In this document: piece by piece, positions 1 through 64,000 of the stretch
Layout: each line of letters opens with the position of its first letter
Numbering within the stretch: position 1 is the first letter of the stretch
Assembly: GCA_016788115.1 (NCBI GenBank)
Contig: JAEURR010000005.1
Span: 186,001-250,000, forward strand
Length of the DNA: 64,000 nucleotides
Direction: 5' to 3'
Source: Chthonomonas sp.
GTDB lineage: Bacteria > Armatimonadota > Fimbriimonadia > Fimbriimonadales > Fimbriimonadaceae
The notes under the pieces: model-generated
Seen by the model: the letters and a program-made list of their open reading frames with translations, nothing else
What the model was told of the DNA's origin: nothing
The model's database searches: none
Position numbers and translations under genes: made by a program

Positions 1-546
1 GATCGAGCCGGGCATGCTCGGCACCGCCAGCTCCCACGCGAAGGCGAAGAGCAGGCAGAAGATCATCGACTTGTTGATGATCAGCGAAACGAACACGAAC
101 AGCACTACATACGCCAATGCCCCGACCGCAAACGCCACCAAGTCTCGTAGTACCAGCGAACTCATCGGGCCGACCCCGGGAATCACGATGCTGACGAGAA
201 TGAGAGACAGTGCGCCGATGACGAAGGTGATCGTCGCGGCGGCAAGGATTCTTCCCGTGAGCATCTTCCACCGGGCGACCGGGCGAGTGAGCAAGTACAC
301 GATGGTCTTCTGCTCGACTTCTTGGCTGGTGACAGCGGCCGAGAAGATGGCGCCCGCGAGCGCCAAGACACGGTACGAAAACAGGTTGCTCAGCTGAGCG
401 TAGGTTTCGCCCGGGGTGGTTGCTGTGAGCTCCGACTGAAGCCACCTGCTCAGAGCTGCAAGGAGCATCACCACGACAAGCCAAGTCATCACCCGGCCAG
501 GCCGTGTGAACAATCGAAGGGAACTACTGTAGATGTATCCGATCAT
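1..546 (-). CDS. ABC-2 type transporter permease, partial (3' end outside window)
   Basis: The left edge cuts this gene, so only the first 182 codons are seen. The ATG lies two bases after the stop of the upstream ATPase gene, so it is the last visible gene of a four-gene ABC operon. Hydrophobic segments fall at about residues 19-34, 56-74, 98-123, 136-156 and 160-172. Between the second and third is EQKTIVYLLTRPV, the kind of cytoplasmic loop found in ABC-2 membrane subunits. With the adjacent ATPase it should form an exporter in the inner membrane. The substrate cannot be told. Family assignment is by topology and context. Confidence 0.8.
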   Translation of the reverse strand, partial: MIGYIYSSSLRLFTRPGRVMTWLVVVMLLAALSRWLQSELTATTPGETYAQLSNLFSYRVLALAGAIFSAAVTSQEVEQKTIVYLLTRPVARWKMLTGRILAAATITFVIGALSLILVSIVIPGVGPMSSLVLRDLVAFAVGALAYVVLFVFVSLIINKSMIFCLLFAFAWELAVPSMPGSI

Positions 547-548
547 GT

Positions 549-1466
549 TCAGGCCTCCACCAGATACTGGTAGATCGACTCCAGGTTGTTGTCGGGGCTC
601 GTAAACCCAGTAACGCGCACCCCACCCGCGAGAATCACATGCTGCAATTCGGTGAAGAACTTGTCCAGATCACGGGTTTGAATCTCGATACACTTGTTGG
701 TTGGCTCAAAGCTCAGGTTCGTGACAAACGGAAGTCGTACCAAAGCTGAGGCAAGCTCGTTCGGCGTTTCAGTCTCGATGGAAACGCGGTGCGGAAACTT
801 ATCGATGAGTTCGCGAATCGTGCGCAAGTCGCCGCTCGCCAGCAGGCGGCCGCGGTGCAGCAGCAGAATGTTTCGAGTCATCTGCTCGACTTCGAACAGG
901 ATATGGCTGCTGACGACGATCGCTTTGCCTTGGCTGCCGAGCTGACCAAGTAGGTTCATCAGATCGCGTCGACCGACGGGGTCCAGCCCATTCAGTGGCT
1001 CGTCAAGGAGAATAATGTCCGGGTTGTGCAGCATCGCCTGGGCGAGCTTGATCCGCTGCCGCATGCCTTTGCTGTACCCGCGAATCTTGCCTGCCGCACG
1101 CTCGGCCATCCCGACCATGATCAGCTTTTCCTCGGTGCGCTTCTCGGCCACTTCCTTACTTAGGCCGTGCAGCCGTGCTAGGTGGTTCACAAACGCGCGG
1201 CCGGTCATGTCCTCGTAGAAGTTGTCGATCTCCGGGCAGTAGCCCATGATCCGGTGCACTTCCGGATTCGCAAAAGGCTCCATGCCCTTAACGAGGACCT
1301 TGCCGGTTGTGGGTCGGAGTTGGCCCGTGAGTACCTTGAGTAGCGTCGACTTGCCCGCCCCATTCTGGCCAAGCAGGGCCGTCACGCCCGCTGGGATCGT
1401 GCAGGTGATGTCATTCATCCCGATGACCTCGCCGTACCAACGGGACGCGTTCTGGAACTCGATCAT
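549..1466 (-). CDS. ABC transporter ATP-binding protein
   Basis: A 305-residue ATPase with Walker A GQNGAGKST at residues 33-41, the signature YSKGMRQR at 131-138 and Walker B IILLDE at 151-156. The YSxGMxQR signature and long C-terminal extension fit the ABC-2 exporter type (NatA/CcmA-like). The frame is open further upstream, but the ATG chosen here overlaps the stop of the preceding permease gene as ATGA, the usual sign of translational coupling. It probably powers the permease that follows it. Substrate unknown. Confidence 0.92.
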   Translation of the reverse strand: MIEFQNASRWYGEVIGMNDITCTIPAGVTALLGQNGAGKSTLLKVLTGQLRPTTGKVLVKGMEPFANPEVHRIMGYCPEIDNFYEDMTGRAFVNHLARLHGLSKEVAEKRTEEKLIMVGMAERAAGKIRGYSKGMRQRIKLAQAMLHNPDIILLDEPLNGLDPVGRRDLMNLLGQLGSQGKAIVVSSHILFEVEQMTRNILLLHRGRLLASGDLRTIRELIDKFPHRVSIETETPNELASALVRLPFVTNLSFEPTNKCIEIQTRDLDKFFTELQHVILAGGVRVTGFTSPDNNLESIYQYLVEA

Positions 1467-2458
1467 TGGACCACCTCCACCGCGCGGATCCGTCTCCAGG
1501 CGATCCCCAACGACCCGACGACCACGACCAGGGCCAACCCCACCCAAATGCCTAACGTAGGTGCGTGGATCGCGGGGAGTCCCGAATTCTGGAGGAGCGA
1601 GTAGTTGGTGCCCTTGAAGCCCATCACGTGCTTGGCCAGGCCGTTCACGATCCCGTCAATGCTCAGATGGAACATGTTCACAAAGCCCTGGGCAGGGGCG
1701 AAGTCCTGAGCCATCTGGCGACGGGATGGACGATCGGGCTCGTGACCGAACATCTGCATCATCAAGACCATCTGCACGGCCTTGGTGAAGAGGTTCGACA
1801 GGAAATACGTCGCTGCTAGCACAGCACCTGCGATGCGGCCCTGATTAAACATGCTGCTGATCCCCACAACCAGACTCGCATAGATCGCGGCGATGATCGG
1901 AAGCGCAGCGATCAGACGCAGGGGGACCCACGGATCGCGGGAAATGAACCCGTAGTCCAGATAGGTCAGCGACCCATAGAGCAAGAAGAATAGGTGCGGA
2001 ACGCTGTACGCAATGAGAATGGACAAGAAGATGCCGAGCCACTTTCCGAAGAGGTAATCGGCCTTCGTGCATCGTCTACTCAGGTACACGAGCAAGGCGT
2101 TCGAGCGGTTGTCATTGGCGATGCTGCCCGCCCCGCACATGAGCGCCATGAACAGCAGGAAGATCTGTCCGAACTGCATGGCGTGGAGCATTTGATCTCC
2201 CCATTGGACGCGCTGGAAGAACGTGTTCGCACGATGGATTCCATTGCCTTGCCCCTGCACCGCGATCTGCTCGAACACGTACACGGTGATGATCAGGATG
2301 AGATACCACCAGCCCGAGAATGCGGTCAGCACCCAAAGGCCCCGCTTCTTCAGGTTGACTTTGAGAATCTGCCGGGCGATCGCCCACCAGGGTCCGCGGG
2401 ACAGCAGTTTGCTGGATAGCGCGTTGCGATAGCTGAGATCAAAGACCGGTGAACTCAT
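1463..2458 (-). CDS. ABC-2 type transporter permease
   Basis: A 331-residue membrane protein with about six hydrophobic helices. The motif RSNALLVYLSRRCTKADYL between the second and third resembles the cytoplasmic loop of ABC-2 subunits. Its ATG overlaps the stop of the upstream ATPase (ATGA) and its own TGA overlaps the next ATPase start, so four genes in the order ATPase-permease-ATPase-permease are translated as one unit. This arrangement suggests two related exporters, or one four-subunit complex. Substrate not evident. Confidence 0.85.
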   Translation of the reverse strand: MSSPVFDLSYRNALSSKLLSRGPWWAIARQILKVNLKKRGLWVLTAFSGWWYLILIITVYVFEQIAVQGQGNGIHRANTFFQRVQWGDQMLHAMQFGQIFLLFMALMCGAGSIANDNRSNALLVYLSRRCTKADYLFGKWLGIFLSILIAYSVPHLFFLLYGSLTYLDYGFISRDPWVPLRLIAALPIIAAIYASLVVGISSMFNQGRIAGAVLAATYFLSNLFTKAVQMVLMMQMFGHEPDRPSRRQMAQDFAPAQGFVNMFHLSIDGIVNGLAKHVMGFKGTNYSLLQNSGLPAIHAPTLGIWVGLALVVVVGSLGIAWRRIRAVEVVQ

Positions 2459-3369
2459 CGAAGCACCTCCAAGAACACTTCCTCAAGTGAGCGGTGCGCT
2501 AGCCTTACGCTCCTGATCTGTGACCCGGTCTCCGCCGCACACTGCAGCAGGAATCGAGTCACCTCCTCCGGGGTTCCGGGGGCGACGATCCGGGTGCTAT
2601 GGGCATCCGACTGGATCACTTGACCTGACCGCTGCCGCACCAGATCCAGGAATGCCGTGTTCGACTCGCGCAGCTCCACGTCCACGGGCCAGCCTTCGAG
2701 CGAAGTTAAGTCGCTGATCGCGCCCTGTGACCGGAGTTCGCCGCGCAGGACGACTACGATCTTTTCGCATGTCCGTTCAATGTCCGGGAGCAAGTGACTT
2801 GAGACGATCACGTTCATCCCCTTGGTGCGGGTGATGTCGATGATCAGATCGAGCATTTCGTCGCGACCCTTCGGGTCGAGGCCGTTGGTGGGTTCGTCCA
2901 GCAGCAAAAGCTTTGGGCCGTGTACCAACGCTTGGGCGAGCTTAACTCTTTGCTTCATGCCGGTCGAGTAGGTCTCCACCAGTCGGTAGCGAGCCTCCCC
3001 CAGGCCGGAGTACTCCAACACCTCGTGGGCTCGGCGCAACGCCTCGGAAGGGCTCAGTCCAGAGAGTTCGCCCGCGTAAGCCACGAATCCGACTCCACTC
3101 ATGCCAGGAATGTGGCAATCCTGCTCCGGCATGTAGCCGACGACGGATCGGATATCGGCCGGATGCGTGGCAATGTCTAACCCCAGAACGGAGGCAGTCC
3201 CTCCCGCGGGCTTCACGAGCCCCAAAAGCGTCTTGATGAGCGTGGACTTCCCCGCACCGTTGGGTCCCAGGAGCCCAACACAGCCCTCCGGCACCTCTAC
3301 GGAAAACTGGTTCAGAGCGACGAATCGCCCGTACTGAACGGTGAGGTTATGAATGGAGGCAACCGGCAT
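2455..3369 (-). CDS. ABC transporter ATP-binding protein
   Basis: A 304-residue ATPase that opens the four-gene ABC operon. Walker A GPNGAGKST spans residues 35-43, the signature YSTGMKQR 134-141 and Walker B LLLLDE 154-159, with SSHLL as switch region. The C-terminal 90 residues are the variable extension common in ABC-2 exporters. The ATG sits eight bases after a TAAAGT box on the same strand and has no clear Shine-Dalgarno sequence, so the operon mRNA may be leaderless. Paralogous to the second ATPase of the operon. Confidence 0.92.
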   Translation of the reverse strand: MPVASIHNLTVQYGRFVALNQFSVEVPEGCVGLLGPNGAGKSTLIKTLLGLVKPAGGTASVLGLDIATHPADIRSVVGYMPEQDCHIPGMSGVGFVAYAGELSGLSPSEALRRAHEVLEYSGLGEARYRLVETYSTGMKQRVKLAQALVHGPKLLLLDEPTNGLDPKGRDEMLDLIIDITRTKGMNVIVSSHLLPDIERTCEKIVVVLRGELRSQGAISDLTSLEGWPVDVELRESNTAFLDLVRQRSGQVIQSDAHSTRIVAPGTPEEVTRFLLQCAAETGSQIRSVRLAHRSLEEVFLEVLR

Positions 3370-3377
3370 ACTTTGAC

Positions 3378-3383
3378 ACTTTA
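3378..3383 (-). promoter_or_regulatory. -10 box TAAAGT of the ABC operon
   Basis: Read on the minus strand, TAAAGT ends eight bases before the ATG of the first ATPase gene. No -35 match is obvious. Position suggests transcription starting at or just before the start codon. Confidence 0.45.
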
Positions 3384-3425
3384 CAACCTAAGGGCAATTC
3401 AAGTTCCGGCGAACGTCCCGTTGAC

Positions 3426-4541
3426 CTATTCGATGAACTCGTCGCCACTCGGCGGGCGCTTGAGAAACGCCTCGATGAAACCATCGATGTCGCCGTCCAT
3501 GACTCCGATCGTGTTACCGGTCTCGTGACCCGTTCGATGATCCTTGACCATCGTATACGGCTGCATCACATAGCTCCGGATCTGGCGACCCCACGCCGCT
3601 GGACCCCCGTCGCCCTTCAATTCCTTGAGCTTGTCCGCTGACTGAACGCGCTGCACTTCGGCCAAGCGCGCCGCGAGGACCGACATGGCGGACGCTCGGT
3701 TTTTGTGCTGCGACCGTTCGTTTTGGCACTGCACCACGATTCCGGTGGGGATGTGGGTGATGCGGATCGCCGATTCGGTTTTGTTGACGTGCTGTCCACC
3801 GGCACCGCCCGCGCGCAACGTTTCAACCTTGAGATCATCCGGGTTGATGTCGACTTCACTCTCTTCAACTTCTGGAAGTACTTCGACCTTGGCGAACGAC
3901 GTGTGTCGTCGCGCATTGGCATCGAACGGCGAGATGCGCACCAGTCGATGCACCCCGTTCTCGGCCTTTAGATAGCCATAGGCGTTTGGACCCTGGATCG
4001 AAATCTGTACTCCGCGGTAACCCACCACATCACCCGGGGTCTCGCTGAGCAATTCCACCTTGTAGTTCTTGAGTTCCGCCCAGCGCAGGTACATGCGGTA
4101 GAGCATCGATGCCCAGTCGCACGCCTCGCTTCCTCCGGCTCCCGCGTTGATTTCTAGGAGTGCATTGCGGTCGTCAAACTCGCCGCCGAGCAACGTCTGC
4201 AACTCGTACGCGTCGATGTCCTTCACCAACTGAAGGGCCATTTGGTCGGCCTCTTTCTCGATGTCCTCTGAGGGCTCAGCGCGCAGCATTTCGTACAGCT
4301 CGCGCACATCTTGCTCCGCCTTGAGCAGGTTGTCGAGAGGAGTGAGGCGACCCTTGAGAGAACTCAGTCTTCGAAGAAGTTTGTTGGCAGCAGAAGGATC
4401 GTCCCAAAGTGTAGGGCTCGCGGACTGCTCTTCCAACTCCGCAATCTGACTCTGCAGGCGCGGTCGATCCAAGTGAACCGCTACCGACTCAAGCCGAGCC
4501 CGCGCTTCATCAAAAGCGTTTTGCTGTTCCAGGTTCAGCAT
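3426..4541 (-). CDS. prfB: Peptide chain release factor 2
   Basis: Class I release factor for UGA/UAA stop codons. With the ATG chosen, the protein is 371 residues, the tripeptide anticodon SPF is at 204-206 and the catalytic GGQ at 248-250, nearly the same positions as in E. coli RF2. A GTG 33 bases further upstream would add eleven residues with no counterpart in the family. The region where many prfB genes carry a programmed +1 frameshift (the HLDRPRLQ segment, about residue 24) is continuous here, with no in-frame UGA, so that autoregulation is absent. Cytoplasmic, acts on the ribosome. Confidence 0.96.
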   Translation of the reverse strand: MLNLEQQNAFDEARARLESVAVHLDRPRLQSQIAELEEQSASPTLWDDPSAANKLLRRLSSLKGRLTPLDNLLKAEQDVRELYEMLRAEPSEDIEKEADQMALQLVKDIDAYELQTLLGGEFDDRNALLEINAGAGGSEACDWASMLYRMYLRWAELKNYKVELLSETPGDVVGYRGVQISIQGPNAYGYLKAENGVHRLVRISPFDANARRHTSFAKVEVLPEVEESEVDINPDDLKVETLRAGGAGGQHVNKTESAIRITHIPTGIVVQCQNERSQHKNRASAMSVLAARLAEVQRVQSADKLKELKGDGGPAAWGRQIRSYVMQPYTMVKDHRTGHETGNTIGVMDGDIDGFIEAFLKRPPSGDEFIE

Positions 4542-4593
4542 CAACCGAAGAGGATACCGCTGCAAGGTCCCCACCCGCTGAACTAAGGTGCGT

Positions 4594-4599
4594 CATAAT
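4594..4599 (+). promoter_or_regulatory. -10 box CATAAT
   Basis: CATAAT lies eight bases before the ATG at 4608, in the short divergent gap next to prfB. GGAAGG follows directly and could also serve as a very close ribosome site. Confidence 0.4.
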
Positions 4600-4607
4600 C
4601 GGAAGGT

Positions 4608-5213
4608 ATGGCGGATGCGGCAGTCGTTTGGCAGGAAGTGATGCCCTACGTAAAGAATCGGGTGACGGGTGTGGGTCTTTGGACCGCGCTCAACCAGAGC
4701 GTTGCCGTCGCGTACGAGGGTGACCAGTTCGTTATTGGAGTCCCCCACGAGAGCGGTGATCTCGCCGGTCACCTGCGCATGCAGTCCACGAAGTTGATCA
4801 TCGAGCGGTCGCTTGCCGACGTGCTGATGAAGAATGTGCACCTGCGCGTCATCGAAGGGATCAGCTCGCACGATTGGGAACTCGTCAAGCGAAAGGACGA
4901 AGAGGCAAAGCGACTGCAAGAGGCGGCTCTGCAGCGTGTGCAAGCCGAAGTTGCGGCGCGGAGCAGCTGGGAAGGAATCTACGAACAGATCAGCCGGCAG
5001 TGGGCGAGCATGCCCAACAAGTCGCTGCCCCAGAACCGCTCCAAGTTCTACCACGAGGCAATCCGATTGCTCAAAGAAGCGCTCAGAACCCACTCGGTGG
5101 AAGACGATCTAAACGAGCGTAACTTCGCCCGGTGCATCGAGCGTGTGGCCCAGTACACCGAGATCCCCAGCGCAATGGTCGCCTACGATCTCTTGCACCG
5201 AAACCCGTCCTAA
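4608..5213 (+). CDS. Hypothetical protein with DnaA-N-like N-terminal domain
   Basis: A 201-residue protein. Residues about 7-85 (starting VWQEVMPYVKNRV, with FVIGVPHESGDLAGHL near the middle) resemble DnaA domain I: a tryptophan after the first helix start, a hydrophobic strand pair and a VP-x-E turn. A charged helical stretch follows (about 88-120), then a second, unrecognised domain ending LLHRNPS. There is no AAA+ ATPase or DNA-binding domain, so it is not a replication initiator. DnaA domain I is a protein-interaction module (helicase loading, self-assembly). A role as a partner or modulator of DnaA would be inference. Its stop is four bases before the MBL gene. Confidence 0.6.
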   Translation: MADAAVVWQEVMPYVKNRVTGVGLWTALNQSVAVAYEGDQFVIGVPHESGDLAGHLRMQSTKLIIERSLADVLMKNVHLRVIEGISSHDWELVKRKDEEAKRLQEAALQRVQAEVAARSSWEGIYEQISRQWASMPNKSLPQNRSKFYHEAIRLLKEALRTHSVEDDLNERNFARCIERVAQYTEIPSAMVAYDLLHRNPS

Positions 5214-5217
5214 CCAC

Positions 5218-5985
5218 ATGGTTGAGGCGGTTATTCTCGGTTCGGGAACCAGCAATGGAGTGCCGACGCTCGGCGTCGAGTACTCGGCGGAGTTCCTCGC
5301 CAAGCCTAAGAATCACCGCACTCGTTCCAGCCTGCTGTTGCGGGGTCCGGAGGGCAATCTGCTGGTCGATTGCAGCCCTGAAATGCGGTTGCAGCTTCTC
5401 CGCGAAGATGTCAGCCAAGTGGACGCGGTGATCATCACGCACACGCATGCGGACCACATCATGGGCATGGACGACCTCCGCGCATTTGTTCTGAAGACGG
5501 GGCGCGACATGCCCGTCTATGCCTACCCTGAGCACCAGGTGGATATCCGTCGCGTGTTCGCCTATGCTTTCGCCGAACTCCCGCCCGGCATCGAAGTCCC
5601 GCGCTTCGAGTTGATGGACTTGCCCCCGGTACTAAAGACTTGCGGAATGGAGGTGCAGAGCTTCCGCGTTCGGCACGGCGCAACGGAGGTTGCCGCGCTG
5701 AAGGTGAACCGCTTCGGCTACATCACGGACGTGAGCGAGATCCCGGCGGAGGTCTGGCCGCACTTTTGCGACCTGGACACTCTGGTCATCGACGCGGTGC
5801 GGCGCCGCCCTCACCCAAACCATCTCCACTTTGCACGGGCCATCGAGGTCGCCGAGCAACTCGGGGCAAAGATGACCTACTTCACCCACCTGAGCCACGA
5901 CTACGATCACGATATCACCGAGCGGGACGAGTTGCCCCCCACCATACGGTTAGCCTTCGATGGCTTGCGCATCGACATTCTGTAG
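5218..5985 (+). CDS. MBL-fold metal-dependent hydrolase, PhnP-like
   Basis: A 255-residue metallo-beta-lactamase fold protein. The N-terminus has the GSGTSNGVP signature of the PhnP-like branch, and the metal site HTHADH is at residues 75-80 (His75, His77, Asp79, His80). Further ligands are likely in the YITD and LSHDYDH segments. Related enzymes hydrolyse cyclic phosphodiesters or act as phosphodiesterases. The actual substrate is not clear because no phosphonate genes are nearby. The ATG four bases after the previous stop was chosen over an upstream in-frame ATG inside that gene. A paralog-like MBL gene lies at 23073-23879. Confidence 0.85.
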   Translation: MVEAVILGSGTSNGVPTLGVEYSAEFLAKPKNHRTRSSLLLRGPEGNLLVDCSPEMRLQLLREDVSQVDAVIITHTHADHIMGMDDLRAFVLKTGRDMPVYAYPEHQVDIRRVFAYAFAELPPGIEVPRFELMDLPPVLKTCGMEVQSFRVRHGATEVAALKVNRFGYITDVSEIPAEVWPHFCDLDTLVIDAVRRRPHPNHLHFARAIEVAEQLGAKMTYFTHLSHDYDHDITERDELPPTIRLAFDGLRIDIL

Positions 5986-6134
5986 GGTGAAATCGCGAAG
6001 CGAAAGTCGATTTCTAACCCTTAGGTTAAAATTTCTCGAAAAGTTCTTAGGTTTGGCCTAATCATTCGGGTGGAATCGTCCAATAGCATTCCTAACAGGG
6101 GGTCTGTCGCCTTCTAGAGGGGAAGTTATTTCGT

Positions 6135-6401
6135 ATGCCAAAAGTTGTCGGAGGAATCTTAGCTCTGATTGCACTTGGCGCGAGCATGCTTGCCGAAGTC
6201 GACCCGATCACCTGCCTGACACGAGGCCTCATTGCTTACTGGGTGGGTTCGATTTTCACCCAACTATGGTATGTCTTCTTTACAATACGAGTTCAGAAGG
6301 CATCTGAATTGGCAACAGAGGACGCGGAAGCGGTACAGTCTGGGGAACCGGAACCCTCGGATCAGGATGAAATAACCGAACCGGTAGCAAAAGCATCGTA
6401 G
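6135..6401 (+). CDS. Small membrane protein upstream of the sigma factor
   Basis: An 88-residue protein with two hydrophobic segments (about 4-20 and 32-52) and an acidic, flexible tail rich in Glu, Asp and Pro. A purine-rich stretch AGAGGGGAAG lies about ten bases before the ATG. It ends 14 bases before the sigma factor gene, so the two are probably cotranscribed. No family recognised. A membrane-linked partner of the sigma factor is possible but unproven. Confidence 0.65.
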   Translation: MPKVVGGILALIALGASMLAEVDPITCLTRGLIAYWVGSIFTQLWYVFFTIRVQKASELATEDAEAVQSGEPEPSDQDEITEPVAKAS

Positions 6402-6415
6402 GTTGGTGAACAAGG

Positions 6416-7195
6416 ATGGCTCTTTCGCCCGAACAATTGAAGCGTGCCTGGGTTGATTTCAAGGTCTACAAAGACCCGAATGCTCGTGTCGAGCTGATCA
6501 ACCACTACTCTTACCTCGTGAAGATCACCGCTGGCCGATTGGTCACTTCGATCCCTGGTGGCCTCGACCGAGAAGACTTGGTCGGAGCTGGAGTGATTGG
6601 GCTCATCAAGAGCGTCGATCAGTTTGACCCTACTCGCGACGTCAAGTTCGAGACCTACGCCATCGCGCTTGTTCGCGGTGCAATTCTCGAAATGTTACGC
6701 GACGAGGACTGGGTTCCACGTTCCATCCGAGAAAAGCTTAAGGCGCTCGACCGCGCCCAGATGGCTCTCGAAAGCAAGAATGGACGCCCGGCGACGGAGC
6801 GTGAGCTGGCCGAGAACCTTGGCATCAGCGACGTAGAAGTCAGCGAACTCCTCGTCCGCCTGGGCCGAACCAACGTTTACAGCCTCGACGACGTACTCTC
6901 GACCGGCGATGGCGACGACAACATCAACTTCGTGGACATGATCGTCGATCAGGGGGCGAGCACGGCCGCCGAAACCGAAGGACGCGAAGTCCGACGGATT
7001 ATGTCGGCGGGCATCGATCGGCTTCCTGAGCGCGAACGACTTGTCGTCGCGCTTTATTACTTTGAAGGGCTGACCTTCAAAGAGATCGGCAAGGTACTCG
7101 GCGTCAGTGAATCGCGCGTGTATCAACTGCACACCCAGGCGATGACCCGCATGCGCAACTTTATGCGCGAGCAGGGAGCCGCTCCGGTCGCATAA
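6416..7195 (+). CDS. RNA polymerase sigma factor, FliA/WhiG (sigma-28) family
   Basis: A 259-residue sigma-70 family factor with regions 2, 3 and 4 in order. Region 2 contains GGLDREDLVGAGVIGL and FETYAIALVRGAILEMLR, typical of the FliA/WhiG branch. Region 3 follows with VPRSIREK, and region 4 carries the helix-turn-helix LTFKEIGKVLGVSESRVYQL near the C-terminus. The family drives flagellar genes in Proteobacteria and sporulation genes in Streptomyces. No flagellar gene is in view, so the regulon here may concern pili or the envelope, which is inference. A broken reading frame follows directly after its stop. Confidence 0.93.
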   Translation: MALSPEQLKRAWVDFKVYKDPNARVELINHYSYLVKITAGRLVTSIPGGLDREDLVGAGVIGLIKSVDQFDPTRDVKFETYAIALVRGAILEMLRDEDWVPRSIREKLKALDRAQMALESKNGRPATERELAENLGISDVEVSELLVRLGRTNVYSLDDVLSTGDGDDNINFVDMIVDQGASTAAETEGREVRRIMSAGIDRLPERERLVVALYYFEGLTFKEIGKVLGVSESRVYQLHTQAMTRMRNFMREQGAAPVA

Positions 7196-7200
7196 CGGTG

Positions 7201-7435
7201 GTGCCCTATAGGCGAAATCGATCCTGTACGTCCGCTCACGCATCTGTCTGATCAGCAAGCGCACGATCGGTTGGTCATTCGTGCGCGCGAAGAGCAACGA
7301 CGCCATCCGCAGCAGCACACCCCGGAGGACCCGCAGGATGTGGTGGAATTGCACGCCGACGAAGAACCCGAGACGGCGGTCCACCTCATCTTTGGGCCTG
7401 ATGCTTCCCCCGGACACCTGGACATTTCTGCCTGA
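7201..7435 (+). pseudogene. Small acidic ORF without a usable start, probably frameshifted at its first codons
   Basis: Directly behind the sigma factor, in the same frame as it, runs an uninterrupted protein-like frame from about 7199 to the TGA at 7433-7435. It reads IGEIDPVRPL at the start and then a charged, Gln/His/Glu-rich chain ending LDISA. Codons show G or C at third positions like the neighbours. There is no ATG, GTG or TTG near the front in this frame, but GTG at 7201 is followed by CCC; with one C fewer it would read GTG CCT ATA GGC into this frame. Either a one-base indel (real or a sequencing error) or an unusual start (ATA at 7208) is implied. Function unknown. Confidence 0.45.
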
Positions 7436-7556
7436 TTCACCGAAGATTGAATGGGCCAGGCACGAATCTTGCCTTCGCGGTGTTGAACCCTCGCGGTAGG
7501 TTCGTCAATCCTGCGTGGGGTACCCTAACGCCAGCATTCTTGCGGAGATAAACAGT

Positions 7557-8564
7557 TTGAAAGTGAAAACCTTAAAGTATTTACCCATCCTTGCGGCACT
7601 CGCGGTCGGCCTCACAGGCTGCGGCAAGAGCGGCCCAGCTGCCTCGAAGGGCGACACCCTTGCCATCGTAAACGGTGAGAAGATTTCTCTCGACGAGTAC
7701 TTGCGGTACATGGAGAACAAGCCTCAGATGCGGGTCGTGACCGGTGACGGTCAGGTCGCCGCCGCGCAGGTCGCGGACACGGTCGGCTTCCAGTCGCTCC
7801 AGGACTTGATCCAGCAGAAGCTCGTTCTGCAAATGGCCAAGGACGAGGGCGTGCTGCCCACCGAAGACGATTTGATCAAGGAGATTGAGTTCCAGAAGAA
7901 GCTTCGATCGACCTTTATGAGCGACATGACCCGGATCGGTCTCACCGTAGACGATATTCGCGTCCGCCTCAAGGTCGACTTGGCTCGGGAGCGTTTGCTC
8001 ACGAAGAACATCACGGTCAAGCCCGAAGAAATCGACCAGTACATCAAGGACAATCCCCAGGCTTTCACCACGCCAGCGATGGCTGAGACGCTGTACATCT
8101 TCGCTCGCAATGAGGACCGCAGGGCGGTCGTCGAGAAGGAGCTCGCTCGCGGTCAGGCGTTTGCCACCGTTGCGGCGCAGTACAGCCAGAATCAGAGCCC
8201 GGACGGCAGCAATGTGTATCAGGAGCGCGTCATTGAGCGCATGCCGGTCCAGTTCCGCGCCGCGATTGTCAAGGCAGCGGTCAGCACCCAGACCGATTGG
8301 ATTCGCATGGACGACGGTTTCGTCAAGTTCTACGTCCGCAACAAGACTGAAGCCAAGAAGGAGACCATCGACGACACCAAGAAGGAAAGCGTTCGACGCC
8401 AGTTGGCCATCCAGAAGGGTATGCAAGCTCGCGAAATCGACAAGACCCTCTTGAACAAGTTCAAGGAAGCAAAGATCGACGTCAAGTACGACCCGCTCAA
8501 GGCTCTGTACGGCGACTTCGACAAAAAGCTGAAGGAGACCAAGTCCGGCGCGACCGGCAGCTAA
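7557..8564 (+). CDS. SurA/PrsA-like peptidylprolyl isomerase lipoprotein
   Basis: A 335-residue secreted protein. The start is a TTG nine bases after GGAG (7544-7547), giving the signal peptide LKVKTLKYLPILAALAVGL with lipobox LTGC, so Cys22 would be lipidated. Residues about 30-180 match the helical SurA-N type chaperone region (VNGEKISLDEYLRYM, LQDLIQQKLVLQMA), followed by a degenerate parvulin-like part and a Lys-rich tail. Such proteins help fold exported proteins at the outer face of the inner membrane. The parvulin active site cannot be confirmed by eye, so catalytic isomerase activity is uncertain. A hairpin follows the gene. Confidence 0.8.
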   Translation: MKVKTLKYLPILAALAVGLTGCGKSGPAASKGDTLAIVNGEKISLDEYLRYMENKPQMRVVTGDGQVAAAQVADTVGFQSLQDLIQQKLVLQMAKDEGVLPTEDDLIKEIEFQKKLRSTFMSDMTRIGLTVDDIRVRLKVDLARERLLTKNITVKPEEIDQYIKDNPQAFTTPAMAETLYIFARNEDRRAVVEKELARGQAFATVAAQYSQNQSPDGSNVYQERVIERMPVQFRAAIVKAAVSTQTDWIRMDDGFVKFYVRNKTEAKKETIDDTKKESVRRQLAIQKGMQAREIDKTLLNKFKEAKIDVKYDPLKALYGDFDKKLKETKSGATGS

Positions 8565-8584
8565 CGCTCCAAAGAGGCTCTCGA

Positions 8585-8615
8585 TGCGGCGTGACTCCTC
8601 GTGGGTCACGCCGCA
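8585..8615 (+). terminator. Hairpin downstream of the SurA-like gene
   Basis: Perfect 11-base inverted repeat TGCGGCGTGAC / GTCACGCCGCA with a nine-base loop, 20 bases after the stop codon, followed by only a short T-rich tail (CTCTTTG). It fits an intrinsic terminator with a weak U-tract. Confidence 0.7.
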
Positions 8616-8738
8616 CTCTTTGCCAATGTGCATTTTTGTACGAACTTTTGCAGATAGACCTCATCCTGGTAGAAAATCGTGGAACAAGATGAGTAGCGCC
8701 AGTGATTTCGCTGGCCGCTGAACCGAGCACAATCGCTT

Positions 8739-9308
8739 ATGGACCGAAGAACCGAACTACTGAAATGCGCCTACGAAATCGTAGGGCGTGATGGGCTCGA
8801 AGGGCTGCACGCCCGGGCAGTCGCGTCGGAACTCGGGATCAACCATGCGACCGTGCACTACTACTTCCCGACTCGGAACGACTTGCTTCTGGCGCTCGTG
8901 GACTATGCCGAGGAGCGGTTCCTCAAAGACCGTGAGGCAATCCTGGCGCGAGCATCCGATCCGATCTCGAAGATGGAGGCGGAGATTGCCTTGTACGAGG
9001 CCTACTGCCGCCCCGCAAGCCGATTCTTTCGCGTCTGGACGTCGCTATTCGTTGCAGCCCAATCGAGCGACGTCCTGCGCGATCGACTGCGCCGATTCAG
9101 CAACGTGTGGACCCAGCGGTTCGCAGATACGAAGAACCTCGCGGGCTATGCCACGACGCTAAGCCAAGGACCGCTCGCCGAGCCGTACACGTTCATTGCG
9201 ACGATGCTCGGGCTAGGGCTGATGGCGCAATTGCACCAGAACCTGGACGACACCCGCTTCCGGATCGACAAGATCGTCGACACCGTTTTTGAGCGCAAAC
9301 CGGACTAA
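8739..9308 (+). CDS. TetR family transcriptional regulator
   Basis: A 189-residue regulator. The N-terminal helix-turn-helix LHARAVASELGINHATVHYY at about residues 23-42, then FPTRNDLLLALV, is typical of TetR. The C-terminal ligand domain is not assignable to a subfamily. Its stop overlaps the stop of the convergent OppD-like gene by four bases (CTAA). No obvious target gene is divergent from it, so its regulon is unknown. Confidence 0.88.
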   Translation: MDRRTELLKCAYEIVGRDGLEGLHARAVASELGINHATVHYYFPTRNDLLLALVDYAEERFLKDREAILARASDPISKMEAEIALYEAYCRPASRFFRVWTSLFVAAQSSDVLRDRLRRFSNVWTQRFADTKNLAGYATTLSQGPLAEPYTFIATMLGLGLMAQLHQNLDDTRFRIDKIVDTVFERKPD

Positions 9309-10243
9309 CCGTTCGGTCGCCAGCAAGCCACGCGGTGGCCACTTCCATCTGACTCGAGCGCGGGGTCCTGCTCACACTGCTCAGCCCTTAGCGGACATCG
9401 CGGCGCATACGCGCATCCCATTGGCATGGCGTTGAATGCGGGTGGCTGACCTGGAATCGATTCCAATCGATGCGCGCCAACTCGGGGGACGGAAGCCAGG
9501 AGCGCACGGGTGTAGGGGTGCCTTGGGTTGGTCAGAACCTCACCAGTGACTCCCTGTTCGACCACGCGTCCAGCGTAGAAAACCGCCATCCGCTGCGACA
9601 CCTCGGCGATGACTCCGATATCGTGCGAGATGAGCAGCACTGCGGTACCGTTCTCCTCCTGCAACCTCTTCAGTAGCTGCAAAATCTGCGCCTGGAGGCT
9701 TACGTCGAGCGCGGTGGTCGGTTCGTCCGCAATCAGGACCTTCGGTTGGCACGCGAAGGCGCACGCGATCACCACACGCTGGCGCTGGCCGCCGGACATC
9801 TGGTGGGGAAACTTGCGCGCTGACTTCTCGGGCTCCGGCACCCCCACGCGCTCAAGCATTGTCACGGCTGCCTTCCTGGCCTCGGTGCGGCCCATTCCCC
9901 GGTGAAGCTCGTAGACCTCGGCGATCTGGTGCCCCACGCGCATGACGGGGTTCAGGCTACTGAATGGATCTTGCATCACGACCGCGATCTCTGATCCTCG
10001 GATCTGCTGCCAGTCTCGTTCGCGCAAACTCATCAACTCGCGCCCGGCAAGCCGGATCGATCCGGTGACCACGCCCGGCGCTGGCACCATGCCCATAAGG
10101 GCGTGGCCCGTCATCGATTTGCCGCAACCTGATTCGCCAACCACCCCAAGGGTCTGACCTGCTTGCAGGTCGAAGCTGACCCCACGCAGGATTTGCGTCT
10201 GCGATATGGCGACCCGCAGGTCGTTCACTTCCAGCACCGACAT
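9305..10243 (-). CDS. Oligopeptide/dipeptide ABC transporter ATP-binding protein (DppD/OppD type)
   Basis: A 312-residue ATPase with Walker A GESGCGKS at 36-43, signature MSGGQRQR at 149-156, Walker B VLIADEP near 169-175 and the Cys-rich C-terminal oligopeptide-transporter motif GCAYAPRC. In the family this subunit pairs with DppF and two permeases to import peptides or nickel. None of these partners lies in the window, so it is an orphan ATPase gene here. It is flanked by a TetR gene (convergent) and a response regulator gene (divergent). Confidence 0.9.
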   Translation of the reverse strand: MSVLEVNDLRVAISQTQILRGVSFDLQAGQTLGVVGESGCGKSMTGHALMGMVPAPGVVTGSIRLAGRELMSLRERDWQQIRGSEIAVVMQDPFSSLNPVMRVGHQIAEVYELHRGMGRTEARKAAVTMLERVGVPEPEKSARKFPHQMSGGQRQRVVIACAFACQPKVLIADEPTTALDVSLQAQILQLLKRLQEENGTAVLLISHDIGVIAEVSQRMAVFYAGRVVEQGVTGEVLTNPRHPYTRALLASVPRVGAHRLESIPGQPPAFNAMPMGCAYAPRCPLRAEQCEQDPALESDGSGHRVACWRPNG

Positions 10244-10273
10244 CGGGCTCTATTATGGGCGACCCAGCGCATG

Positions 10274-10279
10274 TATACT
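10274..10279 (+). promoter_or_regulatory. -10 box TATACT of the response regulator gene
   Basis: A near-consensus TATACT ends seven bases before the ATG, so the transcript would start at or next to the A of the start codon. No Shine-Dalgarno sequence is present. No clear -35 box. Confidence 0.55.
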
Positions 10280-10286
10280 CGCGTCT

Positions 10287-10949
10287 ATGAGTGGCCCCAT
10301 CAAGATCGTCGTCGCAGAAGATGAGGCGGCGTACCGTAATGCGCTGCAAAAGTGCCTCAGTCTGATGCCGGAATGCGATTTGGTGGCGATCTGCAAGGAT
10401 GGTCAGGAGGCGCTCGACACGTGCCTGCAGAATCCTCCCGACGTGCTGCTCACGGACATCAACATGCCGCGGATGGACGGGGTCGAGCTGATCCGGCGCC
10501 TGCTTAAGCAAGAAAAGGATGTCCGGGTGGTCGTACTGACTGTTCAAGAAGACTCGGACACGGTGTTTGACGCGATCCGCGCAGGTGCGTTAGGCTACTT
10601 GCTGAAGACCTCCACGCCGAACGATGTAGTGGATGCGATTCGCTTTGCCGAGCGCGGCGAGGCCAAGATCACGCCGAAGATTGCCGCGCAAGTGCTCGCC
10701 GATTTCCGGCGAGTCCGTGAGGACGATGACACCGACGACACCGAACTGTACGTCCTCAGCGACCGCGAATCAGAGATCCTTGATCTGATTGCCAAAGGGC
10801 TCCGAAACAAGGAAATCGCCAGTCAACTCTGCATCGCGGAGAAAACGGTGAAGAACCACGTGAGCAATATTCTCAAGGCGCTTCAGGTCAACAGCCGCAC
10901 CGAGGCGGCGATGAAGGCGCTTCGCGCTAAGCTCGTCGCGGATAACTAA
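10287..10949 (+). CDS. NarL/FixJ family two-component response regulator
   Basis: A 220-residue regulator. The receiver domain covers about residues 5-120, with acidic Glu11/Asp12, phospho-acceptor Asp57 in LLTDINMPRMDG, and the conserved Thr (VVLTVQ) and Lys (YLLKTS). A LuxR-type DNA-binding domain follows at about 150-215 (LSDRESEILDLIAKGLRNKEI). The frame is open upstream, but the receiver starts exactly at this ATG. No histidine kinase is adjacent, so it is an orphan regulator. Its TAA overlaps the stop of the convergent membrane protein gene by four bases. Confidence 0.93.
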   Translation: MSGPIKIVVAEDEAAYRNALQKCLSLMPECDLVAICKDGQEALDTCLQNPPDVLLTDINMPRMDGVELIRRLLKQEKDVRVVVLTVQEDSDTVFDAIRAGALGYLLKTSTPNDVVDAIRFAERGEAKITPKIAAQVLADFRRVREDDDTDDTELYVLSDRESEILDLIAKGLRNKEIASQLCIAEKTVKNHVSNILKALQVNSRTEAAMKALRAKLVADN

Positions 10950-11344
10950 CCGGTCCACTTAGGGCGGAAGTACGCCAGGTACGCCGCCCGCAGCGACGAG
11001 ATCGTGTTGATGAGCCCAAAGATCGCGGCAAGAATCCACCATAGAACCGGCTTGAGGATGACCGACCACCAGTTGATGGAATCTAGCCCCTGCTGGCTGG
11101 CGTTCCACAGGGTCCAGATGGTGTGGCCGATGAAGATAAGCGCCACCAACGCGGTGATTCCGAAAACAATCAAGTCATCGCGCAACGCACGCCACGCGTG
11201 ATGCCGTTCGTACGTCCCACGGGGAAACACCATCGCCGCCACCAGTGGGCCAAAAACCGGTACGGGGATGCTGACCAGGTACGCGCCGGCAGCAAGGACC
11301 TTGCCGTGACTCGATACTTCGGCGTTCACCAGATTTGTCATCAT
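10946..11344 (-). CDS. Small DUF4870-like membrane protein
   Basis: A 132-residue membrane protein with about three hydrophobic helices (near 12-35, 55-78 and 95-120). The pattern PVFGPLVAAMVFPRG followed by RHHAWRALRDDLIVFGI resembles the DUF4870/Tic20-like family, where a conserved HA-x-AL sits at the start of a helix. The ATG is chosen because AAGGGCAGT precedes it, though the frame continues upstream. Function unknown. Confidence 0.65.
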   Translation of the reverse strand: MMTNLVNAEVSSHGKVLAAGAYLVSIPVPVFGPLVAAMVFPRGTYERHHAWRALRDDLIVFGITALVALIFIGHTIWTLWNASQQGLDSINWWSVILKPVLWWILAAIFGLINTISSLRAAYLAYFRPKWTG

Positions 11345-11421
11345 ACTGCCCTTACGATTCGCAATCGACACGCGTTTCAGAGGGGGACCCATGTCCAACT
11401 GTTATACTTCTTAACATTCTT

Positions 11422-12693
11422 ATGCACGCCCGACTTGCTGCTCTTCTCGCGATTGCCCTGTGTTCATGCCATGTTTCCTGGGGCGAAGTTATTGCCCCGG
11501 ATCCCGCCGAACAGCTGGCGAGCTTGCGCGACGAGAGCGTCAACATCCTCTCACGGCTCGGCGATCTCACCAAGAAAAGCGATGTGCTGAGCACCGAAGA
11601 GGGCATGAAGCTTTTGCAGGAGCTCGTCGATCAGATGAAGGATGTCAACGCGCGGATTCGGGCGCTCGAAGCCACGATTGCGCAGCAGCCCAAGCCCGCG
11701 GCCCCCAAATTCCCAATCACGACTCCGAACGGATACATCCAATTCCAGTTCCGTGATAGCGATCGCCCTAGCGCGCGGCAGAACTCGTTCCACTTGCGCC
11801 GTGTTCGACTTGGCGGACGCGTGCAGATCGATCCTCAGACCACCGGACGCTTCTCGTATGAGCTCGCTTCCGGCGTCGGTGCGGTGACGGGAACGGTCCG
11901 CGAAGCGTCGATCGAAAACCAGCGGGGGATTCTTACGCTTCGGCTTGGGCAGTTTGCCGCTCCGATGGGCTACGAAATCCCGCGCTCTTCGGCGGACCGC
12001 GAGATGCCTGAGCAATCGACCATCAACCGCACGCTCTTCGATTCCGAGTTTGTGGTCGGCGTCTCTGGCACCGTCGCAGTGGACAAGCGCTTGTCCGTGA
12101 CCGGCGCGGTGGTGAATTCGCTCGCCACGTACGATCCAGAGCAGCGCAACCTCGCCCAGGGTGGTCCCGGACGTCGCCAAGCGGTCATTGGAAGCGTGCG
12201 CTACAGCGACGGCAGAGGGCTCTCGGTGGGGCTGAGCGGGTTCACTGGCGTCCGTCCTGCATTCGCGACCGGCACCACCGCCACCAACGGCAAGGAGATT
12301 ATTGCTCCGGCCGTTCGACGGTCATTCGTACTCGTCGATGCATCGGCCCTCGGGGTCTGGGACTCAAAGATTGATCTCCGCGGCGAGTACCTGTTCGGTA
12401 CTGACCGCAACAACCTCGGCAGCAACTCGGCCAGCGTGAGCCGCAACAAGGCGAATCTGAACGGTTGGCATGCGTTGCTTTCATACCGAACTCGCCCGAA
12501 TCAGCGCGCGTTCGTACGATTCGAGGAATTCGACCCGAACACGTTGACGCGCCGCGATGTGGTCGGTGCGATGGGGTTGGGCTACTCATACGACATGAAT
12601 CCCAACACCCGCCTGACGGCAGCCATCGAATGGTTCCGAGAGCCTGCCGGACGCACCCGCATGCTCACCCTCCGCAGCCAAATTCGCTTCTGA
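11422..12693 (+). CDS. Porin-like outer membrane beta-barrel protein
   Basis: A 423-residue exported protein with an N-terminal signal peptide (about 1-21), a charged coiled-coil-like segment (about 27-78) and a C-terminal domain of repeated amphipathic strands ending in RSQIRF, an aromatic terminal residue as in outer membrane barrels. Strand-like blocks such as NGYIQFQFRDSD and GILTLRLGQFAAPMGYE resemble phosphate-selective (OprP/OprO-like) porins. Substrate unknown. The coiled coil may tether the barrel to the peptidoglycan or trimerise it (inference). TATACT at 11403-11408 is a candidate -10 box. Confidence 0.75.
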   Translation: MHARLAALLAIALCSCHVSWGEVIAPDPAEQLASLRDESVNILSRLGDLTKKSDVLSTEEGMKLLQELVDQMKDVNARIRALEATIAQQPKPAAPKFPITTPNGYIQFQFRDSDRPSARQNSFHLRRVRLGGRVQIDPQTTGRFSYELASGVGAVTGTVREASIENQRGILTLRLGQFAAPMGYEIPRSSADREMPEQSTINRTLFDSEFVVGVSGTVAVDKRLSVTGAVVNSLATYDPEQRNLAQGGPGRRQAVIGSVRYSDGRGLSVGLSGFTGVRPAFATGTTATNGKEIIAPAVRRSFVLVDASALGVWDSKIDLRGEYLFGTDRNNLGSNSASVSRNKANLNGWHALLSYRTRPNQRAFVRFEEFDPNTLTRRDVVGAMGLGYSYDMNPNTRLTAAIEWFREPAGRTRMLTLRSQIRF

Positions 12694-12733
12694 ACCCGAG
12701 CCGAAAGTGCCCTCCGCGGAGTAGAAACAAGGG

Positions 12734-13162
12734 ATGGTTAACGTTGAATGGAAGGGCCAGATGGCCTTTGAAGCGAACCCGCCTTCGGGCAATCGATTTG
12801 TCATGGACGCATACCCCGAGGCCGGCGGTGCCAACCGCGGACCGACCCCTTTGGAAGCCCTGCTGAGCAGCATCGCTGCATGCAGCGCGATGGACGTTAT
12901 ATCGATCCTTGAGAAGAAGAAGCAGGTGGTGACTTCGTACCGCGTCGAGGTTGACGGCGAGCGCAGTGCACCCGAGGGCGCGTACCCCCGCCCCTACACC
13001 TCGATCACGGTGCGGCACATCGTCGCCGGTGATAACTTGGACCCAGCTGCGGTCGAGCGGGCAGTTCAACTCAGCGATGAGAAGTACTGCACCGTGGTGA
13101 GCACGCTGCGTGCAGCTCCTGAAGTCAAGAGCGTTTGGGAAATCGCTTCGCCGGTTAGCTGA
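12734..13162 (+). CDS. OsmC/Ohr family protein
   Basis: A 142-residue OsmC-fold protein. The two conserved redox cysteines are visible, one in IAACSAMDV (about residue 51) and one in SDEKYCTVV (about residue 118), along with the characteristic PLEALLSSIAAC helix. Members reduce organic hydroperoxides using the cysteine pair. The subfamily here is closer to YhfA/OsmC-like than Ohr, by the lack of the RGG-type loop. Cytoplasmic. Stop overlaps the convergent TPR gene by eight bases. Confidence 0.88.
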   Translation: MVNVEWKGQMAFEANPPSGNRFVMDAYPEAGGANRGPTPLEALLSSIAACSAMDVISILEKKKQVVTSYRVEVDGERSAPEGAYPRPYTSITVRHIVAGDNLDPAAVERAVQLSDEKYCTVVSTLRAAPEVKSVWEIASPVS

Positions 13163-13658
13163 GCCGCTCGTGGCCCGGGCTCGATTGCGGTCGCATCCCG
13201 AGGAGCAGTTCGCGCTGAGCTGCGCTCTGCTCGATCGTGGCGATAATCGCGCACTCTAGCGTGTCCAACCTTGTTTGGAGGTCTGCGCGAGTGCGTTCGT
13301 GCGTCTCGACGCCAATGGCGCGCCGCAAGCATTCGCCAGCAGCAGCAAACTGACCGAGTTGCTCGTGGCAGGCGGCCTGGAGGCCCAAATAGCCTGGTTC
13401 GTGCGGGTTGCGCGCGATGAGTCGGCGCAGGCATTCCAGCGACTGGGGGTATTGCCCCAAGTGCCAGTGAGCGCGGGCCGTGGCCTCAAGCGCGATGAGG
13501 TTGCCGGGTTCGAGTCGCTGCAGGCGACGGCCCAGGCGCACGACCTGTGTCCATTCCCGTGCAGAAACGCACACGGTGATCTCATCCTGAAGCGTTCGGA
13601 TCCGACTCATTGCATCAACAAAAGGTGCTTGCGCACCATAGGTTCTCGCTTTTCGCAT
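13155..13658 (-). CDS. TPR-repeat protein
   Basis: A 167-residue, all-helical protein with at least two tetratricopeptide-like repeats: ALEATARAHWHLGQYPQSLECL (about 55-76 in part) and GLQAACHEQLGQFAAAGECL. The ATG is preceded at eight bases by GGAGGAG, one of the stronger ribosome sites in the window. No signal peptide. Probably a cytoplasmic protein-interaction protein. The partner is unknown. Confidence 0.7.
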   Translation of the reverse strand: MRKARTYGAQAPFVDAMSRIRTLQDEITVCVSAREWTQVVRLGRRLQRLEPGNLIALEATARAHWHLGQYPQSLECLRRLIARNPHEPGYLGLQAACHEQLGQFAAAGECLRRAIGVETHERTRADLQTRLDTLECAIIATIEQSAAQRELLLGMRPQSSPGHERLS

Positions 13659-13752
13659 TGTGGGCTCTCCTCCATGAATGGCTCAGTTCGCACCGGCCAG
13701 CCCTGACATCACAGAGTATCTGGTTTCGGTGGCGATTGCCATTGCACATTTC

Positions 13753-15720
13753 TCAGGTTTGAGCCTCTTCGTACGGGCTCATGGCAATAATCTGGCGTTC
13801 TTGCGGGGGTGATTTTTCATTCCCTTTTTGGACACTGACCTTCGCCTTGAATGCCAGCGGAATTCGGGCGCGTCCATCGGGGGTCGTGACGGCGGTCATT
13901 GCGGCGGTCGCGGTCGCTTCGTTGGCCCATGTTCGGGCAAACGGTTCGGCCACATCGCGCAGGAATACAACGTAGTCGCCCTCGCCTCGGCGGCACAGCA
14001 ACCCACCCGGCGGCAGGCTCGCTCGCAACCGTCGGGCAAACGCTGTTGTCGCGTGCTCATAGGAAGGCGGACCGTACTCGGCGACGATCTCTTCCCTGCG
14101 AATCGGTTCAAGGTAAACCAAGCACCCGTCGGGCTTGGCATTCATGTGCTCGGTGAACTCGCGTGGCGTGACAAGACCTTCGGCGGTGGACCGGGCTTCG
14201 ATACGTCCGACCGCTTGGGTCAATTCAGCACCGATCATGCGCAGGCGTTCCAATTGCGGAATGTCGATGCCTCCCGAACGATGGGTCGCTGCGGTGATAA
14301 ATCCAATCGGGCCCTCGCTCCAGCGCATCGGGATGAGCGCAAAGCTACCCACGCGCTTCTGCAGGGCGATCTTGCGGTCGATCTGATCGTCCTCGGTCGT
14401 GTCAAACATCGCTACTTCGGGCGCGCCCGCCTCAAGCCAAGCGTGCATACCTTGGGAATCTCCAAACTGAATCGCTTCTACCAGGCTGGCAGCCGCGCCT
14501 TCGCGGGCAGCGCACACCGAGTCGCCGTCATCGAGGAAATGGATCGCCAGGTGGTCTAGCCCCAGAGTAGTCCACATCTCGCGCACGACACGGGCAGCGA
14601 GGTGAACCGTCGAGTCCGATCCCGTCGTGATGCTGGCGATCGCATAGAGCGTTTCCGTTTCGGCCAATCGGCGTCGTAGAACGTCGCTCTCGAGTTCTTC
14701 GCGAACGAATCGGCTGAGAATCGGGAGCGCTTCTTCTGCAAGATCGTACGCCTGCTGGAGGTGATTCGGGTTCGAATCGTGCAAGCACAAGACCCCCAGG
14801 ATGCGACCGCGATCTTTCAGAACCAGGCTGCGGGAGATTAGCTGCATGGCGGGGGACTTCACCGACCGCAGCCACAAATCGACTTGCGAGCGTAGGCTGA
14901 CTTCGCTAAGATTTCCGGTGAGGGGCACAACGCTGGTCTGTGCGCGATCGGGCTGGTCGCCGCTCGTCGCGACGACGCTCAGAACTTCGCGCATCTGGGC
15001 AACGGTGTACAGCGTGACGCCGCTGGCACCCGTGATCTCGCGCAACTTATCGGTTAGGCGCTGCTGCAAGCGGTCTCCGGTTCCGAAGGCGGCCTCCAAG
15101 ACTTGCATACTCACGCGGTCACGGCGGCTTCTGCGTTCCAGCGTCTGGGTGTGATCGCGCAATCGGCGGTAGTTCTCGCGCAGATCGATCAAGGCGCGCG
15201 CAAGGTCCTCGTCTAGGGTTGGTGCCGATTCAGTGATGGGCTCAGGCGCAAGGGCAGGGGTCTCCGAGGCTTGGGTGATCGCCGGGGCGGGACGGCAGGC
15301 GATCAACACGAGCAGGAAGATCGCACCCGACTGGAGCATCGCGAGTTGCGGCTCAAGCGGCGTGCGGGCGACGAGGGTCGCGGCATAGAAAAGTGCGGCG
15401 CACACGGGGGCCATCATGGCGGGGTGAATTCGATGACGAATAGTCGCATGTGCGCACGGAATCAAAACGAGAAAGCCAAATGGGAGCAGGAGGTCTTGCC
15501 GGGCAAGGGTAAGCGCAATCAAGCCTGCGTCGATGCCCGCGAGGAGGAGCGAGAGTCCGGGTCCGCGGAGGCTACGCTTCTGGGCGATAGCCACGACAAG
15601 CGCAAAGGAAGCGTAGATCGCCCCGATGCGCCAGGCCCACTCGAACGGAAGGCCTATTCCGCGAAAACTCAGCGCCACCAGCGCGCCACCACCCAAGATG
15701 CGAGTTAAGAACTCAACCAT
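13753..15720 (-). CDS. Membrane GAF-domain sensor protein with degenerate GGDEF-like C-terminus
   Basis: A 655-residue protein. The first 140 residues hold about five hydrophobic helices, then a Pro-rich linker and a coiled coil (about 165-205). Two GAF-like domains follow (about 205-345 and 350-500). The last 140 residues look like a diguanylate cyclase fold, but the GGDEF signature is replaced: RRGEGDYVVFL occupies the place of the usual R-x-GGDEF strand-turn. Catalysis is therefore unlikely, though nucleotide binding or dimer signalling remains possible. No partner gene is adjacent. The nearby orphan response regulator at 10287 is a candidate (inference). Confidence 0.75.
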   Translation of the reverse strand: MVEFLTRILGGGALVALSFRGIGLPFEWAWRIGAIYASFALVVAIAQKRSLRGPGLSLLLAGIDAGLIALTLARQDLLLPFGFLVLIPCAHATIRHRIHPAMMAPVCAALFYAATLVARTPLEPQLAMLQSGAIFLLVLIACRPAPAITQASETPALAPEPITESAPTLDEDLARALIDLRENYRRLRDHTQTLERRSRRDRVSMQVLEAAFGTGDRLQQRLTDKLREITGASGVTLYTVAQMREVLSVVATSGDQPDRAQTSVVPLTGNLSEVSLRSQVDLWLRSVKSPAMQLISRSLVLKDRGRILGVLCLHDSNPNHLQQAYDLAEEALPILSRFVREELESDVLRRRLAETETLYAIASITTGSDSTVHLAARVVREMWTTLGLDHLAIHFLDDGDSVCAAREGAAASLVEAIQFGDSQGMHAWLEAGAPEVAMFDTTEDDQIDRKIALQKRVGSFALIPMRWSEGPIGFITAATHRSGGIDIPQLERLRMIGAELTQAVGRIEARSTAEGLVTPREFTEHMNAKPDGCLVYLEPIRREEIVAEYGPPSYEHATTAFARRLRASLPPGGLLCRRGEGDYVVFLRDVAEPFARTWANEATATAAMTAVTTPDGRARIPLAFKAKVSVQKGNEKSPPQERQIIAMSPYEEAQT

Positions 15721-15946
15721 AAAGCTTCACTCTAGGTTCTCGGCATAGCAAAACCTAAAGCTCAGGGTGAGGTTCGGGAGCGCACAAGGTTTTTTTAAGG
15801 GATGCAACGTATCGGCGATGACTTACGTCTTCACTGATAACGCGGGCCACCCTCGGGCGAACTAGGGTATAACCCGGCTCGCGGGACATCCTGCACCTGC
15901 AGCGAAGCTGTAGGAAACAAAACAAATCCGGAGGTGTTGCAACACT

Positions 15947-16081
15947 ATGAAGAAGATCTTTACTTTTCTGATGATCGTGAGCGTGATGGGCGGAGTGCTC
16001 GCTGGTTGCTCGGGCGGCGACAAGGCTGCTGAGGGCGGAGATGCCGCTAAGCCAGCAGCTGAAGGCGAAGCTGCCAAGTAA
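15947..16081 (+). CDS. Small 44-residue lipoprotein
   Basis: A very short gene with strong signals: GGAGG about 12 bases before the ATG, a classic signal peptide MKKIFTFLMIVSVMGG, lipobox VLAGC (Cys21) and an Ala/Glu/Lys/Gly-rich mature tail of 23 residues. A good terminator hairpin follows. Such mini-lipoproteins are often abundant envelope components (Lcp- or Lpp-like by size only). No homolog can be claimed. Its promoter may be the TATAAC at 15868-15873. Confidence 0.8.
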   Translation: MKKIFTFLMIVSVMGGVLAGCSGGDKAAEGGDAAKPAAEGEAAK

Positions 16082-16127
16082 CTACGAGCACTCGTAAGGC
16101 GCTTTAACGCCGCACGAAATCCACATG

Positions 16128-16157
16128 AGGGCCTCGGAGATTCTTCTCCGGGGCCTT
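16128..16157 (+). terminator. Intrinsic terminator between convergent genes
   Basis: A 12-base-pair hairpin (arms AGGGCCTCGGAG and CTCCGGGGCCTT, loop ATTCTT, two G-U pairs) between the mini-lipoprotein and the convergent gene that ends at 16164. It can serve the plus strand, with GTGTGTTT following. Confidence 0.7.
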
Positions 16158-16163
16158 GTGTGT

Positions 16164-17423
16164 TTACTGGCCCGGGACTTCGAGCGTCACGTCCGGGATC
16201 GAGAAGCTATCGTCTGTCTTGCCGCCATCGTCTTGCAAGTCTGCGCCGACTGAGTAGACCTTGAACACGTTGCCCGAAGCCCAGTAGATGAACGGTTTGC
16301 CCGAATACGGATCGGTTCGGGCCCACTCCGGACACTCATCGAGCCGGGCTGGGGCAATTCTTTGCGCTTTGACGATTGCCAACGCCGAGCTGTAAACCGC
16401 AAGCAATCTGCAGCGTGCGAGAGTCGCAGTCTCCAGGCGCTGGTAGCCGTCGAAGGTGCCGAAGAACATGTTCGACAGCCGGCCCCAGGGTTTGCCTTGC
16501 GACTCCGATTCCGGCCATTCGCCGCGATCCGCCGTGCTCTTTGTCGCTCGCTGTGCTGCGAGTTCGATCTGGGCATCCGCCTCCCGAGACATCCCGTCGA
16601 AGATTGAGCGAAGCTCATTGGGCGAGTCAAAGACCTTGGTGAGCGGAAGCATCGCCTCGCGACCTGTCGACCCGAGCCGCGCTTGGAATGCCTCCAGCCG
16701 CTTCTCCCGCTCGTCGTCCTTCAGCTTGCGAATCTGTTCGACCTCCGCTTGGACCATGTCGATCGACTGGTTCATCGATTCCCTTTCGTTCTTCAATAAC
16801 AGTTCAAACGCGGGCCGCCTGTCCAGGGCCCCCTTCGTGGTCGCCACCACCTGCTGCAGCTGACCTGCACCCATTCCATCCAGCCCTGACGCAAGTGCGG
16901 CGCGCGCATTGTTGACGATTGTGAGGCCCAAACCCGCCACGAGCACATCCGAACCAGTGAGATCCATCCCAAACCTCATCGCGACTGAGTAGTGCTCCAG
17001 TGCGAGGCCATAGTTCTTCTCGCGCACCGCACTCTGAATCTGCAACGCCAGCGCCCGACCGATGAGCGCCCAGCCTTGGGCCTCGCTACTCAGCGAAAAT
17101 GGCTTAGTGGGGACGTATTTGACCTTACAGGGGAGCTTGCTCGAAGTGGCGACCTTCGACAACATTGGGCCCAGCGCAGACAGTAACTCCTGGCGGGCCC
17201 TGCCTACGGGATTCGAGGCGCTTGTGATTCGGGTCGGAAGCGCTGCAGCCGCTCGACCGGCCAGAACGTAGCCATCGTACGCATTACCGCTGTTCGCGCT
17301 CGGCGCGAACGGCTCGGCGGGTGGGCTGTAAGTGCGGATCGCTGGCTCCGGTGCTTTCCGGCATCCCACCAGTGCAAGAAGGAGCACTCCACAACCGACC
17401 CCGGACACCGCCCATGTGCGCAT
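16164..17423 (-). CDS. Hypothetical lipoprotein
   Basis: A 419-residue protein with signal peptide and lipobox LVGC (Cys21), so probably membrane anchored. The body is helical with a long charged coiled-coil-like part (about 220-270, VQAEVEQIRKLKDDEREKRL region). The C-terminus reads DPYSGKPFIYW, then VYSVGADLQDDGGKTDD, which resembles the calcium-binding end of GspG-type pseudopilins and similar tails on planctomycete-type proteins. The start is the ATG that begins the signal peptide, although the frame is open 18 codons upstream. Function unknown. Confidence 0.7.
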   Translation of the reverse strand: MRTWAVSGVGCGVLLLALVGCRKAPEPAIRTYSPPAEPFAPSANSGNAYDGYVLAGRAAAALPTRITSASNPVGRARQELLSALGPMLSKVATSSKLPCKVKYVPTKPFSLSSEAQGWALIGRALALQIQSAVREKNYGLALEHYSVAMRFGMDLTGSDVLVAGLGLTIVNNARAALASGLDGMGAGQLQQVVATTKGALDRRPAFELLLKNERESMNQSIDMVQAEVEQIRKLKDDEREKRLEAFQARLGSTGREAMLPLTKVFDSPNELRSIFDGMSREADAQIELAAQRATKSTADRGEWPESESQGKPWGRLSNMFFGTFDGYQRLETATLARCRLLAVYSSALAIVKAQRIAPARLDECPEWARTDPYSGKPFIYWASGNVFKVYSVGADLQDDGGKTDDSFSIPDVTLEVPGQ

Positions 17424-17595
17424 AGGTGAGATGCTACCAGCGCACTGAAGGTGCCGGTCTGACCATGGGCCAAGCACACCGTATTTTCACCAGAAGTTGG
17501 ACCAGGCGATAAACAAATTGTGACACTTTTCTGCGAAAAGTAAGTTTGCTGATACATTTACTGTATTGCCTTGCTTTGTTATGGGAGAAACGCAT

Positions 17596-18621
17596 ATGAA
17601 ATCACGGACAGCACTCACTCTATTGGTTTCCTGCTCACCGGCCCTGGTCTTGGCCGGACTGCCCAAGGATCAAATTGTCACATCCGCCTTCGACTTCCGC
17701 CCCGTCGTCCGCATTGAGCGAGGAGACGGCGGCTATGGCACCGGATCGGTGATCGGTCGGTTCCTTTACGATAACGGGCTTAAAGGCAAGCTTTGCGTTT
17801 TGACTGCGGACCACGTCATCAGCACGACCGGGGCACAGGGCGGCGGGATCGCCGGGGGTCTCAAGATTGGGACTCGAAACCCGGACGGCAGCATCGGCAC
17901 GCCGGTGACGCGCAACGCGACCGTCATTGGCCGTCAGGGCAAGGACGGTCCCCAAGGAAACGGGGCGCGAAAGTGGGACCTTGCACTTCTTGAAATCGAC
18001 TGGGGGTTCCGCGACACCGAGTACGACCTGCTGGCTGGTCAGCGGTACTCCGTGGATGTCTGGGGCGGGGCAAATCTGAGTTTCACTTCTGCTGGCTTCG
18101 GTACCACCGGAGATCTGACTAAGAACGGAGGACCGATCGACACCGGCTATGAGTACTTCGCAAACAACCCCGCGCACAACGACAAGAAGCAGCGCTTCTG
18201 GAATAATCGGATGACCCTCGCGCCGAACAACACCGCCGCTCCGGGAGGCTACGTTCACGATGGCCTGGAGTGGGTGCTGGATAACATCGATCCGGCTGCC
18301 AAGACCGGCGAGGGAACCGGATTGCCAGGTGATTCCGGCTCGCCACTCCTGTTTGATGGCGCGGACACGCTCTACCAACCCAAAGTCGACACGATCTTCA
18401 CCCGAAGCTTGCGCGGCGTCTTCAATGCGTTCGAGCGCCGCACGTTCGTGGGAGGTTTTGACGTTGATTGGGGATTCAAGGGCTTTGCCGTTCGGATCAC
18501 GGACGACAATAAGAAGTGGATCGATCAGCGATGCTCGACCGTCGTCCCCGAACCCGCGAGCTTTGTGGCGCTTAGTCTGGCAGTGTCGATCCTCGCGCTT
18601 CGACGCCGACCCAAAGGCTAA
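17596..18621 (+). CDS. PEP-CTERM trypsin-like serine protease
   Basis: A 341-residue secreted protein. After a signal peptide (about 1-20) comes a chymotrypsin-like domain with the triad His73 (CVLTADHV), Asp127 (KWDLALLEID) and Ser246 (GLPGDSGSPLL). The C-terminus is VVPEPASFVALSL, a hydrophobic helix and RRRP, the PEP-CTERM sorting signal recognised by exosortase. It is therefore expected to be processed at the cell envelope or exported with the extracellular matrix. No exosortase gene is in the window. The ATG preceded by GGGAGAAACGCAT was taken. A terminator follows. Confidence 0.88.
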   Translation: MKSRTALTLLVSCSPALVLAGLPKDQIVTSAFDFRPVVRIERGDGGYGTGSVIGRFLYDNGLKGKLCVLTADHVISTTGAQGGGIAGGLKIGTRNPDGSIGTPVTRNATVIGRQGKDGPQGNGARKWDLALLEIDWGFRDTEYDLLAGQRYSVDVWGGANLSFTSAGFGTTGDLTKNGGPIDTGYEYFANNPAHNDKKQRFWNNRMTLAPNNTAAPGGYVHDGLEWVLDNIDPAAKTGEGTGLPGDSGSPLLFDGADTLYQPKVDTIFTRSLRGVFNAFERRTFVGGFDVDWGFKGFAVRITDDNKKWIDQRCSTVVPEPASFVALSLAVSILALRRRPKG

Positions 18622-18639
18622 GTACAGTACGCATCCCGG

Positions 18640-18669
18640 GCGACCGTCCCTCGACAAGGGGGCGGTCGC
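18640..18669 (+). terminator. Intrinsic terminator of the PEP-CTERM protease gene
   Basis: Stem GCGACCG / CGGTCGC extended by CCC / GGG across a small mismatch, then TCTTTCTTT. It lies 18 bases after the stop codon and runs directly into the -35 box of the next gene. Confidence 0.8.
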
Positions 18670-18676
18670 TCTTTCT

Positions 18677-18706
18677 TTGACATTCGATCGCGCACTGTGA
18701 TAGATT
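18677..18706 (+). promoter_or_regulatory. Sigma-70 type promoter TTGACA-N18-TAGATT
   Basis: A perfect -35 box TTGACA at 18677-18682 and TAGATT at 18701-18706, spaced 18. It overlaps a GTG (18697) that would otherwise be a possible start, which supports the downstream ATG at 18745 with its AGAGGG ribosome site. Confidence 0.65.
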
Positions 18707-18744
18707 GCGTTCAATCGGTCAATTCCAGACCGAAGAGGGTGCTC

Positions 18745-19281
18745 ATGCTTGTTGTTGGAGTCATTGCCGTTGTCGTTGCCATCGTCGTCGCGCTGTTGAT
18801 GTTCTCGGCAATGCGCCGCCCAGACACGTTTACCGTCGAGCGTCGTGCGACGATCCATGCGGAGCCGCACACCATCTTCGCACTCTTGAACGACTTTCAC
18901 GAGTGGGGCAAGTGGTCGCCCTGGGAACACCTTGACCCAAACATGACTCGCACGCACGGCGGTCCGGACTCCGGGGTCGGTGCCAGCTACGCTTGGTCAG
19001 GCAACAAGAGGGCGGGCGAAGGTCGCATGGAAATCCTCAAGTCCGAACCACCTTCGAGACTCGAAATCGATCTGAGCTTCATCAAGCCGTTCCCGTCCAA
19101 GAACATCACGACGTTCACACTCACCCCAACGGGGGGCGGAACCGAGGTGAACTGGCACATGCAGGGGCCTGCGAGCCTGATGACAAAGGTGTTCGACATG
19201 CTCATGAACATGGACAAGATGGTTGGCAAAGACTTTGAGCAAGGCCTCGCCAACCTCAAAAAGGTCACTGAGAAGGCCTAG
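18745..19281 (+). CDS. Membrane-anchored SRPBCC (polyketide cyclase-like) protein
   Basis: A 178-residue protein with one N-terminal membrane helix (about 2-20) and then an SRPBCC/START-type domain: FALLNDFHEWGKWSPWEHLDP is the typical first helix and WSPWE motif of the polyketide cyclase 2 family, and GGGTEVNWHMQGP a later strand. The domain binds hydrophobic ligands, but the ligand is unknown. Start set by the ribosome site AGAGGG and by the promoter that covers the upstream GTG. It ends one base before the convergent lipoprotein gene. Confidence 0.82.
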   Translation: MLVVGVIAVVVAIVVALLMFSAMRRPDTFTVERRATIHAEPHTIFALLNDFHEWGKWSPWEHLDPNMTRTHGGPDSGVGASYAWSGNKRAGEGRMEILKSEPPSRLEIDLSFIKPFPSKNITTFTLTPTGGGTEVNWHMQGPASLMTKVFDMLMNMDKMVGKDFEQGLANLKKVTEKA

Positions 19282-19282
19282 T

Positions 19283-20506
19283 TCAGAACCCAGGACCGTA
19301 GGCCCGCGTGGTCAGGCCCCATAAGATGTTCGCGCCAAAGCGCGGATAGTACGTCGGGTCTGACTTACCGTACCAGGCGGGGAAATTTTGGGGCGTCGGC
19401 CAATTGGGATACACCTGACTCACCTGCTTGACGAATTCATCGGCGAGGGCAGTGTCGCCCAGCAGCGTCGAGACGCCGATGCAATACCCCGCACCCCAGA
19501 TCTGGGACGGCTTGTCAAAACTCTTGCTGAGTGGATACGGCCACGCGTCTGGGTAACCCACGAGGCGGTCGCCACGGAAATACTGGCGCAGGGACGCGGC
19601 TGCTTGAGCCTGTGTGTACGGAATCCGGATCTCGCGCTGGTACTTGCGCGCCAGTTCCAATCCCCACAGTGTGTACCCGTGGTGGCGCAAGTCGTTCGGC
19701 TGATTTGCAAACTTAGTCCAGAAGGCACCCTTCGGTCCGTGGTAGTTCCAGTGGGGCGCACCATCAACCATCACGCGTTCGTCGAGGATGACCTCGACCG
19801 CTCGGAGCGACTTCTCACGGAACTCCTTGATCTCGGTGGCGGTGAACGCGCGCGGAATCTCGGCGAGAGCCCGCAAGATAATCCCCGAAGTGTACGAAGA
19901 CACGTTTGTCACGGGGTTCATGTCTCCGGGAGCAGCGCTGTACGCGTAATAGCCAAACGGGAGATACGTGTGCTTGACGATCCAGCGGATGGCATCGGCT
20001 ATGAGTGCGTCTGCGGCCTGCACCTCGGCTGGAGTGAGCGCGCCACTCGTCCGGGCGGTGAGCATCCCTTCCAGACACACGGCGGTCGAGACGGTGTAGG
20101 GATGATCAACTCCATTGACCGAACCGTCGCCGAACGCGTCCCAAGCCTGCCCGATACCATAGCCTGGTCCATCGTCCCCGTCGAGATTCTGCCGATCCAC
20201 AAGCGCGTTGAATGCCTTGGCCACCCGTTCCTTGGCGACAGGATCGCGTGTGACCCGGTACCGGTTGGATTCACAGAAGAGCAAGATGCCATGAATCTCG
20301 TCTACCGTCGCAACCTGATTGCTGAGCGAGTCGATCGCGAGAGCCATCGTGTCGGTGGGAAAAGTGCCGTTCAGCTCGGCATACCGAGTCCGGGCTTGAA
20401 GGGTCGCGGTGTCGGGCGTGATGCCACCGCCCCCCGATCCGCCTGAGCCTCCACAACCTGCGAGAGCAAGGGCGGCACAGGTGGTAGCAAGCAGGCGAAA
20501 ACGCAT
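19283..20506 (-). CDS. Lipoprotein, probable alpha/alpha-toroid fold
   Basis: A 407-residue lipoprotein (lipobox LAGC, Cys18) followed by a Gly/Ser-rich linker. The body is a series of helix pairs with aromatic-rich turns (GYGIGQAWDAFGDG, HGYTLWGLELARK, WGAGYCIGVSTLLGD, NILWGLTTRAYGPGF). This resembles six-hairpin carbohydrate-active enzymes or C5-epimerases, but no catalytic family can be named from sequence alone. A sugar-related role at the cell surface is an inference. It shares an intergenic region with the divergent NDP-sugar pyrophosphorylase. Confidence 0.65.
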   Translation of the reverse strand: MRFRLLATTCAALALAGCGGSGGSGGGGITPDTATLQARTRYAELNGTFPTDTMALAIDSLSNQVATVDEIHGILLFCESNRYRVTRDPVAKERVAKAFNALVDRQNLDGDDGPGYGIGQAWDAFGDGSVNGVDHPYTVSTAVCLEGMLTARTSGALTPAEVQAADALIADAIRWIVKHTYLPFGYYAYSAAPGDMNPVTNVSSYTSGIILRALAEIPRAFTATEIKEFREKSLRAVEVILDERVMVDGAPHWNYHGPKGAFWTKFANQPNDLRHHGYTLWGLELARKYQREIRIPYTQAQAAASLRQYFRGDRLVGYPDAWPYPLSKSFDKPSQIWGAGYCIGVSTLLGDTALADEFVKQVSQVYPNWPTPQNFPAWYGKSDPTYYPRFGANILWGLTTRAYGPGF

Positions 20507-20576
20507 GGGGTTCAGTGTACACCGCGAACCTGCTAAGGAGCCCCCGCAGGATCCCCGAAGGCAGCCCCGCCTGTGC

Positions 20577-20582
20577 TATCTT
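20577..20582 (+). promoter_or_regulatory. -10 box TATCTT of the nucleotidyltransferase gene
   Basis: TATCTT ends seven bases before the ATG at 20590. AGGA sits within that interval, so either leaderless initiation or a very short leader is possible. Confidence 0.4.
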
Positions 20583-20589
20583 TAGGACG

Positions 20590-21510
20590 ATGAAAGGCGT
20601 CATTCTCGCTGCTGGCAAGGGCTCTCGGCTCTACCCCGTGACTCACCACATCCCCAAGCCGCTTCTTCCGCTGGCGAACCGCATGACCATCGAGTACGCC
20701 TTCGACCGGCTTAAAGAACTTGGGATCCGCGAGGTCGCCATTGTGGTGGGCGAAAACGAAGAGTCGATGCGCGGTGCGCTCGGCGACGGCTCGCGGTTTG
20801 GGCTCGAACTGACCTACGTCCGACAGCCGGAGCCGAAGGGCCTCGCGCATGCGGTGAGCTTTGCCAAACAGTTTGTGAATGGCGACTCGTTCGTGCTGTA
20901 CCTGGGAGACGCAATCTACAGTCACGGATTCCAGGAGCTTGCCGAGAAGTTTCGATCAAGCGGCTGTGCGAACCTGAACGTGCTGAAGGAAGTCGAGGAC
21001 CCGCGTCGATTCGGTGTAGCCCATCTGGAGGGCGATAAGATGACCAAGCTCGTGGAAAAGCCCCAGAATCCCGAGTCGAACCTCGCGCTGTGCGGCCTGT
21101 ACTTCTTTGGCCCAAAACTCTGGGAAGTTCTGCCGGACCTCCAGCCCTCGGCCCGCGGTGAGTACGAGATCACCGATGCGATCCAGCTGATGGTCGATCG
21201 CGGCATGGACGTGCGTGGCGGTCTGTACCACCACACCTGGTTCGATACCGGAACCCTCGATTCGTTTTTGGAAACAAGCCAGTTCCTCGCCGGAGACGGC
21301 CTCACACTGGGCGACTCGGCCGACCTGGCAGGGACAGCGGGCGAGCATGTGGTCATCGGCAACGGCGCGCATGTCACTTGCGCGTTGATCGAAGACAGCG
21401 TCATTTTGCCAGGCGCCGACGTCAAAGTAACCGGAACGATACGTAGATCAATACTGATGGGCAGCGTGCATGCAGACGGCGACCTGATCGAACAAATCGT
21501 TTCCCAGTAA
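20590..21510 (+). CDS. NDP-sugar pyrophosphorylase, glucose-1-phosphate thymidylyltransferase-like
   Basis: A 306-residue nucleotidyltransferase. The N-terminal signature GVILAAGKGSRLYPVT binds the nucleotide, PKPLLPL follows, LGDAIY holds the metal-binding Asp, and VEKP is the sugar-binding element. After about residue 245 come short hexapeptide-type turns (GNGAHV, CALIEDSVILPGADV), a left-handed beta-helix tail as in long-form RfbA/StrD enzymes. It would make dTDP- or UDP-glucose for surface polysaccharide. Nucleotide preference cannot be fixed by eye. Start from the motif position; the frame is open upstream. Confidence 0.88.
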   Translation: MKGVILAAGKGSRLYPVTHHIPKPLLPLANRMTIEYAFDRLKELGIREVAIVVGENEESMRGALGDGSRFGLELTYVRQPEPKGLAHAVSFAKQFVNGDSFVLYLGDAIYSHGFQELAEKFRSSGCANLNVLKEVEDPRRFGVAHLEGDKMTKLVEKPQNPESNLALCGLYFFGPKLWEVLPDLQPSARGEYEITDAIQLMVDRGMDVRGGLYHHTWFDTGTLDSFLETSQFLAGDGLTLGDSADLAGTAGEHVVIGNGAHVTCALIEDSVILPGADVKVTGTIRRSILMGSVHADGDLIEQIVSQ

Positions 21511-21610
21511 CTTGGCCAGCCCTTCGGAATCTTTCCGATGGAAGGAACCGAATGGGTGCCCGGAACTGTCAGTCATTTGTAGCTTGCATTCCGAGCAAAT
21601 CGTGTCGACA

Positions 21611-21994
21611 ATGGTGTCAACGTCAATTTATCAGGGAGCAGGATCCATCGCGATCCGCCATCGAAGTCGGGCAGCGTACTTCCACGTCAGCGGCAGTCTT
21701 GCCTCGGCGGGCCTTTCGCCGCTGGAAATTGCCAATGCCGCACTCGAACATCGTCGCCGACTGGCGATCCTCGACTTACGTGATGCCCAGGTGCTCGCTG
21801 CCCAAGACCTCGAATGGTTGGAGCAGCTCACTGCCTTGTGCTCAGCAAAGGGGCTCAGACTGCGCATCGTCTCCACCGCCGGGTCGAGACCCAACCGCAT
21901 GCTCGAGCTTCTGCGATTCGACCGCTTCGTGGTCGTCAGCAGCACAGTTCGAGACGCCTTGCGCTTTGGCCGGATTATCCGACGCAAGAGTTGA
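21611..21994 (+). CDS. STAS-like domain protein
   Basis: About 127 residues from the chosen ATG (a TTG at 21512 would add 33). Residues 15-115 follow the STAS fold: strand YFHVSGSL, strand LAILDLRDAQVL, helix QDLEWLEQLTALCSAKG, strand LRIVST, and DRFVVVSSTVRDAL at the end. In anti-sigma antagonists the serine that is phosphorylated follows the D-x-S turn. Here that place reads AAQD, so regulation by phosphorylation is unlikely. It lies just after the nucleotidyltransferase gene. Partner unknown. Confidence 0.6.
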   Translation: MVSTSIYQGAGSIAIRHRSRAAYFHVSGSLASAGLSPLEIANAALEHRRRLAILDLRDAQVLAAQDLEWLEQLTALCSAKGLRLRIVSTAGSRPNRMLELLRFDRFVVVSSTVRDALRFGRIIRRKS

Positions 21995-22915
21995 TCAGCG
22001 TGCGCGCCGATACTCGGGAGCAGCCACCGGATGATCGGGATTGTCTTGCACCGCTTGCGCAAATGCGGAACGCGCGGCTTCCAGTTCCCCTTTTCGGCGC
22101 AGGGTCACACCCAAATATGCCCACGCGTCCGCGTATCGGTCGTTCAGCTCCAGCGCCGCCCGCAGTTCTTCTTCCGCCTCGTCTAATTGATCTAGCTCCA
22201 AAAGCGTCTGAGCGTAGCGGCACCGCACGTCTGCGAACTTCGGTGCGATCTGCAACGCGATCGAGTACTCCTGTGCCGCCTCGACCCACTTCTTCTCGCG
22301 GGCTAATCGGTCGCCGAGCGTGGCGTGAGTGTTTGCGTCTGAGGATTGATCGTGAGCAATGGCCTCAAGTAGCGTGAGTCCACGCTCTTCGTTGCCTGCC
22401 GCCAGCGACTCCAATGCGAGTCGGTACCGCTCGGTGGTGAGGCTGCCGTCGTACTCAGATGCAAGCTGCACCAGCCTCATCCCTTCATCTTCGTCACCAC
22501 CCCGATAGGCTATCAGCCCCTTCAGCAATGCTGCCTTACCATAGCGCGGGTTTAGATCGAGAGCAGATGCCAGCGCGGCTTTGCACTTTTCCATCCGACC
22601 GATTGCCGCGTAGCACCGAGCACGCTTGAACTGCAGGTCGGCGTAATTCGGGAACAGTCTGGCCGCTTGCTCGAAAAACTCAAGCGCTCGCTCCGGGATT
22701 GCCTGACCAAGCGCGGCATCGCCCATCTTGCTGAGCGAATCGGCCAAGTAGTGGCGCGCGAGTTTTGCGCCCGCCGCATCGGGCTTCGACGCCAGGAATT
22801 CGTTCAGCGCTTCGATTGCCGCTTCGTACTGACCCGTTTCGTAACACCGGATCGCGCGGTCGTAAGCTTCATGCCCACCGAATCCATACCACTTTTGAAC
22901 TGACAGCATGCCCAT
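21995..22915 (-). CDS. TPR-repeat protein
   Basis: A 306-residue protein made almost entirely of tetratricopeptide repeats: EAYDRAIRCYETGQYEAAIEALNEFLASKPD near the front (in part), RALEFFEQAARLFPNYADL, KCKAALASALDLNPRY, EYSIALQIAPKFADV and LEAARSAFAQAVQDNPDHP. At least six repeats can be seen. No signal peptide, though Trp10 and the Gly-rich GFGG start are unusual. Scaffold or interaction role. Its stop codon abuts the stop of the STAS gene with no gap. Confidence 0.82.
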   Translation of the reverse strand: MGMLSVQKWYGFGGHEAYDRAIRCYETGQYEAAIEALNEFLASKPDAAGAKLARHYLADSLSKMGDAALGQAIPERALEFFEQAARLFPNYADLQFKRARCYAAIGRMEKCKAALASALDLNPRYGKAALLKGLIAYRGGDEDEGMRLVQLASEYDGSLTTERYRLALESLAAGNEERGLTLLEAIAHDQSSDANTHATLGDRLAREKKWVEAAQEYSIALQIAPKFADVRCRYAQTLLELDQLDEAEEELRAALELNDRYADAWAYLGVTLRRKGELEAARSAFAQAVQDNPDHPVAAPEYRRAR

Positions 22916-23072
22916 AGAGTTCTTACTCGGATTGTCGGCAAGAATGCACGATCAAATAGGGCAGATGCTGTGGGAAATCCCGGGTGGGGTTTGGCCGTCC
23001 ATAGCCCCCTTGTGCACCACTCCGTGGGACGCCAATACAGACGGGCGGGCGGGCGCGTTCGATGCAGGTTCC

Positions 23073-23879
23073 TTAGACTTCGAAAACGATGCCGTCGTAA
23101 CCCACCGTCACGCCGTGGGGAGCGAGCGCCTCTTCGAGTTCGGCGTGCGTGCAACCGCCTAGATGCGCGTGGTGGGTGGTGACCACCGGCGTATCGCTCG
23201 CGAGGACCGACATCTTGCGCAAACGGCTCACGATGTGCAGGCACCCTTCGATGCCGACGTGTCCAAAGAAGTCTGAGTGTTTCTTGCCGTCCGTGCACTC
23301 TACGACGAACAGATCGACGTGCCAACCCTGCAAGAATTCCCAAGTCGGCTCATGCCAGATGCCGGTATCGGTCCCGTACAGAATCGTCTTGCCTCCGTGT
23401 TCGATCAGCAAGTTTTGGCTGTCTTCGTCAAGCTTATGGTACGCCTGAATTGGGGTGAGCTTGTACCCTACGTGGTGGAACGGCTTGAAGCTGTGAGTCT
23501 CAACGAGTTCGAAAGGCCAGTCGGGATAACGGTCGCTGATCTTGGAGAGCACAGTTGCGTTGCCGTAGATGGTGCTGGGCGCGAAGTGGTCCTCAGTGAA
23601 CGGATACAAGGCGTACTGCAGCTCGTTCCGTGCCAAGTGGTCGTCATGGCTATGGGTGAAGACGATCCCCGACCAGTCCGCCGGATTCAGATCCTGAGTG
23701 ACAACCTGGTGCCAGGTGTCGGGACCAAAATCGATCTTCAGGTCATCGTCAATCAGCGCCGCAGAGCGCGAGCGGATGTCCTTCTTTCCCACCTTGCGAG
23801 CATGGTCACTCACCCGACTGGCGCAATAGGCACTTGGAATGCCATCGGCTGCGCCCGTCCCGAGGAGTTGAATCTTCAA
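23073..23879 (-). CDS. MBL-fold metal-dependent hydrolase
   Basis: A 268-residue metallo-beta-lactamase fold protein. It begins with the PhnP-like GTGAADGIP signature and has the metal site HSHDDH at residues 76-81 (His76, His78, Asp80, His81). Further histidines occur in the segments LYGTDTGIWHEP and VVTTHHAHLGG. The family includes cyclic-nucleotide and phosphodiester hydrolases. The 157 bases between it and the TPR gene hold no gene. Confidence 0.83.
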   Translation of the reverse strand: MKIQLLGTGAADGIPSAYCASRVSDHARKVGKKDIRSRSAALIDDDLKIDFGPDTWHQVVTQDLNPADWSGIVFTHSHDDHLARNELQYALYPFTEDHFAPSTIYGNATVLSKISDRYPDWPFELVETHSFKPFHHVGYKLTPIQAYHKLDEDSQNLLIEHGGKTILYGTDTGIWHEPTWEFLQGWHVDLFVVECTDGKKHSDFFGHVGIEGCLHIVSRLRKMSVLASDTPVVTTHHAHLGGCTHAELEEALAPHGVTVGYDGIVFEV

Positions 23880-23893
23880 GTTGGTCCCTTGGG

Positions 23894-25168
23894 TCAGAAA
23901 TCGCTGAGCGACCAGAGCACCAGGCCGCTGAGGATTTTGGGATAGTAGAACGTCGATTTTTGAGGCATCTTCTCACCGCCCAGAGCGATGTGGCGCATGT
24001 CGTTCACGCTGGGTGGATTCATCAAGAATGCGGCGGGTGCGCCCGCCTCGACGGCATCGACCGCCTCGTGCTCGTCCCTCGTGTAGTCAAAGAAATCGAG
24101 CCCGGTCAAGTCCAGTAGCTTCTCGAAAATGTAGTCATGCAGGATCGTCACGTCGAGCTCGCGCAGCAACTCGCTCCCCTCGGGGTGCACCTGCCCAGCT
24201 AGCACCGCAGGGTCAAAGTGGGCGAGGAAGCCTTGCCCGCCTGGCAACGCGACCCCAAACGCTCGCCTGCCGTCGGCGGCCAGGGATTCCAGCCGTGGCA
24301 TCAGCTGGTCGTTCGCGCAATCCTCGACCTGGAAGTGGTTTGACATGCGCCCGCGCAACTCCGCCGCGTCGCACGGCATCCGCTTGAGGATGCGATGGGT
24401 CGGCAGAAGCACGAGGCCCGGGTCGGCCATGCTGGTGAGCGCCATCATCATGTAATCTTCGGCGACCTCGCCGTCTCGCTCGCCAAGCATCTGCCTGAAC
24501 GCGAGCGCCGTTTCGTAGCGATGATGCCCGTCGGCAATCCAAATCTTCTTCGTCGAGATGGCGTCCTGGATACTCTTCGTGGCTGCGCTATCGGAGATCG
24601 CTTCAACCCGGTGGCGCACGCCGTCGTCGGTGGTCACATCGGCCACGGATTCGCCATTCGAGTTCATGACGTGGTCGAGCACGGCGCGCTCGTCGTCTTC
24701 ATACAGGCCGAAAATGCACTCTAGGTGCGACCGAGTCGCCTCAAGGATCCGCAGTCGATCTTCCTTGTGCTTCGGGAATGTTTGCTCGTGGGGAAGGACG
24801 ACGCCTTTCTCATAGGGCTCAACCTTGATCAGGGCAATCAGGGCGAGTCGCTCCATCGTTTCGGGCTTGCCCGGGATGTTGAAGTTCTGTCGGTAGCGGT
24901 AGAAGGTGGGCGCGGGTTCGACAGCGAGCGCACCCTGTTGTCGCCAACCGGTCAAGCGGCTTGCGCTGCGCGCGTACTTGACGAACTTGCTCCGATCGTC
25001 GGGCTCCTGTTCAGGCAGCGTCAGGTGGACGACGTTGTGGGCGCTGCGCGACGCAAGCTCATCGCGCTGTGATTGCGAAAGCACATCGTACGGGGGTGCA
25101 ACGAGGTTATCCAAAGGGCCCGCGTCGGGTCCGTAGCGCAATCCACGAAAAGGCCTGATCGTTGCCAT
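23894..25168 (-). CDS. DUF1015 family protein
   Basis: A 424-residue protein. It starts IRPFRGLRY and has VAPPYDVLS, the conserved DUF1015 opening, then EQTFPKHKEDRL, and IADGHHRYETALAFR in the middle, the family hallmark. Members are widespread and often described as HTH or ParB-like, but no activity has been shown that I can name with certainty. It lies 14 bases upstream of the MBL hydrolase gene on the same strand, so the two are likely cotranscribed. TACACT nine bases before the ATG is the probable -10 box. Confidence 0.9.
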   Translation of the reverse strand: MATIRPFRGLRYGPDAGPLDNLVAPPYDVLSQSQRDELASRSAHNVVHLTLPEQEPDDRSKFVKYARSASRLTGWRQQGALAVEPAPTFYRYRQNFNIPGKPETMERLALIALIKVEPYEKGVVLPHEQTFPKHKEDRLRILEATRSHLECIFGLYEDDERAVLDHVMNSNGESVADVTTDDGVRHRVEAISDSAATKSIQDAISTKKIWIADGHHRYETALAFRQMLGERDGEVAEDYMMMALTSMADPGLVLLPTHRILKRMPCDAAELRGRMSNHFQVEDCANDQLMPRLESLAADGRRAFGVALPGGQGFLAHFDPAVLAGQVHPEGSELLRELDVTILHDYIFEKLLDLTGLDFFDYTRDEHEAVDAVEAGAPAAFLMNPPSVNDMRHIALGGEKMPQKSTFYYPKILSGLVLWSLSDF

Positions 25169-25177
25169 ACGGAATGG

Positions 25178-25183
25178 AGTGTA
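25178..25183 (-). promoter_or_regulatory. -10 box TACACT of the DUF1015 gene
   Basis: On the minus strand TACACT ends nine bases before the ATG. The interval CCATTCCGT has no ribosome site, consistent with a leaderless or almost leaderless transcript. Confidence 0.5.
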
Positions 25184-25208
25184 CCAAAGGGTCCTTCAGA
25201 CTCACTGG

Positions 25209-25214
25209 TAAACT
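25209..25214 (+). promoter_or_regulatory. -10 box TAAACT of the prenyl synthase gene
   Basis: TAAACT ends six bases before the GTG start at 25221. There is no purine-rich site in the interval CGATCT, so the GTG is likely the first codon of a leaderless transcript. Confidence 0.5.
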
Positions 25215-25220
25215 CGATCT

Positions 25221-26087
25221 GTGCAAGTGGAGATAGGACTGAGGACCTACGTCCCGCAGATCGAATCGCGGCTAGAATCTCTGTTGCCCAAAGAAGGCTT
25301 GTCTCCCGAGCCCCTCACTTCGGCCATGCGCTACGGCGTTCTGGGCCCGGGAAAGCGGCTTCGACCCGCCCTGACCATGGCCTGCTGCGCGGCGTGCGGT
25401 ACCGCACCCGAGCAAGCACTCGATGCCGGGTGCGCGGTCGAGTTTGTCCACTGCTTCAGCCTCATCCACGATGATCTTCCGGCGATCGACAACGACGATC
25501 TGCGACGCGGAAGGAAAACCTGCCACGTCGTCTACGGCGAACCGATGGCGATTTTGGCCGGTGACGCACTCTTTGCACTGGCCTTCGAGACGCTTGCGCG
25601 AACACCTTGCGGTGCCGCGGGTGTGCTGGAATTGGCGCAGTCGGTCGGTTACGGTGGCGTGGTAGGCGGCGAGGCGCTTGATATTCTCAGCGAGAACGCG
25701 GAGCACGATGCAGGCACGCTCACGCGCATCCACCGAGAGAAGACGGGTGCGCTCTTCTCCGCTGCGTGCGCGCTCGGGGGGATGTGCGCCGGGGCGTCGC
25801 ATGAACGAATCGTCGAACTCCGCGACTATGGCATGAGTCTCGGGCTAGCATTCCAGATCGCGGACGACATCTTGAACGAGACCAGCACGTCGGAGCAGCT
25901 GGGAAAAGCTGCTGGCAGCGACGCCGCCATGCGCAAGCTCACCTATCCGGCAGTGTACGGTCTGGAGCACTCCCGGGAGCTGGCGAGCCGGGCAGTCCAT
26001 TCGGCGCTCAAGGCGCTCGACAATCTCCCGGATGACACGGATTGGCTACGATCTCTGGCTTGGTTCACCATCGAGCGATCTAAGTAG
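25221..26087 (+). CDS. ispA: Short-chain polyprenyl diphosphate synthase (farnesyl/geranylgeranyl type)
   Basis: A 288-residue isoprenoid synthase condensing isopentenyl diphosphate with allylic diphosphates. The first Asp-rich motif HDDLPAIDNDD holds Asp84, Asp85 and Asp90, and GKRLRP upstream binds the diphosphate. The second motif is DDILN (Asp215, Asp216), with Asn in the place of the last Asp, a variant I recall from some geranylgeranyl synthases. The product (C15 or C20) is not decided by sequence here. Starts with GTG. It overlaps the convergent cysteine desulfurase gene by eight bases at the stops. Confidence 0.9.
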   Translation: MQVEIGLRTYVPQIESRLESLLPKEGLSPEPLTSAMRYGVLGPGKRLRPALTMACCAACGTAPEQALDAGCAVEFVHCFSLIHDDLPAIDNDDLRRGRKTCHVVYGEPMAILAGDALFALAFETLARTPCGAAGVLELAQSVGYGGVVGGEALDILSENAEHDAGTLTRIHREKTGALFSAACALGGMCAGASHERIVELRDYGMSLGLAFQIADDILNETSTSEQLGKAAGSDAAMRKLTYPAVYGLEHSRELASRAVHSALKALDNLPDDTDWLRSLAWFTIERSK

Positions 26088-27213
26088 CGAGCGGGGCAAG
26101 CACTGAGGCCACGCGCTGACCAGCGTGCCGGGCGTTTTCGATTCCGAAGCTCGGCCCCAGCGTGAATCGGAGTCCTTCGTTGGCCTCCGACTCGCTAAGC
26201 CCCATTGCCCGCAGGACGTGAGACGGCTCGACTGCGCCCGAGCTACAGGCCGCGCCGCTACTCGCACTGATCCCAGCTCGATCCAGAGCGATCAGCGCGG
26301 TCTCCGACCGAACGCCTGGTAAGCGGATGTGGCAGTGGCCGGGCAGCACATCTTCGAAGCCAGGAGTAGTCCATACGACCCCAACGCCCAGTCCAGCCGC
26401 AAAGGCGTCGCGCGCCTCGGGTCCGAAGAGGCGTCCGGCGAGTGCTTGGACCGCCGCTTTGAATCCGACGATGCCAGCGACGTTTTCTGTCCCACCGCGC
26501 ATCTCACGCTCTTGACCACCACCCAAGATGAGCGGACTGAGCGAGACTTGAGCGCGATGCGCGAGCGCCCCCACCCCCTTGGGCCCGCCGATCTTGTGCG
26601 CCGAAACCGAGACAAGGTCCGCGTCCAGCGAGTTCACGGTCCAGGGTAGGGCACCCAGTGTCTGGACCGCGTCGCAGTGGAACAGCGCCCCTGCCTCATG
26701 TGCAATGTCCGAGAGCTGGCGGATGCCGTTGATCGCCCCGGTCTCGTTGTTGGCGTGCATGACACTCACCAGGACCGTGTCTTCGCCGACCCTCTCCGTC
26801 AGCGACTCGGGTCGCACTCGCGCCTGCGCATCGACCGGAATGAGCGAGACGCGGTAGCCGTAGCGTTCGAGCCGCTCGCGGCAGTGCAACACGCAGTGGT
26901 GCTCCGCCGCTCCCAAGAGAATGTGGTTGCGCTGACGATCCTCGTTTCCGAGCGCCGTTCCGAGAATCGCCAAGTTGGCGGCCTCGGTACCCGAACTGCA
27001 GAAGGTGATTTCACCAAAGAGGCAGCCTAGCCGCTCGCTCAGCACCTCGCGCGCCTCGTCGAGCGCGGCCCGTGCGGCCCGCCCTTCCGCATGCAATGAG
27101 CTGGGGTTTCCGTGTTGCCCGGTCAACCACGGCTCCATGGCGCTACGAACCTCCGGCAGCAGCGGCGCGGTGGCCGCGTAATCCAGATAAATCCGATCGC
27201 TCAGAACAGCCAT
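26080..27213 (-). CDS. Cysteine desulfurase (NifS/IscS family)
   Basis: A 377-residue PLP enzyme that moves sulfur from cysteine to Fe-S clusters or thiolated tRNA. It starts IYLDYAATAPL. The PLP lysine is Lys207 in SAHKIGGPKG, and the active-site cysteine is Cys323 in SSGAACSSG. His105 of AAEHHCVLH stacks on PLP. No iscU or tusA gene is next to it, so the acceptor is unknown. The start overlaps the end of the CPBP protease gene by 13 bases, so the two genes are coupled. Confidence 0.94.
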   Translation of the reverse strand: MAVLSDRIYLDYAATAPLLPEVRSAMEPWLTGQHGNPSSLHAEGRAARAALDEAREVLSERLGCLFGEITFCSSGTEAANLAILGTALGNEDRQRNHILLGAAEHHCVLHCRERLERYGYRVSLIPVDAQARVRPESLTERVGEDTVLVSVMHANNETGAINGIRQLSDIAHEAGALFHCDAVQTLGALPWTVNSLDADLVSVSAHKIGGPKGVGALAHRAQVSLSPLILGGGQEREMRGGTENVAGIVGFKAAVQALAGRLFGPEARDAFAAGLGVGVVWTTPGFEDVLPGHCHIRLPGVRSETALIALDRAGISASSGAACSSGAVEPSHVLRAMGLSESEANEGLRFTLGPSFGIENARHAGQRVASVLAPLAT

Positions 27214-28514
27214 AGGTTAAAAATCATCAAGGCCCCGTTGTGGATGGCGTGCATGATCACCGCGGGCCAGAGCGACTTGGTGTGATAGGACGCCATGGCC
27301 GCCATGACGCCGATGACCATGAGCGGAAGCCACCCTGCGATCCCCTGAGGATGGATGCTGGCGAACAAGAGGCTGCTGGCCAAGATTCCGAGCGACGCAC
27401 TGGTAACACGCCCGATGGCAGGGGCTAGCATGCCCCGGAAGATAATCTCCTCCACGATCGGTGCCTGGACAACTGCTAATAGAAAGAGCCCAACCAGCGC
27501 CGTTAGGGACTGGCTCTGAGCAAGCTGGTCCGTAGCCGGGTGCGACGGATCCGGTAAGTATTTGCTGACAGTGCTCGAAACCACGACCGCCACGGTTGCA
27601 AGGGGGACGAGCGCAAGTTCTGCGCCGATCGCCCATAGGATATAGCGAGATCGGAACGGGCCGAAGAGCGTTTTTAGGTCGACTCTCGGCCCGGGCAGGC
27701 GGAGGCAAGCGACCCCAATGACCGACCCGATGACCGCGAATGCCATCACCCACTCTGGCAACGGAAAAAGCTGCATGCCAATCAAGAGGCACAGACAAAG
27801 GAACGCCCGGAATGCCAGCCAATCGGCCTCACCCGGGTCTGCAAGCCTTATGGGAAATGCCTTGGTCGCCAGGGGCTCCTTGTCGCCGTACATGAAGTAA
27901 ATCAGCCAAACCAAGATCCCGAGCGCAATTGCGAACACGATAATCGCTCCGAAGATCATCGTCGTTCTCACGATCGTTCCCATCAGAGCAGGGCGCAGCT
28001 TCTTGTCGCCTCCGATCTCCGCTGCGTGAACTCGTGCGGGCTTGTAGATCTTCTCCATAGGGAGCAGTTGGGAGATTTGCAGCGCGCGGGCCGTCGTGGG
28101 TTTGCTGTCGTAAACCTCAAGGGCGATCCGGTCCGCCGGGTACCAGCTCTCCTTGAGCCACTTGACCGCGGCCTCCCGCGTTTTGGCGGGCAGCGGCTTC
28201 TTCGATTCGCGCTCAATTCCCAGCAGCATGAGTGCATCGCCAGCACCCAAGTTTGGGGCGGTCGCACCAGTCGGGACAAGCTTGGCCAGCGACGCGTCCT
28301 TTGCGGCGCTGTCGGGTTGCGCCATCGCGCCCGCCAAATTGAAGAGCAACTGCTTGCTTTCAAGCGCTGTGCCGTCTTCGGAACGCACGAAACTAAACCA
28401 CACCGACATGGTGATGAGCAGGCCGATCAGCGAGAACAGCAGGTACCACCCCATGCGAAATCGGGGCGTGCTTTGCGGCACCTCAAACTGCACAGGGGAC
28501 GGTGAATCGCTCAC
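27201..28514 (-). CDS. CPBP family intramembrane metalloprotease
   Basis: A 437-residue protein. The first 200 residues contain two membrane helices around a soluble region. The C-terminal half has the Abi/CPBP fold with EEIIFRG at 355-361 (Glu355, Glu356, Arg360), His388 in SIHPQG and His422/His425 in MHAIHN, the expected metal ligands. It would act in the inner membrane, possibly as a prenyl-protein-type protease. Substrate unknown. It starts with GTG six bases after TACAAT. Confidence 0.88.
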   Translation of the reverse strand: MSDSPSPVQFEVPQSTPRFRMGWYLLFSLIGLLITMSVWFSFVRSEDGTALESKQLLFNLAGAMAQPDSAAKDASLAKLVPTGATAPNLGAGDALMLLGIERESKKPLPAKTREAAVKWLKESWYPADRIALEVYDSKPTTARALQISQLLPMEKIYKPARVHAAEIGGDKKLRPALMGTIVRTTMIFGAIIVFAIALGILVWLIYFMYGDKEPLATKAFPIRLADPGEADWLAFRAFLCLCLLIGMQLFPLPEWVMAFAVIGSVIGVACLRLPGPRVDLKTLFGPFRSRYILWAIGAELALVPLATVAVVVSSTVSKYLPDPSHPATDQLAQSQSLTALVGLFLLAVVQAPIVEEIIFRGMLAPAIGRVTSASLGILASSLLFASIHPQGIAGWLPLMVIGVMAAMASYHTKSLWPAVIMHAIHNGALMIFNLWLF

Positions 28515-28520
28515 GTGCTG

Positions 28521-28526
28521 ATTGTA
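28521..28526 (-). promoter_or_regulatory. -10 box TACAAT of the CPBP gene
   Basis: On the minus strand TACAAT ends six bases before the GTG start, with the interval CAGCAC lacking a ribosome site. Leaderless initiation is likely. Confidence 0.5.
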
Positions 28527-28571
28527 CGAGATTCGGGCGCAGGAAACTTCTGCGGGTGCCGGACGGTCCTA

Positions 28572-29762
28572 ATGTACAAGGTGATGCTTCAAGCACTGGC
28601 CATGGTCGCGCTAGCACAAACGCAACCGCTCCAACTCACGGATGCGAGCTACGAGTCGTGGCGCGCCAAGCTGGCTCCCACTTCCCGCGAACTCGTCTTC
28701 GAAACGCTCCCTTGGGAGAGCTCGCTGACCGCAGCGCGACGAAAGAGCATCCGCGAGCGCAAGCCGCTCATCGTTTGGGTTGAGCGCGGACACCCGCTCG
28801 GGACGACATCCTCGCACGGTGTCGTCCTGCGCACTCAGGTTTTCACTTCGGACCGAGTGCGCTCGAATCTGGGACGTTCGGTGCTGGTTGCAGAGTCGAT
28901 TCCCCCCAAACCGCGCACACCCGGCGAGACCGAGTTTTGGAGTTCGGTCTTTCCGAAGCTCGCCGCAACCAAGCCATTTGAGGGGCTGGTCATCGTCGCT
29001 CCCGACGGATCCGTAGTGGACCGGATCGCAAGTACGGACCCGGCCGAAATCGCCGACCGACTGGCAAGGCTACAGACGATGAGCTTTGCCGCGCCAGGCG
29101 CAAACGCCGCTCGCGATTGGCTTGAGGAGCCGCCTCGCCCTCCGGCCCCGGCCATGCGTCTGGTGGCCGTCGTGCGAGACCTTTCCACACCCACGACCAG
29201 CATCGATTGGCACAAGAAGGCGGTGAACACGCTGGCATTCGACTTAACCGCCGCTGATCTGGACGCCTTTGCCCCGAAGACCGCGATTGATGGGACCGCG
29301 ACGGTGTGGCCCACCGCGCTGTTGCAGCGATCCGCGGCGACGCTCTGGCTCGATGCGGTGCGCGGGGTGCCCCTCAGTTTCAGCATCGATGCCATCCAAG
29401 TCGGGCGGTTCGTCAGCACAGTGTCAAGCGCAGACAGCGATTCCGTGCGCTGGCGTATCGCCGGTACCCTCACCCGCTCCGCAAGTGGAGAGTGGAGTCT
29501 CGATGCGGACGATGGCAGCTTGGCCCCCTCAGATCAGAATCGCGGGATCGAACTGCAAGTGCTGGGCCGAGCCCGATACGATCGGCGCGCGCAGACCTGG
29601 ACACAGTTCGAGATGCTCGCAGTCGGCTCGCGCTGGGGCGGCGGTCCACTCAACGGACGCAAGGACGACACCAAACCCGGCGGGATCGGGTTCTACGTGG
29701 CGATGGATACGACTCCGTTCGCTCTGCTCGCACCCCCGTTTGGCCAAGCTCCCGAGCGGTAA
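28572..29762 (+). CDS. Secreted protein with thioredoxin-like N-terminal domain
   Basis: A 396-residue protein with a short signal peptide ending near ALAQTQP. Residues about 20-170 ([24 protein letters not shown], in part, then [19 protein letters not shown] and [12 protein letters not shown]) follow the strand-helix order of thioredoxin-like domains, but the CxxC pair is absent. The second half is a beta-rich domain of unknown type. A second ATG twelve bases on (28584) is eight bases after TAATGT and could be the real start. It ends 14 bases before asnS. Function unknown. Confidence 0.6.
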
Positions 29763-29776
29763 ACTCCGCCCATTGC

Positions 29777-31174
29777 ATGGATTACCGCCGAACGTATCTC
29801 AAGGACCTCTTCGAACTCGCACCGGGAACGCAAACTGAAGCGTACGGTTGGGTCAAAACACGACGCGACAGCAAGGAAGTCAGCTTCGTCCAACTCTCGG
29901 ACGGTTCGACCTTTCGAGACCTGCAAGTCGTGATCGAATCCGGATCCATCGACGAGCAACTGCTGAAGTCGCTCACGACCGGCGCATGCGCCAAGTTCAC
30001 CGGCGAGGTGGTGGCTTCGCCCGCCTCGGGTCAAGCGGTCGAGCTCAAGGCTTCGGGAGTCACGCTCTACGGAGCCGCGAATCCCGAGCAATACCCGCTC
30101 CAGAAGAAAGGGGCGACGATGGAGTTTCTGCGCGAAATTGCCCATTTGCGGATGCGCGGCAACACGTTCGGTGCAGTTTTCCGCGTGCGCAGCCGGGCGG
30201 CGTACGCGATTCACAAGTTCTTTAACGACCGCGGATTCCACTACGTCCACACGCCGATCATTACCGCTAGCGATTGCGAGGGCGCAGGCGCGATGTTTGC
30301 GGTCACAACCATGCTTGACGAGCCTAAGCACGATCAACAGGCGAAACTAAAGACCGCAGAGTACGCCGAGGACTTCTTCGGCAAGCCCGCATTCCTCACC
30401 GTTTCCGGTCAGCTCGAAGCCGAGACGTTCGCTCTGGGGATGACCAACGTTTACACCTTTGGCCCGACCTTCCGCGCGGAGCGGAGCAACACCGCCCGGC
30501 ACCTCTCCGAATTCTGGATGATCGAGCCCGAGATGGCATTTTGCGATCTTGAGGGGGACATGAACCTCGCGGAGGAGTTCCTGAAAGCGGTCATTGGCGA
30601 TGTGCTGAGCCACTGCGCGTCCGACCTGGAGTTCTTCAATCAACGGATCGAGCCTGAGCTCCTGAAGACGCTCGAGCACGTCGTCACTTCTGGGTTCGAG
30701 CGAATGACCTACACCGAGGCGGTCAAGCATCTGGAATCGAGCGGCGAGAAGTGGGAGTTCCCGGTGGGCTGGGGAATCGATTTACAGAGCGAGCACGAGC
30801 GGTGGCTCACCGAGGTGAAAGTCGGACGGCCAGTGATCCTAACGGACTATCCGCGCGAGATCAAGGCGTTTTACATGCGCGGTAACGACGACGGGAAGAC
30901 GGTCCGGGCCATGGATGTTCTTGCTCCACGGATTGGCGAGATCATTGGCGGTTCGCAGCGCGAAGAGCGATTGGATGTTCTCGAATCGCGCATCGCGGAG
31001 ATGGAGCTGCCATTGGAACCGTACCAGTGGTACCTGGACCTCCGCCGATTTGGTTCAGCACCCCACTCGGGCTTCGGGCTGGGGTTCGAGCGGTTGCTCA
31101 TGTACCTTACGGGTATGAAGAACATCCGCGACGTAATCCCATACCACCGCACGCCCGGAAGCGCTGAATTCTGA
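29777..31174 (+). CDS. asnS: Asparaginyl-tRNA synthetase
   Basis: A 465-residue class IIb synthetase, close to the 466 of E. coli AsnRS. The N-terminal OB-fold anticodon-binding domain covers about 15-105 ([19 protein letters not shown]). Motif 2 is [19 protein letters not shown], where the ARHL segment separates AsnRS from AspRS, and motif 3 is [13 protein letters not shown] with [13 protein letters not shown] at the end. The frame is open far upstream, but this ATG is the first in the family register. TAAACT lies 11 bases before it. Confidence 0.96.
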
Positions 31175-31259
31175 GCCCTAGGACCCGATGACACGCGCGC
31201 AGGCGTGAATCGTTAACGTGCATGAGAGCCGGCCCAGGCTGGCTCCGGAGTTAAGCACG

Positions 31260-32567
31260 ATGCAATGGCCGCGTATTTTTGTCGTTTGGGCACTCGCACT
31301 GGCACTCACGGTCGTGGGCTGCGGTGGCGGGACACCCAAGACCACAACGTCGATCATCAGTGGACGGGTCACGTTTGAGGACGGGCTTCCCGCGCGGGGT
31401 GCGGTCGTCACAGGACGCGATGGTAGCGCTATTACTACAACCAATGGCAGCTTTGTTTTGACCGGTCAACGCGCTGCCGACCTGGTCATCAAGGCCGAAA
31501 TCACCGACAACGGCACGAAGTACATCGGGCAGAATTTGGCGCGCACGTACGAAGGCGAGCAGTATCCGAACGTGAATATCATGGTCGTCCCCCAGAACCA
31601 GACGGCCACCGTCGAAGGCGTCGTGGAAGACCGAAATGGCAATCCGCTTGAGCTCGCTCGAGTCTTCGCGCTCGGCGCAGGGGCACTGAGTAGCACGAGC
31701 GTCCTTACCGACAAGGACGGGAAATTCACCTTGCGATACCTGCTCGGTAACGTCAACTATGAAGTGAGCGCGGGAGGAGGCGACTACCGTAGCGACTCCG
31801 AGAGCGTCACGCTCAACGTCGGCGAGAAGCGGTTCATCCGTTTCGTACTCGGTAATCCGGGATCGCCGGTATTTGGTCCGCCGCAGAACTTGTCCGCCAT
31901 CGCGTGGACGTCGCCCGTCAGCCGTGACGAATCGCTTTCGGCAGCGGTGGAGAACCTTAAGCGCCTAGTCGATCCGAAGCGACCCAAGACGTCGGGTCGC
32001 CTCTCGTCCAGCGGTAACCCGGTTGAGATCGAACTCGAATGGGATTCGATTTCCAATCCCGATCTGTACGGCTGGGGGATCTATCGCGCCCGCAGTAACG
32101 GTTCGTTCAGTGGGTTGGACTTCTTCCGCGAGCCGCTGGGCAGCGTCTACTTGGACTCGGACGTGAACCTCACGCCGAACAGCGAATACTCGTACCACGT
32201 AACGGCGTGCAACACCCGCTATCCGTACGACAATGGCAGCGAATCGGATCCGAGTGCGGATGTCGCCGTCACACCCTTGGACGACATGCGCCTGCGATCC
32301 ACCACGCTCGCTCCGCTGACCTTCGCCTGGGAGCCAGTACTCGGCGCGGACAACTATGTGGTCTATCTCTTCGACCGCTACCCTGGTTTTGGGGTTGACT
32401 CGATCTGGAACAACGCCAGCGACCGAGCAACGGGCAACTCAAAGCGCTACAATGGCTCGATCCGACTCGTCACCGGCAAGCAGTACTACTTCATGGTGCT
32501 GGGGCTGGGGGACTCGGACTCTAGCCGTACCATCAGCGAGGTTGGTGCGTTTATCTACCAGGAATGA
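31260..32567 (+). CDS. Lipoprotein with carboxypeptidase-regulatory-like and FN3-like domains
   Basis: A 435-residue lipoprotein (lipobox TVVGC followed by GGG). Two beta-sandwich domains of the carboxypeptidase-regulatory type follow: ISGRVTFEDGLPARGAVV and VEGVVEDRNGNPLELARV, each with a downstream DGKFTLRYLL-like strand. The C-terminal 230 residues have FN3-like features (VEIELEWDSISNPDLYGWGIYRA region). It probably sits in the envelope as a structural or adhesive protein. Its stop overlaps the next gene start, so it leads a four-gene coupled set. Confidence 0.72.
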   Translation: MQWPRIFVVWALALALTVVGCGGGTPKTTTSIISGRVTFEDGLPARGAVVTGRDGSAITTTNGSFVLTGQRAADLVIKAEITDNGTKYIGQNLARTYEGEQYPNVNIMVVPQNQTATVEGVVEDRNGNPLELARVFALGAGALSSTSVLTDKDGKFTLRYLLGNVNYEVSAGGGDYRSDSESVTLNVGEKRFIRFVLGNPGSPVFGPPQNLSAIAWTSPVSRDESLSAAVENLKRLVDPKRPKTSGRLSSSGNPVEIELEWDSISNPDLYGWGIYRARSNGSFSGLDFFREPLGSVYLDSDVNLTPNSEYSYHVTACNTRYPYDNGSESDPSADVAVTPLDDMRLRSTTLAPLTFAWEPVLGADNYVVYLFDRYPGFGVDSIWNNASDRATGNSKRYNGSIRLVTGKQYYFMVLGLGDSDSSRTISEVGAFIYQE

Positions 32568-35269
32568 AACCCACGTCCACAAGTTCGAAATGGAACATCT
32601 GGGCCGCCATGATTGCGATCATGGCGGCCCTTCCCGCGTCGGCCACGATCCTCAAAGTCGAGGCGAGCCCTTTGGGGCGCGACTCCAGCCTGAGCCGTTC
32701 GGATGATGCGGTCCGGACGTTCACTCGGAATCTTGCGATCCTCACCCGTGGCGAACGCGAACTCCGGGCGAGGACCCAAGGCCAACAGGTCCTCGCTTCG
32801 ATCCCGGTTCGGGTCCAGCTCACCCGAAACGGGCAGCCCGTGCCGCCACCATCGGCGACTCGCGGCGGCACCGACATCACCCTCCAGTTTGCTTCCGGCG
32901 CACGGTCCTTCCCGACCGACTACCAAGCGTTTCTACAAGACCTCTACACCCGTCTGAAGCCACGCATCGACGCTACCTTTGGCGCACCGAGTGTCGGTGG
33001 CAACGTCACCGTCTCCAACTACGATGTGGACATGGGCGACCGCGACGCCATCGCGGGCGGATACTACACGTTCGATGGGTCGGCACAAGAGATTCGTTTT
33101 CCAGTCTATTCGGACGCAATCGGCTACAAGCTTGAGGTCACCGCGGTCAACTTCTTGCACTGCCTGCTGCTCGCGACCATCGGTCCGCGCTCGCTGCCGG
33201 GTGACGGCTGGAACGAGGGGATCGTCCGAGCCGCGGTTCTCCAGATCGCGCGCACGCCCGGTGCGATGCCGCCGACTTTGGATTCCACATCCCTGGAGCA
33301 AGTGCTGCAAAGCTCGTATGAGGTCGGAGGGCTTTACGATTGGGGCAACCAACGAGCGCTCGCCGGACCCGAATTCATCGCTCCGAACCTCGTCAGCGAA
33401 GCGCTCCCCATCGGGGGGTCCCGCGGCGGCCTTTACTTGCTGCGCTACCAAATGGCGGGCTCGGCATTCCAAAAGGTGCTCGTTGAGTACCCGGCATTCG
33501 CCTCCGAGTTCTTGAGCCGCACTTACTTGCTAGGTGCGGCCCCTTCCCGAGCTTCGTTGCTTGCCGCAGGGCAAGCGAGCATCAACGCGCTCGGGGGATC
33601 GGGTTCGCTGGTCGAAGGGCAAACCTTCGCACAATGGGTCGCCAAGCAACGGATACTCGACACGACCCTGCAGCCAGGCACTAAGCTCGCCGTCCAAGCG
33701 TTCCCGATCACATCCGGGCTTCAGGGCTCGGAGTTTGGGGTCTTTGGCATCGAGGCGCACAGTTTCCGAACGAACCAGGACGGCACCGAGACGCTACTCT
33801 CGGGGAACGCCTTTCCGATCTTTTGGTCGCCGGACTACACCCGCTTTTTTACGTCAGGCCAGGACGACAAGATGTCGTTTTTCCTCGGCTACGGGTCGGT
33901 CGCGCCAAACTTTCCCGGAACGGCCTTTAATGGCGAGCCCTACCGGGTGACGGTGGACGTCCCCGCTGGGGATCAGGTCGCACGCATCGTGCTTCCCGCC
34001 GGAGCCGTCGCCACCGCCGCAAATCCGGCCGAGAACAATTTCTACGGCTGTGTGGTCGGCCCAGACCCGGGGCCGAATGCAAGCTATGCCGTTCGGATCT
34101 CGTTCGGCGCAGAACAAGTCGTTGTCCCGGTCACGCATGGGGCCTTCGGTGTGACGCTCAACACCGCGAACTTTGAACTCAGTCAGCGCCGGATGCTGGT
34201 CGAACTGCTCCGCATCCCCACGAGCGGTGCCACCGTTGTTTTGAACACGCGACTCGTGAACAAGGGGCCCGGGCCAATTGCCCTCAACCTGTATGTCGGG
34301 ACCGACCGAGTGGTCAGTTTTGATGGGATCGGCATCCGACAGGGGCTGCAAATGATCGGTGCGATGGGCGAACCGGACACGAGCCATATTCCGGACCTGG
34401 TCGGCGGTTCAGTCCTCGCCGCGCGCTGGAACCCGACGAAATCCAAGTTCGAGTACTACCCAGAGTTTGGGGTTGCTGGAACGGGTCAAGGGTTCTTCGT
34501 TCAGTCCACCTCGGCGCTGCCCGGAAGCTACCTCACCCGAGTCGCGGATGGCGACGCGCTTACGGTAGCGCTGAAGCCAGGTTGGAACCTGATCGTGAAC
34601 CCATTGCCGGTTGACGTGACCGCAGACACGCAGATCGAAGTGGTGACAGCGTCGAACTTCCCTCGCGCGTTCAGTGACGCAGTTTCCAGTGGGCTGATCG
34701 CGGGTGACTTCTTCCGCTTCTCGCCGACCGGCGAGTTTGCGGGGTCTCTGCTCGGCACGAATACTCTGGGCGCGGGTCAAGCGGCCTACGTAAAGTGCTT
34801 GGCGTCCACTGGCGCGACGCTGCTCTTCCGCCCCAGCGGGACCGCGAATCGCGGAGGCAACTCTGAGCCCGCACGATGGGAGATCGCTTTGCAAATGTCG
34901 ACGACCACGGCCGTCGCCAATGCTCGCATCGGCGGACTAGAAGGCGCGACGGGAACGGTCGATCGGTACGATGTGGAACTGCCCCCCACGATGGGTGGCC
35001 TCCAGATCTCGCTCGGCGGAAAGCAGAACCTGTACCGTGACATGCGCGGATTCGGCAAGGCCGAGAACTATCTGATCCGCACTCAGAATCTGGCGGCGGG
35101 GACGAAGGTCAAGCTGGACTTGAAATTCCTGCGAGGAAAGATCGGCTCGGTGGTGGTCATCGTGCCCGGCGGCGGTCGGACTCGACTCACAAAATCGGGG
35201 GTCGTTGAATTCACCGTCAAACGGCCCGACGCAAACATTGTGGTGGCGGTACCACGGGTGAAGAAATGA
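32564..35269 (+). CDS. Large secreted protein of unknown function
   Basis: A 901-residue protein with a signal peptide ending near ALPASA. Most of it is beta-rich with no catalytic motif I recognise. Around 600-760 the phrases GTGQGFFVQS and PGWNLIVNPLPVDV recall the repeat modules of large surface proteins. The last 70 residues are Lys/Arg-rich. It begins inside the stop of the preceding lipoprotein (ATGA) and ends inside the start of the next lipoprotein, so it is made with both. A cell-surface assembly of the three proteins is possible (inference). Confidence 0.65.
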   Translation: MKPTSTSSKWNIWAAMIAIMAALPASATILKVEASPLGRDSSLSRSDDAVRTFTRNLAILTRGERELRARTQGQQVLASIPVRVQLTRNGQPVPPPSATRGGTDITLQFASGARSFPTDYQAFLQDLYTRLKPRIDATFGAPSVGGNVTVSNYDVDMGDRDAIAGGYYTFDGSAQEIRFPVYSDAIGYKLEVTAVNFLHCLLLATIGPRSLPGDGWNEGIVRAAVLQIARTPGAMPPTLDSTSLEQVLQSSYEVGGLYDWGNQRALAGPEFIAPNLVSEALPIGGSRGGLYLLRYQMAGSAFQKVLVEYPAFASEFLSRTYLLGAAPSRASLLAAGQASINALGGSGSLVEGQTFAQWVAKQRILDTTLQPGTKLAVQAFPITSGLQGSEFGVFGIEAHSFRTNQDGTETLLSGNAFPIFWSPDYTRFFTSGQDDKMSFFLGYGSVAPNFPGTAFNGEPYRVTVDVPAGDQVARIVLPAGAVATAANPAENNFYGCVVGPDPGPNASYAVRISFGAEQVVVPVTHGAFGVTLNTANFELSQRRMLVELLRIPTSGATVVLNTRLVNKGPGPIALNLYVGTDRVVSFDGIGIRQGLQMIGAMGEPDTSHIPDLVGGSVLAARWNPTKSKFEYYPEFGVAGTGQGFFVQSTSALPGSYLTRVADGDALTVALKPGWNLIVNPLPVDVTADTQIEVVTASNFPRAFSDAVSSGLIAGDFFRFSPTGEFAGSLLGTNTLGAGQAAYVKCLASTGATLLFRPSGTANRGGNSEPARWEIALQMSTTTAVANARIGGLEGATGTVDRYDVELPPTMGGLQISLGGKQNLYRDMRGFGKAENYLIRTQNLAAGTKVKLDLKFLRGKIGSVVVIVPGGGRTRLTKSGVVEFTVKRPDANIVVAVPRVKK

Positions 35270-36153
35270 AGTGGATCGGTGCACTGCTCCTAACTCTTGT
35301 ATTGGTCCTCGCCGGATGCGGTGGTGGAGGCGGAGGAGGCGGCACAACCTCTTTTGTCAACCTCACGGGCGTCGTGACTTACCTATCGACGGGCGCACCG
35401 CCTTCACCCCAAGCGACCATCCAGGCGGGAAGTCGCAGCACAAAGTCGAATGCCTCCGACGGGAGCTTTGTCATGTCGGCGGCGTCGGGCACCAGCAGCA
35501 TCGTCATCCTGTTCCAGGTTCCCGGTGGCGGTACTCAAACCATGACGTACACGTTTGCACCCGCGACGGGGGACCTCGATCTGGGTGAACTCTTTGTTGC
35601 TCCGGAGACGGTGACGGTCACCGGCAAGGCGTTGGCCGCCGCTGATTCTGCTCCCGTACCCGGCGCGACGGTCCGGTTCGCGGGCCGATCCACCACGACC
35701 GACAGTTCCGGTACCTACACGCTGACCGACGTCGCGTTCGACTCCACTGCTTTGGCCGCGTTCTTGTCGCTCGAAGGGACAGTGATCAAATCCGGCTTCT
35801 TCCCCGCGACGCTCTCCGCAAATGCGGGGCCGTCTTCGGGAGTCGTGACCATCGACGACATCTTCCTATCCGCGGATATCGGAGTCGAGCCTCCAGGAAC
35901 GCCGTCGACCGTGGACGGGACGGTCACCCCGGGTGTGGTGGGCGGGACCGGCACCGTTGTTCAGCTCGTGCATAGCGGCACGGTCATCCGATCGGTGACG
36001 GTCGGCAGCAACGGCAAGTTTGGTTTCTGGGTGCCGGTTGGCAGCTACATTCTGCGCGCGTCGAATAGCGCGTCGGGCAAGAGTTCTGGTGACGTCACCG
36101 TGGTGCTCACGAGCCCGACCGATGTCGTTCGACCCACGCTCACGCTGCAGTAG
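35266..36153 (+). CDS. Lipoprotein with carboxypeptidase-regulatory-like domains
   Basis: A 295-residue lipoprotein: signal peptide, lipobox LAGC and a run of eight glycines. Three beta-sandwich repeats can be seen, each starting with a strand such as LTGVVTYLSTGAPP, VTGKALAAADSAPVPGATV or VDGTVTPGVV and ending with a GSF/GTY/GKF turn. Paralogous in design to the lipoprotein at 31260. Coupled to the 901-residue protein gene by overlapping stop and start codons. Confidence 0.7.
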   Translation: MKWIGALLLTLVLVLAGCGGGGGGGGTTSFVNLTGVVTYLSTGAPPSPQATIQAGSRSTKSNASDGSFVMSAASGTSSIVILFQVPGGGTQTMTYTFAPATGDLDLGELFVAPETVTVTGKALAAADSAPVPGATVRFAGRSTTTDSSGTYTLTDVAFDSTALAAFLSLEGTVIKSGFFPATLSANAGPSSGVVTIDDIFLSADIGVEPPGTPSTVDGTVTPGVVGGTGTVVQLVHSGTVIRSVTVGSNGKFGFWVPVGSYILRASNSASGKSSGDVTVVLTSPTDVVRPTLTLQ

Positions 36154-36156
36154 ACT
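36151..36156 (+). promoter_or_regulatory. -10 box TAGACT ahead of the LptA-like gene
   Basis: TAGACT overlaps the TAG stop of the preceding gene and ends eight bases before the next ATG. It may give the LptA-like gene its own short-leader transcript inside the operon. Confidence 0.35.
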
Positions 36157-36164
36157 GGCGAAGC

Positions 36165-37574
36165 ATGCAGACGAACAAGCGAAAATCCTCGATAGGCTGG
36201 ACCCTCGGTCTGGGCTTGGTGGCTGCGACTGTTTACTTCGGCGGACCTGCGCTGCTGAAGTTCGCCAAGAGCGACACGCTCAGCGCCTATCGCAGCGGTA
36301 GCGGCGCGCTCGACCCCGACAAGTCCACGACGTTCCTGCGGGATGTCGATTTCAGCCATTACGATGGGGACCGACTCGTCACCCGCGGGCATGTACGCGA
36401 GATGGACATCACCCAATCTCGCGAGCGCGTGACCATGCGCGGCATCGACAAGGGCGAGTACCTGGGCGAGAAGAACCAAGTCATCCGCTTTGAGGCTCCG
36501 GTCGGCGTGTGGAACCAGATGGCCAAGATGCTTTCGCTCAGCCAAGGAGTGCGGCTATTCAGCGGTGACTTTGACCTCAAAACTGCTTCGGCACTGTTTG
36601 AGAGCTCGCGTGAGCTCCTGCGAATTCCGGGGCAGATCGCTGGGAAGTTCTTCAAAGGAGATCTGAAGGCGCAACGCCTGCTGTATCACATCCCCACCAA
36701 GACGTACCAACTGGGACCGGTCGAGTGGGTCGGCATGCTACAGGAGGACGACAAGTCGCTCAAGCGCACGCGCTGGACAATCAAGGCTGACGGCGCGACC
36801 CGCGGCGCGGGCGATACCGAAGTCTGGACGACCGCCCAGGCCACGGACGGGGATGTCATTGTCCGCGCGGACCGAATCGAGCGCAACGTGAAGACGGATG
36901 TGCTCGTGGCGACCGGAAACGTCCGCTACTACAGCCGCGAGACGAACATGACCTGCAAGAAGGCGACCGTGTACCGCAAGCAGAAGCGCGCGGTGTTGGA
37001 AGGGGAGGTCAGCATGCTGGTCAAACCCCAGGACGCCCAGAAGCTTGAGGTCGTCGAGATCCCGCCCCTGCGCCCCATCGTGCCGGACTCGATAGCTAGC
37101 AGTCGTCCCTCAGCGGCGCGTACGGAAGAAGAACGAACTGCGGATGATGAGGTTCGTAGCGGATCGAACCGCCGCAAGTATCCAATCCAGATTTACGCCT
37201 CTAAGGTCGACTACAACTACGCTCGCGGCAGTCGACGCGCGGTCATCACGGGCTCGCCGCAGGCGCGACAAGAGCTGCCCGGCGGGCGGTGGCGGGCGGC
37301 CTGGTGCTCGGAAGCCATCTACGACCGCGAACGCGAGACGCTCGAGATGAAGAGCGGTGACCAACGGGTGCGGATCAAGACCTCGTTGGGGGACGACCTC
37401 ACCGCCTCGTGGTTCAAAGTCAGTACGCGCGACGGCGACGATAGCTACGAAGCCAAGAGCTTGGCCGGAGAAGTATCGGTTGAGGACGAGGATTTACAGG
37501 ATTCCCCTCCCGCGACTGAGCCCCCACCAGCAGACGGGACTACGCCACGGCTGCGGGGCCCCATCGGTCGTTAA
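36165..37574 (+). CDS. LptA/LptC-like protein, probable lipopolysaccharide transport component
   Basis: A 469-residue protein with one N-terminal membrane helix (about 10-30), as in LptC. Then come OstA/LptA-type beta-jellyroll repeats: DVDFSHYDGDRLVTRGHVREMD, in part, VRADRIERNVKTDVLVATGNVRYYSRE near 230-260 (the hallmark strand pair with GNV), and KVDYNYARGSRRAVITGSPQARQE near 345. The C-terminal 30 residues are Pro- and acid-rich. It would help move lipopolysaccharide or a similar lipid across the periplasm. It lies 27 bases before metG. Confidence 0.75.
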   Translation: MQTNKRKSSIGWTLGLGLVAATVYFGGPALLKFAKSDTLSAYRSGSGALDPDKSTTFLRDVDFSHYDGDRLVTRGHVREMDITQSRERVTMRGIDKGEYLGEKNQVIRFEAPVGVWNQMAKMLSLSQGVRLFSGDFDLKTASALFESSRELLRIPGQIAGKFFKGDLKAQRLLYHIPTKTYQLGPVEWVGMLQEDDKSLKRTRWTIKADGATRGAGDTEVWTTAQATDGDVIVRADRIERNVKTDVLVATGNVRYYSRETNMTCKKATVYRKQKRAVLEGEVSMLVKPQDAQKLEVVEIPPLRPIVPDSIASSRPSAARTEEERTADDEVRSGSNRRKYPIQIYASKVDYNYARGSRRAVITGSPQARQELPGGRWRAAWCSEAIYDRERETLEMKSGDQRVRIKTSLGDDLTASWFKVSTRDGDDSYEAKSLAGEVSVEDEDLQDSPPATEPPPADGTTPRLRGPIGR

Positions 37575-37585
37575 GGCTCGACAAG

Positions 37586-37591
37586 TACAAT
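37586..37591 (+). promoter_or_regulatory. -10 box TACAAT of metG
   Basis: TACAAT ends ten bases before the metG ATG, giving a leader of about three bases. No T-box or other riboswitch can fit in the 27-base gap. Confidence 0.5.
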
Positions 37592-37601
37592 AGGGCGACT
37601 C

Positions 37602-39530
37602 ATGCCCAAGCAAACCTACATCACCACGCCGATCTACTACGTGAACAGCGTGCCGCACATTGGCACCACCCTCACGACTTTGGTGGCGGACATGTGTATG
37701 CGCTACGAACGGATGCGCGGCAACGAGGCGACGTACCTGACCGGAACCGACGAGAATGGCCCGAAGGTGATGGAAGCGGCGATCAAGAGCGGTCGCGATC
37801 CCATGGAATTCGTCACCGAGATTTCGGACCGGTTCCGCGAGACCTTCACCGCGATGAACATGCAGTACGACCGCTTCGTACGCACCACCGACGAGCACCA
37901 TAAGCGTGCGGTGCACCTGTTCTTCAACACGTTGCGCGAGCGCGGCCATGTGTACGAGGGCACCTACGAAGGTTGGTACGACGTCAGCAGCGAGACCTTC
38001 TACAAAGAAGCCGACATCGTGGACGGAAAAAGCCCGGATGGCAACCCGGTCCAGTGGGTGAGCGAAAAGAACTGGTTCTTCCGGCTTTCCGCATTTGGCG
38101 ACCAGTTGCTTGAGCACATCGAGGCGAATCCCAAGTTCTTGCTACCGGAATCACGCCGCAACGAAGTCGTCGCGTACATCAAACAAGGGCTACGCGACAT
38201 GGCGATCAGCCGCAAGATCAGCGGATGGGGCATCCCGGTTCCAGGCGAAGAAGAGCAGGTGTTCTACGTTTGGTTCGATGCGCTGATCAGTTACATCAGC
38301 GGCACCGGTTGGCCCGATAACGGATGGGAGGCCCTGTGGCCCGCCGAGATCCACTGGATGGCCAAAGAGATCTTCACCCGATTCCACGCAACCTTTTGGC
38401 CCGCGATGCTGATGGCGATGGATTTGCCTCTGCCCAAGACAATTATCGCGCACGGCTGGTTTGTGTTCGGCGACCAGAAGATGAGCAAATCGCTGGGCAA
38501 CATCATTGCACCGTTAGAGCTCGTTGAGGAGATCAAGGCTAAAACTGGAGCTGAGCACGCGATGGCGGTCGATGCCGTTCGCTTCTCGCTCGCCCGGCTG
38601 CTTCCCTACGACGGCGACACGAACTACACCCGCGCCGAAGTCGACAAACACTACAACTCGGACCTTGCCAACGACTTGGGCAATGCGCTGAACCGCAGCT
38701 TGTCGATGGCGCACAAGTTCGCAGGCGGAGTGGTGCCCGAAGCACCGATCGAATCGGAGATGGTCGCCGCCGTCCGGACCGCGGTCACTGACTTTGACGC
38801 GGCGATGGACATCTTGCACATCGACCACGCGACCGAAGCCGCGCTGGGGCTCGTCCGATTCCTGAACAAATACATCGACACCCGGGCGCCTTGGGCGCTT
38901 GCCAAGAGCGAAGACCCAGCGTTGGGCGGAGTCCTGCGCTCCATGCTTTTTGCCCTACGCGCCGCGGAAGGCATGCTCCGCCCGATCATGCCTTGGGCCG
39001 CCGACGCCATTGCCCAGCAGTTGGGGCTGCCTCCACTGGTCCGCTGGAGCGACATCGGTACTGAGGGGACCATCCCTGGTGGCACCCAGCTCGGCACCCC
39101 TACACCCCTTTTCCCCCGTATCGACCCCAAGAAACAAGAAGCCATGGAAACACCTGCTGCACCCGCCGCCCCTGTCGACGCCGCTCCCATCGAGCAAACC
39201 GCCGAGCCGATCACGATCCAGGACTTTATGAAGGTCCAACTGCGAGTTGGCCGCGTGCTCGAAGCGGAGACGCTGGAGAAGAGCGACAAGCTCGTGAAGC
39301 TCCAAGTCCTGATTGGCACGGAGAAGCGTCAGATTCTGGCCGGGATTCGCAAATCGTACAATCCACTGGACCTCGTCGGACGGCAGGTGATCGTGGTCGC
39401 GAACCTCAAGCCAGCGAAGTTGATGGGCCACGAGAGCCAAGGCATGATTTTGGCGGCGGACGGTCCCGATGGTCAGGCAATCCTTCTCCAGCCAGAGCAA
39501 GAAGCGCCCGAAGGCACGAGCGTCCACTAG
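37602..39530 (+). CDS. metG: Methionyl-tRNA synthetase with C-terminal tRNA-binding domain
   Basis: A 642-residue class I synthetase. The Rossmann core has the HIGH-box variant HIGT at 19-22 and KMSKS at 293-297. No zinc-knuckle cysteines are present, so it is of the zinc-free type. The anticodon-binding helical domain runs to about 520, then a Pro/Ala linker, then a C-terminal EMAP/Trbp111-like domain (about 540-642, FMKVQLRVGRVLEAE). The last His of HIGH helps bind the adenylate, so Thr in this place is unusual. A terminator shared with pilQ follows. Confidence 0.96.
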   Translation: MPKQTYITTPIYYVNSVPHIGTTLTTLVADMCMRYERMRGNEATYLTGTDENGPKVMEAAIKSGRDPMEFVTEISDRFRETFTAMNMQYDRFVRTTDEHHKRAVHLFFNTLRERGHVYEGTYEGWYDVSSETFYKEADIVDGKSPDGNPVQWVSEKNWFFRLSAFGDQLLEHIEANPKFLLPESRRNEVVAYIKQGLRDMAISRKISGWGIPVPGEEEQVFYVWFDALISYISGTGWPDNGWEALWPAEIHWMAKEIFTRFHATFWPAMLMAMDLPLPKTIIAHGWFVFGDQKMSKSLGNIIAPLELVEEIKAKTGAEHAMAVDAVRFSLARLLPYDGDTNYTRAEVDKHYNSDLANDLGNALNRSLSMAHKFAGGVVPEAPIESEMVAAVRTAVTDFDAAMDILHIDHATEAALGLVRFLNKYIDTRAPWALAKSEDPALGGVLRSMLFALRAAEGMLRPIMPWAADAIAQQLGLPPLVRWSDIGTEGTIPGGTQLGTPTPLFPRIDPKKQEAMETPAAPAAPVDAAPIEQTAEPITIQDFMKVQLRVGRVLEAETLEKSDKLVKLQVLIGTEKRQILAGIRKSYNPLDLVGRQVIVVANLKPAKLMGHESQGMILAADGPDGQAILLQPEQEAPEGTSVH

Positions 39531-39543
39531 GCAACCAAAAACC

Positions 39544-39577
39544 AACGTGGGCCACCCTTTGCAGGGTAGCCCACGTT
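39544..39577. terminator. Bidirectional terminator between metG and pilQ
   Basis: Stem AACGTGGGC / GCCCACGTT with inner CCCT / AGGG and loop TTGC, between convergent genes. TCTGTTGTT follows on the plus strand, and an A-rich stretch (AACCAAAAACC) precedes it, giving a U-rich tail on the minus strand. Confidence 0.85.
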
Positions 39578-39599
39578 CTGTTGTTAGCCGCGCAGCTCC

Positions 39600-42287
39600 T
39601 TACTTTTTCTTGTGCGGGTCGGGGAAACGCTCGGTCGGAGCCGGACCGTTTCGCTCGACATTGGCTCGCGGCATCGCAGCGTCGTCTCGTGCGCCCTTAC
39701 CCACCACCTTGGCGGTGATGAAGAACACGATCTCCGTTCGTTGGCGCGAAGTATCCGTGCGCGAGAAGAGCTTGCCGATGATCGGGATGTCCTTCAGGAT
39801 CGGGATACCGCTGACTTCTCGGCGATCTTCATCGCGGATGAGGCCGCCAAGAGCAATCGTCTCGCCGTCGTCCATCATCACATTGCTCTGAGCGATGCGC
39901 TCGCTGGTCTGCGGGAGCTGACCACCACCGGGAACCGGGGTGAAGCCGCGCAGGTAACTAACGACCGGACGGAGATCCATGAAGATGCGATTGTCTGCAC
40001 CGATCCTCGGGAGGATCGAGCAGCGCACGCCGACTCGGACCGAATTGGTCGTGACGGTGACGCCGTTCTGCGAAGACTGAATCGACTCGATGTAGCGGAT
40101 GACGTCGCCGACGAAGTACTCCGTTTCGCGACCGTCGGTCGCGAGGAAGTTCGGGCGGGCGATCAGGCTGCGGTTGCCGTTCAGCGCATCGAGGGTCCCG
40201 AGTACCGAGTACTTGTCCACTCCGCTCGTACCAGCCGAGATTGCGCCTGGGGATCCCGCGGAGAGGCCCGGATTCTGATTCAAGCGAACCAGGTTCACCA
40301 CACCACCCGTCAAGATGCTCCAGTCAAGACCGACCTTTAGGGCCTCTTCCTTGCTCATCTCCATGACTCGCAGGTCGATCGCGACTTGCTTGGGCTCGAT
40401 GTCGAGCTTGTCCAGCAGCGCTTTCGCTCGGTCCAGCTGGCTCTTGTTCCCTCGCAGGAACAGTCGCATGGGCTTTGCGACACGCTCCGTGTCACTGAAC
40501 GGGAGAGTGATGCCCTCGACGTCGGCCTTTTCCGTCTTCACGCCGACTTCTTGAACCTTTGGTCCCTCGGTCGATTCGCTGACGTTCTCGTTGCCACTTT
40601 CCGAACTCGACTTCGTCGACTTCTTGGGAGGGGCTTCGTAGATACGCGGCTGGCTAACCGCTCCAGGCGGAATATCCACTCGGATACCAGGGATCGCAGA
40701 CATCAGCTGATCACGCAATGACCGCGGCTCCGAGAACCGGATGTCGTAGATGATGGAATCGTCCGACGCACCGTCAAACTCCTCAAGGAGCTTCTTGGCG
40801 CGCAGTACTTCTTCCTTCCGGCCGACCATGATGATCGCCTGTCGCTCGCTGCCGAGCGGCGAGGGGTACATCTCAATGTTCTGGAACGCACTGGCTTTCA
40901 GGTTGCGGACCGTATCCAGCAGGTTCTTCGCCGGCATGGACTCCGACGTGATCAGGTACGTCTCCTGAACCATGTCGGCGTTCTCAGAGATCGGTACACC
41001 CTTCACCGCACAGATCTGTTTGTCGATGCTGTGGATCAGGGGCTCAGTTCGGTCGAGAACCGCTGTTGGGCCGACCAGAATCACGTAGAGCGTGCTAAAG
41101 GTCTTGGGTACGGAAGTACCCTTCGGATCAGGCTTGCCGTCAGGACCGGCCGCAGGAGTTGCCTTTTCACCGTCGTCATCACCCGCAAGCAAGATGTCAT
41201 ATCCACCGCCTGCGGTTTCCGCTGGGAAGGCCCGCATGACTGCCGAGCGAATCTGTGCCGGCTCGCCACTGTAGATGGGGACCAGTCGAGTCTCTGAAGG
41301 TGTGTTGGCCGTCTTACTGACCGCCTTCAGGAGATCGTTGAACTTGTCCTTCTGGGCAACGACGTAGGTTCGGCCCACCAATGCATATCGCAAGTCGGCC
41401 ATCGCGGTGACGATGTCCAGTGCCTGCTCGGTGGTGACGTTGCTGAGCTTGACGGTGAGGTTGCCCTTGATGTCCGGCGCGGTGACGATGTTCGCCCCCG
41501 ACTGCAAGGCAAGCGCCTTCAGCACGAGCGAGACATCGGTGTTCACGAAGTCGATCGAGACATTGCTCGCCGATCGAACCGCAAAGACTCCCGCATCAGT
41601 TCCCGGGTTAGAGGCTTTCACCACGGGCTTCGACGTGTCTTTGGGATTCGGCTTGTCGGCCGGTTTCGGTGCGGGTTTCTTCTCTGTGGGGTCGGTGAAA
41701 GCGTCGGCGATCACCCCGTCCATCGGCTGATCGACCTGCGGCTTGTCCAGCGGATCGATAATCGACGGGAGGCGTCCGTCTCCGCCATTTGAGTTCTTCG
41801 GCTCGACGGGATTCAGCACCGGAGTGCGTCCGTCGCCCGATCCGGCAGTCACGCCAGCGGCTTCGAGGAACGCGTCCTTCGGACTCGGCACCTTGCCCGC
41901 AGCGGCGGTACCGATCAAAACATCAACGCCGCCTTCGACAGGCGTAACGGTAGGCGTGATCGCGGAGTCCATGCGGAAGTGGACACGCACGCGTGGCGGG
42001 CGAGCACTGAACCAACCGGTTTGCACCGTGGTCACTCCGGCCGTATCGACGCGCAGCAGCTTAACCGCGGAGCCCAACGAGGCGGCAAACTCCAAAATGA
42101 ACGAGCGCCCGCTGTTTACGCGAAGCTGCTTCGGCTCACCCAGTTCAGTGCCACGAATGGCTACCTTGAGGGATGTACCGACCTTTTCAAACGTTACTGC
42201 GTCCAACTTAGGGGCTGCCTGAGCGGCCGCCACGAGTGCGACCAAACTCAGGGTTAATCCCCATCGAGATCTAATTAGTCTTTCCAG
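39600..42287 (-). CDS. pilQ: Type IV pilus secretin PilQ
   Basis: An outer membrane secretin of about 895 residues through which the pilus passes. After a signal peptide come an AMIN-type peptidoglycan-binding domain (about 30-125), an STN/N0 domain (VSIDFVNTDVSLVLKALALQ region), two N1/NolW-type domains (one carrying a Ser/Lys/Glu-rich insert) and the secretin barrel with the end motif ILKDIPIIGKLF. No ATG, GTG or early TTG serves the signal peptide. AGGAGG at 42293-42298 points to a CTG five bases further on, giving LERLIRSRWGLTLSLVALV. A TTG at 42245 would cut the signal peptide. Overlaps the preceding gene by 17 bases. Confidence 0.93.
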   Translation of the reverse strand: MERLIRSRWGLTLSLVALVAAAQAAPKLDAVTFEKVGTSLKVAIRGTELGEPKQLRVNSGRSFILEFAASLGSAVKLLRVDTAGVTTVQTGWFSARPPRVRVHFRMDSAITPTVTPVEGGVDVLIGTAAAGKVPSPKDAFLEAAGVTAGSGDGRTPVLNPVEPKNSNGGDGRLPSIIDPLDKPQVDQPMDGVIADAFTDPTEKKPAPKPADKPNPKDTSKPVVKASNPGTDAGVFAVRSASNVSIDFVNTDVSLVLKALALQSGANIVTAPDIKGNLTVKLSNVTTEQALDIVTAMADLRYALVGRTYVVAQKDKFNDLLKAVSKTANTPSETRLVPIYSGEPAQIRSAVMRAFPAETAGGGYDILLAGDDDGEKATPAAGPDGKPDPKGTSVPKTFSTLYVILVGPTAVLDRTEPLIHSIDKQICAVKGVPISENADMVQETYLITSESMPAKNLLDTVRNLKASAFQNIEMYPSPLGSERQAIIMVGRKEEVLRAKKLLEEFDGASDDSIIYDIRFSEPRSLRDQLMSAIPGIRVDIPPGAVSQPRIYEAPPKKSTKSSSESGNENVSESTEGPKVQEVGVKTEKADVEGITLPFSDTERVAKPMRLFLRGNKSQLDRAKALLDKLDIEPKQVAIDLRVMEMSKEEALKVGLDWSILTGGVVNLVRLNQNPGLSAGSPGAISAGTSGVDKYSVLGTLDALNGNRSLIARPNFLATDGRETEYFVGDVIRYIESIQSSQNGVTVTTNSVRVGVRCSILPRIGADNRIFMDLRPVVSYLRGFTPVPGGGQLPQTSERIAQSNVMMDDGETIALGGLIRDEDRREVSGIPILKDIPIIGKLFSRTDTSRQRTEIVFFITAKVVGKGARDDAAMPRANVERNGPAPTERFPDPHKKK

Positions 42288-43164
42288 AACCGCCTCCTAT
42301 CCGTAGTGTCACTTTCTTGCCCTTGTGCTCGACAACGACGCGATCACCCCGAATAGCTACGATCTTGCCTCCGCCTAGTTCACCGCCTAGTCGGACCATG
42401 CGCTGACTGCCCGAGTCGTCCTGAAGGATCGCGAGCGGACTCGTACCCTGGACAACCCCCATCAGGCTGTACGCATATTCATCTGGGACTCGAAGGGGCG
42501 TGCTAGGTGCGAGCTTGGGGCCGCCAGCTTTGGCCGTCGGCTGTCCCGTGATCGCGCCGCCTGGAACCACCGGAGGTAGACCCTCTAACCCCAGCGGTGG
42601 CAACGGCGCGGCACCCGCCGCCACGTTGCGCGCAATCTCCGCATTTCGTCCAGGTCCCTTCATCGTCGTTGGATTCGTATTCGGTTGTGTCACCGCAAGT
42701 GCCGGTTTATTGCCCTCGCGGGTTCGTTCCTTGTCTCGCGCTGGTGCAGGAACCGAAAACGGATCCCGTATGTCCAGCGGGGAAAGTGCTACATCACTCT
42801 TCAGTGACGATTCAACTCCCTGAGTAGTCGCGACATTCTGCGCGGTATCCGCATCTGTGGTCCCTAGGGTTCCGGCTTCGTCCGTCCCGACATTGGTTGC
42901 GTTGTGGGGATTGATCCCTTCGTCAACCGCTTCGGGTGCGACCGGATTGGCAGCATTGTCCAGCGCGCCGTCCGAGCCGGCGATCGTCTTGGGCTCTTCC
43001 GAAGCCTTGACGTGATTGGCCTTGGACGACTTCGTCACCTTTTTCGTCGCCTTGGCGGCGGTCGAGGAACCGCTGCCCATGAACTGGAATGCGCCGATGC
43101 CAGCGAGTACCACAACCATGGCGCCGACGATGAGGACTTTCTTCTTGTCTGCAGGATTACTCAT
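42271..43164 (-). CDS. PilP-like pilus assembly protein
   Basis: A 297-residue protein with a short cytoplasmic N-terminus and one membrane helix (about 9-29), then a long low-complexity linker and a small C-terminal beta domain (about 220-297) with PDEYAYSLMGVVQG and LGGGKIVAIRGDRVVVEHKGKKVTL (in part). That C-terminal part fits the homology-region domain of PilP/GspC, which links the inner membrane complex to the secretin. Unlike PilP it has no lipobox. Position between pilO and pilQ supports the call. Confidence 0.75.
   Translation of the reverse strand: MSNPADKKKVLIVGAMVVVLAGIGAFQFMGSGSSTAAKATKKVTKSSKANHVKASEEPKTIAGSDGALDNAANPVAPEAVDEGINPHNATNVGTDEAGTLGTTDADTAQNVATTQGVESSLKSDVALSPLDIRDPFSVPAPARDKERTREGNKPALAVTQPNTNPTTMKGPGRNAEIARNVAAGAAPLPPLGLEGLPPVVPGGAITGQPTAKAGGPKLAPSTPLRVPDEYAYSLMGVVQGTSPLAILQDDSGSQRMVRLGGELGGGKIVAIRGDRVVVEHKGKKVTLRIGGGSGKTN
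42293..42298 (-). promoter_or_regulatory. Ribosome binding site AGGAGG deciding the pilQ start
   Basis: A full AGGAGG inside the end of the preceding gene, five bases before a CTG in the pilQ frame. It is too far from the first TTG (about 45 bases) to serve that codon. Confidence 0.6.
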
Positions 43165-43825
43165 TGTTCGTGTCCTCGTTGGTGGAATCGGATCGATCGT
43201 TGTCCTTCTCCGGGAAGGCGTACGCCTTCAGGGTCAGCGTCAACTCTAGCTGAGGCGAACCGTCTGGCCCGTACTTCTTCTCCGGACCGTTCAGCTCGTT
43301 CAGGCCGACTGTGTAGACCTCAACAATCTTGCTGAACTCTTGGAGTGAATTGATGAAATCGAGAATCGCGGGATAGAAACCCGTTGCATTCACTTCGATT
43401 TGCCACTCGTCATAAGGCTTCTTGGCAGGCTGCTTCTTCTTGGCCTTCTTCTTGTCTTCTTCCGAGGCATTGGGGTCAACCTTGACCTTCTTCTCTTCGA
43501 TGCGCTTCGGCTTGACACCGGTGATGGTCAAGCCCTTGGCGTTTCCAAGAGTTTCAAGCTCGGTGACAAGCGTCGGGATGTACGCGTTCTCTGCGACGTT
43601 CGCCTCAAGGTGATCGAGAAACTGCTGCGACTCTTCAACTTCGGTTCTGATCTTGAGCTGCTTCGCCGCGACATCATCCTCGTCTTGAATCTGCTTCTTG
43701 ATCTCGTCACGCTTGGACGCCGCGCTTCCACGCTCCGACATCAACCAATAGTTTGCGCCGCTGCCAGTGACAACCGCGACGGCTGCGAGAATCGCAAAGA
43801 CCTTCATTCGTTTGCTTGTGTTCAT
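43157..43825 (-). CDS. pilO: Type IV pilus inner membrane protein PilO
   Basis: A 222-residue protein with one membrane helix (about 8-29), a coiled coil (about 33-75) and a ferredoxin-like domain (about 80-205: VTELETLGNAKGLTITGVKP and VNATGFYPAILDFINSLQEF in part). A Lys-rich insertion, about residues 115-140, interrupts the domain. Forms the alignment complex with PilN. Starts inside the end of pilN (ATGA) and overlaps the next gene by eight bases. Confidence 0.85.
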   Translation of the reverse strand: MNTSKRMKVFAILAAVAVVTGSGANYWLMSERGSAASKRDEIKKQIQDEDDVAAKQLKIRTEVEESQQFLDHLEANVAENAYIPTLVTELETLGNAKGLTITGVKPKRIEEKKVKVDPNASEEDKKKAKKKQPAKKPYDEWQIEVNATGFYPAILDFINSLQEFSKIVEVYTVGLNELNGPEKKYGPDGSPQLELTLTLKAYAFPEKDNDRSDSTNEDTNNE

Positions 43826-44484
43826 GCCGATGCCTCCGCCTCCGATTTACGACGATCGCTAAATCCTGCCTTCTTCGTGCTCTTGGATTTCGGATCCTCT
43901 TCCAAGGTGCCAGCGACTCGGGCGATGATCTCGAAGCTCAAGACCTGGTGCTCCTGAACGCGGTCCATCTCGGTGTACTTCAGGTCCCACTTGTCCATGG
44001 CGCTGCACAACTGCAGTCGCTGCATGAACGAGCCAACACGGCCCTGAGAATTCTGGTCCGTGGTCTCACCCGCCATCGTCTTGCCCTTGATCGAAAACTG
44101 GACGCCCTCGTTCGACTTGCTCGACTTACTGCGGATGTCCGTCAACCACAGGCTCTCGGGCGTGCTCGTCGTCATATGCTTCAGGATCTCGGTCCACTTG
44201 CGGGTCATTTCCTGAGCGTTCTGCAACGTTTGCAGCCTTGGCTTGAGTTCGGCGAGGTCCTTCTCCATGACCGAAATGTCTTTCAACATCGGCTGGATCT
44301 TGGAGAGGTTCTTCTTGAGATCGGCGGTCTCCCCGTCGACCCCTTCCTTCGCGATAATTTGGAACCCCGCGAGGACGGTGAAGAGTGTGGTTGCACCGAC
44401 GAACCCGACAAAGGCGAATCTCGCTTTGCGTTCGTTCTGCTGCTGCAGCATTCGCTGCTCATGAATCAGATTGATGTACGGCAT
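43822..44484 (-). CDS. pilN: Type IV pilus inner membrane protein PilN
   Basis: A 220-residue protein. The N-terminus MPYINLIHEQRM is the conserved PilN peptide that docks in PilM (usual form INLLP). A membrane helix follows (about 24-45), then a coiled coil (about 55-95) and a ferredoxin-like domain with VGSFMQRLQLC. The C-terminal tail is Lys/Glu-rich. It lies 18 bases after pilM. Confidence 0.85.
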   Translation of the reverse strand: MPYINLIHEQRMLQQQNERKARFAFVGFVGATTLFTVLAGFQIIAKEGVDGETADLKKNLSKIQPMLKDISVMEKDLAELKPRLQTLQNAQEMTRKWTEILKHMTTSTPESLWLTDIRSKSSKSNEGVQFSIKGKTMAGETTDQNSQGRVGSFMQRLQLCSAMDKWDLKYTEMDRVQEHQVLSFEIIARVAGTLEEDPKSKSTKKAGFSDRRKSEAEASA

Positions 44485-44502
44485 GGCGTTTCCCTGCGCA
44501 CC

Positions 44503-45591
44503 TTAGGCGGCGTGCGAGTAGCTCCTCATGGCAAGTCCCGATGCCACCGACAGGTCGGCACCTTGTCCAAAGAACTGGTCGCCCACGTAGGCGAAGCGTG
44601 GATTGTCAAAGACTCCGGCCGCGTAGACCTTGAGGCCAAGGCGGTTGCTCATGTAGTCGGCGATTCCCTGCATCTTTGCGCCACCACCGCTCAGCAGCAT
44701 CCACGTGACCGGGTTCGAAGATCCGGCTTCTGCTTGCTGCGACTGGAAGTAGTTCAAAGAGCGGCGCATTTCACGCACGAGGTCGTCCAAGTGCGGCTGG
44801 ATCACGCGCAGAGGCGGGTTCTCCGCTGGCTGATTGTCCTTCAGCAGGCCCAACAGGTCAAGCTGCGTCTTGCCCTCTTCCGCATCTTGGTAGCTGAGCT
44901 TGAAGTACTTTTGCAAAGCTTCCGTCAGGGCCAGACCGCCCTGATTGATCGTACGGGTCATGGCGAAACTACCCTTGTCGATCACGCTCACGTTCGTGCT
45001 GGTGTGACCAAAGTCCACAAGCGCGACGGTGTCCTTGTTCAGATCGATGTTGTAGTTCGCTTGCACCAGCGCTCGGTATGCAGCGAATGGCTCGATGTCG
45101 ACCGACTCGACAGGCAAACCCGCAAGCTCGCACGCCTTGATGCGAAAGTCCACCAGGTCGCGCGGAGCGGCGGCGATGATGACGTCCATCTGTCCGTCCT
45201 CAGTCTCGCCAGCAATCTCGAACTCGACATAGCTGTCTTCGACGCTGGACGGGATGTAACGGCCTGCCTCGAACTTAATCGATTTGCGGAGCATGGCTTC
45301 CGACATCTTCGGAACGCGCACGCTGCGGACCACGACCGATGCGCCTGCGACCGACACGTGGCAACCACTGATCGGCATCTTTGCGTTTCGGACGAGGGTC
45401 TGGATCGCTTGCGACAGGGCCTCGGGATCGGTCACGATCGAATCACGCACCGAATCGGGCGGCGTCGGAACGGACAGCACCCGAGTGAGTCGCCAGCCCG
45501 AGGTCATCGGTTCCATGGCAACGAGCTTGATCGAGTGGTGACCGATATCAAGACCGACGAGATTCTGTTTCTTGCCAAATTTAAGCGGCAT
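44503..45591 (-). CDS. pilM: Type IV pilus assembly ATPase-like protein PilM
   Basis: A 362-residue actin-like protein of the inner, cytoplasmic part of the pilus machine. Nucleotide-binding motifs are NLVGLDIGHHSIKLV (phosphate 1), TVALVDFGHTSTNVSVI (phosphate 2) and MLLSGGGAKMQGI (adenosine). The 1C domain that binds PilN lies in the first third. Its start overlaps the end of the helix-turn-helix gene by 11 bases. Confidence 0.93.
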   Translation of the reverse strand: MPLKFGKKQNLVGLDIGHHSIKLVAMEPMTSGWRLTRVLSVPTPPDSVRDSIVTDPEALSQAIQTLVRNAKMPISGCHVSVAGASVVVRSVRVPKMSEAMLRKSIKFEAGRYIPSSVEDSYVEFEIAGETEDGQMDVIIAAAPRDLVDFRIKACELAGLPVESVDIEPFAAYRALVQANYNIDLNKDTVALVDFGHTSTNVSVIDKGSFAMTRTINQGGLALTEALQKYFKLSYQDAEEGKTQLDLLGLLKDNQPAENPPLRVIQPHLDDLVREMRRSLNYFQSQQAEAGSSNPVTWMLLSGGGAKMQGIADYMSNRLGLKVYAAGVFDNPRFAYVGDQFFGQGADLSVASGLAMRSYSHAA

Positions 45592-46030
45592 GTTCTGTCC
45601 CCTCCTGCCCCGCCTGCTTCTGCAGCCAGGCGTCCACCGACGATTTCAGGAACCGCCAAGTACCTTCTGCCTGGAACGCAGGAAGAGCACCCGATGCAGC
45701 CATCTCATCGACGGTCGCCATGTGCAAGCGCAGGTAGCTGGCCACTTCCTTGGTCGTCATGACCGCGCGGTGCGTGGCCAGTGCTCCTCGCAGCAGCGAA
45801 TGCACTTGTTCCTGGGTGAGGAACAGCTCGAGGCGAACGATGTTCATCCCCGGGGTCGCCTGGGCAGCATTCGTTGCCCGTTCAAAATCGGACTGATCCA
45901 CGGTCGGATCGGATTCGTAAGCATGGGCCACGGCAACCTCCATGGGGGCCTGATGGGCGATCGGCTCATCGGTTCGGGCAGCAGCAGCGGCTTGCACCGT
46001 TGCATTGCGAATGGCGTCCACAAGTCTCAT
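45581..46030 (-). CDS. Helix-turn-helix (excisionase/MerR-like) protein in the pilus operon
   Basis: A 149-residue protein. The first 70 residues are Ala-rich and poorly conserved in look, then FLTQEQVHSLLRGALATHRAV. The last 50 residues form a winged-helix DNA-binding domain of the excisionase/BldC type: MTTKEVASYLRLHMATVDEMA, in part, with GTWRFLKSSVDAWL. The start ATG overlaps the ATPase stop (ATGA), so the protein is made with the pilus parts. It could regulate the operon or bind DNA at the pilus base. Both are inference. Confidence 0.72.
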   Translation of the reverse strand: MRLVDAIRNATVQAAAAARTDEPIAHQAPMEVAVAHAYESDPTVDQSDFERATNAAQATPGMNIVRLELFLTQEQVHSLLRGALATHRAVMTTKEVASYLRLHMATVDEMAASGALPAFQAEGTWRFLKSSVDAWLQKQAGQEGTEHAA

Positions 46031-46842
46031 GCGGCAGCTCCCAGGTGTTGAGTGCACACGTCGTGCATCATGTAGGCGTCGATCAAGCTGACTTTCTGGC
46101 TGGCACCCACCAAAAGTGCATGATCCGCGAGAGTCGAGATCATGCGCGGGTAGCCCTGGCTCACCTTATGGAGTTGGTAAACCGCATCGGGGGTGAAGAC
46201 GTTTCGCTCGCCGCTGAAGCCCGCTACGCGTAATCGGTGGAGGATCAGTTCGCCGGTCTCCTGGACATCCAGCGGTTCCAGCGCGCATCGCACTGAGAGT
46301 CGCTGTTCGAGCGCAGGAACCTTTGAGAGCTTCTCTCGTAATTCGCGCTGGCCCAGCAGAATGAGCGTGATGAGGAACTGATCGTTGAGCTGGCAGTTGA
46401 GGACCATGCGCAATTCCTCGAACGTGCCCGCGCTCTTGATCAAGTGCGCCTCGTCGATCATCAGGACCACCCGCTCGCCGCGGGTGTAGAGCTCAAGCAA
46501 CCGCTCGTGCAGTTGCTGAATGAGCTTCTGGCGATTCTTGTTGCCTGGCTCGGAATGCAATTGCGTCAAAATCTCGGCCAACATCTGCGTCGGTGACAAG
46601 ATTGGGTTGACGATCAGGACCAGTCGGTGCTGGCGTGCATCAAGCTCTTCGACGAGCTTTCGGCTGACCGTGGTCTTACCCAGACCAATGTCACCGGCAA
46701 GCAGCGCCGCACCCATGTTTCTCTGGATGGCGTACTGCAACATCGTCAGTGCGTCGGCATGCCCACGACTCAGATACAGAAATCGTGGGTCTGGCGTCAA
46801 TCCAAACGCTGGCTCTTTGAGTCCCCAGTAAGATTCGTACAT
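46027..46842 (-). CDS. ExeA/GspA-like AAA ATPase
   Basis: A 271-residue AAA+ ATPase opening the pilus operon. It begins YESYWGLKEPAFGLTPDPRFL, in part the ExeA hallmark, with Walker A GDIGLGKTT near 50-58 and Walker B VVLMIDEAH near 124-132. ExeA helps place the secretin through the cell wall, but this form lacks the C-terminal peptidoglycan-binding domain and membrane helix, so it is probably cytoplasmic. The 231 bases upstream, divergent from an MFS gene, should hold the operon promoter, which I cannot pin down. Confidence 0.85.
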   Translation of the reverse strand: MYESYWGLKEPAFGLTPDPRFLYLSRGHADALTMLQYAIQRNMGAALLAGDIGLGKTTVSRKLVEELDARQHRLVLIVNPILSPTQMLAEILTQLHSEPGNKNRQKLIQQLHERLLELYTRGERVVLMIDEAHLIKSAGTFEELRMVLNCQLNDQFLITLILLGQRELREKLSKVPALEQRLSVRCALEPLDVQETGELILHRLRVAGFSGERNVFTPDAVYQLHKVSQGYPRMISTLADHALLVGASQKVSLIDAYMMHDVCTQHLGAAA

Positions 46843-47073
46843 TGATGGTTTCGCTCCGTTCCTTCTAGCCCAGTGATCATTTCGGAGAGATCAGGTCAAA
46901 TCCTCACCCTCCACCTCGCGCCTCACTTTTCGATGGGGTGCGCGCACGCACCGCAACTCTGTCGTGCCACTTCGGGAGATGCGGTCGGCAAGACAAAATT
47001 ACGAGACCCCCTTTCGAGTGCCAAAATCAGCGGTAATTGACAGTAAGGGCGTTCCCCATTCGCGGTCATTTCT

Positions 47074-48315
47074 ATGTTTCGGGTCTTGGAAATCACGCCG
47101 TTTCGACGGCTATTGATCGGTCAGGCCGTGTCGCAATTCGGCGACATGCTGTACATGCTCATGTTCCTGTACATGGTGCAGCGGCTCACCGGGAACGCCA
47201 TGATCGTGGGGTGGATCGGAGCCGTCCAAGCACTGCCGCCGTTGCTGCTCTCGCCTTACGCCGGGGTCCTTGCCGACCGAGTGGATCGGCGAACGGTCCT
47301 ACTTGGCACTGACCTGTGCAGCGCGGCGCTGATGCTCGGGCTGGCGGCCTACCTGACGTTCGACGCCACGCCGCCGCTCTGGCTGATCTTCGCCTCGGCG
47401 ACGCTCCTTGCCTCGGTAAACACGTTCTTCTTGCCCGCGAAGTCAGCGGCGATCCCGAGGCTCGTCCCGGCGGACCGGTTGCAGGAGGCGAACTCGCTCT
47501 CGGCGACGACCCAGCACTTTATGCCTCTGCTCGGACTGGCGATCTCCGCGGCGGTGCTGGGACAGCTCGAACTACTTGCGCCGAACGCCCTGTTCCCCGT
47601 CGCGGCCGCGTGCAACGGCCTCACGTTCTTAGTTTCGGCACGCGCGATCTGGCTACTCCCCCAGCTCGCCCCAGACACTACCGACCGCGAGGAACCGCAC
47701 TTCGGACGCGACCTGCGAGAAGGTTGGCAGGCATGTCTGAAAGACGCCGTCCTGTGGGTCTCTGCTCTCCAAGCGCTGCTGGTGAACCTGTTTATCGCAC
47801 CGTTCATGGTGGTCCACCTCGCGGTCAACAAACAGTGGTTCGACGACCGACTGCGTACGGTGTCGATTTTCGAATCGGCATTCATCGGTGCTGCGGTGAT
47901 CATGGCGCTGATGATGCCGCGTCTCAGGATCGTGCGACCGGGCATGGCGTTCATCGGTTCGATGCTCGCTATCGGCGTACTCGTCGCGTGCATGGCCTTC
48001 GCGCCGTGGTTCTATCCGTATCTTGTGCTGAACTTCTTGTGCGGCCTGGCGCTGCCCATCGCCCAGATCCCCATGCAGATGTACTTTCAGACAGCGGTAC
48101 CGGACGCGCTGAGAGGTCGCGTCCACTCGTTCATGACGATGTCGGCGATGGTGGCCATCCCGCTCAGCAACACCTTTGCGGGGGTCGGCGTCGCGCGGCT
48201 CGGGGTCTCCACGATGTTTCTGATCATGGGGGGTGGGATGATTCTCTCCGCCGCCATCGGCCTCGCTCATCCGCAGTACCGCCGCTCGCGGCTCCCTTCG
48301 TCAGCGGTGCGCTAG
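47074..48315 (+). CDS. MFS transporter (EntS-like group)
   Basis: A 413-residue membrane protein with about twelve helices. It opens FRRLLIGQAVSQFGDMLYMLMFLYM, in part typical of the MFS-3/enterobactin exporter group. The loop GVLADRVDRRTVLLGTDL is the conserved DRxxRR motif between helices 2 and 3. Probably an efflux transporter in the inner membrane. Substrate unknown. Its 3' end overlaps the convergent SbtA-like gene by 15 bases. Confidence 0.88.
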   Translation: MFRVLEITPFRRLLIGQAVSQFGDMLYMLMFLYMVQRLTGNAMIVGWIGAVQALPPLLLSPYAGVLADRVDRRTVLLGTDLCSAALMLGLAAYLTFDATPPLWLIFASATLLASVNTFFLPAKSAAIPRLVPADRLQEANSLSATTQHFMPLLGLAISAAVLGQLELLAPNALFPVAAACNGLTFLVSARAIWLLPQLAPDTTDREEPHFGRDLREGWQACLKDAVLWVSALQALLVNLFIAPFMVVHLAVNKQWFDDRLRTVSIFESAFIGAAVIMALMMPRLRIVRPGMAFIGSMLAIGVLVACMAFAPWFYPYLVLNFLCGLALPIAQIPMQMYFQTAVPDALRGRVHSFMTMSAMVAIPLSNTFAGVGVARLGVSTMFLIMGGGMILSAAIGLAHPQYRRSRLPSSAVR

Positions 48316-49266
48316 CGCGGAAGCGAGCTGGTTGTAGAGCGGAATCCCGAGCACAAGATTGAACGGGAAGGTCACCGCCAGCGACGCGGTCAGGTACAGA
48401 CTCGGATTCGCGGATGGGATGGCGACCCGCACCGCCGCGGGCGCAGCGATATAGCTTGCGCTCGCGGCCATCGCACCCAGCACCCCCGATCCACCGGCAG
48501 ACAGACCCGCGAGCGTGCCGATCCCGACGCCGATCGCACCATTCACGAGCGGCACACCCACCCCGTACAACCCGAGGAACAGGGCGTGCTTTCGCAGATC
48601 GCTCAGACGTCGCGCGGCGACCAACCCCATTTCGAGCAAGAAGAAGGTCAGCGCGCCTTTGAACAGATCTCCGAAAAGCGGCTGCACTTGCTCGACGCCG
48701 GTCTTGCCCGAGACGACACCGATGGCCATGCCGCCAAGGAGTAGGAGGATCGTGCGACCGGTGAACAGCTCGCGGATGAGTTCGCGCCGGGCCTGGTTCG
48801 GGGTTTCAGACGAACCCAGGCTCAGGGCTAACAACAGCGCGGGAACTTCGAGCAGCGCGACCAGCGCGGGCATGAACCCTTCGGCGGGCGTCTTGACCGT
48901 CGTCGCGAAGGTCACCGCCGCGATAAACGTAACCGCGGAGACCGAGCCGTAGTGAGCGGCGAGCGCGGCGGAGTTCAGGTGGTCCACCTTTCCAAGCTTG
49001 CGCGAGGCGAAGTAGGCGATCCCAGTGGTGAGGAGGGAAAGGGCGATGGTGGCCAGAACGGGCCAGATGATGTGCTCGATCGGCGTGAGCGACAGCTCGA
49101 CTCCACCCTTGAGCCCGATGGCGAAGAGCAGGTACATGGACAGCGAGGTGTAGAGCCCCTCGGGGAGGGACAGATCGCTCTTGATAATGGTGGCCAGTGC
49201 GCCAAGCAGGAACGCGAGCACCATCGGCGACAGCAGGTTCGCCTGGAGAATCGAGCCCAGATCCAT
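48301..49266 (-). CDS. Sodium-dependent bicarbonate transporter, SbtA family
   Basis: A 321-residue membrane protein with about ten helices. The blocks FLLGALATIIKSDLSLPEGLY, in part, LAAHYGSVSAVTFIAA and GAMAASASYIAAPAAVR match the SbtA/DUF897 family, which imports bicarbonate with sodium in cyanobacteria. No SbtB-type PII regulator gene is adjacent. In a non-phototroph such a gene may feed carboxylases. That role is an inference. Confidence 0.87.
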   Translation of the reverse strand: MDLGSILQANLLSPMVLAFLLGALATIIKSDLSLPEGLYTSLSMYLLFAIGLKGGVELSLTPIEHIIWPVLATIALSLLTTGIAYFASRKLGKVDHLNSAALAAHYGSVSAVTFIAAVTFATTVKTPAEGFMPALVALLEVPALLLALSLGSSETPNQARRELIRELFTGRTILLLLGGMAIGVVSGKTGVEQVQPLFGDLFKGALTFFLLEMGLVAARRLSDLRKHALFLGLYGVGVPLVNGAIGVGIGTLAGLSAGGSGVLGAMAASASYIAAPAAVRVAIPSANPSLYLTASLAVTFPFNLVLGIPLYNQLASALAHR

Positions 49267-49366
49267 GGGTCTAGGTGTACCCCGTGACCTTGCGTACCGT
49301 CACGCGAAAACGACGATGCGCCCGAATTGCAGACGGCAACTCGGACGCATCGATAGGCCAGTCGAA

Positions 49367-50308
49367 CTACTTCGTGGCCGAAAGGGTGCCGTTGATCGTG
49401 CCCCCTGCTTCCAGCGTGATCACGTAATTGACCACAATGCTGGACGCACTGTACGTTCCCGAGAAAGTCGCCGAAGCGGCCATGGATCCGGGAATGTTCG
49501 ACATGCTGCCAGTGAGCGTGCCATTTGCGTTGAGTGTGATCGATAGCGGCCCGTGCGTCTGCAGGAGTGAGGACATCGTCACGCCGGATGTTGAGATCAA
49601 ACCCGTCCAGGCATCATCCGCGGGATTTGCTGTCCCGAACGGGTTGCCCGTCAGCGTCCAGATAACGGTCGCCGTCCCGGTCGAGGGCTCTTGGAACTGA
49701 AGGCTGGTGGTGCCTGTACCCGTGTTATTGTCCGACCATGTCCCGTTGTAGGTACCCAGGAGCGGGGCAATGGCAAACGTCGCGCCCGTCGACTTGGTCA
49801 TGATCAAGGTTCCATTCGCGGGGGCAATGGCCGGGTTCACAAAGGTGATCACGTAAGTAAGGTTCATGCTCGTCGGAGTAATCGTCCCCGAGTAGGTGAT
49901 CGACTGGACGAATCCACCTGGAACCGTCGTGGAGCCTCCGGTCACATTGCCATTCTTGTCGACCGTGAACGACAAGGTCCCAAACGTCGGCGAGGAACCT
50001 GTTACCGACAGCGCCGAGTCCGTATAGCTCCCAACCAGGTTATCCGCGGGAGGATTCGGGCCTCCAAAGACGTTTCCGTCAAGGTCCATCGTCCAGTTAG
50101 CAGCTTTGGTGGTGGTATTCGCACCAAAAGTCATCGATGCCGGACCCGTCGTGCTGTACGTCAGGTTGTTCCAGTTACCAGTCCAACTGCCGATAAATGG
50201 GGTCGGGTCGAGAACCGTTCCACCGCCACCACCGGACGTGCCGCCCCCGCCACCGCCGCAACCGATAAGCGCCGCTAACGCCAAAATAAAGAACCACAGA
50301 TGTTTCAT
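49367..50308 (-). CDS. Lipoprotein with two tandem beta-domain repeats
   Basis: A 313-residue lipoprotein: signal peptide, lipobox LIGC and Gly-rich linker. The rest is an internal duplication of about 125 residues: GSWTGNWNN and GTYNGTWSD open the copies, GNVFGGPNPPADNLVG and GNPFGTANPADDAWTG lie in the middle, and TYVITF and NYVITL end them. The ATG after GGAGGGACAA was chosen over one four codons upstream. Secreted to the envelope. No function known. Confidence 0.75.
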   Translation of the reverse strand: MKHLWFFILALAALIGCGGGGGGTSGGGGGTVLDPTPFIGSWTGNWNNLTYSTTGPASMTFGANTTTKAANWTMDLDGNVFGGPNPPADNLVGSYTDSALSVTGSSPTFGTLSFTVDKNGNVTGGSTTVPGGFVQSITYSGTITPTSMNLTYVITFVNPAIAPANGTLIMTKSTGATFAIAPLLGTYNGTWSDNNTGTGTTSLQFQEPSTGTATVIWTLTGNPFGTANPADDAWTGLISTSGVTMSSLLQTHGPLSITLNANGTLTGSMSNIPGSMAASATFSGTYSASSIVVNYVITLEAGGTINGTLSATK

Positions 50309-50405
50309 TTGTCCCTCCACGGGCTGAATAGAAACTCAGAATAGCAGGGACAGACAGTGAATTCAAGGAATTGCGAACAAAAAACCGGCCTGAACCCAGA
50401 AACCT

Positions 50406-50711
50406 CTATGCATCGTACTGCTCGGCCAGGCGATTCAGTCGCATTTGCCACTGCCTGTCCAACTCGCCCAGCCAGGCCAACATCTCCGCGAGCGGCTGCG
50501 CATCGAGCCTCCGAACGATCTCGCGCCCCTTGCGTTCGCTGATCACTAAACCCGACCGCTCCAGGACTGTCAAATGCCGCGTGGCACCTTGGCGCGTTGA
50601 GCCCAACCCGTCGAGAAGCCGAAGCGTCGGCGTCGGCCCTTGGTCGCTGAGCCGCCTGACGATCTCGCGCCGGACAGGATCGGCCAGGGCAAAGAATGCG
50701 TCGTCGGTCAA
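50406..50711 (-). CDS. ArsR family transcriptional regulator
   Basis: A 101-residue winged-helix protein: ALADPVRREIVRRLSDQGPTP (in part) followed by GSTRQGATRHLTVLERSGLV as recognition helix, and KGREIVRRLDAQPLAEML. It lacks metal-binding cysteines, so it belongs to the metal-free group often paired with SRPBCC proteins. Its ATG overlaps the stop of the SRPBCC gene (ATGA). Two palindromes just upstream of the pair are likely operators. Confidence 0.9.
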   Translation of the reverse strand: MTDDAFFALADPVRREIVRRLSDQGPTPTLRLLDGLGSTRQGATRHLTVLERSGLVISERKGREIVRRLDAQPLAEMLAWLGELDRQWQMRLNRLAEQYDA

Positions 50712-51151
50712 ACTTCGTAGCTCCGCGACAGCTTGGGCAGTTCCTCGTCCCAGCCAGCGTTGTTCTGCTCGAAAGCAAAGGCTGCGCGAGACTCAGCGAT
50801 TTTGGAGAAACCGGTTTCCACAACAGTAATCGTCGTGCCGCCAGACGATTCGGCGAGCGTGAATCTCACCGTCGTAAGTTCGGATTCAGGCAGGGCATCG
50901 AGGGTGAACGTGTCGGCCGGATGCCATTGATAGGCGAGCGATTGGCAGGGAACGATTTCCACGAGCCGCGCTTCGCACCGGTGCTCACCCCAGATGAGCG
51001 CGAAAGTCTGACCCAAGACGAACTCGCCCTCGATTCGGTCCGGAAACCAAGAGGCGAGGGCCGCCGGAGTCGCGAACGACCGCTCCCAGACGACGACGGG
51101 AGCGGCGTTAACGAACACCGAGCGAGTGATGGAGTCAGCAATATGCAACAT
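50708..51151 (-). CDS. SRPBCC protein, AHSA1-like
   Basis: A 147-residue START-fold protein of the activator-of-Hsp90-ATPase-like group: APVVVWERSFATPAALASWFPD (in part) near the front, WHPADTFTLDALPESELTTVRFTL in the middle, and WDEELPKL at the end. Found in many bacteria as a partner gene to an ArsR regulator, as here. The ligand is unknown. The start codon lies inside a 24-base palindrome. Confidence 0.85.
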   Translation of the reverse strand: MLHIADSITRSVFVNAAPVVVWERSFATPAALASWFPDRIEGEFVLGQTFALIWGEHRCEARLVEIVPCQSLAYQWHPADTFTLDALPESELTTVRFTLAESSGGTTITVVETGFSKIAESRAAFAFEQNNAGWDEELPKLSRSYEV

Positions 51152-51164
51152 GGTGATTGCATAT
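51141..51164. promoter_or_regulatory. Palindromic operator candidate 1 (SRPBCC-ArsR pair)
   Basis: Perfect inverted repeat ATATGCAA-N8-TTGCATAT that covers the start codon of the SRPBCC gene. Shares the TGCAAC core with the palindrome 22 bases upstream. Confidence 0.5.
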
Positions 51165-51185
51165 TACTGCCTCGCCTGGAGAAAT

Positions 51186-51201
51186 GCAACAGATTTGTTG
51201 C
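51186..51201. promoter_or_regulatory. Palindromic operator candidate 2 (SRPBCC-ArsR pair)
   Basis: Inverted repeat GCAACA-GATT-TGTTGC between the stop of the SPFH gene and the SRPBCC start. It shares the GCAAC half-site with candidate 1. A regulator dimer could bind both and block transcription. Confidence 0.5.
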
Positions 51202-52173
51202 TTATTTCCCAGTGCTTAGCGAGTCGGCGTTCAGGATCACGGGAAGGCCACCCTTGCCGCCACCCACGATGACGACCTTGCTGTTATCCGACTTTGCGAG
51301 ATCTTGAGTCGCCTCGATCCCCTTCCACATCAGCAGCTTGTCAGTAAGTCCCTGACTGACGATCGCTTGGAAGTCGGCGATACCGCGCGCTTCGATCCGC
51401 TTACGCTCGGCTTCCTGCTTCTCCTTGTCGAGGATGTACTGCATGCGCAGGGCCTCTTGTTCCGCGGTCAGCTTGGCCTCAATGCTGGCCTTGAGGCGAT
51501 CGGGCAACTCGATGTTGCGGATGAGGACCTGCTGGACGATGAACGCCGAACCTTTGTAGCCTTCGCTGCGGCTGAGCGTCGATTCGATGTAGTGCGAAAG
51601 TCGCTGGGACACCAGGTCTGCCAAGGCGTCGCGCTTGCTTGAGTAGGCCTCTTGCGCGGTGAACTGCGAGACGGCATCTCGAACCGCCGCGCGGGCTGAC
51701 GGTCGAACGATCTTGGCGATGTAGTCTTCCGCGATGCCCACGTTGCGGAACAGCCACGGCACCGATCCCGGCATCACGCGGTAGTTCACCGTGACATCGA
51801 CCGGGAGCGGCAGACCGTCTCGGCTCAGGGTCCGGATCGCATCGTCGCCGGAAACCGCACCCTCACCTCGTACGCCCGACATGGTGTACTCCTCGGTTCG
51901 GATGGAGACCGATTCGACGGTAGCAAATGGGTTGACGACGTGGAGCCCCTCGGCGAGAGCAACAGGTTGCACGGAGCCAAAGATCCGTACGACGCCGACG
52001 TGTCCCGATTGCACGACTTTGATGCAGCTCGTGAGCGTGAGGATCAAACCAAAAAGCGTGAAGAAACCACCCGCGCCGAGTTTCCCCGCTCGCTGAGCAG
52101 GATGCTCTTCGCGCTTTGCCGCGCGATAGATCGAGATGCCGATGACGAGAAAAAAGATCCCAATGGTGACCAT
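51202..52173 (-). CDS. SPFH/Band 7 (prohibitin-like) membrane protein
   Basis: A 323-residue protein with two N-terminal hydrophobic segments (about 2-15 and 30-50) and then the SPFH domain (VVQSGHVGVVRIFGSVQPV through about 210), with the coiled-coil tail KLTAEQEALRMQYILDKEKQEAERKRIEARG (in part). The class forms large ring assemblies in membrane microdomains. No NfeD partner gene is adjacent, which points to the prohibitin-like branch rather than the NfeD-coupled one. Confidence 0.9.
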   Translation of the reverse strand: MVTIGIFFLVIGISIYRAAKREEHPAQRAGKLGAGGFFTLFGLILTLTSCIKVVQSGHVGVVRIFGSVQPVALAEGLHVVNPFATVESVSIRTEEYTMSGVRGEGAVSGDDAIRTLSRDGLPLPVDVTVNYRVMPGSVPWLFRNVGIAEDYIAKIVRPSARAAVRDAVSQFTAQEAYSSKRDALADLVSQRLSHYIESTLSRSEGYKGSAFIVQQVLIRNIELPDRLKASIEAKLTAEQEALRMQYILDKEKQEAERKRIEARGIADFQAIVSQGLTDKLLMWKGIEATQDLAKSDNSKVVIVGGGKGGLPVILNADSLSTGK

Positions 52174-52242
52174 GTTGCGTTGACTACTCCAAAGGGAGAA
52201 CGAAACATGAGCCCACGGGGATTCAAAATCCCGCCCAGAAAC

Positions 52243-53181
52243 CTAGCGACGACGCTTCAGCAACACCAGCAGACCCACGCTGAGACCCAGCCACGCGGCG
52301 GGTTCTGGAGCGGTGATCACCACCATGTCAGCAGGGTTGGTGATCTGCGCCGTGCCAAACGATCCGGTGAGGAAGCTGCGGTTATAGACGTCAATGACGG
52401 GTAAGCCGCCACGGTAGCCTGCCACGTAATCGTACTCATGGCCACTGCCGATCCCATACACGCTCGTGAGCGTAGTACTAATCGCAGTTGCGCCGATCGC
52501 AGCAAGTGTCCCACCCCCATTGCTACCAACGTATGTGAAGGCAGCACCAGTTCGAGATCGCATGGTCCCGAAGCAGGTTGTCACACCCATGCCACCATTG
52601 CTAAAGGAGGTCGATGAGGCGGAAGTATCAACTCTACGGTAAGCATTCGAGTACCCAGCCACCCACGGCACGCCGCCGATCACCGCAACGTCGGCTCCAA
52701 ACGCAGTGACGCTGACCCCGGCAATCGTGGCCGCGTTGAAGCCGGTCACCCCGGTCAAAGCGGAATTGATAGTGTGGAGCCTCAGAGTCGTTGAGGTAGT
52801 GACGTCAGCGACAGTATAGGCCCCAGTGGTCGGGTCTCGGTGGATACCCGCCAGACTCTGAAACCCGGTTTCGTACAGTTGCCGCTTCAGTTCACCTGTG
52901 TGGACGTTGAAGACGTGGATCGTGGAGTACTTGAGGACGGGATCCAGCTCGTCGGTCACCACGATCTCGCCCGCGTTGGGCCCGCGCTCAACGAACCGCG
53001 GGCGAATCATGCGGCCCGCGCCGATCTCTCCGAGGTAGGCACCGGTCTGGCCGTCGAATCGCTTGAGCGATTTGGTGGAATAGTCGAGCATTACGACCAT
53101 GTCATAGCTGGCGTTAGCCACGAGTGAGGCTACAAGGAAAGCCCCGAGGACGGTGGCCCTGGATCTGTTGCGTCTGTTCAT
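52243..53181 (-). CDS. PEP-CTERM sorted protein, paralog 2
   Basis: A 312-residue secreted protein with a signal peptide ending near LVANA, a beta-propeller-like body (YSTKSLKRFDGQTGAYLGEIG near the start recurs in the upstream paralog) and the sorting end APEPAAWLGLSVGLL then KRRR. The ATG overlaps the stop of the upstream paralog (ATGA), so both are translated together. Probably exported and anchored or released by an exosortase encoded elsewhere. Confidence 0.82.
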   Translation of the reverse strand: MNRRNRSRATVLGAFLVASLVANASYDMVVMLDYSTKSLKRFDGQTGAYLGEIGAGRMIRPRFVERGPNAGEIVVTDELDPVLKYSTIHVFNVHTGELKRQLYETGFQSLAGIHRDPTTGAYTVADVTTSTTLRLHTINSALTGVTGFNAATIAGVSVTAFGADVAVIGGVPWVAGYSNAYRRVDTSASSTSFSNGGMGVTTCFGTMRSRTGAAFTYVGSNGGGTLAAIGATAISTTLTSVYGIGSGHEYDYVAGYRGGLPVIDVYNRSFLTGSFGTAQITNPADMVVITAPEPAAWLGLSVGLLVLLKRRR

Positions 53182-54113
53182 TTCTTGGACCCTTGCTTGC
53201 GGCTGCGGCACAGCAGTGCTGCGCCGATGCCGAGAGGAAGCAGCGCTGTGGGCTCGGGTGCGATGACGGTAGCGACGGCTCGGAAACTCACTCCTGACGG
53301 AACGTTCACAACCAGCTGCGGGGCCAGCAAGTTGGAGAAGGTGGACGTGCGATAGATTGAGGAGCCCCCACCGACCGCATTGCCCGAGGAATAAATCATC
53401 TGGTCGTGACCAGCAGCGACGGACAGCGCACCAGAAAGAAGCTGTGCATCCAAGAAAGTTGGCCCACCCGTGAGCGTGCCACCCGAAGATACGGTATAGC
53501 TGCGGACCGCGCCCGCGGAATAGTCCGCAACAAACAGTTTTCCGGACCTGAAGAGGCCGTTTCCGTAGAGATTGCTGCTGGAGGCCATCGGACCGTTTAG
53601 CACTGTCAGCGAAGAGTTCAACCGGATGTACTGTGCCCCTGAAGTGAAAGCGAGGACGTTCCCGAAGGAGTCTGCCGTGATGCTATAGAAGCTGGAGGTG
53701 CTGGTATAGGTTGCTAGCAACGTACCGGTGAGCGTGTACTTGAACAGGGTTTGGTTCGAGGTCACCGCAAGGTTGCCATCGGCCATACGAACCACTCCCG
53801 AGGATACAGATGTGGCGGTCGGTGATCCCATGAACCACTCACGTACGAATGCGCCCGTGCTGTAGTTGAAAACGGAAACGCTGTTCCGAATCTGATCGGT
53901 CACGTAGGCGAGCCCAGTGCTTCCATCTGCGTAGATCTGGTCGACTTGGCTGAAATAGCCCTTCCCGAATTCTCCGAGATAGGCGCCCGAGTCGCCGTCG
54001 TACCTCTTCACCGACCCGGATGCCGAATCGGAAGCCAAGACAAGATCGAACGAAGCTGACGAAATACAAGCACCGCAAAGCAACGCGCCCAGAACGAGCG
54101 AAATCCTCCCCAT
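53178..54113 (-). CDS. PEP-CTERM sorted protein, paralog 1
   Basis: A 311-residue secreted protein. The signal peptide ends near CISSA, then the sequence KRYDGDSGAYLGEFGKGYF matches the downstream paralog (KRFDGQTGAYLGEIGAGRM). The body has strand-rich repeats with turn motifs such as DGSTGLAYVTDQ and ADSFGNVLAF, suggesting a six- or seven-bladed propeller. It ends APEPTALLPLGIGAALL then CRSRKQ. Tandem duplicate of the gene at 52243. Confidence 0.82.
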   Translation of the reverse strand: MGRISLVLGALLCGACISSASFDLVLASDSASGSVKRYDGDSGAYLGEFGKGYFSQVDQIYADGSTGLAYVTDQIRNSVSVFNYSTGAFVREWFMGSPTATSVSSGVVRMADGNLAVTSNQTLFKYTLTGTLLATYTSTSSFYSITADSFGNVLAFTSGAQYIRLNSSLTVLNGPMASSSNLYGNGLFRSGKLFVADYSAGAVRSYTVSSGGTLTGGPTFLDAQLLSGALSVAAGHDQMIYSSGNAVGGGSSIYRTSTFSNLLAPQLVVNVPSGVSFRAVATVIAPEPTALLPLGIGAALLCRSRKQGSKK

Positions 54114-54194
54114 TCCGGCATTCTACAAGAGTTTGTGTAGATATCCAACCAGTTTGTTTCGAAAGGAATCAAGCGAACAAGACGACACGGGGCG

Positions 54195-54228
54195 ACGGCA
54201 TCCAGCGGAGGATGCCGTAAAGTATAGT
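54195..54228 (+). promoter_or_regulatory. Palindrome next to -10 box of the YdeI-like gene
   Basis: A perfect nine-base inverted repeat ACGGCATCC / GGATGCCGT with a six-base loop lies directly before TATAGT (54223-54228). The ATG follows five bases later, so the palindrome would sit in the -35 to -10 spacer and act as an operator rather than as an RNA hairpin. Confidence 0.5.
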
Positions 54229-54233
54229 AGCTG

Positions 54234-54764
54234 ATGGCGCACGCGATTCGATTCCAAACGACTCTCTTGCAGGCGACCGAGGAGCTGTTCGCATTCGTTC
54301 GTCTGCCCGAAGATGCGAGCCAGGCGCTGCCTTCGCGGGGCATGGTGTCGGTGGAGGGCACGGCAGACGGGCACCCATTCGCCGTGACCTTGGAACCGGA
54401 CGGTCAAGGTGGTCATTGGTTCCGAGTGGACCAGAAGCTCGCGCTCTCGGTCGGCTCAACCGTCGATTTCGAGATCGCCCCAGTCTCCGTCGAGCCCGAG
54501 CCCGTTGTCCCTGAAGACCTTTTGCAGGCACTTGAGCGCGCTCCGGCCAAAGCTCAGGCGACCTGGGACAGCACCACTGCAGTGGCGCGTCGCGATTGGA
54601 TCCAGTGGATCGTATCCGGCAAGAAGGCGGAGACCCGGGCGCTCCGTATCGAGAAGGCGTGCGAAATGCTGGCCTCGGGCAAGCGACGGGTCTGCTGTTT
54701 CGACCGCTCCGGCATGTACAGCAAAAGCCTCAGTTGCCCGGTTGCCGAGGGCGAGTCGATCTAG
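54234..54764 (+). CDS. YdeI/OmdA-like DUF1905 protein
   Basis: A 176-residue protein of two parts. DUF1905 covers about 3-82 (IRFQTTLLQATEELFAFVRLP, in part, with HWFRVDQKL), and an OmdA/YdeI-type domain about 95-160 (LLQALERAPAKAQATWDS, RRDWIQWIVSGKKAETRALRI in part). Members are linked to resistance or surface phenotypes in a few species but have no known enzyme activity. Likely leaderless. Stop overlaps the convergent TetR gene by four bases. Confidence 0.82.
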   Translation: MAHAIRFQTTLLQATEELFAFVRLPEDASQALPSRGMVSVEGTADGHPFAVTLEPDGQGGHWFRVDQKLALSVGSTVDFEIAPVSVEPEPVVPEDLLQALERAPAKAQATWDSTTAVARRDWIQWIVSGKKAETRALRIEKACEMLASGKRRVCCFDRSGMYSKSLSCPVAEGESI

Positions 54765-55324
54765 GCTCGCCACGATCGCGTCACTGCTTGAGCGGCTCTC
54801 TCAAAGTTGAGTGCGATCTCTTCTTTTGGGCCGCGGAGTTCCCCGCGCAACCAACGATCCATCATCTCAAGAAAGGCACCGGCAAGACACGAAAGCATCG
54901 CCTGATCGCTCATGCTGGGCGGCTTCTCCAGACCCAGATCACGCGCTGCGAGATCCGCGATCATCGTCTTGAAGCCCTTCACAAGCAGGCGCCGAGCCGA
55001 GGAGTTGCGCAACGCACACCAGAGGTCACGGCGCGCACACAAATGGTAGATCAATGGACGGAGAAAGCTCAGTTCGCCGGGTGTTGGCCTGACCCGCTGC
55101 GACTGTCGCCAGTGGTCGACCATCGAGTGATGCAGACGGCTCAGCGTCGCCGCGAACAGGTCGTCTTTGCAACCGTAATGGCCATAGAAAGTGGAACGGG
55201 CGACTCCTGCTCGCTGCGCGATCAATTGGACGGTCGCGCAATCGTATCCCTGCTCGATCGCTAGGTCGACGAGCGCTATCTGGAGCGCATGCTGGGCGGG
55301 GGAGGGGTGCGCGCTGGTGCTCAT
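54761..55324 (-). CDS. TetR family transcriptional regulator
   Basis: A 187-residue regulator with helix-turn-helix CATVQLIAQRAGVARSTFYG at about 27-46, then HYGCKDDLFAATL. The C-terminal domain resembles the TetR-C group with HLCARRDLWCALR. The in-frame ATG chosen starts the conserved part. The frame continues 17 codons upstream. Divergent from the gene at 55447, which is a candidate target. Confidence 0.87.
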   Translation of the reverse strand: MSTSAHPSPAQHALQIALVDLAIEQGYDCATVQLIAQRAGVARSTFYGHYGCKDDLFAATLSRLHHSMVDHWRQSQRVRPTPGELSFLRPLIYHLCARRDLWCALRNSSARRLLVKGFKTMIADLAARDLGLEKPPSMSDQAMLSCLAGAFLEMMDRWLRGELRGPKEEIALNFERAAQAVTRSWRA

Positions 55325-55446
55325 GGGATTGGGCCAATTGGAGCGGTACTGGACACTCGGCGGCCCAATGTCCAAAGCTCTCTGATCGAGAGGGACTACG
55401 CTCTGTCTTGGCGCAAGGGTTCCTTGAACAGCGCCGGGGTCCGTCT

Positions 55447-56094
55447 ATGAAAATCAAACTGATTTCAATTACATCCGTGCTGACATTACTGGCCACCGTC
55501 TCCGCGTCGGCACACCATATGTGGCTGCAACTTGACGCGAAGGGCAAGACGGGTCAGGTCTTTGTCGCGGATGACCCGACCAAGCCCGCAGTCCCCATGA
55601 AGGTAAAGGGCGGCAGCCAAACCGCGCTGCAACGGTGGAACATTGGCAAGCTAGCGGCGAGCGAGAACGGCAATTCGCTCCTCGCGGAGGCACTCAGGCC
55701 TTTCGCAGCGGTCCAGCTTACTTACGGTATCCACGGCCCGGACTTGATCACCTGGTACGCCAAGGGCTGCGCAACCGTCCGAGACGCATCAACCACGCTC
55801 GGTCTGGATTACGAGTTCACTGCCAGACGAGTGGGCACGAACGTGGTGTTTCATCTCACCGGGAACAAGAAGCCGGTGCCAGACTGCCGCGTCGAGGTGT
55901 TCGGAGAGGGCATCCCGCTCGACAAGTTCTGGCGCACGGACAAGAAAGGAAACGTGACCGTCCCGTTCCCGAAAGGGGGCCGCATCTATGCGGCGGCAGA
56001 GCCAAAGGTGGACAAGGTCGGAACGTTCAAAGGCAAACAGTACAAGGGGCGACTTGAAATGCCGTGCATCAACTTCGTCGTCCCAAAATCGTGA
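55447..56094 (+). CDS. Secreted DUF4198-like protein
   Basis: A 215-residue protein with a signal peptide ending SASA, then AHHMWLQLDAKGKTGQVFV. The His-His pair directly after the cleavage site is the DUF4198 (NikM-like) hallmark and could bind a metal. A second beta-sandwich follows (about 130-210, DCRVEVFGEGIPLDKFWRTD). A periplasmic metal-binding role is possible. No transporter is next to it. The start is the ATG that begins the signal peptide. Confidence 0.72.
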   Translation: MKIKLISITSVLTLLATVSASAHHMWLQLDAKGKTGQVFVADDPTKPAVPMKVKGGSQTALQRWNIGKLAASENGNSLLAEALRPFAAVQLTYGIHGPDLITWYAKGCATVRDASTTLGLDYEFTARRVGTNVVFHLTGNKKPVPDCRVEVFGEGIPLDKFWRTDKKGNVTVPFPKGGRIYAAAEPKVDKVGTFKGKQYKGRLEMPCINFVVPKS

Positions 56095-56152
56095 GATCGC
56101 CAAGCGTACGTTCGCGTTGACAGCCAGATGGCTCCTCTGCCAGCATGGAGAG

Positions 56153-56647
56153 ATGCTGCGCTTGCCCATTGTTTGCGTCCTTGCGGGCGTCGTCTCGGTT
56201 CTGTCGGGGCACCAGCAGAACCCGACCCCCGCCGAATCCGATCCGGTGGGCAACACCCTGCGCGCAACAGGACTCATCCACACCGATATCGGGGGCTTCT
56301 ACAAGCTCCGGTACGACTACTCGGACACCAAGCGGCACCAGGACTCATACATTCGGAAACGAGTGGATACATACGAGAGCCTGAGCGTTCAGGAGTCGTA
56401 CTCGCTGTGCTATGAGAGTAAAACCGCGCCGGATACGGAGCTGCTGCGAAAAGTCTTCCAGAAGAGCTTTAGCATCGGGGGTTTGATCTTGGAAGAGCCT
56501 TCGAAGGACCAAGAGCTTTGGCGTATTCGTTTCAAGATCGACGTGCCAACCAACACGACCGCAGAACGGCTCAAAACGTATTTGCAGTATGTGGGCGGTA
56601 CAGCGGACGGGATCGAGAAAGAACTCGGCGCGGAGGACAAACTATGA
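56153..56647 (+). CDS. Small secreted protein, paralog of the next gene
   Basis: A 164-residue protein with a signal peptide ending near SGHQQN. The mature part (LRATGLIHTDIGGFYKLRYDY, in part) has the layout of YbjN/CesT-type chaperone-like folds: two helices around four strands, with LLRKVFQKSFSIGG and LWRIRFKIDVP. It overlaps the next gene (ATGA) and the two proteins share the ALxATGL-x(5) opening and the YxxRF/RYNVKFD strand. Function unknown. Confidence 0.65.
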   Translation: MLRLPIVCVLAGVVSVLSGHQQNPTPAESDPVGNTLRATGLIHTDIGGFYKLRYDYSDTKRHQDSYIRKRVDTYESLSVQESYSLCYESKTAPDTELLRKVFQKSFSIGGLILEEPSKDQELWRIRFKIDVPTNTTAERLKTYLQYVGGTADGIEKELGAEDKL

Positions 56648-57156
56648 AGTTCCTCGGTCTGTTAACCACGCTCTCGATACTGACAAGCTCCGCACTCCAA
56701 TCGGACGAAGCGGTCAAGGATCAAGCCAAGAAGGCGCTCGAGGCCACGGGGCTCAAATTCGAGACGACCGCCAGCGGGAAGAACTACTCGATCGTCTTCA
56801 CGCATCCCGAGAACCGGCAGCATACGGTCTACATGAGCTTGACCCCGAACCGCCCTGGCAAGCTGATCACCTACAACCTATACACCCAGGTCTGGTACAG
56901 CAAAGACGCGCCCGACGATGCCCTCATGCGCAAGATTCTGGGAAGAACCAAGAAGCTTGGAGCGTTTTACCTATTCAAGGATTCCCATGACACGTGGACC
57001 TTGCGCTACAACGTCAAGTTCGACGCGACCGATATGCCGGAAATCCCCAAGGCCGAAGACAAACTCGTCAAAGCGTTGAAAGACTGCATTTTCTTCGTGA
57101 ACGCAGTTGGCGAAGAGACGGACAAGGAACTCAACGGCGCAGCGGATATTCAGTGA
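56644..57156 (+). CDS. Small secreted protein, paralog of the preceding gene
   Basis: A 170-residue protein with a signal peptide ending near SSALQ. It opens KKALEATGLKFETTASGKNY and contains LMRKILGRTKKLGAFYLF and WTLRYNVKFDATDMPE, aligning with the preceding gene product over its length. YbjN-like fold by appearance only. The 184 bases after it hold no gene; they end at the convergent PEP-CTERM gene. Confidence 0.65.
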   Translation: MKFLGLLTTLSILTSSALQSDEAVKDQAKKALEATGLKFETTASGKNYSIVFTHPENRQHTVYMSLTPNRPGKLITYNLYTQVWYSKDAPDDALMRKILGRTKKLGAFYLFKDSHDTWTLRYNVKFDATDMPEIPKAEDKLVKALKDCIFFVNAVGEETDKELNGAADIQ

Positions 57157-57340
57157 TCACCGAGCTTTGTTTCGCTCAAGAGTCCGCATCCAGGGGTAGG
57201 CGTTGGACGACCTGAGATGAGCCGCCACTCTTGGCAATGCCCGCGAAGTAGCTACCCGAGGCGATGGGTAGGACGGATGCGCCAAGCAGAAATCCGGGTC
57301 CCGCATGCGAACAAGCCGCCGGGGTTCGGGACACCACCGG

Positions 57341-58072
57341 TCAGCGGCGGCGGCGAAGGAGCAGCGCCGCGAGCCCAAGTCCGACGGCCATGGTGCCCGG
57401 TTCGGGGACAGACTCGATGCGGACCCGCGTGCGGCTGGTGCCGTAGGCAAAGGCGCTGTCGGTCGGGTTCAGAGGTGACGCGACGAAGCTTGCAAGCGCC
57501 TGCTCATCGATCTGCACCGAATGCACGCCAGCAGCGAGCGGCACCACATAGGCACCATCACTGAACGTGCCGTGAATGAACACGCCATTGACTTGAATCG
57601 ATTTACGAAGGGCGGCCGTTGATTGCAGCGACCCGAACGTCAGGTTCGCGACTGTATTCGTCGAGTAGGCGTATAGGGTCCCGGGGGCGTCCAACGTCAC
57701 CGTGAACCAGCTGGAGAACCCGATCTCGGCATAGCCCGTGCTGATGCCCATGTTTGGCGAACCGTAGCATCCCACATCGCCAGCGAAGGTCGATCGATAC
57801 TCCCAGACCGTCGGTGTATTGATTGTCATTTGTCCCGCGGTCGATACCTGGCTGGAGTAGTTCATCGTGCCTGGCGAGGAAATCGTCAGCGGATCGGAAA
57901 AGCTGTGAGGGATCCCACTCGCGCTGGCATAGTACACGTTCAGAGGATTCGATGAGGCGTTTTTGTGCACGACCCCTGAGTTGACGGCTGCCGTAAATCC
58001 GGTGATGTTGGCGAAGGCCGACGGAGCCAAACCCGCGACCAACGCGAGACAGTAGATCTTCGCAATTCGCAT
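57341..58072 (-). CDS. PEP-CTERM sorted protein
   Basis: A 243-residue secreted protein with a signal peptide ending AFA, a beta-rich body (about 25-215) with few charged residues, and the sorting end SVPEPGTMAVGLGLAALLL then RRRR. The middle (WFTVTLDAPGTLYAYS) has a single-domain jellyroll look. Not an obvious paralog of the pair at 52243-54113. The 197 bases upstream hold no confident gene. Confidence 0.82.
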   Translation of the reverse strand: MRIAKIYCLALVAGLAPSAFANITGFTAAVNSGVVHKNASSNPLNVYYASASGIPHSFSDPLTISSPGTMNYSSQVSTAGQMTINTPTVWEYRSTFAGDVGCYGSPNMGISTGYAEIGFSSWFTVTLDAPGTLYAYSTNTVANLTFGSLQSTAALRKSIQVNGVFIHGTFSDGAYVVPLAAGVHSVQIDEQALASFVASPLNPTDSAFAYGTSRTRVRIESVPEPGTMAVGLGLAALLLRRRR

Positions 58073-58269
58073 CTTAAGGGTCCTTCGTCAAAAATGTGCT
58101 GGAGTGTGACATCGACCGATATTGGATCGAATTCGAGATCACGAACAAGCACTGGGGGGCCTCTTCGGCTTGGTCATCGTCTTCGGTCACAACCGAGACT
58201 TGATCCGCAGGAGAGACCACAGGTTCCGAACCCATGGACCGATCGCTGCGCAAGTTGCGATCTCCGTTA

Positions 58270-59955
58270 CTAGAAGTAATACCGGAGGTCCCACTCACGC
58301 TGGAATGCCTGTCCTGTAGTTTTGTCCGCGATGTAGTCCAGAGTCTTGGCGACGAGTCGGTACGTTGTCCCGTTGGGCCCCGTGAGGAATATCTCACCAG
58401 TTCCCCCGTAAATCTCACTGGTGAAGACCAGAATCTTGAGCATGTCCCCCTTCTTAGCTGTGAAGGTAAGCGGACCGCGGTTCCCTCGAATGGCTCCATC
58501 TGGGTCGGCGTAAATTTCGACACCGTTCACCTGCACAACCAATTTGGACCGAACCTCGAACGGGCCGAAAGCAGCTCCGCCGACCGGTTGGTTCCCGGAG
58601 AGCACGAACGTCCCTCCCAACGGTTGCGGCTTGCTGGACCGAGCACCCACCTTGACCGATACGCTGTCCGTCCCCTTGGATCCCTGCGCGGTAATGGTTG
58701 TGCTGGACCATGTGAGGACTGTTAAGGGTACACCCGCAGAGCTTGTGGTCACGTTCTGCAGGACCGTGTCCTTCGTTTCGCCAAACTGACCCTCGATGGT
58801 GATGACCCCCGTCGTGGCATCCATCGTCGCATCGCGAATAATCGGCTTGATTGCGCCCAGTGTCTCGTTCCCCGGAACGAACTTCAGCTTAGCATTGGTC
58901 GCCCGGGAGGTGCTGTAAACCTCGCGGGTCTGGGGGCACTTGCTCGTGGCCATGTCCGCGATGAGCTCCTTGATATCGAGTGACTGCTTTTCGCCTGGGT
59001 TCGCGGGTTTGGGTTCCAAGTTGTACAGCCCTAGCGTGCGATCCAGCAGATAGTAGGCTGCATAGATCGCGGACAGATCCTCGGTCGAGTCGTCCCAACC
59101 CATGTAGACGCCCGCACCGGCCGAGGTGCAAGCCTTAGCAACATCTGGATTACCGCTATGGCAGGCGTTGAAGAACACCACAGAGTTCTTGCCGAACGAG
59201 ATGTACTTGCTGATGAACGATGGCGTCATGCCATAGTGCTTCTCAGCAGGCTTGCCCGAGTCGTTCGCCCCGACGACGTAGACCAGTTCTTCCGCGCTCA
59301 GCATGCTCTGGTAGGTCTGGTCCAACTCCTTGGTCACTTTGGTAGCTGTCCAGATGGCCGTCACCTCGTCTCCTGATTTGAGCGTGACATTCATGCCGTG
59401 GGCATCGAGATAAACGAAACCATCGTCTTTTAAAGCTTTGAATTCCTCGACAGTCCCCTTCTGGATAGGGCCAGCCGGTTCCATCCCCGCGGCGACAAGG
59501 GTCGGGTGCATCGCGACCGCCGGATGCTGGAATAGGGTGCCCATGGTGTCGATGAGCCGGAACTTCCCGGGGATCAGGGATGCACCACCAAGCCGCCCCC
59601 TCGGCGCGCTTACCGGGTAACTCGCCATCTCGGACGCAGGTTGACGGTTGTTGGCGAAGATGATGATGCGACCATCCGTAAACCGACCGTACGCACAGTG
59701 ATCCGGAGTGACTCCCGATTCGGAGAACTCGGGCATCGTGGCCATTTTCGCTGCCAGCTGCGTCGATACTTCGGCTGGCGTGGACGTGGTCAGCGAAGCC
59801 TGAAGCGCCTCCAACGTGTCCATGGCTGCAAAGCGAGTTTCGCTCGCCAAAGTCTCTGCGGGCGGCTGTCCCCCCGATCCACCGCAACCTACGATTGCGA
59901 GGATGCCGTAAATCAACGCCAGCAGTAACAAAGCCCAGTACTTACGCTTACTCAT
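58270..59955 (-). CDS. Lipoprotein with caspase-like (clan CD) peptidase domain
   Basis: A 561-residue lipoprotein (lipobox IVGC, Cys24). Residues about 60-330 form a domain with the two clan CD signatures: hydrophobic strand then His-Gly (VYLDAHG, His186) and hydrophobic strand then Ala-Cys (VVFFNACHSG, Cys265), as in caspase-like, gingipain and CHAT proteases. An IPT/TIG-like beta domain follows at about 375-440 and a C-terminal beta sandwich at 445-561. Lipidation places the protease outside the cytoplasm, unlike most bacterial caspase-like proteins. A BTAD-type activator gene is divergent from it. Substrate and activation unknown. Confidence 0.75.
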   Translation of the reverse strand: MSKRKYWALLLLALIYGILAIVGCGGSGGQPPAETLASETRFAAMDTLEALQASLTTSTPAEVSTQLAAKMATMPEFSESGVTPDHCAYGRFTDGRIIIFANNRQPASEMASYPVSAPRGRLGGASLIPGKFRLIDTMGTLFQHPAVAMHPTLVAAGMEPAGPIQKGTVEEFKALKDDGFVYLDAHGMNVTLKSGDEVTAIWTATKVTKELDQTYQSMLSAEELVYVVGANDSGKPAEKHYGMTPSFISKYISFGKNSVVFFNACHSGNPDVAKACTSAGAGVYMGWDDSTEDLSAIYAAYYLLDRTLGLYNLEPKPANPGEKQSLDIKELIADMATSKCPQTREVYSTSRATNAKLKFVPGNETLGAIKPIIRDATMDATTGVITIEGQFGETKDTVLQNVTTSSAGVPLTVLTWSSTTITAQGSKGTDSVSVKVGARSSKPQPLGGTFVLSGNQPVGGAAFGPFEVRSKLVVQVNGVEIYADPDGAIRGNRGPLTFTAKKGDMLKILVFTSEIYGGTGEIFLTGPNGTTYRLVAKTLDYIADKTTGQAFQREWDLRYYF

Positions 59956-60073
59956 TGTCTTCTCACTTCAATTCACCCCCTACTATAGGTCAGGATCGCA
60001 AATTTATCGTAAACTAGTCGGATACTGTCTCGATGTATTGCATCGGAGAAACGAATGCCGACTGGGCACCCCG

Positions 60074-61825
60074 ATGAAGCTCACACTATTTGGTCAGTTT
60101 CGGATAGAAGGCGGGGCAGAACCGATTCGCCTTTCGGCTGCCAGAAGGCTGATTGCGCTCCTGTGCCTGCGGCCTGGCACGACCTGGGATCGAGCCCGCA
60201 TTGCCTCGCATGTTTGGCCAGCGACCGACGGTCCCGGCGCTCGGGAGCGTCTGCGCACAACGCTGGCGAGCGCACGCCGCGCCCTAGGGGACAACGTTTC
60301 CTGGGAGGGCGGACGCAATTCGCTGAGGCTGGTCCCGGCCGATTTTCAGGTGGATCTGTGGGAGGCTCAGGCCGAATGGCGTCGTGCCGGACTGGCTCCC
60401 GACGCGAGCGCTGAGTTTGAAGCGCTCTCCCGTCTGAGTGATCTCACCTCCGGAGTGCTATTGCCGGAGATGCCCGAGTTCTTATCGCATGAGCGCGAGG
60501 AATGGTGTCGGCGCACGGTCGAGGCGCTGCTGCGGCTGGCGACCATCGAGCAGGAGCGAGAGAACCTGGAGAGCGCCGCGCGATTCCTTGAGCGAAGCTT
60601 GTCGCTATCCCCCTACGATGAGCGCGCATGGACGGGCCTGATTCGAGTGCAGGCGCGGTTGGGCCAACATGTCGAAGTTTGCGATCGGTTCGCCAGGGCC
60701 CGTCAGCAGTTGCGGAATGCGCTGGGTTCTGATTTCAGTTCTTCGCTTCGTCAGCTTGCCCAGCAGGCAAGACGCGGCGATCATTCCGCCAGCAGTCTGT
60801 CCGCGGAGCAGATAGAAATGATCGCGAGAACGATCTCCCGTCAGATCGAATCGGCTCCGCTACGGGCGGCGGAGTTTCTGGGCTCGGAGGAGTTTCGTCT
60901 GGAGGTGTTTCAGTCTCCAGTCAAGGCGGCCGACCTCTTGGAACGGGTGCTTGCATGCACCACCGGCGGCGCACCAGCCCGCATGCAATGCGCTGTCTAC
61001 GCGATGATGGCGTACACCCTCTCCGGGAGCGATGCACGTATTCTGGCCCTGGGCCAAGAAGTTGCCAACTTTGACTCCGATCCCACCCGATTGAGAGCGG
61101 CCGAGACCATGCGCGCGGGAGCATATCTGAACCGGGGACAGTTCGTTCCAGCACTCGTCAGCTATGAAAGAGCCCTTACGCACGCCATTGCGGTGGGCAA
61201 CATCCCAGGCATCGACTTGGTGATGGCCCAGCGCGCCGTGATCGAATGGGAACTCGGCAAAGCCACAGAGACTCTAGCTGTGCTGACTGAGATCGAGCAT
61301 CGCCTCGGCCAGTACGATGAACATAATGCGCGCGTGGGTCGCGCGACTCTCAACGGCTACATTGGTCTCGTACACCTTTACGATGGCGAGACAGCGGCCG
61401 CGAAGAAGTGCCTTGAGCGATGCACTGCTCTGGCCCACGATGCCGGCCACGCGTCTGCCGCTGACCTCATGATGCCCGCCCTGGGGCTGTGTCAGATCCT
61501 GCTTGGAAACTTCGTGGACGGCGTGGATCAACTAAGAAAGGGTCTGGCTCGAATTCATCGGCTCAAATCCGACAGGCGAACCTTGCGGGCCATTGACTAC
61601 TGTGCCTTTGGTCTCGTTCATTTGGGTCGCGCGGAAGAGGCGATGGCGCTTCTGAACCAAAGTGACCACCTGAGGCGAAGAGCGAATATTCCCAACTCGC
61701 CGATCCACCAAAGCTACGGCGACCAGCTTCGTGCGTCCTGCGGCGAGGCCCAGCCAATCCCAATTCTTGAAGAGGAGCAGTCCGTCCGCGAACTGGTCGC
61801 TAAGGCATTGGCAATGCTGTCTTAG
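60074..61825 (+). CDS. BTAD (SARP-like) transcriptional activator with TPR region
   Basis: A 583-residue protein. Residues about 1-95 are an OmpR-like winged helix with the SARP opening MKLTLFGQFRIEGG. The bacterial transcriptional activator domain follows at about 100-245 (ERSLSLSPYDERAWTGLIRVQARLG in part), then helical TPR-like repeats to the end. There is no AAA/NB-ARC domain. It shares a divergent, AT-rich promoter region with the caspase-like lipoprotein gene and may control it. The start follows the domain register. An out-of-frame ATG with a good ribosome site (GGAGAAACG) precedes it by 19 bases. Confidence 0.83.
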   Translation: MKLTLFGQFRIEGGAEPIRLSAARRLIALLCLRPGTTWDRARIASHVWPATDGPGARERLRTTLASARRALGDNVSWEGGRNSLRLVPADFQVDLWEAQAEWRRAGLAPDASAEFEALSRLSDLTSGVLLPEMPEFLSHEREEWCRRTVEALLRLATIEQERENLESAARFLERSLSLSPYDERAWTGLIRVQARLGQHVEVCDRFARARQQLRNALGSDFSSSLRQLAQQARRGDHSASSLSAEQIEMIARTISRQIESAPLRAAEFLGSEEFRLEVFQSPVKAADLLERVLACTTGGAPARMQCAVYAMMAYTLSGSDARILALGQEVANFDSDPTRLRAAETMRAGAYLNRGQFVPALVSYERALTHAIAVGNIPGIDLVMAQRAVIEWELGKATETLAVLTEIEHRLGQYDEHNARVGRATLNGYIGLVHLYDGETAAAKKCLERCTALAHDAGHASAADLMMPALGLCQILLGNFVDGVDQLRKGLARIHRLKSDRRTLRAIDYCAFGLVHLGRAEEAMALLNQSDHLRRRANIPNSPIHQSYGDQLRASCGEAQPIPILEEEQSVRELVAKALAMLS

Positions 61826-61853
61826 ACGCTCTCGGCCTTCGAGGCTCAGCGTC
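61825..61853 (+). terminator. Hairpin at the end of the BTAD gene
   Basis: GACGCT / AGCGTC with inner GCCT / AGGC and loop TCG, beginning at the last base of the TAG stop. No U-tract follows, so termination strength is doubtful. Confidence 0.4.
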
Positions 61854-61958
61854 AAAGGCGAGTGCTTGGTGGAGATTCCTGGACGCGTTTCGAAACTCAA
61901 ACCAGCTGCTACCAGAGCAGTTGCTCCCGTGACTTTGAGACGGGTTGGCGAGTCCTTT

Positions 61959-62002
61959 CTACTCTCCGCCTTCGCGGCGCCGACAGAGCGGAGGCTCAGT
62001 AG
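61959..62002. repeat. Imperfect inverted repeat beside the integrase remnant
   Basis: Left arm CTACTCTCCGC and right arm GCGGAG-GCTC-AGTAG pair with a four-base bulge around an 18-base loop that itself contains CGGCGCCG. It lies 16 bases beyond the stop of the recombinase remnant. It could be an old terminator or a fold related to recombination. Nothing more can be said. Confidence 0.4.
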
Positions 62003-62018
62003 GGCAAGCCAGGGACGT

Positions 62019-62183
62019 TCAGCTCAGAGCGATCAGGACCTGGGTGTACGCCATTGTCGTGCGGAAATCCCTGTGCCCAAATGGTTCCTGAACGGTACGG
62101 ATTTCGTAGCCGTTTTCCAGCGTGAGGGTTGCGAACGTGTGCCTGAGAATATGGCAACTCAGAGGTTTGGCGAGGTGTGCCAA
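62019..62183 (-). pseudogene. Truncated tyrosine recombinase (integrase), C-terminal end only
   Basis: A 54-codon minus-strand frame between an in-frame TAG and a TGA encodes the catalytic end of a tyrosine recombinase. It has [19 protein letters not shown] with the box II H-x-x-R pair (His11, Arg14), [14 protein letters not shown] with the third His, and TTMAYTQVL with the nucleophile Tyr46. It is close in wording to XerC/D- and integron-type integrases. The N-terminal 200 or more residues, including the first catalytic Arg, are missing, so it is a remnant of a mobile element. The HNH gene starts 110 bases away on the other strand. Confidence 0.8.
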
Positions 62184-62292
62184 CTAGCTATGCCGCTAAG
62201 TGCAAAGATGGCTAGCGCTAGGAACCTCGAGGAGGGTACCGTGCGAGAGAATAAGAAACTTGGCCTCATATAGGAGGCCTCTTCTGGCATCG

Positions 62293-62979
62293 ATGAAGTT
62301 CGAACTTCGAAAGACGGCGCGAGGCCTGAGCGATGATGAGTTGCTGGAAGATCTCCGGCGTGTTGCCCGCAAGCTTGGCCGAGAGACGGTAACTATCTCT
62401 GACTACACCGAGCATGGACTCGGTCACGCAACGACCATTCAGCGGCGCTTTCGCTCGTGGTTCAAGGCACTGGAGAATGCTGGCCTTAAGCCCAGTCGAT
62501 CCCACATTGGAGTATCTGAGGACGACCTTTTCGAGAACCTTCGGGCTGTTTGGGTGTCACTCGGACGGCAGCCGAGCTACGGTGAAATCAATGCCCCACT
62601 GTCGGCGTACTCCGCCGGGACATATGCGAACCGATTCGGCAGCTGGTCACAGGCCCTTCTGCAATTCGTTGAATGGGCCAACGCTGATGAAGCCGCGGAC
62701 CAAGATGAATTTCACATCGGAGCAGAAAGCCTGCGGAACGCAAAAGCCCAACCTCGTAGAACCAAACGAGAGATCAGCGAGCGGATGAGATTTCGCATCT
62801 TGGTTAGAGACGGCTTCAAATGCAACGCGTGTGGCGCAAGTCCGCTACAGAGCCCTGGCACAGAGCTGCACGTTGACCACATTGTGCCTTGGTCAAAGGG
62901 TGGTGAGACAGTTCCAGAGAACTTGGCCACAAAGTGCTCCAGATGCAATCTCGGGAAAGGTAACGCTTTTGAGGTCTAA
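62293..62979 (+). CDS. HNH endonuclease with two homing-endonuclease-associated repeats
   Basis: A 228-residue protein. Two repeats of about 55 residues come first (LSDDELLEDLRRVARKLGRE and VSEDDLFENLRAVWVSLGRQ at their starts, FRSWFKALENAGL and FGSWSQALLQFVEW at their ends). These DNA-binding repeats occur in homing-type HNH nucleases. The nuclease end has CNAC (Cys177, Cys180), LHVDHIVP (Asp195, His196), PENLATKCSRCN (Asn210, Cys215, Cys218). An AGGAGG at 62272-62277 is 15 bases from this ATG but six from an in-frame CTG at 62284, so the start may be upstream. It lies beside an integrase remnant and a tRNA, so it was probably acquired. Confidence 0.85.
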   Translation: MKFELRKTARGLSDDELLEDLRRVARKLGRETVTISDYTEHGLGHATTIQRRFRSWFKALENAGLKPSRSHIGVSEDDLFENLRAVWVSLGRQPSYGEINAPLSAYSAGTYANRFGSWSQALLQFVEWANADEAADQDEFHIGAESLRNAKAQPRRTKREISERMRFRILVRDGFKCNACGASPLQSPGTELHVDHIVPWSKGGETVPENLATKCSRCNLGKGNAFEV

Positions 62980-63378
62980 CAACAGCATGCATCGGTCGGT
63001 GCTACGCGCCGCCGCGGCTGCTGAGCCTCCAGGATGATTCTTCGGCCGATCCACAGCTCCACCTGCCCACCGTCGTGAATCATCAAGGTCTCAGAACAGG
63101 CGCCCTGATCCCATCTAAGGTTCAAAGACGCCGATTTGGGACAAGAGCGCGAGCGGATCAAGGTCATGTACTCGAACTCCTCTTGGGTGGACGGAACGCT
63201 CGAAGTGGAACTCCACGAGTTCTTCGATTTGATGCTGAGTCTCGTAGAATCGGCGTCCCACAACGAAAACGAGACCGTCGATAACGGCCTCGTCACAATC
63301 AAATCTGTACAATGGAGGAGAAGTCTGGACGCGATTCGGAAAAGCGGAGTTGCGAATCCCATCCGGTTATCTTGAATT
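62980..63378. other. 399-base stretch without a confident gene
   Basis: Between the HNH gene and tRNA-Ala. A plus frame at 63166-63375 (69 codons) and a minus frame at about 63115-63366 both look partly protein-like, but neither has a ribosome site or a recognisable family and they overlap. The stretch may hold decayed remains of the mobile element. Confidence 0.4.
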
Positions 63379-63454
63379 TGGTGGAGATAACGGGACTCGA
63401 ACCCGTGACCTGTTCGTTGCGAACGAACCGCTCTCCCAGCTGAGCTATATCCCC
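63379..63454 (-). tRNA. tRNA-Ala (anticodon CGC)
   Basis: A 76-base tRNA with all four stems: acceptor GGGGATA / TATCTCC including the G3-U70 pair that marks alanine tRNAs, D stem GCTC / GAGC, anticodon stem GTTCG / CGAAC around loop TTCGCAA, and T stem ACGGG / CCCGT around TTCGAGT. The CCA end is encoded. Confidence 0.97.
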
Positions 63455-63469
63455 ACGCTTCACTTCACA

Positions 63470-64000
63470 TTACCGCGAGCGAACGAGAATGCGAAAGGCC
63501 CCCGGCTGCAGATCCCCTGACTTGGGGCTCAGGTCGAGGGCACGGAACCCGGGAGCGTCGGGTAGCTCGATCGGATGGTTTCCCACGTTGAAAGCGGCCC
63601 GGACCCGCTGGCGTCCGAGCTGCCGCTCGAAGACGAACAGTCCCGGCCTCGATTCGGCAGCTACCGTGCGGTACGAACCGCGCCGCACCGCTTCGGACCG
63701 AGAGCGGAGCGATATCATTTTTCTGTACAACTTGAAAACGGACATGTCCCACTTACGGCGACTCCAGATCATGCCGCGACGGCAATCCGGGTCATGCCAT
63801 CCCACCATCCCGATCTCATCGCCGTAGTAGATGCTCGGCACTCCGGGATAGAGGAACTGGAACACCACCGCCTGGGCCATCCGTGCCTTGTCGCCGCCCA
63901 TAAGCGTCAGCAGCCGTGGCGTGTCATGACTGCCGAGCAAATTGTACTGTACTGATGTCACCTCTTCCGGAATAAGTTCTCTAAGGTCGCGCAGCCGCGC
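63470..64000 (-). CDS. Alpha-amylase family (GH13) glycosidase, partial (5' end outside window)
   Basis: The frame runs off the right edge, so only the C-terminal 176 residues are seen. Conserved GH13 region IV is NLLGSHDTPR (the His-Asp pair of the active site), followed by FLYPGVPSIYYGDEIGMVGWHDP, in part as in neopullulanase/maltogenic amylase types. The C-terminal beta domain follows (about 95 residues), ending ILVRSR. The enzyme would hydrolyse alpha-1,4 (or 1,6) glucans. Cellular location cannot be seen without the N-terminus. It lies 15 bases downstream of the tRNA position on the same strand. Confidence 0.9.
   Translation of the reverse strand, partial: ARLRDLRELIPEEVTSVQYNLLGSHDTPRLLTLMGGDKARMAQAVVFQFLYPGVPSIYYGDEIGMVGWHDPDCRRGMIWSRRKWDMSVFKLYRKMISLRSRSEAVRRGSYRTVAAESRPGLFVFERQLGRQRVRAAFNVGNHPIELPDAPGFRALDLSPKSGDLQPGAFRILVRSR

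Follow-up and report, generated by a model that had tools for sequence, protein, structure and literature searches.

An ExeA-type ATPase and its helix-turn-helix neighbor ahead of a pilM operon may form a soluble assembly module

Two genes directly ahead of a pilM-type operon in Chthonomonas sp. encode an AAA+ ATPase of the ExeA/MshM/XrtA type and a small helix-turn-helix (HTH) protein. With about even confidence, we read the pair as encoding a soluble cytoplasmic assembly module resembling GspA/GspB or MshM/MshN. The basis for this is the gene order, the conservation of a short N-terminal motif, similar motifs in the partners of related ATPases, nested presence across genomes, and the loss of DNA-contact residues from the HTH domain. 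The window is the whole 64,000-nucleotide stretch of DNA that was analysed, and all features described below lie on its minus strand.

Results

The two proteins and the downstream genes

Profiles, Walker motifs and an AlphaFold model identified the ATPase (271 aa; 46027..46842). It begins MYESYWGL, and its Walker A and B motifs are GDIGLGKTT and VVLMIDEAH. Pfam AAA_22 matched at 2.6e-22, and NCBIfam TIGR03015 (XrtA/PEP-CTERM ATPase) matched residues 1–264 at 5.1e-58 with 196.6 bits, against a cut-off of 324.5. The full-length family profile and the Walker motifs place the protein among the ExeA/GspA/MshM/XrtA-type AAA+ ATPases; since its score is under the XrtA cut-off, we do not class it as an XrtA member. 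None of the 17 Pfam families listed is a peptidoglycan-binding one, in agreement with the sequence-only reading of an ExeA-type ATPase that lacks this domain. GspA (ExeA) proper is ruled out, because the protein stops at the AAA+ fold, with neither the C-terminal membrane segment nor the periplasmic peptidoglycan-binding domain. The AlphaFold model (mean pLDDT 92.5) is closest to the folds of Cdc6/Orc1, TnsC and MuB (Z of 20.7 for Cdc6, 20.6 for TnsC and 19.2 for MuB). By sequence, no solved structure was matched at 1e-5.

The HTH protein (149 aa; 45581..46030) was delimited by profile matches and an alignment of relatives. The open reading frame list starts it at GTG 46057, but we favor ATG 46030 because it gives an ATGA overlap with the ATPase gene (46030–46027) and because relatives agree. 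The overlap with pilM is 11 bases long and is not ATGA, so the ATGA coupling proposed earlier holds at the first junction only. Residues 1–10, MRLVDAIRNA (consensus MNLxDAIRxA; 46001..46030), rank among the best conserved in the alignment and are a candidate ATPase-docking peptide. The same alignment shows a central conserved segment at residues 62–88 (VRLELFLxxEQ...; 45767..45847). Residues 90–139 (45614..45763) are an HTH_17 domain of BldC/Xis/MerR-like fold, as judged by Pfam, NCBIfam and fold comparison. The HTH_17 match (3e-13; 50.3 bits, cut-off 27) is the sole Pfam domain found, and TIGR01764 (excise) scores 39.2 bits, above its cut-off of 28.8; the description of the partner as ending in an excisionase/BldC-type domain therefore stands. 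Compared with solved structures by sequence, the protein gave a single weak match, Xis. By Pfam it has no T2SSB/HR periplasmic domain and is not a GspB. A T2SSB profile search of the genome had no match, but the control likewise matched nowhere.

The genes that follow encode PilM (44503..45591; TIGR01175, 221 bits, cut-off 133), a PilN-like protein starting MPYINLIHEQR (43822..44484; weak in Pfam, 20.2 bits against 22.8) and PilO (43157..43825; Pfam). A protein with a T2SSC (GspC-like) domain occupies the PilP position (42271..43164), and a secretin of GspD/PilQ type follows (39600..42245, start codon provisional), both assigned by Pfam and NCBIfam. The secretin scores higher as GspD (168.8 bits) than as PilQ (153.5 bits), each under its cut-off. 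The earlier label pilMNOPQ thus fits PilM, PilO and, weakly, PilN; the T2SSC match and the secretin scores make the operon T4P/T2SS-like rather than clearly a pilus operon. In the available portion of PMC6668835, the MSHA-type pilus model has mshA, mshE, mshG, mshL and mshM as mandatory genes. This locus has an MshM-like ATPase and a secretin, and the genome has T2SSE-family matches at other sites.

Gene order and co-occurrence

Searching with the ATPase yielded 50 loci, 34 of them at 60% ATPase identity or more. The HTH gene adjoins the ATPase gene in 33 of these 34 (L031 ends within the ATPase), and PilM comes next in 32 of the 33 (L006 ends before it), giving the order ATPase-HTH-PilM in all 32 testable relatives. 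The sequence-only reading had tied the pair to pil genes, a link that would weaken if most relatives carried the pair without them; the survey found the reverse. One clear exception is G112, where ATPase and HTH genes have moved together to about 177 kb from pilM. In G115 the genes upstream of the pair are as in G112, and linkage to PilM cannot be judged because the contig stops 40 bases past the HTH gene.

Among 22 genomes of the window's family, a PilM orthologue (E < 1e-90) was present in 14, the ATPase in 7 and the HTH protein in 5. Presence was nested: every genome with the HTH protein also had the ATPase, and every genome with the ATPase also had PilM, with absences not firm in genomes where only the best 12 candidates were scored. 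Direct reading of G095 and G124 showed the ATPase gene adjoining PilM with no HTH gene between. The genomes share ancestry, so these counts are not independent events.

The N-terminal motif

The pattern [DE]A[LI][KR] occurs within the first 20 residues of all 34 aligned HTH proteins and of 2 of the 1103 other ORFs at those loci. Among the 255 ORFs of the window it picks out one, the HTH gene. A looser pattern matched 33/34 HTH proteins and 12/1103 other ORFs. An ALKKA-type motif in the gene directly after the ATPase (34/34) places the HTH protein in the ATPase-partner class, though the cross-phylum profile is weak.

In other phyla, genes with similar starts often directly follow related ATPases. 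One annotated GspB begins MSYILDALRRA and one XrtA kinase MSRIEEALARA. A later set held 29 loci; L183 had no ATPase match and was left out, leaving 28 next genes. A regular expression set in advance matched 16 of the 28 and none of 133 other ORFs (mechanical ORFs of at least 120 aa on both strands). The wider pattern MS-x-[IL]-x-x-AL, chosen by eye and post hoc, fits all 28, whose starts resemble MSLIxDALKKA; in L184, L189, L192, L198 and L205 the motif begins at an inner start codon. Because all 28 come from one phylum, that of L035, they are not independent. When L150 is counted with the 29, a PilM-like gene comes next in 24 of the 30 loci. TIGR01175 was the best model for all 10 of the 24 that were checked, every one under the cut-off and truncated where the locus stops. 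These PilM-like genes appear divergent, since among the 10 the Pfam PilM match was absent in L150, L181, L193 and L198 and under the cut-off in L177, L183 and L188.

The C-terminal parts of the motif partners vary: TPR in L150, a weak T2SSB in L147, and an HD domain in L036, L037, L040 and L163. In the first set of 30 loci the PilM profile matched only L150, yet L147, L149, L154, L162 and L163 have motif partners as well, so it is the ATPase that the motif follows. Many ATPases of that set have no adjoining motif partner (for example L152, L160, L161, L164, L166 and L167), and L155 and L151 have tandem ATPases. MerR-type genes lie upstream of the ATPases in L127, L171, L172 and L175. Eight plasmid regions were hand-picked among the best 60 of 77 records. 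Four Rhodobacterales plasmid loci carry the ATPase, then a Wzz-type gene without the motif, then a kinase whose start is related; the L248 kinase gene instead precedes that of the ATPase.

With a profile built from the 28 later motifs alone, 10 of the window's 255 ORFs outranked its HTH protein, which came 11th, and the median HTH protein reached no higher than the top 5% of background. We attribute this poor rank to the shortness of the likeness and to the aspartate, which sits one residue earlier in the HTH proteins. The first regular expression found one irrelevant ORF only (two starts) in 16 loci of other phyla. The motif is absent from GspB of E. coli K-12, which is unhelpful as a control. 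Literature searches for the motif strings and for a motif link among MshN, MshM, GspB and GspA found no relevant description, subscription journals being mostly outside their scope.

The HTH domain

DNA-contact positions were assigned by alignment to what we take to be the BldC sequence, consistent with the ranges of the fold comparison, using 31 of the 34 HTH proteins (three near-identical ones were left out). For the contact residues given in the available part of PMC5859096, positions matching BldC base contacts are K or R in 4/31 and 10/31 proteins, and the position of Lys33 is acidic in 20/31. Within the domain, the contact positions on the recognition helix show some of the lowest conservation. 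These results lower the support for calling the partner a DNA-binding protein. The pair matching Glu16-Arg22 of BldC is kept (E at 95 in 30/31, R at 101 in 31/31), and in the wing position 126 is R or K in 31/31 proteins and position 124 in 24/31. The BldC family model matches weakly (17.4 bits, cut-off 77), and unlike BldC the protein has a long motif-bearing N-terminal extension; with the contact residues of that source mostly not kept, it is not a BldC family regulator.

The net charge of the domain is about neutral (mean −0.3 over 34 proteins), in contrast to +1, +2 and +7 for the genome's other three HTH_17 domains, a difference that is suggestive only. HTH partners in L128 and L129 carry basic domains, so DNA binding may be ancestral. 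In the fold comparison BldC was best with a middling score (Z 7.4), and CbpM gave Z 5.3. The available text of PMC4063869 describes CbpM as a protein-binding protein of MerR fold without the DNA residues, a likeness to our domain, although CbpM's partner is a J-domain. On the reading that we favor, the HTH domain would serve mainly for protein contacts.

The upstream element and regulation

The operon's promoter-like element (TGAGGATTT ... CCGA ... CACTGGG) has a weak copy in the window at 46868..46911, found with a 34-base profile; its score of 5.6 was equalled by 7 of 100 shuffles and is not significant. The profile was trained on 15 loci, with L011 and a nine-locus subgroup of different upstream sequence (L004, L010, L016, L017, L024, L025, L026, L028 and L029) kept out. 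In 21 of the 34 regions upstream of an ATPase, including 13 training loci, its score exceeded that of every one of 100 shuffles; within the subgroup this holds for L010 alone, which is not relied on.

Such an element would suit an operon regulator, an HTH protein that binds the promoter ahead of the pair and makes pil expression follow the state of the ATPase. The HTH_17 domain, BldC as best structural match and the basic domains in HTH partners of other classes all favor this role. So does a strict version of the element pattern, drawn from these loci: of 61 genomes in the family, 5 match it and 1 matches the backward control, and by coordinates 4 of the 5 matches lie just upstream of the ATPase-HTH pair. 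However, the element also stands before pilM with neither gene in front in L143 and L144 (0/100 shuffles as good) and, more weakly, in L142 (4), L145 (6) and L141 (11), and is therefore independent of the HTH gene. It precedes the G095 ATPase, which no HTH gene adjoins (L139; 0/100). The profile did not find it before pilM in L138 or L135 (56 and 86/100), in G124 (L140; 36/100) or before the G112 pair (L134; 9/100). With the contact positions also mostly not basic and poorly conserved in the recognition helix, at least for residues in the source used, and with the element resembling a sigma-28 promoter, the regulator suggested earlier has lost ground and we consider it unlikely.

Discussion

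In the assembly module that we favor, the ATPase would be the engine and the HTH protein its dedicated partner. The N-terminal helix MNLxDAIRxA would dock on the ATPase, followed by a loose linker, and the central segment and HTH-fold domain would replace the usual membrane anchor with its TPR or T2SSB part, contacting other parts of the PilM-PilN-PilO-GspC-secretin machine. The motif would bind the ATPase and the HTH domain would bind protein, and the module may help to assemble or control the machine. Having no T2SSB part, the HTH protein cannot hold the secretin as GspB does.

Either a regulator or a DNA tether is less likely than this adaptor. Another candidate partner for the N-terminal peptide is PilM. 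The tail of PilN binds PilM, and in the same loci PilN starts like xxINLIxEQR and the HTH protein like MNLxDAIR, its gene adjoining that of PilM; the HTH protein could then compete with or tune PilN. We strongly doubt this, because motif partners sit beside ATPases in loci where no PilM was found, and in one case, G109, ATPase identity is down to 30% and the HTH start has become MNLFQRIFHHL, with PilM still 50% identical. A tether or uptake factor linking the pilus base to DNA would fit the HTH-type partner, the likeness of the ATPase model to the DNA-ring ATPases Cdc6, TnsC and MuB, and the presence of ComEC, but it seems very improbable: a common fold shows no function, related ATPases sit in secretion, pilus and polysaccharide loci (though one is in a transposon-like locus), and ComEC, found in 30/30 genomes tested whatever their HTH or pil content, neither supports nor excludes uptake.

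The proposed assembly module has parallels in known systems. As in GspA/GspB (ExeA/ExeB), an ATPase gene is followed by a partner with an ALRRA/ALKKA-like start, and the pair lies beside a secretin machine; unlike in that system, the ATPase has no peptidoglycan-binding domain and the partner has an HTH instead of a T2SSB domain. The available portions of two papers state that the ExeA ATPase domain is required for the complex with ExeB (PMC4098917) and that Alteromonas GspAs without a periplasmic part exist (PMC9239104). MshM/MshN likewise has an ExeA-like ATPase adjoining Pil-type genes and a secretin, and in L150 the motif-bearing partner is an MshN-like TPR protein with a PilM-like gene after it. 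However, the window partner is an HTH rather than a TPR protein, and the operon has no MshE or MshG gene. Against our reading, Vibrio cholerae strains deleted for mshM or mshN showed no drop in surface MSHA pili, according to the available part of PMC4624765. The XrtA/PEP-CTERM system supplies the best ATPase family model (TIGR03015) and a kinase with a related start, but the window ATPase scores under that cut-off and its neighbors are pil rather than polysaccharide genes.

How GspA/GspB and MshM/MshN act as assembly factors is poorly understood. A wider possibility, offered tentatively, is that ATPases of the ExeA/GspA/MshM/XrtA type serve as a general plug-in platform. They would recognize a single short N-terminal peptide of the type A-[LI]-[KR]-x-A, to which different tools have been attached in evolution: T2SSB or TPR parts, HD domains, tyrosine kinases and, within this Armatimonadota order, a soluble HTH protein. 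Here a pilus or secretion machine might have at its base a Cdc6/TnsC-like ATPase ring with HTH subunits, maybe still touching DNA. An HTH domain encoded in an operon need not mean a regulator. If our reading is true, a candidate docking motif would be common to GspB, an MshN-like TPR protein, HD-domain partners and tyrosine kinases. Together with this soluble two-protein version, the motif would then offer a single simple rule, open to testing, by which such ATPases choose their clients.

Organization of the operon

The operon begins, on the minus strand, with the gene for an ATPase of the ExeA/MshM/XrtA type (46842-46027), followed by the gene for a 149-aa helix-turn-helix (HTH) protein (46030-45581). 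Downstream on the same strand lie PilM, PilN, PilO, a T2SSC-domain protein in the PilP position and the secretin. The sequence-only reading called the ATPase ExeA-type and free of a peptidoglycan-binding domain, and profile searches bore this out: TIGR03015 matched across the whole ATPase (5.1e-58, with a score under the model's cut-off), and Pfam and NCBIfam profiles found no peptidoglycan-binding domain in it. No other protein of the 2.4 Mb genome matches AAA_22 strongly: this ATPase scores 81.8 bits and the runner-up 37.1. The genome also has ten T2SSE-family ATPase matches, one of them under cut-off, and five fall inside 10 kb of contig C6, at about 190-200 kb.

Conservation of gene order

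Our ATPase search gave 50 loci, 34 of them at identities of at least 60% and carrying mostly Armatimonadetes or Fimbriimonad- titles. The proposed ATPase-HTH-pilM order holds among these relatives: the HTH gene comes next in 33 of the 34 (the remaining contig stops within the ATPase), and PilM follows it in 32 of those 33, the last contig stopping first. By tblastn (1e-3), no HTH or Pil homologue was found in the other 16 loci (27-46% identity). Searched with a profile of the HTH protein, 158 of 291 Armatimonadota genomes gave a match; 83 of the 158 belong to the taxonomic order of the window's organism. Among the matches listed outside that order, coverage was mostly of the HTH domain only; the clearest exception is genome G058, with ATPase, HTH, a gene that is ACT-type by eye, and PilM at 32% identity.

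Exceptions to the order are informative. PilM directly follows the ATPase in G095 and G124, and in G112 the ATPase-HTH pair stays a unit about 177 kb away from pilM (in G115 the contig already stops after the HTH gene). In G084, G085, G090, G092, G097 and G113, pilM has neither gene in front of it. When 22 genomes were scored for all three genes, a PilM orthologue was present in 14, the ATPase in 7 and the HTH protein in 5. The three sets are strictly nested, which suggests dependence of the HTH protein on the ATPase, and of the latter on PilM.

Many relatives have a conserved element, approximately CTGAGGTTT-N12-CCGATAA-N3-TACTGGG, some 60-70 bases ahead of the ATPase; it resembles a sigma-28 promoter. 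It beat all shuffles in 21 of 34 ATPase loci, 13 of the 21 being training loci. The element is still found before pilM at some loci where ATPase and HTH genes are missing (clearly in L143 and L144, more weakly in L142, L145 and L141; it was not seen before pilM in L138 or L135), which makes it look like a feature of the operon rather than of the HTH gene.

Divergent from the ATPase is a gene of MFS-like appearance (47074-48315, plus strand). At 4 of 34 loci a homologue of it is found upstream of the ATPase, and L140 has a gene that looks similar. ExeA-like ATPase genes stand in tandem, in two or three copies, at L035 and L038.

A conserved N-terminal motif

The HTH protein starts with a helix at its N-terminus; a loose linker then leads to a conserved central segment, followed by an HTH_17 domain. 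In a 31-row alignment, columns 1-10 (consensus MNLxDAIRxA) rank among the best conserved; D/E5, A6 and R8 are invariant (31/31 each), and N2 is kept in 29/31, the window's protein having R2. A strict form of the motif, [DE]A[LI][KR] within the first 20 residues, was present in 34/34 HTH proteins of the window's relatives versus 2/1103 other ORFs.

We first looked beside same-family ATPases in seven genomes of other phyla (30 loci). The next genes often start alike (MSIIYDALKK, MSLILDALKK, MGKITDALKK, MVRIADILKR, MVRISDIFKK), and at many of these loci the gene after the ATPase has no motif-like start. A regular expression was fixed in advance and then tested on 29 further loci, one each from 29 additional genomes in the phylum to which one of the seven belongs. 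It matched 16/28 next genes versus 0/133 other ORFs; a wider pattern, read by eye after the test, fitted 28/28. A PilM-like gene follows in 24 of 30 loci (the 29 new ones plus L150), so the order ATPase, motif partner, PilM is also found outside Armatimonadota. Ten of the 24 were checked: NCBIfam pilM was the best model for 10/10, all below cut-off and with genes cut by the locus end, and six matched the Pfam PilM family, three of them above cut-off. In the first set, PilM was matched in L150 only (1/30 loci), where a TPR protein occupies the partner's place.

Similar starts occur in several plasmid-encoded proteins: an annotated GspB (MSYILDALRRA), an XrtA kinase encoded upstream of its ATPase (MSRIEEALARA), and two kinase-type proteins (MEKLQxALEKA). 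Two others show less similar strings; each of these last four is encoded second after its ATPase, behind a motif-free Wzz-type gene. At an MSHA-type locus, the gene after the ATPase starts MSLLNEMLKDL. The motif is absent from E. coli K-12 GspB and from the neighbor of a transposon ATPase, and a profile trained on nothing but the later set failed to set the HTH proteins apart. A general docking motif is our hypothesis; we found no description of one in the literature searched.

HD-domain proteins are encoded after ExeA-like ATPases at L036/L158, L037/L162, L040 and L163, most starting RISDIFKK or RIADILKR. In other Armatimonadota classes (L128, L129, L130), proteins after the ATPase have in common a motif resembling RRKLDELFADEPYLSATMKA, and some of them carry a basic HTH_17 domain while others do not; this motif part has no Pfam match. 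A small MerR-type HTH gene is found immediately upstream of an ExeA-like ATPase in Omnitrophota (L171, L172, L175) and in Armatimonadota genome G275 (L127), identified by Pfam except in L175, where it was read by eye. The L171 row runs MerR gene, ATPase, T2SSC-type protein (just under cut-off), secretin; here an HTH protein is paired with such an ATPase in a secretin operon for a second time, and separately from the first.

Does the HTH domain bind DNA?

The HTH protein had been read as DNA-binding, and perhaps as an operon regulator or a link to DNA, for instance in uptake. Its structure model is good over the HTH (mean 76.3; block means above 90 over residues 91-140) and has BldC, excisionases and MerR-type proteins as its nearest solved folds; CbpM is listed too, every Z being a middling value below 8. 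The DNA contacts described for BldC (PMC5859096) are made by Lys26, Arg30, Lys33, Thr27, Thr29 and Trp31, and in the wing by residues 46-48. Unlike BldC, the HTH protein does not keep most of them: K/R occupies the Lys26 column in 4/31 rows, Arg30 in 10/31 and Lys33 in 2/31, and acidic residues fill the Lys33 column in 20/31 and Thr29 in 14/31. In the wing, Arg47 is replaced by Trp in all rows, position 48 is R/K in all, and position 46 is K/R in 24/31. Exposed recognition-helix positions rank among the domain's least conserved; a reader of a fixed operator is expected to keep that helix. CbpM, among the fold matches, is described as a protein in which a MerR fold has come to bind protein, and so offers a precedent (PMC4063869). 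Partner HTH domains of L128 and L129 carry a net charge of +5, so a loss of DNA contacts may be lineage-specific.

Mechanism and significance

We put the chances at about even that the ATPase and HTH protein form a soluble module of ATPase and partner, comparable to GspA/GspB or MshM/MshN. The ATPase model's nearest folds are Cdc6/Orc1, TnsC and MuB, which are ring- or filament-forming ATPases, and this leaves room for DNA contact. The ExeA-ExeB complex is described as requiring ExeA's ATPase domain (PMC4098917), and GspAs lacking periplasmic parts have been described (PMC9239104). As a caution, deletion of mshM or mshN is reported not to reduce surface MSHA pili (PMC4624765). Fimbriimonas ginsengisoli is described as having pilus genes and being non-motile, with pili probably serving attachment (PMC4072686). 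What is new here is an HTH protein as the probable partner of this kind of ATPase.

Follow-up and report, generated by a model that had tools for sequence, protein, structure and literature searches.

A predicted lipid-anchored clan CD protease family of Armatimonadota and its recurrent pairing with SARP-type regulators

Interest in clan CD is wide because the clan includes the caspases, separase and the CHAT defence proteases, the last being cytoplasmic proteins found within defence systems. By definition, the catalytic His and the catalytic Cys of a clan CD peptidase each follow a strand (PMC4357240). Exported enzymes of this clan are already known, among them the gingipains, clostripain and some metacaspases (PMC3501461, PMC4357240); for the metacaspases export has been predicted, and in a survey of 671 prokaryotic members, 142 were placeable, of which 98 were assigned to the membrane and 30 were extracellular (PMC3501461). 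The original prediction for the locus described here had it that bacterial caspase-like proteases are mostly cytoplasmic, which overstates the case, as gingipains and clostripain are secreted and many of the placeable metacaspases were assigned to the membrane or the cell exterior (PMC3501461). On the regulatory side, 11-bp direct repeats are the classical binding site of SARP regulators (PMC10972967).

The window, by which we mean the whole 64,000-nucleotide stretch analysed (C5:186001-250000), comes from a genome of 2.4 Mb and contains the divergent genes P0001 and P0002 (Table 1), which are separated by 118 bp if P0002 starts at ATG 60074 (583 aa), a start that is likely to be the correct one over TTG 60038. 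P0001 is without a paralogue in its own genome. Several other features lie close by. A tandem pair of genes (55988-56647 and 56518-57156) encodes small, probably secreted proteins with 24% mutual identity and no Pfam match, and P0002 is directly followed by a gene for an HNH protein with homing-endonuclease-associated repeats (62200-62979), beyond which there is a tRNA gene (63382-63454, minus strand). The genome (G000) encodes 41 PEP-CTERM proteins above the cut-off, and the gene for one of them is located just downstream of P0001.

Table 1. Features of the P0001-P0002 locus, in window coordinates
Feature	Coordinates	Strand	Basis
P0001, 561-aa clan CD (caspase-like) lipoprotein gene	58270..59955	-	ORF and predicted fold
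Signal peptide and lipobox, residues 1-24	59884..59955	-	Sequence
Lipobox Cys24 codon	59884-59886	-	Lipobox LAIVGC
N-terminal domain (N-domain), residues 38-104, helix-helix-three strands	59644..59844	-	AlphaFold2 model
Disordered linker, residues 105-127, possible processing region	59575..59643	-	pLDDT <50
Predicted catalytic domain, residues 128-337, caspase/haemoglobinase fold	58945..59574	-	Predicted structure
His186 codon, after strand 180-184	59398..59400	-	Conserved in 43/46 homologues
Cys265 codon, after strand 259-263	59161..59163	-	Conserved in 43/46 homologues
IPT/TIG (Ig-like) domain, residues 368-449	58609..58854	-	Structural match
C-terminal beta-rich region, residues 450-561, low pLDDT	58273..58608	-	AlphaFold2 model
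Three 11-bp direct repeats, GATCGCAAATT TATCGTAAACT AGTCGGATACT, presumed SARP operator, third copy weak	59994..60026		Orthologue upstream comparison
P0002, 583-aa SARP-type regulator gene	60074..61825	+	ORF and domain matches
P0002 parts: winged helix ~1-92, BTAD 93-231, TPR repeats to ~530			

P0001 begins as bacterial lipoproteins do, with a signal peptide that ends in a lipobox Cys; this column is conserved in 41 of 45 aligned homologues, and a gene for signal peptidase II (LspA) was found in the source genome. Lipid attachment and a membrane location are predicted from the sequence. The N-domain that follows gives a confident model when taken by itself (pLDDT 85.8), and across 291 genomes of the phylum it is restricted to the P0001 family, one lone copy (in G027) excepted. 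No solved structure matched it with Z >5.5, and its identification as a known prodomain or inhibitor was rejected on these scores. Beyond the catalytic domain, an IPT/TIG-like and a beta-sandwich domain had been proposed, of which the former stands: for residues 368-449 the structural match is the TIG domain of an amylase/CGTase (1qho), with Z 10.8 and 32% identity, and Pfam TIG matched 3 of 17 homologues, P0001 itself not being among them. The final beta-sandwich is at most a candidate, the model of the last 112 residues (450-561) having a pLDDT of about 22-67; a related C-terminal region is carried by L101.

Seven sequences went into the AlphaFold2 model of P0001. It shows high confidence in the N-domain and in the greater part of the catalytic core (residues 160-300 are mostly at pLDDT 80-96), and it has the alpha/beta core of clan CD (caspase/haemoglobinase). 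In the structure comparison (VIA), SAVED-CHAT came out on top (Z 12.7, 2.8 A over 175 residues), followed by the DdvA domain (Z 12.3 over 168 residues), the Craspase TPR-CHAT (Z 11.7-11.2), RgpB (Z 11.2 over the 233 residues of its catalytic plus Ig domain, rmsd 9.0), separase (Z 10.8-11.1) and metacaspases (Z 9.3-9.8), and the Foldseek and VIA matches also include legumain and GPI transamidase. Save for TIG-domain matches and DdvA, the top structural matches are clan CD proteins. The naming of a single nearest clan CD family, such as gingipain C25, was dropped because the scores tie, those for CHAT, DdvA, RgpB and separase all lying within about 2 Z units. A Pfam search of P0001 (E up to 1) returned nothing, CHAT, Peptidase_C14 and Peptidase_C25 included, and these three were likewise unmatched in 17 homologues (E up to 0.1); with NCBIfam giving sub-threshold matches only, the catalytic domain went unrecognised by Pfam, NCBIfam and PADLOC alike.

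The lipobox, His186 and Cys265 are all present in P0001 where the original prediction had placed them, and the two putative catalytic residues each follow a strand of the model, as the clan definition has it. Just four columns are invariant among 17 diverse sequences and His186 and Cys265 are two of these, which puts the proposed clan CD context far beyond chance; the predicted fold, proposed as a check on the assignment, agrees with it. Of the 46 aligned homologues that span this part, 43 have both residues, so the invariance that had been expected of them holds with three informative exceptions, L078, L079 and L091, in which His and Cys are gone together. The tree makes these losses two separate events, one in L078/L079 (Leu/Met in place of His/Cys) and one in L091 (Tyr/Ser), the latter replacement being known from pseudo-orthocaspases (PMC6426788). 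Close homologue pairs show dN/dS values of about 0.06-0.15, indicating purifying selection, inactive members included: the dyad-less pair L078/L079 is still under purifying selection at about 0.1. The family is real, and protease activity is predicted for it from the modelled fold.

The exceptions deserve a remark of their own. The L091 protein (L091:7752-9977, in G056) combines its Tyr/Ser dyad with a twin-arginine lipoprotein signal and parallels the cyanobacterial pseudo-orthocaspases. The dyad-less genes of L078 (L078:4649-10066) and L079 have, two genes away, a regulator of SARP type that includes an NB-ARC/AAA part, and at both loci a PEP-CTERM F5/8-domain protein stands between the two.

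About 50 homologues of P0001 were found, in genomes of the phylum Armatimonadota and, scattered, outside it; 13 of 101 near relatives, the source genome counted, carry one, and both of the other genomes of the same genus are without a family member. The profile search of 291 phylum genomes listed 49 genomes, some of these matches covering the lipobox or TIG region only, and about 35 of the 291 have real family members. Among named records there are six family loci, several on contigs already among the surveyed genomes; all six came from the alignment-based contig scan, the scan by P0001 alone returning no relatives. A Variovorax paradoxus homologue (696 aa) conserves the lipobox, the His and the Cys, and a 2.5-Mb Variovorax plasmid is the single case of plasmid carriage; a search for phage carriage of the family gave no match. 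In the tree the window protein pairs with a homologue from a different family of the phylum (support 87/88), and its occurrence in this genome is accordingly put down to loss, transfer or a combination of the two. Broken copies occur in G176, G025 and G099, and neighbours are unrelated at most protease loci. One record, L102 (JADZEW010000026.1), is labelled as a Methanoregulaceae archaeon and its homologue is the same as that of the bacterial G013; it is probably a mislabelled or mixed MAG. We left L100 out of the family because only its lipobox and C-terminal part fit the family profile; the lipoprotein encoded at this locus (L100:7729-11824, in G164) is 898 aa long and has a twin-arginine-like signal, and its gene is divergent from that of a SARP-TPR regulator of 450 aa. 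In the open-access literature we found no description of the P0001 lipoprotein family.

P0002 has the wHTH-plus-BTAD architecture of a SARP/BTAD regulator, followed by TPR repeats (BTAD, 38.5 bits against a cut-off of 22.1; Trans_reg_C, E 0.001 and 19.5 bits, under its cut-off of 26.2). No ATPase domain was matched in Pfam and NCBIfam searches, and the divergent SARP/BTAD regulator without an ATPase that had been proposed was thereby confirmed. Only two strong BTAD proteins are encoded in the source genome, P0002 included, and P0002-like proteins are common in the taxonomic family (58 of 85 genomes). Its orthologues in G001 (44%), G005 (39%) and G023 (35%) all have neighbours other than the protease, that of G001 adjoining a codirectional 511-aa gene, and no shared synteny around P0002 was found in these genomes, so the exact P0001-P0002 pair is not conserved. 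At L124:7439-9956 (G005) the P0002 orthologue, preceded by the same 11-bp operator, is divergent from a gene for a PEP-CTERM secreted protein, a case suggesting that this regulator lineage may swap partners.

The conserved gene linkage that had been suggested thus fails for the P0002 lineage but holds for a second SARP-TPR lineage (457-469 aa), which has strong matches in 4 of 85 genomes and adjoins a family protease in all four, divergently in G005, G023 and G031 and tail to tail in G059. The proteins of the three divergent cases are about 70% identical, and within four genes no other gene is common to all three loci. As the tree separates the protease clade of this second lineage from the window protein, the SARP pairing arose at least twice. 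By a crude Poisson estimate, about 0.04 adjacent SARP cases are expected among 26 loci versus five seen; collapsed by descent there are two (P about 8e-4), including the window case, from which the question arose. The pairing with SARP-type regulators is thus recurrent.

The motif of the repeats between P0001 and P0002 also precedes the P0002 orthologues of G001 (CCCGTAAATTT-ATCGCAAA) and G005 (ATCGCAAATCT-ATCGTGAA), and in the window and both of these genomes it is found some 45-80 bp before the regulator gene. Compared with shuffles, the 11-bp repeat alone is weakly beyond chance (p 0.03 in G000, 0.06 in G005), and it is therefore the recurrence that carries the case for an operator. The genome scan gave a single exact pattern match (59994-60026) and none with one or two mismatches; the pattern having been derived from these same sites, the exact match was expected and the absence of others is what is informative, and P0002 looks like a local, one-site regulator. 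Between the genes of the other SARP pairs there is no 11-bp repeat beyond chance, and scans for sigma-70 promoters and terminators gave chance-level results only. Because the site is near both starts (38 bp to that of P0001, 47 bp to that of P0002), P0001, P0002 or both could respond. The gene upstream of the regulator in G001 is codirectional with it, an argument for autoregulation being the more ancient role, and the operator-like repeats could serve P0002 autoregulation alone.

Taking together what was computed for the pair (the predicted fold, dyad conservation, export signal, operator-like repeat and the uniqueness of that repeat in the genome), we consider it probable, although well short of certain, that P0001 is an exported, lipid-anchored clan CD protease restrained as a precursor, and that P0002 binds the repeats and controls itself and possibly P0001. 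P0001 would act as a cysteine protease through His186 and Cys265, anchored by its lipid on the outer side of either the cytoplasmic or the outer membrane. It would most likely be made in a restrained form, for which analogy suggests a role of the N-domain, become active once outside the cytoplasm, and cleave peptide or protein substrates at the cell surface. P0002 would most likely bind the repeats within the 118 bp that the two genes share and control its own gene, and may also act on P0001. More doubtful is a generalisation to a recurrent module in which the TPR part of a dedicated one-site SARP reads a cytoplasmic signal and sets a surface caspase-like protease, held as a precursor by its N-domain, in action.

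That P0001 and P0002 are unrelated neighbours, an orphan protease beside a purely self-regulating P0002, is a possibility we take seriously while leaning away from it: P0002 orthologues are not beside the protease and the operator also precedes the regulator where the opposite flank differs, but such an accident fits poorly with a SARP neighbour that arose at least twice independently, and in excess of the Poisson expectation even after the five cases are collapsed to two. The clan CD fold might instead be an extracytoplasmic binding or sensing module, with catalysis secondary or self-directed. DdvA, a transmembrane regulator, is the second-best structural match, and three homologues are without the dyad, with L078/L079 nevertheless under selection and L091 resembling pseudo-orthocaspases (PMC6426788); this reading is unlikely, however, as 93% of homologues retain the dyad while overall identity is down to about 25%, which would be difficult to account for if catalysis played no part.

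Two further proposals fare worse. The wealth of PEP-CTERM proteins in the genome, one of them encoded next to P0001, and the presence of GPI transamidase and legumain among the fold matches would suit a surface transpeptidase or sortase-like processor of PEP-CTERM or other exported proteins, but the surroundings of the family show no enrichment in PEP-CTERM genes (5/190 vs 8/503, p 0.36), and we regard this role as very improbable. Least credible is a part in a defence or cell-death system like those of CHAT proteases or orthocaspases, for which the nearness of the SAVED-CHAT and Craspase folds and the patchy distribution would speak: PADLOC matched neither P0001 nor P0002, the neighbours tested include no defence genes, and P0001 is predicted to be exported.

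Under the favoured reading, an exported protease next to a SARP, clan CD gains a sizeable uncatalogued family that is located outside the cytoplasm, has an N-domain of its own and has lost the catalytic pair more than once. With just one operator-like site, it can be tested directly and cheaply whether SARPs, which are known from antibiotic clusters, also govern a protease at the cell surface.

Set against known systems, P0001 is like gingipain R (RgpB, MEROPS C25) in its clan CD fold, its predicted export and its prodomain-catalytic-Ig order, the N-domain coming first in P0001; it differs in the N-terminal lipid anchor, a different N-domain, 9% identity and a catalytic part without a Pfam match. 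With CHAT proteases (SAVED-CHAT, Csx29/TPR-CHAT) it shares the His-Gly and Cys motifs and the best structural score, whereas a Pfam CHAT match and defence neighbours are lacking. DdvA of Myxococcus xanthus (8rot, 8rw5), a transmembrane regulator, has a domain matching P0001, but DdvA is an anti-sigma factor and its anti-sigma part was not found in P0001. Prokaryotic metacaspases/orthocaspases (C14B) share the fold, although P0001 has no Pfam Peptidase_C14 match. P0002 resembles SARP regulators of the RedD, CdaR and AfsR type in its wHTH-BTAD arrangement and in the 11-bp direct repeats that serve as their sites (PMC10972967), and differs from them in that the TPR part comes straight after the BTAD, without an ATPase, and in its place beside a protease gene rather than in an antibiotic cluster. 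Exported clan CD enzymes are thus the known part of this locus, and the lipoprotein family, its N-domain and the SARP pairing, all absent from the libraries searched, are the new one.
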